A stretch of DNA of 36,602 nucleotides from an uncultured Acetatifactor sp. (GTDB lineage: Bacteria > Bacillota > Clostridia > Lachnospirales > Lachnospiraceae), in contig CANPYG010000019.1 in assembly GCA_947588205.1 (NCBI GenBank), positions 1 through 36,602 of the forward strand, in the 5' to 3' direction. A program made the translations under genes and the position numbers. The notes under the pieces are model-generated. The model was given only the letters and a program-made list of their open reading frames with translations, searched no databases and was not told the DNA's origin. Shown here one piece after another: positions 1 through 36,602 of the stretch (position 1 is the stretch's first letter; each line of letters opens with the position of its first letter).

Positions 1-66
1 GCACCGCTGTTCCCCTGCCCCTCCGACGAGGAGCGGGGTTTGGGGCAGAGCCCCAAAAATAACAGA

Positions 67-110
67 AGCACCGCATTGAATAAACGGTGCTAATGTTTTT
101 GATTTTTTGA
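67..110 (+). terminator. Possible rho-independent terminator of an upstream (off-window) gene
   Basis: AGCACCG (67-73) / CGGTGCT (85-91), 7-bp stem, followed by T-rich aatgtttttgatttttt. Confidence 0.4.
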
Positions 111-127
111 GACATTTTCAAAAATGC

Positions 128-156
128 TTGACAGATAGAAAAAACATTTTTAAATA
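128..156 (+). promoter_or_regulatory. Sigma-A-like promoter candidate TTGACA-17-TAAATA
   Basis: TTGACA 128-133, 17-nt spacer, TAAATA 151-156. Confidence 0.4.
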
Positions 157-193
157 TTTTTTATAAGAAAAAACATTTTTAAATATTTTTTAT
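137..193. repeat. 29-bp AT-rich tandem duplication (unit agaaaaaacatttttaaatattttttat plus one base)
   Basis: Identical 28-nt strings at 137-164 and 166-193, offset 29 nt. Confidence 0.9.
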
Positions 194-221
194 TGACATT
201 TTGGGAGAAATATAGTATGTT
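193..221 (+). promoter_or_regulatory. Sigma-A-like promoter candidate TTGACA-17-TATGTT
   Basis: TTGACA 193-198, 17-nt spacer, TATGTT 216-221, upstream of the Rpn-like gene. Confidence 0.5.
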
Positions 222-397
222 AATGTATATCGAATGTTGTTTTTGCGATATACGTAGTTATAAAATCATTTCTTTCTAATATTCTGTTGTTTATGGCGTT
301 TCTGCCGTTTTCACCGGAGGTTAGGCAAAATTGAATAGCGGCAGGGGATGCGGAAGAATTGAAGGGAATGCAGTACCCCTGCAAAGGGAGGTATTGC

Positions 398-1417
398 ATG
401 GGAAGAATCAATGATGCGCTGCTGGAATACCTGCAGGATAACGAACGGTTTGCGGATTTATTTAACGGATGCTGTTTTGGCGGGAAAAAAGTCATTGAAG
501 CCGAGAGCCTGACAGAAGGTTCAGAGATTTATGTGGAGCATGATACAGTGTCCTTGGAGAGAAAGACAACCGCCTGCGGGAAAAAGGATGACCAGAAGAC
601 AAGGCAGCGTATAAGGGATTTGAAGAAATGGTTTCGCAGTGGAGTAGTGCTTCGGGTTTTGGCTGTTGAGAATCAGGAACACGTAGATTATGCCATTCCA
701 TGGAGGCTGATGAATTACGATGCCCAGGAATATGGAAACCAGACAGGGGCTTTGAAACGGAAAAACCGTCGGGAAGGCTGCCTGAAAACGAAGGGAGAAT
801 ATTTGTGTGGTCTGCGCAGAGAAGATCGGCTGGTTCCGGTCTATACGATCTGCTTGTATCACGGAGAGGAGATTTGGGATGGACCCAAAAGCCTGAAGGA
901 TATGATGGATTTTGGAGAAGCCGCGCAAGATTGGGAGAATTTGTTTTCCGATTATAAAATACATTTAATATGTCTGAATGAACTTCATAATTATGAATGT
1001 TTTCATTCTCCTTTGCGGGAGCTTTTTGCTTTAATTCCATATAGAAAGGATAAAAAGGCATTGCGTGAATTTATAGATTCGAGACCGGAGTACAGGACAT
1101 TGGATGTCCAGACCGCACAGGTAGCGGGAGAATTGATCGGAATGCAGAATATTTGTGAGAAATTGGAGAATTATCGGGAGGAGGAAGGTTATAATATGTG
1201 TACAGCATTAAAGGAATTGCTGGAAGACAGTAGGAATGAAGGGATGGAAAAGGGCACACGGGATAAGGCGCGGCTTGTGGCAGAAAACCTGTACAAGAGA
1301 GGCTTTTCCCCACAGGAGGCCGCTGCTTTATTAGAAGAATCCCAGGAAAGGGTTTGTGAGTGGTACGGACAGTTCATTGCCGGCTCCAGCGGCCAGAAGC
1401 ACCGCAGGGCAAGATAA
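398..1417 (+). CDS. Rpn family recombination-promoting nuclease/putative transposase (PD-(D/E)XK-like)
   Basis: ORF 359-1417; internal ATG at 398 has a good SD (aaagggaggtattgcATG). Protein contains VLAVENQEHVDYAIPWRLMNYDAQEY, ALREFIDSRPEYRTLD and a C-terminal EGMEKG..ARLVAENLYKRGFSPQEAAALL tail typical of Lachnospiraceae Rpn-like proteins. Confidence 0.75.
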   Translation: MGRINDALLEYLQDNERFADLFNGCCFGGKKVIEAESLTEGSEIYVEHDTVSLERKTTACGKKDDQKTRQRIRDLKKWFRSGVVLRVLAVENQEHVDYAIPWRLMNYDAQEYGNQTGALKRKNRREGCLKTKGEYLCGLRREDRLVPVYTICLYHGEEIWDGPKSLKDMMDFGEAAQDWENLFSDYKIHLICLNELHNYECFHSPLRELFALIPYRKDKKALREFIDSRPEYRTLDVQTAQVAGELIGMQNICEKLENYREEEGYNMCTALKELLEDSRNEGMEKGTRDKARLVAENLYKRGFSPQEAAALLEESQERVCEWYGQFIAGSSGQKHRRAR

Positions 1418-2393
1418 GTCCGCTTTGGGTTACCGGAAGCCCGATTTCGTCAGCTTCCACATGGCCTCCGAAGCGCCTGACAATGGCTGTATTCATCATG
1501 TAGGACAGCACCGCGGGCTGAAGACCCGTAGTATAGGAATTGATCAGGAAAAACAGGGCGTCTTTGCTCAAAAGCTGTGTGGTGAGCATCAGAAAATCCC
1601 AGATATTTTCTTCCATCTTCCAAATCTCACCCTTGGGTCCCCGACCGTAAGAAGGCGGATCCATGATGATCCCATCATAGAGGTTTCCCCGGCGGATCTC
1701 CCGTTCCACAAATTTCATGCAATCATCCACCAGGTAACGGATGGGTGCCTCCCCGAGACCGGATGAGGCGGCGTTTTCCTTTGCCCAACCCACCATGCCC
1801 TTGGCTGCGTCCACATGGGTGACGGACGCCCCTGCCGCCGCGGCTGCCAAGGTAGCTCCACCGGTATAAGCGAACAGGTTCAGCACCTTAACGGATTTTC
1901 CCGATTTACGGGCGTTACGGATCAGTCCTGAGAACCATTCCCAGTTTGCTGCCTGTTCCGGGAACAGGCCCGTGTGCTTAAAGCTGAAGGGCTTGAGATG
2001 GAAGGTGAGTTTCCCTGGATAAGAAATGCTCCATTCCTCCGGCAGCCCGAAGAATTCCCATTCGCCGCCTCCCTTTGAACTCCTGTGGTAGTGGCCGTTA
2101 CAGTTTTTCCATCCACTGTGGACAAGAGGCGTGTTCCAGATGACCTGGGGATCCGGCCGGATCAGAAGATATTTTCCCCACCGCTCCAGTTTTTTCCCAT
2201 GGGAGGTGTCTATTACTTCGTAGTCTTTCCATCTGTCGGCAATCCACATAGCTGTCAGATCCTTTCCAAGCTTTCTAAATTTCCAAGTCCTGCTGAAATC
2301 ATACCTATTTATATGGGGATTGTCAAGTGCGGATGTTTGGGCTGCGGCAGTCCGGGAATCTGTAGGATGTTCGGGCTGCGGTCTGGGAATCAC
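1374..2393 (-). CDS. Class I SAM-dependent methyltransferase (RlmI-like, rRNA methyltransferase-type)
   Basis: VLNLFAYTGGATLAAAAAGASVTHVDAAKGMVGWAKENAASSGL..GIIMDPPSYGRGPKGE motifs; the start could also be the internal ATG at 2249. Confidence 0.8.
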   Translation of the reverse strand: MIPRPQPEHPTDSRTAAAQTSALDNPHINRYDFSRTWKFRKLGKDLTAMWIADRWKDYEVIDTSHGKKLERWGKYLLIRPDPQVIWNTPLVHSGWKNCNGHYHRSSKGGGEWEFFGLPEEWSISYPGKLTFHLKPFSFKHTGLFPEQAANWEWFSGLIRNARKSGKSVKVLNLFAYTGGATLAAAAAGASVTHVDAAKGMVGWAKENAASSGLGEAPIRYLVDDCMKFVEREIRRGNLYDGIIMDPPSYGRGPKGEIWKMEENIWDFLMLTTQLLSKDALFFLINSYTTGLQPAVLSYMMNTAIVRRFGGHVEADEIGLPVTQSGLILPCGASGRWSRQ

Positions 2394-2444
2394 AGAGGAA
2401 ACCTGCAGGAAGAAAGTGGGAAGAATGGTTGTGGGATGCGGAAT

Positions 2445-2487
2445 ATTGTGATAAAATCATTTTATCAATGCAGATTGTGATAAAGTC
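2445..2487. promoter_or_regulatory. Candidate operator region upstream of the GH3 gene
   Basis: 19-nt palindrome TGATAAAAT-C-ATTTTATCA (2449-2467) and direct repeat ATTGTGATAAA(A/G)TC at 2445 and 2474 (29 nt apart). Confidence 0.4.
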
Positions 2488-2560
2488 TTGATCCTCCGTT
2501 CCAGACAGCTGCAGTTTTGCAATTGCTTAAAAAGTTGTAAAGAGAAAAGGAGAAAAAAGG

Positions 2561-4939
2561 ATGGACAGTTTAAATTTCGATTTGAAGGATTTTAACCTGG
2601 AAGCCTATGCAAAGAAGGCCAGGGAAGCGGCGGCGGAAAGCATCGTCATGCTGCGCAATGAGGGAAATGTACTGCCGCTTAGATCCGGGGAGAAGATCGC
2701 CCTGTTCGGCAGGAGCCAGTTCAATTATTATAAGAGCGGTACAGGCTCCGGCGGAATGATCTGCTCCAGCTATGTGACGGGGATCCGGGAAGCCCTGATG
2801 GAGAGCGATTTTGTATTAAATAAGGAAGTGGAAAGGGTTTATGAGGACTGGATCCGTGAAAATCCCTTTGACGGGGGGCATGGCTGGGCCACAGAGCCTT
2901 GGTGCCAGAAGGAGATGCCTTTAAGCGCGGAGTTGGTGCGCAGGGCAAGAGAGCAGTCCGATACGGCAGTGATCGTTCTGGCAAGGGTAGCCGGGGAGGA
3001 TAAGGACAATCAGGCAGAAGAAGGGAGCTATCTGTTGACCCCGGAAGAACGGGACATGCTGGAAAAGGTATGCGGATGCTTCGGGCGCACGGTGGTGCTG
3101 TTAAATGTGGGAAATATCATCGATATGAAATGGGTGGAGGAATACAAGCCTTCTGCCGTCCTGTATGTATGGCAGGGCGGACAGGAGGGAGGAAACGGCG
3201 TCCTGGATGTTTTAAACGGAACCGTGTCTCCTTCCGGAAAGCTGGCGGATACCATTGCCCGGGATATCCGGGATTATCCCTCTGCAAAGAACCACGGCGG
3301 GGAAGACCGTAATCTTTATGAAGAGGATATTTACGTTGGATACCGTTATTTTGAAACCTTTGCCCGGGAAAAGGTATTGTATCCCTTTGGTTTTGGATTG
3401 TCCTATACGGAATTCGGTTTTGAGAAAATGGGGATAGAGGTGCTGGATCAGGGAGTCAGGGTCCATGCGGATGTGACCAACAAGGGCGGATATCCCGGAA
3501 AAGAAGTGGTGCAGGTCTATTGCAGCGCCCCTCAGGGAAGTCTTGGACAGCCTGCCCGCAGTCTCTGCGGCTTTGCCAAAACCAGAAGGCTGGAACCCGG
3601 GGAGACCGAGTCCGTGACCATAGAGATTTCCTGGAACAGACTGGCTTCCTACGACGACAGCGGCGTGACCGGACACAAATCCTGCTACATAATGGAAGCC
3701 GGGAAATGGTCTTTCTATGTGGGAGGCGATGTAAGAAGCGCGGCTTTGGCGGGATGCTTTGAACGGCTGGAAGAAACGGTGGTCAGCCAGTGCGAAGAGG
3801 CCTGTGCCCCGGTGACGGCTTTCCGGCGGATGAAACCTGCCCTGGAGGCGTCGGGCGCCTGCCGCATGACGATGGAGGATGTGCCGCTTAGGACGAAGGA
3901 GCCCTCCGCAAGGCGGCTGGAAAGACTGCCTGAAAGCGCAGGCGAAGGCTGTACAGGGGATCTGGGTTATCGCCTGCAGGATGTGGAAGCAGGGAAGGTG
4001 CCCATGGAAACTTTCCTGAATCAATTGACGAATGAGGAGTTGGCCTGTATGGTGCGGGGAGAGCATTCGGTCTCCCTTGAGGTGACACCGGGAACCGCAG
4101 GAGGCTTTGGGGGAGTTACCCAAAGGCTGCGGGATTACGGGCTTGTGGAGGTATGCTGTTCGGACGGGCCTTCCGGGCTCCGCATGGATTGCGGCACCAT
4201 CGCTTTTTCCTTGCCCAACGGAACTGCCCTTGCCTGTACCTTTAACGAGGCCCTGCTGGAGGAGCTTTATCGATGGGAGGGCATGGAGCTTCGGAAAAAT
4301 CAGATCGATATGCTTCTTGGCCCCGGCATGAATATTCACAGGAACCCCTTGAACGGCCGTAATTTCGAGTATTTCAGCGAGGATCCCCTGTTAGCCGGCA
4401 GGATGGCGGCTGCCCAGCTGAAAGGTCTGGGACGGTACGGCGTGACGGGCACCATCAAGCATTTTGCCTGCAATAGCCAGGAATACAGAAGGCACTTTGT
4501 GGAAGCGGTGGTTTCGGAACGGGCTCTCAGGGAAATTTATCTGAAGGGCTTTGAGATCGCCGTGAAAGAAGGAGGGGCTTATACCATCATGTCCTCTTAT
4601 AATCCCTTAAATGGCTTCTGGACTGCCAGCAATTATGACCTGTTGACCACCATCCTGCGGGGCGAGTGGGGATTTGAAGGCATTGTCATGAGTGACTGGG
4701 GCGCCAGGGGGAATGATGAAGGGGAACGGCCCGGCAGGGCGGAAAACGTCGCCGCCATGGTCCGGGCTCAGAACGACCTGTTTATGGTGGTGGAGGACGC
4801 GGGCTCCAATTCCCAGAACGACAACAGCCTGGAAAGCCTTGGGAAGGGCACGGTGACCAGGGAGGAATATTTAAGGAGCGCCGCCAACATCTGCAGGGTG
4901 ATGCTCAGGACGCCTGCCTGGAAGAGCAGGAAGCTGTAA
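2561..4939 (+). CDS. Glycoside hydrolase family 3 (beta-glucosidase-like), reversed domain order
   Basis: GH3 C-terminal domain (AREAAAESIVMLRNEGNVLPL) at the N-terminus, then a FnIII-like region, then the GH3 catalytic domain (GPGMNIHRNPLNGRNFEYFSEDP, TIKHFACNSQE, GFEGIVMSDWGARG). Confidence 0.92.
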   Translation: MDSLNFDLKDFNLEAYAKKAREAAAESIVMLRNEGNVLPLRSGEKIALFGRSQFNYYKSGTGSGGMICSSYVTGIREALMESDFVLNKEVERVYEDWIRENPFDGGHGWATEPWCQKEMPLSAELVRRAREQSDTAVIVLARVAGEDKDNQAEEGSYLLTPEERDMLEKVCGCFGRTVVLLNVGNIIDMKWVEEYKPSAVLYVWQGGQEGGNGVLDVLNGTVSPSGKLADTIARDIRDYPSAKNHGGEDRNLYEEDIYVGYRYFETFAREKVLYPFGFGLSYTEFGFEKMGIEVLDQGVRVHADVTNKGGYPGKEVVQVYCSAPQGSLGQPARSLCGFAKTRRLEPGETESVTIEISWNRLASYDDSGVTGHKSCYIMEAGKWSFYVGGDVRSAALAGCFERLEETVVSQCEEACAPVTAFRRMKPALEASGACRMTMEDVPLRTKEPSARRLERLPESAGEGCTGDLGYRLQDVEAGKVPMETFLNQLTNEELACMVRGEHSVSLEVTPGTAGGFGGVTQRLRDYGLVEVCCSDGPSGLRMDCGTIAFSLPNGTALACTFNEALLEELYRWEGMELRKNQIDMLLGPGMNIHRNPLNGRNFEYFSEDPLLAGRMAAAQLKGLGRYGVTGTIKHFACNSQEYRRHFVEAVVSERALREIYLKGFEIAVKEGGAYTIMSSYNPLNGFWTASNYDLLTTILRGEWGFEGIVMSDWGARGNDEGERPGRAENVAAMVRAQNDLFMVVEDAGSNSQNDNSLESLGKGTVTREEYLRSAANICRVMLRTPAWKSRKL

Positions 4940-4976
4940 CAATTTCGATTGTACGAAAAAAAATACAATTTTTCTC

Positions 4977-5005
4977 TTGCGAAGTTAGGAACGCTATGGT
5001 AGAAT
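4977..5005 (+). promoter_or_regulatory. Promoter of the S10 operon (TTGCGA-17-TAGAAT)
   Basis: TTGCGA 4977-4982, 17-nt spacer, TAGAAT 5000-5005; only strong candidate before rpsJ. Confidence 0.65.
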
Positions 5006-5011
5006 GATTGG

Positions 5012-5301
5012 TGCTGTGACATGATAGCTGTGAAGCGCGAGGTTGCTGCTGGCGGGCGATCGACAGCAGGTTTTCCGTGGAGCGAATGTCAAGTTAGAAA
5101 ACTGACGGCAAGTCACTGTACCAATTAAAGTCTACCGCAGGGTAGAAACGACGTGTGAGGTTAGAATCCCGGCTGGGTTGCACGAGGATATGGACACACA
5201 CGGGAGAGTGTACAGTCACCGCTTGTCGTACTGAAAGCGTGATATTGCCGGATGCAGTATCCGCTTGAAATGAAAAGTGCGAAAAGGAGGCGACTTTTTT
5301 T
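5012..5301 (+). promoter_or_regulatory. Long structured 5' leader of the S10 operon
   Basis: About 290 nt between the predicted TSS and rpsJ; hairpins CTGCTG..CAGCAG, TCTACC-GCAG-GGTAGA (5131-5146), CGGAT-GCAGT-ATCCG, and AAAAGT..ACTTTT (5273-5298) with the SD in the loop. Confidence 0.5.
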
Positions 5302-5619
5302 ATGGCAAATCAGATTATGAGAATCACCCTGAAGGCTTACGATCATCAGCTGGTTGATGCATCTGCCAAGAAAATCATCGAAACAGTCAAGAAAAATGGA
5401 TCCCAGGTGAGCGGACCGGTTCCCCTTCCCACCAAGAGAGAGGTTGTGACCATCCTGCGTGCCGTACACAAGTACAAGGATTCCAGGGAGCAGTTCGAAC
5501 AGAGAACCCATAAGAGACTGATCGATATCATCACACCGACCCAGAAGACGGTGGATGCTTTGCAGAGACTTGAGATGCCCGCAGGCGTGTATATCGACAT
5601 TAAGATGAAGACCAAGTAA
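5302..5619 (+). CDS. rpsJ: 30S ribosomal protein S10
   Basis: [55 protein letters not shown] aaggaggcg. Confidence 0.98.
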
Positions 5620-5749
5620 TTAAGACAACCCAAACAAAACAAACCAAACCTCTACAAAGACGTATGAACAGGGGTGGGGTCAGTTCCCGTTAAGATGATG
5701 TTGTGCGGCAATCTTTCCCGGCAACCGGGTCCGGATTCCTAATCCCCCC

Positions 5750-5799
5750 GGAAATACCGCCCCGCGGTATTTCCCGATGAACTGCTTGTCAGTTCATCG
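5750..5799 (+). promoter_or_regulatory. Two back-to-back perfect hairpins in the rpsJ-rplC intercistronic region
   Basis: GGAAATACCGC-CCC-GCGGTATTTCC (5750-5774) directly followed by CGATGAACTG-CTTGT-CAGTTCATCG (5775-5799). Confidence 0.6.
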
Positions 5800-5835
5800 T
5801 GGTCCGCTATGTAGAAACAAAAACAGGAGGTAATC

Positions 5836-6519
5836 ATGAAGAAAGCAATTTTGGCAACCAAAATCGGCATGACCCAGATCTTCGGCGAAGACGGCGTGCT
5901 GATCCCCGTAACAGTTCTTCAGGCTGGTCCCTGCGCGGTGACCCAGGTCAAGACTGTTGAGAACGATGGCTACAGCGCAGTGCAGGTAGGCTTCGTTGAT
6001 AAGAAGGACAGGATCGTGAATAAGGACGGCAAAGGCAAGAAGGAAGTGATCCATCAGCACGGCGTTTCCAAGGCGCTGCAGGGACATTTCAAGAAGGCCG
6101 GCGTGAGCTCCAAGAGATATGTAAGAGAGTTTAAGTTCGAGAACGCAGGCGATTATTCTCTGGGCGCAGAGATCAAGGCCGACATCTTTGAAGTGGGCGA
6201 TCACATCGATGCTTCCGCCATTTCAAAGGGCAAGGGCTTCCAGGGCGCCATCAAGAGACACGGGCAGCACAGAGGACCGATGGCCCATGGTTCCAAGTTC
6301 CATCGTCATCAGGGTTCCAACGGTGCATGTTCCTCCCCCAGCCGTGTGTTCAAGGGCAAGGGAATGCCTGGTCATATGGGCTGTGTAAAGGTAACTGTCC
6401 AGAATCTTGAAGTTGTAAGAGTAGATGCTGACAAGAATCTGCTTTTGATCAAGGGTTCCGTACCCGGACCGAAGAAGGCTCTGATAACCATCAAAGAGAC
6501 CGTCAAGGTTGAAGCCTAA
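5836..6519 (+). CDS. rplC: 50S ribosomal protein L3
   Basis: [33 protein letters not shown]..; SD aggaggtaatcATG. Confidence 0.98.
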
Positions 6520-6545
6520 TTTAGGAAGGAAGGAGGATCAATCAG

Positions 6546-7166
6546 ATGGCAAGCGTAGCTGTTTATAATATGGAAGGCAAGGAAGTTGGTACAATTGAAT
6601 TAAACGACGCCATATTTGGTGTGGAGATCAATGAGCATCTGGTACACATGGCAGTTGTACAACAGCTTGCAAATAACCGTCAGGGCACACAGAAGGCCAA
6701 GACGCGTGGAGAAGTATCCGGAGGAGGAAAAAAGCCCTGGAAACAGAAGGAAACCGGACATGCAAGACAGGGTTCCACAAGAGCTCCCCAGTGGACGCAT
6801 GGCGGCGTAGTGTTCGCGCCCGTTCCCCGCGATTATTCTTTTAAGATGAATAAGAAGGAAAAGAGAGCGGCCCTTAAGTCCGCATTGACCAGCAAGGTAC
6901 AGGACAGCAGTCTGATCGTACTGGATGAACTGAAGCTGGACGAGATCAAGACAAAGAAATTTATTGCGGTCATGAATAACCTGAAGGTGGAGAAGGGCCT
7001 GGTAGTCCTGGCTGATAACGATAAAAATGTCGTAATGTCCGCCAGAAACCTTCCGACTATCGACACCACACTGGTAAATTCCCTGAACGTATATGATGTC
7101 ATGAAGGCGAAGACGGTGGTCCTGACTAAGGACGCTGTTACCAAGATCGAGGAGGTGTACGCATAA
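6546..7166 (+). CDS. rplD: 50S ribosomal protein L4
   Basis: [48 protein letters not shown]. Confidence 0.98.
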
Positions 7167-7465
7167 TGGCTGATATCAAATACTATGACGTTATCTTAAA
7201 GCCTGTCATTACCGAGAAGAGCATGGCTGGTATGAGCGAGAAGAAATACACCTTCCTTGTTCATCCCGAGGCAAACAAGACTCAGGTCAAGGAAGCCATT
7301 GAGAAGATGTTCGATGGCACCAAGGTGAAGAAAGTAAACACCATGAATATGGATGGTAAGAAGAAGAGGCGCGGTATGACCGTCGGAAGGACTGCCAAGA
7401 CCAAGAAGGCGATCGTATGGCTGACCGAGGACAGTAAGGATATCGAGTTCTATCCCGGACTGTAA
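7166..7465 (+). CDS. rplW: 50S ribosomal protein L23
   Basis: [41 protein letters not shown]; 1-nt overlap with rplD. Confidence 0.97.
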
Positions 7466-7547
7466 AGATACCGCGGATGATATCCAGATTTATGTATGTG
7501 GCAGACGGGCTGCCGCGCGAAAATCATGATAAAAGGAGATTAAAACG

Positions 7548-8387
7548 ATGGGAATTAAGGTATATAACCCATATACACCTTCCAGAAGACATATGACCGG
7601 CTCTGATTTCTCCGAGATCACCAAGAAGACCCCGGAGAAGAGCCTGTGCGTATCTCTTTCGAAGAATGCAGGCCGTAATAACCAGGGTAAGATCACGGTA
7701 AGACATCATGGCGGCGGCAACAGAAGAAAATACAGACTGGTTGATTTTAAGAGAAATAAGGATGGCATTCCTGCAACAGTGATCGGAATCGAGTACGATC
7801 CCAATAGATCCGCCAACATCGCACTGATCTGCTATGCGGATGGAGTGAAGTCCTATATCCTCGCTCCCCAGGGACTGACTGACGGCATGAAGGTCATGAA
7901 CGGACCTACAGCCGAGGTAAGGGTAGGCAACTGCCTGCCGCTTTCCGAGATCCCTGTTGGTGCCCAGATCCACAACATCGAGCTGCATCCCGGCAAAGGC
8001 GGACAGCTGGCCCGTTCCGCCGGCAACAGCGCGCAGATGATGGCGAAAGAAGGAAAGTATGCAACACTTCGTCTTCCTTCCGGCGAGATGAGAATGGTTC
8101 CTTTGACGTGCCGGGCAACAATCGGTATCGTTGGCAACGGTGATCATAACCTGATCAATATTGGTAAAGCCGGACGCAAGCGCCATATGGGCATCCGTCC
8201 TACCGTGCGCGGTTCCGTTATGAACCCCAACGACCATCCTCATGGCGGTGGTGAAGGTAAGGCCGGCATTGGCCGTCCCGGCCCGAGCACTCCCTGGGGC
8301 AAGCCTGCTCTTGGTCTTAAGACCCGTAAGAAGAAGGCGTCTGATAAGCTGATCGTAAGAAGACGTGACGGAAGAGCAATCAAATAA
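7548..8387 (+). CDS. rplB: 50S ribosomal protein L2
   Basis: [41 protein letters not shown]-type motif ([27 protein letters not shown]). Confidence 0.98.
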
Positions 8388-8417
8388 TATGTTTTCATAA
8401 AAACAGGAGGAAAGACA

Positions 8418-8699
8418 ATGGGTAGATCACTGAAAAAAGGACCTTTCGCAGACGAGAGTCTGCTGAAGAAAGTTGATGCTTTGAACGCGTCCGGACAGAA
8501 GCAGGTCATTAAGACCTGGTCCCGCCGCTCCACGATATTCCCTTCCTTCGTTGGCCACACGATCGCTGTCCATGACGGAAGAAAGCATGTACCTGTATAT
8601 GTGACGGAAGATATGGTTGGCCATAAGCTCGGCGAGTTCGTTGCTACCAGAACCTTCAGAGGTCATGGCAAGGACGAGAAGAAGTCTAAGGTCAAATAA
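8418..8699 (+). CDS. rpsS: 30S ribosomal protein S19
   Basis: [61 protein letters not shown]. Confidence 0.98.
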
Positions 8700-8759
8700 A
8701 AGAGGTTGTAAAGATACGGCTTCACAGGCAGGACCTGAGTTGAAAGGAGGACATTATCT

Positions 8760-9149
8760 ATGGCAAAAGGACATAGATCCCAAATAAAGAGAGAGAGAAA
8801 CGCGCAGAAAGATACGAGACCCTCAGCAAAGCTGTCTTATGCAAGGGTGTCTGTTCAGAAAGCATGTTTCGTGTTGGATGCCATCAGAGGCAAGGATGTG
8901 CAGACCGCGCTGGCAATTCTGGAGTACAATCCCAGATATGCGTCCAGGGTGATCAAGAAGCTGCTGCAGTCGGCGATTGCGAATGCTGAGAATAATAACG
9001 GTATGAATACTGAGAACCTTTATATCGCAGAGTGCTATGCGAATAAGGGGCCGACAATGAAGAGAGTTCATCCCAGGGCACAGGGCAGGGCTTATCGGAT
9101 CGAAAAGCTTTCCAGCCACATCACGATCGTTCTGGATGAGAAGAAGTAA
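8760..9149 (+). CDS. rplV: 50S ribosomal protein L22
   Basis: [46 protein letters not shown]. Confidence 0.97.
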
Positions 9150-9202
9150 AGAGGATATTGTCCCGGCGAGGCGGGACATGGAAAGGAGTCAAAGAAAAAT
9201 TT

Positions 9203-9862
9203 ATGGGACAGAAAGTTAATCCTCACGGCCTTAGAGTCGGCGTTATTAAAGATTGGGATTCCAAATGGTACGCTGATGCGGAGTTTGCTGACTATCTGGT
9301 AGAAGACTATAACATCAGAAAGTTCCTGAAAAAGAAGTTATACAGTGCCGGAGTTTCCAAGATTGAGATCGAGAGAGCTTCCGACAGAGTTAAGGTTGTT
9401 ATTTATACTGCAAAGCCCGGCGTTGTGATCGGCAAGGGCGGCGCAGAGATTGAAGTTACCAAAAAAGAGCTTTCCAAGCTGACCGACAAGAAGGTCCTGG
9501 TTGACATCAAAGAGATCAAGAGACCCGACAGGGATGCGCAGCTGGTAGCAGAGAACATTGCATTGCAGCTGGAGAACCGTGTTTCCTTCAGACGTGCCAT
9601 GAAGTCCTGCATGGGCAGAACCATGAAGAGCGGAGCCCTGGGAATCAAGACTACATGCTCCGGCCGTCTTGGCGGCGCCGAGATCGCAAGAAGCGAGTCC
9701 TATAGCGAGGGCACCATTCCTCTTCAGACCTTGCGTGCAGATATCGAATATGGTTTTGCCGAGGCGAATACCACCTATGGCAAGGTTGGCGTAAAAGTTT
9801 GGATTTACAAGGGCGAAGTCCTTCCTACAAAAGGAAATAAGCCAGAAGGGAGCGATAAATAA
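9203..9862 (+). CDS. rpsC: 30S ribosomal protein S3
   Basis: [24 protein letters not shown]; true start is the internal ATG at 9203 after ggaaaggagtc, not 9158. Confidence 0.97.
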
Positions 9863-10293
9863 TGTTAATGCCAAAAAGAGTAAAGCGTCGTAAGCAGTTC
9901 CGCGGTACGATGGCTGGTAAAGCATTAAGAGGTAATACACTTACCTATGGCGAATTCGGTCTGGTTGCTGCTGAGCCTTGCTGGATCAAGTCTAATCAGA
10001 TTGAGGCAGCCCGTGTGGCCCTGACCCGTTATACGAAGCGTACCGGTAAGGTATGGATTAAGATTTTCCCTGATAAGCCGATCACAGCGAAGCCCGCTGA
10101 GACCCGTATGGGTTCCGGTAAAGGCGCTGTTGAGTACTGGGTAGCAGTTGTAAAGCCCGGACGCGTAATGTTTGAGATTGGCGGAATTCCGGAGAGTGAA
10201 GCCCGCGAAGCGTTGCGTCTTGCTATGCATAAGCTGCCGTGTAAATGTAAAGTCATTTCTAAAGCAGATTTGGAAGGCGGTGTATCAGAATGA
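9862..10293 (+). CDS. rplP: 50S ribosomal protein L16
   Basis: [30 protein letters not shown] overlap with rpsC. Confidence 0.98.
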
Positions 10294-10493
10294 AGACAAG
10301 CAGATTTGTTGAAGAATTAAAGACCAAATCCGAAGCAGAGCTGGCAAAGGAGCTGGTGGCTGCCAAAAAAGAACTTTTCAACCTGAGATTCCAGAACGCT
10401 ACCAATCAGCTGGATAATACGGCAAGGATCAAGGAAGTAAGAAAGAACATTGCCCGTATCCAGACTGTGATGACCGAGAAGGCAAGAGCTTAA
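10290..10493 (+). CDS. rpmC: 50S ribosomal protein L29
   Basis: [45 protein letters not shown] overlap. Confidence 0.97.
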
Positions 10494-10519
10494 GCGGCCC
10501 AGAAGAAAGGAGTTTAGTC

Positions 10520-10774
10520 GTGGAAAGAAATTTGAGAAAAACCCGTACTGGCAAGGTTACCAGTAATAAGATGGATAAAACGATCGTTGTTGCAATCGAA
10601 GAGCATGTGAAGCATCCGCTGTACAACAAGGTTGTGAAGAACACCTACAAGCTGAAGGCGCATGACGAGAACAACGAGTGTAACATCGGTGATACTGTTA
10701 AGGTGATGGAGACAAGGCCGCTGTCCAAGGATAAGAGATGGCGTCTTGTAGAGATCATAGAGAGAGCAAAATAA
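10520..10774 (+). CDS. rpsQ: 30S ribosomal protein S17
   Basis: [45 protein letters not shown] start. Confidence 0.97.
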
Positions 10775-10827
10775 TGTGTCCAGGCATGTTGTTCTGATAT
10801 GCCGGGAGACCTGGAAGGAGAAATAAC

Positions 10828-11196
10828 ATGATTCAGCAGGAAAGCAGACTTAAGGTTGCTGATAACACTGGCGCAAAGGAATTGCTCTGTATCCGTGTTA
10901 TGGGCGGCTCGACAAGAAGATATGCACAGATTGGTGATATTATAGTTGCTTCTGTTAAAGATGCAACACCAGGCGGCGTTGTAAAGAAGGGTGATGTTGT
11001 GAAGGCTGTTGTGGTGCGTACAGTCCGTGGCGCCCACCGCAAGGATGGCTCTTACATCAGGTTTGATGAGAACGCTGCAGTAATAATCAAGGATGATAAG
11101 ACTCCGAGAGGAACCCGTATCTTTGGGCCGGTTGCCAGAGAGCTTCGTGAGAAGCAGTTCATGAAGATCGTATCCCTGGCTCCGGAAGTATTATAG
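10828..11196 (+). CDS. rplN: 50S ribosomal protein L14
   Basis: [50 protein letters not shown]. Confidence 0.98.
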
Positions 11197-11207
11197 GGAG
11201 GTGCCGT

Positions 11208-11519
11208 ATGTCAACACTGAAAATTAAAAAAGGCGATACCGTGAAAGTAATCGCCGGCAAAGACAATGGGAAAGAAGGCAAAGTTCTTTCTGTACTTGGC
11301 AAAAAGGGCAAGGTCCTGGTAGAAGGCATCAACATGGTCACAAAGCATGCGAAGCCCTCTCAGGCAAATCCCAATGGCGGTATCATTCAGAAAGAAGCTC
11401 CTATCGATCTGTCTAACGTAATGTATGTCCACAAAGGAAAGGCCACCAGGATCGGCTTTAAGTTTGAGGGCGACAAGAAGGTTCGTTACGCGAAGTCAAC
11501 TGGTGAAGTGATCGACTAA
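11208..11519 (+). CDS. rplX: 50S ribosomal protein L24
   Basis: [48 protein letters not shown]. Confidence 0.97.
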
Positions 11520-11541
11520 TTGATAGGAAGGAGGAAAAAAA

Positions 11542-12084
11542 GTGAGCAGACTGAAAGATCTTTACACTACAGAGATTGTAGATGCAATGACCAAGAAATT
11601 TGGTTATAAGAATATCATGCAGGTTCCCAAGCTTGACAAGATCGTCGTAAACATGGGCGTCGGCGAAGCAAAGGAAAATGCTAAGGTTCTTGAGAATGCC
11701 GTAAAGGATATGGAGACCATTACCGGACAGAAGGCAGTGCTTACCACGGCGAAGAAGTCCGTTGCAAACTTCAAAATCCGTGAAGGCATGAAGATTGGAT
11801 GTAAGACCACATTGCGCGGTGAGAAGATGTATGAGTTCCTGGATCGTCTTGTGAATCTGGCTCTGCCCCGTGTGCGTGACTTCAGAGGTGTAAATCCCAA
11901 CTCCTTCGATGGAAGAGGCAATTATGCGCTTGGTATCAAGGAGCAGATCATTTTCCCCGAGATCGAGTACGATAAGATTGATAAGACCAGAGGCATGGAT
12001 ATCATTTTCGTAACGACGGCGAAAACCGATGAAGAAGCACGTGAGCTGTTGACCCTGTTCAACATGCCGTTCGCAAAACAATAA
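11542..12084 (+). CDS. rplE: 50S ribosomal protein L5
   Basis: [47 protein letters not shown] start after aaggaggaaaaaaa. Confidence 0.98.
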
Positions 12085-12098
12085 GGAGGTAAATTCGC

Positions 12099-12284
12099 AT
12101 GGCAAAAACATCTTTAAAGATTAAACAGCAGCGCAAGCCTAAGTTTTCCACACAGGCTTATACCCGCTGCAGAATTTGTGGCCGTCCACATGCTTACTTA
12201 AGAAAGTACGGAGTCTGCAGAGTTTGCTTCCGTGAGCTGGCATATAAGGGACAGATTCCCGGCATGAAGAAGGCGAGCTGGTAA
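12099..12284 (+). CDS. rpsZ: 30S ribosomal protein S14, zinc-binding type Z
   Basis: 61 aa with [38 protein letters not shown], two CxxC motifs. Confidence 0.96.
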
Positions 12285-12286
12285 CA

Positions 12287-12333
12287 GGCTCCCGCAGAGC
12301 GGGAGCCCGAAGAATTCGCTTTGCGAATTCTTC
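12287..12333 (+). repeat. Hairpin pair after rpsZ: GGCTCCCGC-AGA-GCGGGAGCC + GAAGAATTCGC-TTT-GCGAATTCTTC
   Basis: Perfect stems 12287-12295/12299-12307 and 12309-12319/12323-12333. Confidence 0.85.
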
Positions 12334-12433
12334 CCCTGGGCTTTTTAAGCTGGGTGGTGAATAAGGTATTCTTCATGGGTTGAACGGAAGGCTGATGTTA
12401 TAAGAGGTCAAGAGAATTAAGGAGGAAGTCATA

Positions 12434-12835
12434 ATGACAATGAGCGATCCTATTGCAGATATGCTTACAAGAATCCGTAATGCAATCTCTGCAAAACACG
12501 ATACAGTTGATGTTCCTGCTTCCAGGATGAAGTTAGCAATCGCAGACATCCTTCAGGAAGAGGGTTATATTAAGAAGTATGATGTGATTGAGGAAGGAAG
12601 CTTCAAGACCATTCATATTGAACTGAAGTATGGCGCCAATAAGAACGAGAGAATCATTTCCGGCATCAAGAGAATCTCCAAGCCTGGACTGCGTGTCTAT
12701 GCAGGCAAGGAGGATATGCCCAAGGTATTGGGTGGAATGGGGATTGCCATCATTTCTACTAACCAGGGCGTAATCACAGATAAGAAGGCAAGAGAGCTGG
12801 GCGTAGGCGGCGAAGTGCTGGCGTTTGTCTGGTAA
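12434..12835 (+). CDS. rpsH: 30S ribosomal protein S8
   Basis: [46 protein letters not shown]. Confidence 0.98.
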
Positions 12836-12837
12836 AA

Positions 12838-12888
12838 CGACGAATGCGATGCATTCGTCGAGAAGAATTCGCATAATGCGAATTCTTC
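12838..12888 (+). repeat. Hairpin pair after rpsH: CGACGAATGC-GAT-GCATTCGTCG + GAAGAATTCGCA-TAA-TGCGAATTCTTC
   Basis: Perfect stems 12838-12847/12851-12860 and 12862-12873/12877-12888. Confidence 0.85.
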
Positions 12889-12898
12889 CCTGGAATTG

Positions 12899-12980
12899 AG
12901 GAGATTCGCTTTACGCGAATTCTTCCTGCGGAAGGTTTGAAGTCAGGGGATTGAAAGATTTGCTTTACGCGAATTCTTCC
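12899..12980 (+). repeat. Two further degenerate copies of the GATTCGC..GCGAATTCTTCC element
   Basis: gagattcgctttacgcgaattcttcc (12901-) and agatttgctttacgcgaattcttcc (ending about 12980). Confidence 0.75.
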
Positions 12981-13038
12981 CCGGAATCAAGGAAATTTAA
13001 AAACATTAGATCCCATAATTATTATAGGAGGTACGGGC

Positions 13039-13581
13039 ATGTCACGTATAGGTAGAATGCCAATCGCGATTCCTGCAGGCGTAACTGTAGAGGTCGCAGA
13101 AAATAATAAGGTGACCGTGAAAGGTCCCAAGGGAACTCTGGAGAGAGTTCTTCCTGCTGAGATGACGATCACAGTAGAAGGCGCTACGGTTCATGTAGCA
13201 AGACCCAATGATTTAAAGAAGATGAAGTCCCTGCACGGTCTGACCAGAAGCCTGATCCACAATATGGTGGTGGGCGTTACGGAAGGCTACCAGAAGCGGC
13301 TGGAGATCAACGGTGTTGGTTATAGGGCTGCTAAGGCCGGTAAGGTTCTGACCTTATCCCTGGGTTTTTCCCATCCGGTAGAGATGACCGATCCGGAAGG
13401 CATTGAGACTGTTCTGGAAGGACAGAACGTCATTATCGTGAAGGGTATCGACAAAGAAAAGGTTGGCCAATTCGCAGCTGATATCAGAGACAAGAAGAGA
13501 CCTGAGCCTTATAAGGGCAAGGGTATCAAGTATGCTGATGAAGTGATCAGACGTAAAGTTGGTAAGACTGGTAAGAAATAA
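13039..13581 (+). CDS. rplF: 50S ribosomal protein L6
   Basis: [44 protein letters not shown]. Confidence 0.98.
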
Positions 13582-13595
13582 CAGATAAGGAGAGT

Positions 13596-13970
13596 ATGAA
13601 GATGGTTAGCAAGGAATCAAGACAAAAGGTTCGTATGAAAAAGCATTTGAGAATTCGTAACCGCTTCAGCGGCACTGCCGAAAGACCCCGTCTTGCAGTG
13701 TTTAGGAGCAATAATCATATGTATGCTCAAATTATCGACGATACAGTTGGCAATACTCTGGTAGCGGCCTCCACTCTTGAGAAAGAGGTAAAGGCTGAGC
13801 TTGAGAAAACCAATAACGTTGAAGCAGCAGCATATTTGGGAACAGTGATTGCCAAGAGGGCAGTCGAAAAGGGTATCAAGAAAGTTGTTTTTGACAGAGG
13901 CGGCTTTATATACCACGGTAAGATCGCAGCATTAGCTGATGCGGCCAGAGAAGCTGGCTTAGAATTCTAA
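13596..13970 (+). CDS. rplR: 50S ribosomal protein L18
   Basis: [35 protein letters not shown]-type protein; start ATG 13596 or 13602. Confidence 0.97.
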
Positions 13971-13986
13971 GAGAGGAGATCAAACC

Positions 13987-14496
13987 ATGAGACGTACAAT
14001 CATAGATCCGAGCCAGTTTGAACTGAACGACAAGGTTGTTGCCATCAAGAGCGTGTCCAAGACGGTAAAGGGCGGCCGTAACAGGCGTTTTACCGCATTG
14101 GTAGTAGTTGGGGACGGGAATGGTCATGTCGGCGCTGGACTGGGCAAGGCTGTTGAAATCCCGGAAGCGATCCGCAAAGGCAAGGAGGATGCCACCAAGC
14201 ATCTTATCGAGATCGCCATGGATGAGAATCATTCTATCACACATGATTTCATTGGTAACTTTGGTTCTTCCACCGTGCTTTTAAAGAAGGCTCCCGAAGG
14301 TACCGGCATTATTGCAGGAGGTCCTGCGCGTGTCGTTTGCGAGCTGGCAGGGATTAAGAATATCCGTACCAAGTCCCTGGGCTCTAACAACAAGCAGAAT
14401 GTCGTACTTGCAACAATCTCCGGTTTAAGCCAGTTGAAGGCTCCAGAAGAGGTCGCTAAGAGCCGCGGTAAATCTGTAGATGAGATTTTTGCTTAA
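13987..14496 (+). CDS. rpsE: 30S ribosomal protein S5
   Basis: [53 protein letters not shown]. Confidence 0.98.
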
Positions 14497-14525
14497 AAGC
14501 AGGTGAACTGGAAAGGAGAATTACA

Positions 14526-14711
14526 ATGGCAGAGAAAATGTTGAAGATCACTTTGGTAAAGTCCACCATTGGTGCCGTACCGAAGAACAGAAAGACTGTG
14601 GAATCTATGGGGCTTCGCAAGCTGAATAAGTCTATTATCCTTCCCGATAACGAAGCTACAAGAGGACAGATTCGTCAGATTAGTCACTTAATTAAAGTTG
14701 AAGAAGTATAA
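14526..14711 (+). CDS. rpmD: 50S ribosomal protein L30
   Basis: LKITLVKSTIGAVPKNRKTVESMGLRKLNKSIILPD. Confidence 0.97.
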   Translation: MAEKMLKITLVKSTIGAVPKNRKTVESMGLRKLNKSIILPDNEATRGQIRQISHLIKVEEV

Positions 14712-14732
14712 TTAGACAAGGAGGTGTGAGGA

Positions 14733-15185
14733 ATGGATTTATCCAATTTAAGACCTGCTGAGGGTTCCAAACACAGCGATAATTTCAGAAGAGGCCGTGG
14801 ACATGGTTCAGGCAACGGTAAGACTGCCGGTAAGGGCCATAAGGGTCAGAAAGCCCGTTCTGGAGCTCCGAGGATCGGTTTTGAAGGCGGACAGATGCCT
14901 TTATACAGACGACTTCCCAAGAGAGGTTTCAAGAACAGAAACGCGAAGAAGATCATTTCTATCAATATCAGCGAGCTGGAAGTTTTTGAAAACGATACGG
15001 TAGTGGACGTCAAGGCTTTGATGGAGAGAGGTATCGTTAAGATCGGAAAGCTCGATCCGGCTGATGGTGTAAAGATACTTGGAAACGGAGATTTAACCAA
15101 AAAGCTTACTGTTAAGGCAAATGCTTTCAGTGCTTCCGCAAAGGAGAAGATTGAAGCTCTTGGTGGAACTGCAGAGGTGATGTAA
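14733..15185 (+). CDS. rplO: 50S ribosomal protein L15
   Basis: [44 protein letters not shown]. Confidence 0.98.
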
Positions 15186-16505
15186 ATGTTTAACACCCTG
15201 AAAAATGCGTTTAAAATTGTTGAAATCAGAAAAAAGATATTATTTACCCTCGGAATGCTGGTTGTGATCCGTATTGGATCACAGCTGCCCGTTCCGGGAA
15301 TTAATACCGCTTTCTTCCAGCAGTGGTTCGCCTCCCAGGCGGGAGATTTCAGTTTCTTTAACGCGATTACTGGTGGTTCTTTTGAGAATATGTCTATCCT
15401 GGCATTGAACATCAGCCCGTATATCACATCCTCAATCATCATGCAGCTGCTCACAATAGCGATTCCTAAGCTGGAGGAGATGCAGAGGGATGGGAACGAA
15501 GGAAGAAAGAAGATTGTTGCGATTACCAGATATGTGACGATTGGACTTTCCCTGATTCATTCTGCCGCCATGGCGATCGGCTTCGGCCGTCAGGGGCTTC
15601 TCACGAATTTCAATGCGCTGAGTGTTATCACGGCAATTGTAACGCTGACGGCAGGTAGTGCATTCCTGATGTGGGTTGGTGAGAGAATCACTGAGAATGG
15701 TATCGGAAACGGTATTTCTATTGTGCTGGTCATCAATATTATTTCCAGACTGCCGTCGGATATCGGCAATCTGTTCCAGAAGTTCGTGATCAGCAAATTT
15801 GATACGGCGCCGGCAACGGCAATCCTTGCGGTCGTGATTATTTTCGCGATCATCATTGGTATGGTAGTGCTGGTAATCATCTTAAATGACGGTATCCGCA
15901 AGATTCCGGTACAGTATGCAAAGAAGATGCAGGGAAGAAAGATGGTTGGGGGGCAGACCTCCAATATTCCGCTGCGGGTGAATACTGCGGGCGTGATCCC
16001 TGTTATTTTCGCACAGTCCATCCTGCAGTTCCCGATCATCATCTGTTCCTTTGTGGGTTATCAGGGAACGGGTTTCTGGGGGGCAATCCTTGCGGGAATG
16101 AACAGCTCCAACTGGTGTAATCCCAACAGACCATGGTATACGGTCGGTATGCTGGTATATGTTGTATTGATCGTATTCTTTGCATATTTTTATACCTCTA
16201 TAACCTTCAATCCTTTGATGGTGGCCGATAATATGAAGAAGCAGGGCGGCTTTATCCCGGGTATCAGACCGGGCGCGCCGACCAGCGAATATCTGACCAG
16301 GGTGCTCAATTATATCGTATTCATCGGTGCGGTAGGGCTTACGATCGTGGCCGTGCTTCCGTACATCTTCAACGGTGTATTCGGCGCGAGCGTGTCTTTC
16401 GGCGGCACCAGCCTGATCATTATCGTGAGCGTAATCCTTGAGACGATGAAGCAGGTCGAGTCACAGATGCTGGTTCGTAACTATAAGGGATTTTTAAATG
16501 ATTAA
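15186..16505 (+). CDS. secY: Preprotein translocase subunit SecY
   Basis: MLVVIRIGSQLPVPGINTAFFQQW..GNGISIVLVINIISRLP..FNPLMVADNMKKQGGFIPGIRPG. Confidence 0.98.
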   Translation: MFNTLKNAFKIVEIRKKILFTLGMLVVIRIGSQLPVPGINTAFFQQWFASQAGDFSFFNAITGGSFENMSILALNISPYITSSIIMQLLTIAIPKLEEMQRDGNEGRKKIVAITRYVTIGLSLIHSAAMAIGFGRQGLLTNFNALSVITAIVTLTAGSAFLMWVGERITENGIGNGISIVLVINIISRLPSDIGNLFQKFVISKFDTAPATAILAVVIIFAIIIGMVVLVIILNDGIRKIPVQYAKKMQGRKMVGGQTSNIPLRVNTAGVIPVIFAQSILQFPIIICSFVGYQGTGFWGAILAGMNSSNWCNPNRPWYTVGMLVYVVLIVFFAYFYTSITFNPLMVADNMKKQGGFIPGIRPGAPTSEYLTRVLNYIVFIGAVGLTIVAVLPYIFNGVFGASVSFGGTSLIIIVSVILETMKQVESQMLVRNYKGFLND

Positions 16506-16533
16506 TTGCGAGACTGATATGTTATGAAATTAT

Positions 16534-16561
16534 GCCCGGACCACATTTGAATGGTTCGGGC
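16534..16561 (+). promoter_or_regulatory. Hairpin between secY and adk (possible attenuator or processing site)
   Basis: GCCCGGACC/GGTTCGGGC, 9 bp with one G-U, 10-nt loop; no adjacent U tract. Confidence 0.4.
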
Positions 16562-16665
16562 GTAATTTGCAGTTTTAATATGAGGATGATGTCCATGCTG
16601 CCATAGGCGGCAGGGCCTGTGACAGGGCTGGGCAGAGAGGGTTCTTCATAGAATGGAGGAACAGA

Positions 16666-17310
16666 ATGAAAATCATTATGTTAGGGGCACCGGGCGCAGG
16701 AAAGGGCACACAGGCAATTATGATTGCGGAGAAGTATGGAATTCCCCATGTGTCCACAGGCGATATCTTCCGCGCTAATATTAAGAACGGCACCGAGCTG
16801 GGCAAAGAAGCGAAAAAGTACATGGACCAGGGGCTCCTGGTTCCCGATGAGCTGACAGTGAAGATTCTGCTGGACCGTGTGGCGAAGGATGATTGTAAGA
16901 ACGGTTATGTGCTGGACGGGTTTCCGCGTACCATTCCCCAGGCGGAGGTGCTGGACCGTGCGCTCGGCGAGATGAACGATGCCATCGACGTGGCTGTAAA
17001 CGTAGATGTTCCCGATGAAAGTATCATCAGAAGAATGTCAGGCAGGCGGGCCTGTCTGTCCTGCGGGGCAACTTATCATATAGAGCATGTTCCTCCTAAG
17101 AAAGAAGGAATTTGTGATCATTGCGGTCAGCCGCTTGTGCTCCGGGATGACGATAAGCCCGAGACTGTCCAGAACAGACTGAAGGTCTATCATGAGCAGA
17201 CCCAGCCCTTGATCGACTATTATACCGGAAAGGGCATCTTACGTACAGTGGACGGGACACAGAGTATGAACGATGTGTTCGCCGCAATTGTGGAGATTCT
17301 GGAGAAATAA
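16666..17310 (+). CDS. adk: Adenylate kinase (Zn-binding LID type)
   Basis: MKIIMLGAPGAGKGTQAIMIAEKYGIPHVSTGDIFR; LID with CLSCGATYH..CDHCGQPL. Confidence 0.98.
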   Translation: MKIIMLGAPGAGKGTQAIMIAEKYGIPHVSTGDIFRANIKNGTELGKEAKKYMDQGLLVPDELTVKILLDRVAKDDCKNGYVLDGFPRTIPQAEVLDRALGEMNDAIDVAVNVDVPDESIIRRMSGRRACLSCGATYHIEHVPPKKEGICDHCGQPLVLRDDDKPETVQNRLKVYHEQTQPLIDYYTGKGILRTVDGTQSMNDVFAAIVEILEK

Positions 17311-17311
17311 A

Positions 17312-18064
17312 ATGGCCATCACGATCAAATCAGAACGGGAAATTGCGTTGATGCGGGAATCCTGCAGATTGCTGGCAATTGTGCATAAGGAGCTGGAGGA
17401 AGCGGTCCGCCCGGGAATCTCCACCTGGGAGATCGATGAGCTTGGCGAAAAGATGATCCGCAAAATGGGATGTGTGCCTAATTTTAAAAATTATAACGGG
17501 TATCCCGCCAGTATTTGTGTCTCAGTAAATGATGAAGTGGTCCATGGAATCCCGAGCAAAAAGAGGATCCTGCAGGAGGGCGATATCGTCAGCCTCGATG
17601 CCGGGCTTATTTACAGAGGCTATCATTCGGATGCTGCCAGGACGCATGGCGTGGGAAAGATCAGCCGGGAAGCGGAAAAGCTGATCGATGTGACGAGGGC
17701 GAGCTTTTTTGCCGGAATTAAGATGGCAAGGGCGGGCAATCACCTTCATGATATTTCCAATGCCATCGATGCATATGTGAAGCCCTTCGGATATGGAATT
17801 GTAAGGGATCTGGTAGGGCATGGCATCGGCACACATCTGCACGAGGATCCCGAGATCCCAAATTTCAGACAGATAAAGCGGGGGCCGAAGCTCCGCCCCG
17901 GTATGACCCTTGCGGTGGAACCCATGATCAATATGGGCAGGGCAGATGTGGTCTGGATGGATGATGACTGGACTGTGGTGACAATGGATGGCAGCTGGTC
18001 CGCGCATTATGAGAATACGATCCTGATCACGGACGGGGAACCGGAGATCCTGACCTTATACTGA
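17312..18064 (+). CDS. map: Type I methionyl aminopeptidase
   Basis: MAITIKSEREIALMRESCRLLAIVHKELEEAVRPGIST..GHGIGTHLHEDPEIPNF..GMTLAVEPM; internal start at 17312. Confidence 0.97.
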   Translation: MAITIKSEREIALMRESCRLLAIVHKELEEAVRPGISTWEIDELGEKMIRKMGCVPNFKNYNGYPASICVSVNDEVVHGIPSKKRILQEGDIVSLDAGLIYRGYHSDAARTHGVGKISREAEKLIDVTRASFFAGIKMARAGNHLHDISNAIDAYVKPFGYGIVRDLVGHGIGTHLHEDPEIPNFRQIKRGPKLRPGMTLAVEPMINMGRADVVWMDDDWTVVTMDGSWSAHYENTILITDGEPEILTLY

Positions 18065-18123
18065 TAGGAAACAGACTGGGCGGAAAAAAGTCCGGGTTCC
18101 GTGCCGGGGCGGTCTGCGGCCCA

Positions 18124-18215
18124 GAATGCAGAAGACGGTCGGAATGCAGGGGGCAGTTCAGAATGAGGACGGCTGCCGGAATACAAACAGCCGCCCAGAA
18201 TGCGGAGGGCGCAGG
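18124..18215. repeat. Degenerate 18/19-nt repeat (gaatgc core, five units) in the map-KOW gap
   Basis: gaat(g/a) cores at 18124, 18142, 18161, 18179, 18198 (spacing 18, 19, 18, 19). Confidence 0.5.
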
Positions 18216-18262
18216 CCCGGTGAGGGAAAAGACGTGTTTCAGGCGAAGATCAGGAGAAGACG

Positions 18263-18538
18263 ATGACAGGAAGAATTGTGATTTCCAGGGCGGGACATGA
18301 TAAGGGCAGCATATATGTTGTGATTTCCTGTAACGGGGGCCTTCTTTCTTTGGCGGATGGGCGGCTGAAAAGAACCGATAATCCCAAACGAAAAAACAGG
18401 AAGCATGTCCAGCTTACAAACTGCAGCGTGGACCGGGAGTTGTTGGAGGCGATCCAGAACGGGGTTCCCCATCTGGATGACCGGATCAAATATGCGGTCA
18501 AGTGCTACAGGAAGCTTATAACAGATACAAACTCGTGA
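18263..18538 (+). CDS. KOW domain-containing small RNA-binding protein (L14e/L27e-like)
   Basis: 91 aa, GRIVISRAGHDKGSIYVVISCNGGLLSLADGRLKRTDNPKRKNRKHVQ; located between map and infA; SD aggagaagacgATG. Confidence 0.8.
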   Translation: MTGRIVISRAGHDKGSIYVVISCNGGLLSLADGRLKRTDNPKRKNRKHVQLTNCSVDRELLEAIQNGVPHLDDRIKYAVKCYRKLITDTNS

Positions 18539-18590
18539 CCGGTACGTATTAATAATCTATGCAACGCAAAACCAATAATGGAGGGTATTT

Positions 18591-18809
18591 ATGTCAAAAA
18601 GTGATGTAATCGAAATCGAAGGAACTGTTGTGGAGAAGCTGCCCAATACCATGTTTCAGGTGGAGCTGGAGAACGGACACCGCGTACTTGCCCATATCAG
18701 CGGAAAGCTGCGCCAGAATTTCATCCGTATCCTTCCGGGCGATAAGGTGACCCTGGAGCTGTCCCCCTATGACCTGAGCAAGGGACGCATTATTTGGAGA
18801 GATAAATAA
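18591..18809 (+). CDS. infA: Translation initiation factor IF-1
   Basis: [67 protein letters not shown]. Confidence 0.98.
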
Positions 18810-18817
18810 AAAAGTGC

Positions 18818-18846
18818 TTGCAATCCGAATTTTTCCGTGTTATAAT
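18818..18846 (+). promoter_or_regulatory. Internal sigma-A-like promoter upstream of rpmJ (TTGCAA-17-TATAAT)
   Basis: TTGCAA 18818-18823, exactly 17 nt, TATAAT 18841-18846. Confidence 0.6.
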
Positions 18847-18878
18847 GAGAAACGGTCTTTTTGAAAGGAGGATTTAAG

Positions 18879-18992
18879 ATGAAGGTTAGATCATCAGTAA
18901 AGCCTATTTGCGAAAAGTGCAAAGTAATCAAGAGAAAAGGACGCATCATGATTATCTGTGAGAATCCCAAGCACAAGCAGAGACAAGGATAA
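18879..18992 (+). CDS. rpmJ: 50S ribosomal protein L36
   Basis: Read by eye (below the ORF-track length cutoff): [39 protein letters not shown] gaaaggagg. Confidence 0.97.
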
Positions 18993-19363
18993 TCACCGGC
19001 CGACATGAATCATGTCAGGTGTGTGGGTTCCTGTCTAAGCGTTGTGTGCGGCTGATTCGTAGAAGTTGATTTCGTAAGTCTGAAAATGAAAATAATTCTA
19101 TGATTAACATAATGTAGCTTGTGGGCAGCCCTGTGCTTCTCATAAGTAAGACGGAGCTTGCGGGAGATTACTTGTTGATACTGTGAAGGACGCTGTTACC
19201 GCTGTAACGGGCGGGAAGCCGCGGAGTAACAGAAAGATCGGATATGTGTCCGGTTGGGTGAAGGCCCCAATCAATTAGTAACAATGGTATCCGCGCAGGA
19301 GGATGTGCCGGTAGACAGACCAGGCGGCACTTGTGCGGAACAAAGAAAATGGAGGAAACGTAA
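18993..19363 (+). promoter_or_regulatory. Long, potentially structured leader before rpsM
   Basis: 371-nt non-coding gap; CTGTTAC (19193-19199) can pair with GTAACAG (19226-19232), or its GTTAC with GTAAC (19204-19208). Confidence 0.4.
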
Positions 19364-19735
19364 ATGGCTCGTATTGCAGGTGTTGACTTACCCAGGGAAA
19401 AAAGAATTGAGATCGGCTTGACCTATATCTATGGAATTGGAAGACCAACGTCCAATAAGATTTTGAAGGCAGCAGGGGTGAATCCTGATACTCGTGTCAG
19501 GGACATCACTGATGATGAGGTGAAGAAGATTAGCGAAGCTATCGAGGAGCTGGGGGTCATGGTAGAAGGCGACCTGAGAAGAGAAGTTGCCCTGAATATC
19601 AAGAGACTTCAGGAGATCGGCTGTTACAGGGGTATTCGTCATCGTAAGGGTCTTCCTGTCCGCGGACAGAGAACCAAGACCAATGCAAGAACCCGCAAGG
19701 GTCCCAAGAGAACCGTCGCCAATAAGAAGAAATAA
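19364..19735 (+). CDS. rpsM: 30S ribosomal protein S13
   Basis: [60 protein letters not shown]. Confidence 0.98.
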
Positions 19736-19817
19736 CGGCGGGTTTAGAGAACCCGGCGGTTTGGTCGGTTTTGTAACAAACAGTAGCATATCATTCAAGA
19801 AAGTAGGTTAGTTTAAA

Positions 19818-20213
19818 ATGGCAAAGAAAGTTGCGAAGAAAGTAACAAAGAAGCGTGTCAAGAAAAACGTTGAACGCGGACAGGCACATATCCAGTCTTC
19901 TTTCAATAATACGATCGTCACATTGACGGACACTGAAGGAAACGCGTTAAGCTGGGCAAGTGCCGGTGGTCTGGGATTTAGAGGTTCAAGGAAATCTACT
20001 CCGTATGCTGCACAGATGGCAGCAGAGACAGCTACAAAGGCTGCTTTGGTCCATGGACTGAAGACAGTCGACGTATTTGTAAAGGGTCCTGGTTCAGGCC
20101 GTGAGGCTGCGATCAGAGCGCTGTCTGCAAGCGGTCTGGAGGTAGTGAGCATCCGCGACGTAACCGCTGTTCCCCACAATGGATGCCGCCCGCCTAAGCG
20201 CCGTCGTGTATAA
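19818..20213 (+). CDS. rpsK: 30S ribosomal protein S11
   Basis: [61 protein letters not shown]. Confidence 0.98.
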
Positions 20214-20302
20214 TTTGGTAACGAAATCGTTGGAAGAAAGCGCTGGCTGAGAATCAGAAGATTCATTGCGCTGTAAACAATAATTAAAGGAGAAAAATTG
20301 AA

Positions 20303-20896
20303 ATGGCAGTAAATCGTGTACCCGTGTTAAAGAGATGCAGGGCTCTGGGAATCGAGCCTTCTGTTTTGGGATATGACAAGAAGTCCAATAGGAACTTTGC
20401 CCGTGCAGGCAAGAAGGTAAGTGAGTACGGCCTGCAGCTGAGGGAGAAGCAGAAGGCCAAGTTTATCTATGGCGTGTTGGAGAAGCCTTTCAGGAATTAT
20501 TATGAGAAGGCCGACAAGATGAAGGGTATCACCGGTGAGAACCTGATGGTGATGCTGGAGAGAAGATTGGATAACGTAGTGTTCAGGATGGGCTTTGCCA
20601 GAACCAGAAGAGAGGCAAGACAGATCGTTGGACACAGGCATGTATTGGTAAACGGCAAGCTGGTTCAGATCCCTTCCTACCTGATTAAGGCCGGTGATGT
20701 GGTCGAGATCAAGGAGAAGGCAAGATCCTTACAGAGATATAAGGATATCGTTGAGGTAACCGGCGGCAGACTCACTCCTGAGTGGATGGATGTGGATATC
20801 GAAGGCTTGAAGGGAACCATCAAGAATCTTCCTACCAGAGAGATGATCGATGTTCCTGTCAATGAGATGCTTATCGTCGAGTTGTACTCCAAGTAA
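20303..20896 (+). CDS. rpsD: 30S ribosomal protein S4
   Basis: KKVSEYGLQLREKQKAKFIYGVLEKPFRNYYEKADKMKGITGENLMVMLERRLDNVVFRMGFARTRREARQ. Confidence 0.98.
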   Translation: MAVNRVPVLKRCRALGIEPSVLGYDKKSNRNFARAGKKVSEYGLQLREKQKAKFIYGVLEKPFRNYYEKADKMKGITGENLMVMLERRLDNVVFRMGFARTRREARQIVGHRHVLVNGKLVQIPSYLIKAGDVVEIKEKARSLQRYKDIVEVTGGRLTPEWMDVDIEGLKGTIKNLPTREMIDVPVNEMLIVELYSK

Positions 20897-20985
20897 TCAG
20901 AATCCTGAGCGGACGTGGTTTTCCATTGTCCGCTTATGGCGACTTTATGTAACCCATTAACGTTCATAAAAGGAGGGTATTTGCA

Positions 20986-21945
20986 TTGTTTGATTTTGAG
21001 AGACCGAATATTGAGGTTGCAGAGATTTCGGAAGACAAAAAGTATGGAAAATTCGTAGTAGAACCGCTGGAAAGAGGATATGGTATCACTCTTGGTAATT
21101 CTTTACGGAGAATTATGCTTTCCTCCCTTCCTGGCGTGGCAGTGAGCCAGGTGAAGATTGAAGGTGTGTTGCATGAGTTCAGTACCATTCCCGGAGTAAA
21201 AGAAGATGTAACTGAGATCATCATGAACATTAAGAGCCTTGCCATTAAAAATACCAGCGAGACCAATGAGCCCAAGACCGCTTACATTGAGTACGAGGGA
21301 GAGGGTGTGGTAAAGGCTTCCGATATCCAGGCTGACCAGGATATCGAGATCCTGAATCCTGATCTGACCATCGCTACCCTGTGCGGCAAGGATACAAAGC
21401 TTTATATGGAACTGACGATCACAAAGGGCCGTGGTTATGTGAGCGCTGACAGGAATAAGCATGATGACCTTCCGATCGGCGTAATCGCCATTGATTCCAT
21501 TTATACACCGGTTGAGCGTGTGAATGTGACCATTGACAATACCCGTGTGGGCCAGATCACTGATTATGATAAGCTGACCCTGGATGTTTATACCAATGGA
21601 ACCCTTGCCCCGGATGAGGCTGTCAGCCTGGCAGCCAAGGTACTCAGCGAGCATCTGAGCCTATTCATCGATCTGTCCGAGAACGCCAAGACCGCAGAGG
21701 TGATGGTGGAGAAGGAAGACGACGAGAAGGAAAAGGTGCTGGAGATGAGCATCGATGAGCTGGAGCTTTCAGTCCGTTCCTACAACTGCTTGAAGAGGGC
21801 GGGCATCAATACCGTTGAGGAGCTTACCAACAAAACCTCTGAGGATATGATGAAGGTCCGTAACCTGGGCCGCAAATCCTTGGAAGAGGTGCTTGCAAAG
21901 TTAAAGGAGCTGGGCCTGCAGCTGAATCCCAGCGAGGAAGCGTAA
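20986..21945 (+). CDS. rpoA: DNA-directed RNA polymerase subunit alpha
   Basis: [55 protein letters not shown] start after aaaggagggtatttgca. Confidence 0.98.
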
Positions 21946-22112
21946 TTTGAAAGGCATCCTGAAAGTATAATTGAAATGCGCATAGAAGGCTGTTCCCGGT
22001 AAAATCCGATGAGTGCGGGGACGGTTCCTCTCTATATGGCATATAAGCATTCGGTAAGTAAGTCCAAAGAGCGTTGCCGGATGTCCCATGAAGGGAGAAA
22101 GGAAGATACATT

Positions 22113-22649
22113 ATGGCAATGTACAGAAAGCTTGGGAAAAATTCACCCCAGAGAAAAGCATTATTGAGAAATCAGGTAACTGCCCTGATCCAGCATGGCA
22201 GGATCATTACCACAGAGGCCAGGGCCAAGGAAGTCAAAAAGATCGCAGAAGGCCTGATCGCTATGGCCATCAAGGAGAAGGATAATTTCGAGATGGTTAA
22301 GGTCTCCGCCAAGGTTCCCGTAAAGGACAAGGACGGCAAGAGGGTAAAGGAAGTTATAGACGGCAAGAGAGTTACCAAGTTCGAGACCGTTGAAAAGGAG
22401 ATCAAGAAGGATCTTCCTTCCAGGCTCCATGTGAGACGCCAGATTTTAAGGGTTCTTTATCCTGTAGTGGATGTTCCCAAGGAAGCAGCGGGCAGAAAGA
22501 GAAAGACCAAGGAAGTTGACCTTGTAGCAAGGCTGTTCGATGAGATCGCCCCTAAGTATGTTGGGCGCAACGGCGGTTACACCAGAATCGTGAAGATCGG
22601 ACCCCGCAAGGGCGACGCAGCCATGGAGGTTGTTCTGGAGCTGGTATAA
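22113..22649 (+). CDS. rplQ: 50S ribosomal protein L17 (extended form)
   Basis: MAMYRKLGKNSPQRKALLRNQVTALIQHGRIITTEARAKEVKKIAEGLI..GGYTRIVKIGPRKGDAAMEVVLELV. Confidence 0.97.
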   Translation: MAMYRKLGKNSPQRKALLRNQVTALIQHGRIITTEARAKEVKKIAEGLIAMAIKEKDNFEMVKVSAKVPVKDKDGKRVKEVIDGKRVTKFETVEKEIKKDLPSRLHVRRQILRVLYPVVDVPKEAAGRKRKTKEVDLVARLFDEIAPKYVGRNGGYTRIVKIGPRKGDAAMEVVLELV

Positions 22650-22723
22650 GACCGGTATCTGGATAGATGATCCCAAAGGATCAAATATGCAGAGAGTACA
22701 CAATTGCAAAGAAAGCAGAAAGG

Positions 22724-22750
22724 GATCAGCCGCTTGCGGCTGGTCTTTTT
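22724..22750 (+). terminator. Rho-independent terminator of the alpha operon
   Basis: GATCAGCCGC..GCGGCTGGTC followed by TTTTT; a second hairpin CCGACGG..CCGTCGG lies just downstream. Confidence 0.85.
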
Positions 22751-22796
22751 GCTGCCCCTTTCCGACGGGATTATCCGTCGGGCAAAAATTTAACTG

Positions 22797-22825
22797 TTGT
22801 ATTTTGTGCTTCAATCTAGTAAAAT
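22797..22825 (+). promoter_or_regulatory. Candidate promoter of the ecf operon (TTGTAT-17-TAAAAT)
   Basis: TTGTAT 22797-22802, 17-nt spacer, TAAAAT 22820-22825. Confidence 0.5.
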
Positions 22826-22856
22826 AGGATTGCTATGTCATGAAGTTTCGGTCCGG

Positions 22857-23031
22857 GGAGCGGAAATAGGTATGGGAATCGTGCGGGTCGTGCGGCTGAA
22901 ATAGGTATGGGAAGCGTGCGGATCTTGCGGCGGAAATAAGTATGGGAATCGTGCGGGTCGTGCGGCGGAAACAGATATGGGAATCACACGGATCTTGCGG
23001 CGGGGGTATGTATGGGAATCATTCAGGCGAT
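22857..23031 (+). repeat. Five-unit 35-bp tandem repeat; the last unit contains the ecfA1 start codon
   Basis: Units at 22857, 22892, 22927, 22962, 22997; tATGGGAA at 22872, 22907, 22942, 22977, 23012 (exact 35-nt period); odd units 1 and 3 carry gtcgt and even units 2 and 4 carry atctt. Confidence 0.95.
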
Positions 23032-23857
23032 GCATGTGGTATATGAATATGTAAGGCGCGATGAGGAAGGCAATGTAGAGGGCTCAATCAGGGCAGTGGA
23101 TGATGTGAACCTGGATATTGCCCAGGGAGACTTTATTGCCATCCTGGGACATAACGGCTCCGGCAAATCCACCCTTGCGAAGCATATGAATGCGATCCTA
23201 TGTCCGACGGAAGGGACTGTGTGGGTGGACGGAAAGGATACCAGGCAGCAGGAAGCGGTCTGGGATATCAGGCACAGTGCCGGAATGGTTTTCCAGAACC
23301 CGGACAATCAGATCATCGGGCAGGTGGTAGAGGAAGACGTGGGCTTCGGCCCTGAAAATATGGGGGTTCCCACCAGGGAGATCTGGGAACGTGTGGAGGA
23401 AAGCTTAAAGGCGGTGGGAATGTATCAATATCGGAAGCATTCGCCCAATAAGCTCTCCGGGGGACAGAAGCAGCGCGTTTCCATTGCAGGCGTGCTTGCC
23501 ATGCATCCGAAATGCATTGTTTTGGACGAGCCCACCGCCATGCTGGATCCCAATGGACGGAAGGAAGTAATACGCGCGGTCCGGGCGTTGAATGATGTGG
23601 AAGGGATCACAATTATTCTGATCACGCACTATATGGAGGAAATTATTCACGCAGATAAGGTTTTTGTGATGGATCAGGGGAAAATTGCCATGCAGGGGAC
23701 GCCGCGGGAAATCTTTTCCCAGGTGGAGAGACTGAAAGGGCTCCGTCTGGATGTTCCGCAGGTCACGCTGCTGGCCTGGGAGCTGAAAAAGCAGGGAATT
23801 GACCTGCCGGACGGAATATTGACCGCGCAGGAGCTGGTAGAGGCGCTGCACCTGTAG
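23012..23857 (+). CDS. ecfA1: Energy-coupling factor transporter ATP-binding protein EcfA1
   Basis: [77 protein letters not shown]. Confidence 0.95.
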
Positions 23858-23892
23858 CAGGGACAGTTAAGCGAAAAACGGGAGGACAGAGG

Positions 23893-24744
23893 ATGCCTAT
23901 TTTGCTGGATCATGTGAATTACATCTATGAGGCGGATACGCCTTTAGCCCAGAAAGCCCTGAACGATATATGCCTGGAGATTCCGGATGGGCAGTTTATC
24001 GGCGTCATCGGGCACACCGGCTCCGGCAAATCCACGCTGATGCAGCATTTAAACGGGCTCGTGAAGGCGACCAGCGGCCACATCTATTTTGATGGGGAGG
24101 ATATTGACGGCGCAGGCTTCGATAAGCGGGCGCTTCGCAGCAAGGTGGGGCTGGTGTTCCAGTATCCTGAGCATCAGCTTTTTGAAATAGATGTGTTTTC
24201 GGATGTATGCTTTGGACCGAAGAATCTCGGTCTGTCCCAGGAGGATGCGGAGGCCCGTGCCAGAGAAGCCCTGGAGAGTGTCGGGATCCCGGAGGAATTG
24301 TACCATATGTCACCTTTTGAGATTTCCGGCGGGCAGAAGCGCCGGGTTGCCATCGCCGGAGTGCTCGCCATGAAGCCAAGGGTGTTGATCCTGGACGAGC
24401 CTACGGCGGGTCTGGATCCGAGGGGAAGGGATGAAATCCTCCATCAGATCAAGAGCCTGCAGGAGCAGACCGGTATGACCATATTGCTGGTATCCCACAG
24501 TATGGAGGATGTGGCGGAATATGTGGACCGGATCATCGTCATGAATCAGGGAAGCGTTATGCTGGACGGAGGTCCCAGGGAGATCTTCCGCCATTACAGA
24601 GAACTGGAGGAGATAGGGCTTGCGGCTCCCCAGGTCACATATATCATGCATATGCTGAGCGAGAAAGGCCTGAATGTGGATGTGGATGTCACAACCATCC
24701 ATGAGGCGACCAGGGAGATCGTGGAAGCCCTGAAACATCCATGA
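23893..24744 (+). CDS. ecfA2: Energy-coupling factor transporter ATP-binding protein EcfA2 (C-terminus altered by a duplication)
   Basis: [86 protein letters not shown]. Confidence 0.95.
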
Positions 24745-24775
24745 GGCGACCAAGGAGATCGTGGAAGCCCTGAAA
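24696..24775. repeat. 40-bp tandem duplication at the ecfA2 3' end
   Basis: catccatgaggcgacca(g/a)ggagatcgtggaagccctgaaa at 24696-24735 and 24736-24775, one mismatch. Confidence 0.97.
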
Positions 24776-24801
24776 CGGCAGGGAAAAGAAAAGGAATTGG
24801 T

Positions 24802-25605
24802 ATGTTAAGAGATATTACATTGGGACAATATTATCAGACGGACTCCGTGATCCACAGGCTGGACCCGAGAGTGAAGCTGGGGGGCACTATTCTGTATATT
24901 ATCTCCCTGTTCTTCTTTGAAAATATATTCGGTTATCTGGTTGCCGCCGCTTTCTTGGCGGTTGTGATTGCGCTGTCCAGGATTCCGTTTAAATACATTG
25001 TCAAGGGTATGAAGGCGATCCTTTTCCTGCTGCTGATCACAGTAATCTTCAACCTGTTTTTGACGCCGGGCACTCCGCTGGTGGAATTTTTCGGCGGACG
25101 CATCAGAATCACCTATGAAGGCTTGAAATATGCGGTATTTATGGCAATCCGCCTTTCCTTCCTGATCGTCGGTTCGTCCATCATGACGCTGACGACCACA
25201 CCCAACAATCTGACGGACGGTATGGAGCGTATGATGAGGCCGCTTAAGCTGATACGGGTTCCTGTGCATGAGATCACGATGATGATGTCCATTGCCCTGC
25301 GATTTATTCCGATTTTGCTGGAAGAAACCGATAAGATCATGAAGGCGCAGATGGCCCGGGGGGCTGATTTTGAAAACGGGAATCTGATCAGGAGGGCGAA
25401 GGCTATGGTGCCGCTTCTGGTGCCGCTGTTTATTTCGGCGATACGCCGGGCGAATGACCTTGCCATGGCGATGGAAGCCAGGTGTTACCGGGGCGGGGAG
25501 GGGCGTACCAAGATGAAGCCTTTGATCTATCAGTCCCGCGACCGGATCGCTTACCTGAGTCTGGCAATCTATTTGGTCTGCGGCATAGTGGTGGGCAGAC
25601 TGTAG
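24802..25605 (+). CDS. ecfT: Energy-coupling factor transporter transmembrane protein EcfT
   Basis: [83 protein letters not shown]. Confidence 0.95.
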
Positions 25606-25631
25606 TTTTGGATACAGGAGGGTGTTGCGCT

Positions 25632-26369
25632 ATGAGGAGGATTCGGCTCACGGTCGCCTATGACGGCACGAATTATCACGGCTGGCAGGTTCAGCAGAAC
25701 GGAATTACGATAGAAAGTGAACTGGACCGCTGTCTGACGGAGCTGCTGGGGGAGCCCGTTGAAGTCATAGGCGCCAGTCGGACGGATTCCGGGGTCCATG
25801 CCCTGGGAAATATTGCTGTTTTTGATACAACAGCCCGTATGCCGGCTGAAAAGTTCCCCTATGCCCTGAACCAAAGGCTTCCTGAGGATATCCGCGTTCA
25901 GGCTGCGGAGGAGGTTCCGTCCGACTGGTCTCCCAGAAAGGCTCCCAGCCGCAAGACCTATGAGTACCGCATTTACAGGGCACAGTTCCCCATGCCAACG
26001 AAACGGCTGTATTCCCTGTTCTGCTACCGCAGTTTAAATGCGGCGAAAATGCAGGAGGCAGCGCGCTTCCTGGAAGGGGAGCACGATTTTAAGAGCTTCT
26101 GCCAGTCAGGGGCACAGGTAGAAAGCACTGTTCGTACCCTGTATAAAGCGGAAGTACGCGAGGAGGGGGAAGACCTGGTCATTTGTGTCTGCGGAAATGG
26201 ATTCCTCTATAATATGGTCAGAATTATTGTCGGAACCCTGCTGGAGGTCGGACAGGGCAAACGTGAACCGGCCGATGTGGAAAGGATACTGGCGGCAAAA
26301 GACAGGGGCGCGGCCGGACCTACCGCGCCGCCCCAGGGACTGACCCTGATAAAATATGAATTCCTGTAA
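25632..26369 (+). CDS. truA: tRNA pseudouridine(38-40) synthase TruA
   Basis: MRRIRLTVAYDGTNYHGWQVQQNGITIE..GASRTDSGVHALGNIAVFDT; internal ATG at 25632 after caggaggg. Confidence 0.96.
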   Translation: MRRIRLTVAYDGTNYHGWQVQQNGITIESELDRCLTELLGEPVEVIGASRTDSGVHALGNIAVFDTTARMPAEKFPYALNQRLPEDIRVQAAEEVPSDWSPRKAPSRKTYEYRIYRAQFPMPTKRLYSLFCYRSLNAAKMQEAARFLEGEHDFKSFCQSGAQVESTVRTLYKAEVREEGEDLVICVCGNGFLYNMVRIIVGTLLEVGQGKREPADVERILAAKDRGAAGPTAPPQGLTLIKYEFL

Positions 26370-26387
26370 CCGGCCGGAAAGGAAAAG

Positions 26388-26591
26388 CACGTATTTCAAT
26401 TCTCTGACAGTGGTTTTCTTCATGCTATGGTTTTCCTCTGCCAACATCTTGATTTCCTCCCATGTAGTGGCTTTAAATAGTCTTGCCCACTGGCCGATCC
26501 CGTAGGAGCGGCCTTTTTCCGGCAGTTTGTATGTAGCATAAAACTCCGACACCTCCGGGAATAAGATAAGGTCAAGGATGCTGGCCGCATA
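26388..26591 (-). pseudogene. Remnant of a second Rpn-like PD-(D/E)XK nuclease/putative transposase
   Basis: Minus-strand frame after a stop reads YAASILDLILFPEVSEFYATYKLPEKGRSYGIGQWARLFKATTWEEIKMLAEENHSMKKTTVRELKY, resembling the C-terminal half of Rpn family proteins; no start or nuclease core. Confidence 0.6.
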
Positions 26592-26768
26592 TTATAAAAT
26601 AAATGAAAAAAAAGCAAAATAAGTATTTCCTATTCATGTAAGATATGCTAAAATGATGGCGTGTTTTGAATGATAAGATTGAATGGATAAAAAAGCTAAC
26701 TGAATGTTAAAAATGTTAACGATATGGGCAGAATTAACGGTTTTATCACTTTAAAGCGGGAATGTATT

Positions 26769-26804
26769 GTTAACAATGTTAACAATGTTAACAATGTAAA
26801 CAAC
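26769..26804. repeat. 9-bp tandem repeat (GTTAACAAT)3 + GTAAACAAC upstream of the GH38 gene
   Basis: Copies at 26769, 26778, 26787 and degenerate copy at 26796. Confidence 0.9.
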
Positions 26805-26973
26805 ATTGTATATCTGAAAATGATTTCCCCGGCGGATGCAGAACCCCGGCAGATGCAGAAGTGATCGGCTAAATGAACATTTTTAAGATTCAGCGGAGAT
26901 AGAAGCTTCATGGGTTCCAAGCGAATCCCCGCCAGAAGGCGGGAGATGCCTGAAGGGCAGAACAGGAGGAAAG

Positions 26974-33367
<6,394 letters not shown>

Positions 33368-33453
33368 AAACGATTTGCAGCGGCAATTTGCATGAAATGC
33401 CGTCAAAGCTTATGGGGCGCAGGGAAAAAGAAGTTACAAAAGGAGAGTAAGCG

Positions 33454-34638
33454 ATGAATGGCTTGGAAGCGCAGCAATGCATGGAGCAGCTTTGGAAGAA
33501 GCATTGCGAGGAACTTTATGCGGATGAAGGGCGCAGGGCGGAAGCAAAAGCACAGTGTCTGACCTATGGAGGGGTCAGTATGAGGTACGGCATGTCGGTG
33601 ATCGGGGAGCCCCAGGAGGGCGGATATCCGGTATATATTGCCCTGCACGGGGGAGGTTACGGTCCCACCCCGGACATCAACGATCAACAGTGGGAATTTA
33701 TGTCGAGAATTTATAAGGGGAGCGTACAGAGCGGAATCTATATTAACCCGCGCGGCGTGCGGGATACCTGGGACACTCATGCGAATCCGGAGTCCTATCC
33801 GCTTTATGACCGTCTGATTGAGAACCTGATCGTCTTTAACGGAGCCGATCCTAACAGAATCTATCTGCTGGGTTATTCGGCGGGCGGGGATGGAGTGTAC
33901 CTGATCGGACCCTGTATGCCCGACCGCTTCGCGGCGCTTCACATGTCCGCGGGTCATCCCAATGAGATCAGCCTTGCAAACCTGTACCATACTCCGATCC
34001 AGCTGCAGGTCGGGATTCATGACGATGCCTATGACCGCAATCATGTGACGGTGCAGTACCAGAAGTATCTGGACAGACTGCAGAATGAGGAACCGGACGG
34101 ATATGTCCACAATGTATATGTGCATGTGGACAAGGGGCATGGTTTCCGTGACAATTCCATGGAGGACCAGACGGTGCTGATCGATAACCGGGCATGGCTG
34201 GCTACCGGCCTTGTGACCAGAAGGCAGGTGGATTCCAACGCGATTCATTTCCTGCAGGGCTTTGTGCGGGATCCCCTGCCGAAGCGTCTGATCTGGGAGC
34301 CCTGCGTGAGGCTTGAGCTGCAGCAGGAGCGGCAGGTGAGAAGCTTTTTCTGGCTGCGCGCGGAGGGACAAGTGGAGCCCGAGGGCGGCGAAAAGATCGT
34401 CGTCAGACTGGATGAGGGGCAAAATCGCATCGTGGTGGAGAGCAATACCTGCTCGGTGCCGATAACCGTGCTCCTGAAGGATGGGATGCTCGACCTGGAC
34501 CAGCCTGTAACGGTGCAGTATCCGGATGGCCGTGAGGAGACACGCCTGTTGGAACGCTCCTTTGAGACTATGCAGGAGACGCTAAAGGAACGCGGCGATA
34601 TGAATTACATCTTTTCTGCAAGCCTGACCCTGAATTGA
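33454..34638 (+). CDS. Alpha/beta hydrolase (esterase/dienelactone hydrolase-like)
   Basis: YIALHGGGYG, IYLLGYSAGGDGVYLIG (GxSxG), later VHVDKGHGF. Confidence 0.8.
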   Translation: MNGLEAQQCMEQLWKKHCEELYADEGRRAEAKAQCLTYGGVSMRYGMSVIGEPQEGGYPVYIALHGGGYGPTPDINDQQWEFMSRIYKGSVQSGIYINPRGVRDTWDTHANPESYPLYDRLIENLIVFNGADPNRIYLLGYSAGGDGVYLIGPCMPDRFAALHMSAGHPNEISLANLYHTPIQLQVGIHDDAYDRNHVTVQYQKYLDRLQNEEPDGYVHNVYVHVDKGHGFRDNSMEDQTVLIDNRAWLATGLVTRRQVDSNAIHFLQGFVRDPLPKRLIWEPCVRLELQQERQVRSFFWLRAEGQVEPEGGEKIVVRLDEGQNRIVVESNTCSVPITVLLKDGMLDLDQPVTVQYPDGREETRLLERSFETMQETLKERGDMNYIFSASLTLN

Positions 34639-34714
34639 ACAGGGTGCGGCGACGCGGGCGGAGGAGATATTTTGTCCCGGTATCATATCATTTAGAAAAG
34701 GAATGGAGATTGCG

Positions 34715-35728
34715 ATGAAAAACGAAATCATTGGATATGTCGGCAAGGGGGAGTTTAATGAGGCGGATGCCAGGAAGCTTACCGGCATCAATATCGCGTT
34801 CGGTCTGCTGCACCGTGACGGCAGCGTGACCGTTGAGGGACCCGTTGACAAGATGGAGCTGATCCCTACAATCCGCAGATGGAACAGTAAGCTCCGCATT
34901 ATTCTGTCCATGGTACAGGCTGAAAACGACGCCTTCACCTATTGCTGTGCATCTGAGGAAATGCGGGAAAAGGCTGCTGCTTCCCTGGCAGAGGCCACTG
35001 TGAAATATAATCTGGATGGCGTGGATCTGGACTGGGAGTACCCTTGCGTGCCCTCCAACAGCAGCGTTGTGTCCCCTGACGACAAGCATAATTTCACCTT
35101 GTTCTGCGAGGCGATCCGCAGGCATCTGGATCAATTGGGAGGGAAAAAGTATCTTACCATTGCCGCGGGAGCCGACCTCTATATGGTGAATTGTATCGAG
35201 CTGCCCAAGCTGATGGATTATCTGGATTATATCAATGTCATGACCTATGACTTAAAATGCGGCTTCCATGCCCTGGCGGGCCATCATACCGCCCTGTTCT
35301 CCAACCTGGGGGACGTGTTCCGCAACAGCTGCGCCCAGGCCCTGGCTTTATTTGAGTCGTATGGCGTTCCGGCTGACAGGCTCTTAATGGGCGCTGCCTT
35401 TTATTCCAGAAAGTGGGAGGATGTGCCCGACAGATATCACGGACTGTTGGCGCTCACGCCGAAGGGAGGCGGATATGGACCGGATTACGCGGTCCTGGCG
35501 GCGGATTATATCAATAAGAACGGCTATACCTACTACTGGGATGACGAAGCTAAGGCCCCGTATCTGTTCAATGGCTCCACCTTCTTATCCTTTGACGATC
35601 CCAGGTCCTTAAAGGAGAAGGCAGCATATGTCCGGGAAAAGGGTTATGGCGGCATTTTCTACTGGGAGCACGGCTGCGATCCGACCAGAGTCCTTCTGGA
35701 CACTTTATATGAAGAGATGAATCAGTAA
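34715..35728 (+). CDS. Glycoside hydrolase family 18 protein (chitinase/ENGase-like)
   Basis: YNLDGVDLDWEYP catalytic motif, YINVMTYDL, GIFYWEHGCD; ORF starts 34703 but ATG at 34715 has the better SD. Confidence 0.88.
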   Translation: MKNEIIGYVGKGEFNEADARKLTGINIAFGLLHRDGSVTVEGPVDKMELIPTIRRWNSKLRIILSMVQAENDAFTYCCASEEMREKAAASLAEATVKYNLDGVDLDWEYPCVPSNSSVVSPDDKHNFTLFCEAIRRHLDQLGGKKYLTIAAGADLYMVNCIELPKLMDYLDYINVMTYDLKCGFHALAGHHTALFSNLGDVFRNSCAQALALFESYGVPADRLLMGAAFYSRKWEDVPDRYHGLLALTPKGGGYGPDYAVLAADYINKNGYTYYWDDEAKAPYLFNGSTFLSFDDPRSLKEKAAYVREKGYGGIFYWEHGCDPTRVLLDTLYEEMNQ

Positions 35729-35790
35729 AATAGAAGACAAAAAGAACAGAAACAAATATCAGTGACGAGGAAAGGACATGGTAGTTTGCT

Positions 35791-36602
35791 ATGTTTTCAG
35801 AAGCTTATTATCAGGAGATAAAAACAGCCTTTGACGCACAGATGGCGCTGCTGGACGACAGGATTGAAGCGCTTGCGGGAGAGAAGGCAGCAGAGGGGAT
35901 TGAAGGTCTCAGACTGCCGCTTTTACAGCAGAAAAAGCAGGAGATCCTTACCACATTGGACCGCTTGGGGGAGGATGAGGCACAGGCGTTTGTTTTCCTT
36001 TACAGCGCGATGCCTGTAAGCGATCTGCTGGATTATCCGGCGTCCCTCTTTGCTGCATATGCAAAGCACGGCGCATTCCTTTGGAAGGAGGGTCCCTTTG
36101 CGGGCCGGGTGCCTGAAAAGCTGTTTGCCAATTATGTTTTGCATTATCGTGTGAACAATGAGGATCTTGTGGATACCAGAGGGTTCTTCTATGATAAGGT
36201 GGCCGGGCGTATTCAGGGAAAGGATATGTACCATGCCGCCATTGAGGCGAATTACTGGTGCTGCCAGGAGGCCACCTACCGCTCCACAGACGGAAGGACC
36301 CAGAATGCGCGCACCCTGTACAGCACTGCGACGGGCAGATGCGGCGAGGAATCCACCCTGGGCACTACGGTGTTGAGGAGCCTGGGGATCCCTGCGCGTC
36401 AGGTCTATGCACCGTTATGGGCGCATTGCGATGATAATCACGCCTGGGTAGAGGCCTGGTGCGATGGGAAATGGTATTTCCTGGGGGCGTGCGAGCCGGA
36501 GGAACGCCTGAATTTCGGATGGTTCATCGGACCGGCATCCCGCGCCATGCTTTTACATTCCAGGTGGTTTGGCAAGGATAAACCCCTGGACGAGGTAGTG
36601 GG
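35791..36602 (+). CDS. Transglutaminase-like domain protein (partial, runs off window)
   Basis: Open frame by eye from ATG 35791 to the window end; GRCGEESTLGTTVLRSLGIPARQVYAPLWAHCDDNHAWVEAWCDGKWYFLGACEPEERLN, Cys-His-Asp transglutaminase core. Confidence 0.82.
   Translation, partial: MFSEAYYQEIKTAFDAQMALLDDRIEALAGEKAAEGIEGLRLPLLQQKKQEILTTLDRLGEDEAQAFVFLYSAMPVSDLLDYPASLFAAYAKHGAFLWKEGPFAGRVPEKLFANYVLHYRVNNEDLVDTRGFFYDKVAGRIQGKDMYHAAIEANYWCCQEATYRSTDGRTQNARTLYSTATGRCGEESTLGTTVLRSLGIPARQVYAPLWAHCDDNHAWVEAWCDGKWYFLGACEPEERLNFGWFIGPASRAMLLHSRWFGKDKPLDEVV

Follow-up and report, generated by a model that had tools for sequence, protein, structure and literature searches.

The palindromes around rpsH in the window (the whole analysed stretch of 36,602 nucleotides from an uncultured Acetatifactor sp.) are probably, with a probability of about 0.6, the second hairpins (hairpin B) of a composite repeat of Acetatifactor and other Lachnospiraceae, which is anchored to stop codons, resembles REP and BOX elements in kind, and acts on the mRNA or on termination. 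The anatomy, position and orientation of this repeat, its dispersal in relatives, its presence or absence in individual species and the covariation of its arms were established at the level of sequence. As to the host, the best match to rpsH among named genomes was an uncultured Acetatifactor (92% identity), ahead of other Lachnospiraceae, which points to this genus. No account of such a repeat was found in the literature on Lachnospiraceae palindromes or structured RNAs, and a stop-codon-anchored double-hairpin repeat family is apparently undescribed in the literature searched.

Hairpin pairs behind rpsN and rpsH

The four sites of GCGAATTCTTCC reported in the first-pass annotation were recovered exactly at 12323-12334, 12878-12889, 12915-12926 and 12969-12980, and they were the only exact copies (4 forward, 0 reverse) in the draft genome (2.8 Mb, 135 contigs, 93% complete). 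When up to one mismatch to GCGAATTCTTCC was allowed, 9 matches were obtained in the window against a shuffle mean of 0.28, and 0 of 100 shuffles reached 9. A pattern search of the same genome with three mismatches returned the known perfect copy and matches near the level of chance (12 forward versus 8 in the reversed control). The first two sites had been described as palindromes with a GAATTC core; they proved to be the right arms of perfect hairpins, with GAATTC lying inside each arm. The degenerate left arm ascribed to the third and fourth copies was observed, and the residual hairpin of these copies is weak (6-7 bp).

An additional perfect hairpin, overlooked in the annotation, lies directly 5' of each perfect hairpin B, and both of the resulting pairs start 2 nt past a stop codon, all features being on the forward strand. 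The first pair is anchored to the stop codon of rpsN (S14, 12099-12284; TAA at 12282-12284) and consists of a short-form first hairpin at 12287-12307 (GGCTCCCGC-AGA-GCGGGAGCC, 9 bp) and hairpin B at 12309-12333 (GAAGAATTCGC-TTT-GCGAATTCTTC, 11 bp). The second pair is anchored to the stop codon of rpsH (S8, 12434-12835; TAA at 12833-12835) and consists of a short-form first hairpin at 12838-12860 (CGACGAATGC-GAT-GCATTCGTCG, 10 bp) and hairpin B at 12862-12888 (GAAGAATTCGCA-TAA-TGCGAATTCTTC, 12 bp with a 3-nt loop). The gap that holds the second pair, which is followed by rplF (L6, 13039-13581), was predicted to fold better than every shuffle (z = -4.1). It also contains a decayed copy of B at 12902-12926, whose left arm is degenerate and of which a 7-bp hairpin remains, and a second decayed copy with flank at 12953-12997. 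Because this second copy repeats the 45 nt at 12862-12906 with 78% identity, the flank was copied along with hairpin B; by sequence, the third and fourth copies arose when B and its flank were duplicated locally in tandem, and they have since decayed. The local expansion proposed earlier is thus limited to this one tandem duplication between rpsH and rplF, and does not extend to further exact copies in the genome.

A third abutting pair of perfect hairpins (11 and 10 bp) was located in the rpsJ-rplC gap at 5750-5799 on the forward strand, and its membership is uncertain: it lies 131 nt past the rpsJ stop, is not stop-anchored and is without the GAAGAAT arm. Sampling 400 kb elsewhere in the genome revealed no abutting perfect hairpin pairs. 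Two further GAAGAAT...ATTCTTC palindromes were seen in this genome, one of which, a lone GAAGAATGCTTCAGCATTCTTC palindrome, lies at a break in an ATPase-like reading frame (locus L362, 1501-1522; contig C15, 24912-24933).

No T-run follows the window hairpins, and the two terminator-like matches between 12000 and 13200 do not coincide with the pairs; intrinsic terminators, defined as a G+C-rich hairpin followed by a T-run, were accordingly set aside as a class for the pairs. The sole Rfam 15 match in the window was the S10-Clostridia ribosomal protein leader (RF03136, 87 bits) at 5022-5111, and 15 loci gave no match at E <= 1. The draft state of the assembly, in 135 contigs, leaves some room for chance palindromes or an assembly artefact, but such an origin is extremely improbable, being already contradicted by the shuffle statistics, by the double-hairpin architecture and by hairpins recurring at this site in further assemblies.

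The composite element in related genomes

In relatives, a full copy was composed of hairpin A (60 nt) and, 0-5 nt further on, hairpin B, usually of the form GAAGAA...TTCTTC. Hairpin A has an outer stem of about 8 bp, then an 8-bp A/T-rich stem and then an inner stem of 6 bp, all variable in sequence, together with a symmetric TAA/TAA internal loop, a 7-nt loop near AAAGTAC and an AAG bulge on the 3' side. Hairpin B was found within 6 nt past A in 39 of 48 copies, with arms that were usually GAAGAA, GAGAAT or GCAAGAA. Among 43 hairpin A seeds of equal length, selected by the TAA/TAA loop and by pairing (the invariance of TAA/TAA follows from this selection; the AAAGTAC-like loop and the AAG bulge played no part in it), 94.5% of the pair cells were paired, two-sided changes numbered 226 versus 63 in shuffles, and the covariation score was 0.626 versus 0.169 for shuffles and 0.03-0.12 for slid versions. 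G-U pairs were rare: hairpin A had 10 among 894 paired cells (1.1%) and hairpin B had 2.4%, whereas a small control set of tRNA acceptor stems at these loci (21 stems) had 8.2%. At loci L247-L266 of genome G044, a third conserved stretch (GATTGTTTGTGCCGC...GCGGCA) often followed hairpin B and some copies were in tandem; the complete unit may be longer than A plus B.

Of 51 Acetatifactor genomes, 41 gave matches to the covariance model of hairpin A, and G044 alone had at least 104 copies (107 candidates scored); at least 36 of 299 Lachnospiraceae genomes (18 candidates scored per genome) also matched. In a class-wide sample, 8 of 393 genomes were positive: six were Lachnospiraceae, G640 was a strong outlier and G584 was marginal. 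The 76 pattern matches in viral contigs included none with the full fold in a script check.

In the window genome itself, the covariance model gave no match to a full hairpin A, and the best score within the window had E = 2.9. A plain first hairpin of 9-10 bp stands in place of A, as in genome G039, and the window rpsN-rpsH pair is identical to the G039 rpsH-rplF pair at 45 of 55 positions (82%), the differences including two compensated double changes, both in the first hairpin. Both window pairs start 2 nt past the stop in the sense direction, inside the 0-9 nt range of the composite, and have a GAAGAAT...ATTCTTC second hairpin abutting the first, as expected of the composite. A possible intermediate was seen in the rpsH-rplF gap of L137, in which a short pair is followed by a full hairpin A. 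In L074, tandem B copies with flank resemble the decayed copies of the window. Since the window copies are without the hairpin A core, membership leans on hairpin B, the tandem plan, the position and intermediates, from which we infer that the window form is a reduced or sister form of the composite element.

The same gaps were compared across the genus. A Watson-Crick hairpin of at least 6 bp beginning no more than 12 nt past the stop was present between rpsH and rplF in 17 of 29 genomes; the other 12 of the 29 readable genomes, mostly with short gaps, had none, which indicates that a hairpin after rpsH is dispensable in those species. Between rpsN and rpsH, a hairpin was present in 7 of 28 genomes, and the other gaps were mostly 15-19 nt. 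The search for empty sites suggested earlier gave a positive result, as both gaps are empty in the nearest named relative (L127), measuring 18 and 39 nt versus 149 and 203 nt in the window, and the 3' boundary of the rpsN-rpsH gap, TAAGGAGGAAGTCATAATGACAATG, is common to the two. The empty sites are those of a different species, with boundaries that have diverged far, and the MITE status suggested earlier, which implies terminal inverted repeats, a target-site duplication and a related full transposon, is conjectural. A second, unrelated structured element with the core CAAGCACGAGCGAAGCGAAGTATTTG plus ATCGAGAAAAC...GTTTTCGAGAT was observed directly past rpsH in L019, L030, L041, L042, L129, L130, L136 and L142. 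This same-site element (CAAGCACGAG core) does not account for the dispersal, having at most one copy per genome in a pattern search of the genus.

Post-stop hairpins behind rpsH in 17 of 29 species, belonging to at least two unrelated sequence families, would also be expected if each species had formed its own structure there for autoregulation by ribosomal proteins or attenuation of the operon, with the GAAGAAT arm arising by coincidence or convergence, and the lack of other pairs in the 400-kb sample agrees with this. Such independent origins are nevertheless quite improbable: the identical composite plan recurs after many unrelated genes, the window pair and its G039 counterpart, which occupy different gaps, share 82% identity across 55 nt, and Rfam leader matches are absent at the pairs.

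Placement, orientation and mode of spread

All 27 of the 27 model matches in ribosomal-operon loci of named genomes were on the sense strand, and the copies with annotated neighbours in these loci mostly began 0-5 nt past a stop codon. The occupied gaps were rpsN-rpsH, rpsH-rplF, rpsQ-rplN, rplW-rplB, rpsK-rpsD, rpsD-rpoA, rpsE-rplO, secY-adk and adk-map. In G044, the upstream gene was on the same strand for 39 of 44 copies (395-kb sample chosen around matches), and 25 of 31 near-end copies lay between -1 and +9 nt from the upstream stop, where 6.0 would be expected under uniform placement in the gap and the maximum of 20,000 uniform-placement simulations was 14. By reading, the element seemingly provides the stop codon itself in several G044 copies.

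The dispersed and tandem copies, the presence or absence between species and the empty sites could likewise be produced by a purely selfish non-autonomous repeat of the REP/REPIN type or with an IS200/IS605-like single-stranded DNA hairpin, mobilised in trans by a transposase of the tyrosine or another type and found behind stop codons only where insertion is tolerated; the scarcity of G-U pairs is what a DNA hairpin would lead one to expect. This explanation is judged unlikely, as mere tolerance predicts both orientations and use of the whole gap, neither of which was seen, and as Y1_Tnp was not found in the copy-rich genomes G001, G005, G036, G043 and G081 and did not track copy number. The only Y1_Tnp match in the window genome covered 25 residues of a truncated IS200-like reading frame (L015, 1474-1938; contig C59). 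With this fragmentary trace, and none in several copy-rich relatives, the suggested association with a REP-type transposase (RAYT) is unsupported. The first-pass description as REP-like holds in kind, in that the hairpins form a dispersed structured intergenic repeat family, but not in the sense of a RAYT-driven one.

Several known classes were also considered for the window and its relatives. REP elements are palindromes of 20-40 bp present at high copy in the extragenic space of one genome; the window genome, with four exact copies in two gaps, does not fit this, although relatives carry many copies of the related full element. For the GTAG/CGTC superfamily, no unpaired GTAG or CGTC tag was noticed by reading beside the printed hairpin ends. 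Integron attC sites, which are also post-stop and recognised by shape, were set aside as improbable given the ordinary operon genes around the copies and the absence of visible GTT/AAC boxes.

Under the composite stop-anchored repeat, it is tentatively possible that stop codons are the specific destination of a structured repeat, which comes to lie just past them in sense orientation, with no REP-type transposase involved, by a process that targets stop codons or is templated by transcripts, and that its arms are kept identical by copying and not by base-by-base selection on the RNA.

Proposed action and relation to known repeats

In the proposed scheme, the full element would begin right past the stop codon, in the sense direction and usually within an operon, and the window genome would retain it in reduced form behind rpsN and behind rpsH; in the rpsH-rplF gap, B would have been duplicated with its flank and later decayed. 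The copies would be transcribed together with the operon. Their sense, stop-anchored, intra-operon placement suggests that they influence either the transcript or the ribosomes that terminate there: the hairpins may act on the mRNA end of the upstream gene, as a block to 3'-to-5' decay or as an RNase III-like processing point, and/or may affect ribosomes finishing that gene. Template switching, a DNA-hairpin intermediate or some other copying mechanism biased towards exact palindromes could keep the arms matched. The few G-U pairs fit either copying of one arm from the other or recognition of the hairpin as DNA, and since such scarcity is not usual in an element maintained solely as RNA, a mainly DNA-level role is conceivable.

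REPs are barriers to 3'-to-5' decay. REP and BIME elements are many-copy short palindromes, often just 3' of coding regions, some of which provide the stop codon (PMC12306157; PMC3733652), and E. coli REPs less than 16 nt from the stop are reported to stall ribosomes and lower translation (PMC12306157). GTAG REPs often show G-U pairs, and the hosts of GTAG and CGTC REPs in that survey belong to other phyla, with Firmicutes not named (PMC3733652). The Acetatifactor element is like REP/BIME, and especially like E. coli REPs within 15 nt of the stop, in being a short multi-copy palindrome near stops, but it is larger, comprises two hairpins and a TAA/TAA internal loop, lies in sense orientation and has rare G-U pairs, with neither a GTAG/CGTC tag seen nor a link to a REP-type transposase.

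The BOX, RUP and SPRITE repeats are composite in build and are not known to have a transposase of their own. These families were described in Streptococcus pneumoniae (PMC3049150). They are likewise small interspersed structured repeats of a Firmicute, a likeness drawn from their descriptions, whereas strict anchoring to stop codons is a feature of the Acetatifactor element. The phage T7 R1.1-type RNase III hairpin lies between genes of a polycistronic mRNA; it totals about 22 bp and contains an internal loop. By analogy, a hairpin with an internal loop between operon genes is seen here too, with RNase III cleavage putative, but the Acetatifactor element is a dispersed repeat family. The bcr1-bcr18 repeats of the Bacillus cereus group are dispersed and intergenic, some being MITE-like; about half occur in mRNA, as parts of UTRs or inside operons, and bcr3 is associated with mRNA decay rate (PMC3446304). 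Set beside the Acetatifactor element by description, they are also dispersed intergenic repeats, in a different taxon.

The REP surveys that were found deal mainly with Proteobacteria and a small number of other phyla, and the repeat described here belongs to a major gut lineage. If it is transcribed, its copies would provide many natural tests of how a strong post-stop hairpin affects termination, mRNA decay and protein ratios, some of them in essential ribosomal-protein operons, and how it spreads with no REP-type transposase would call for an explanation of its own.
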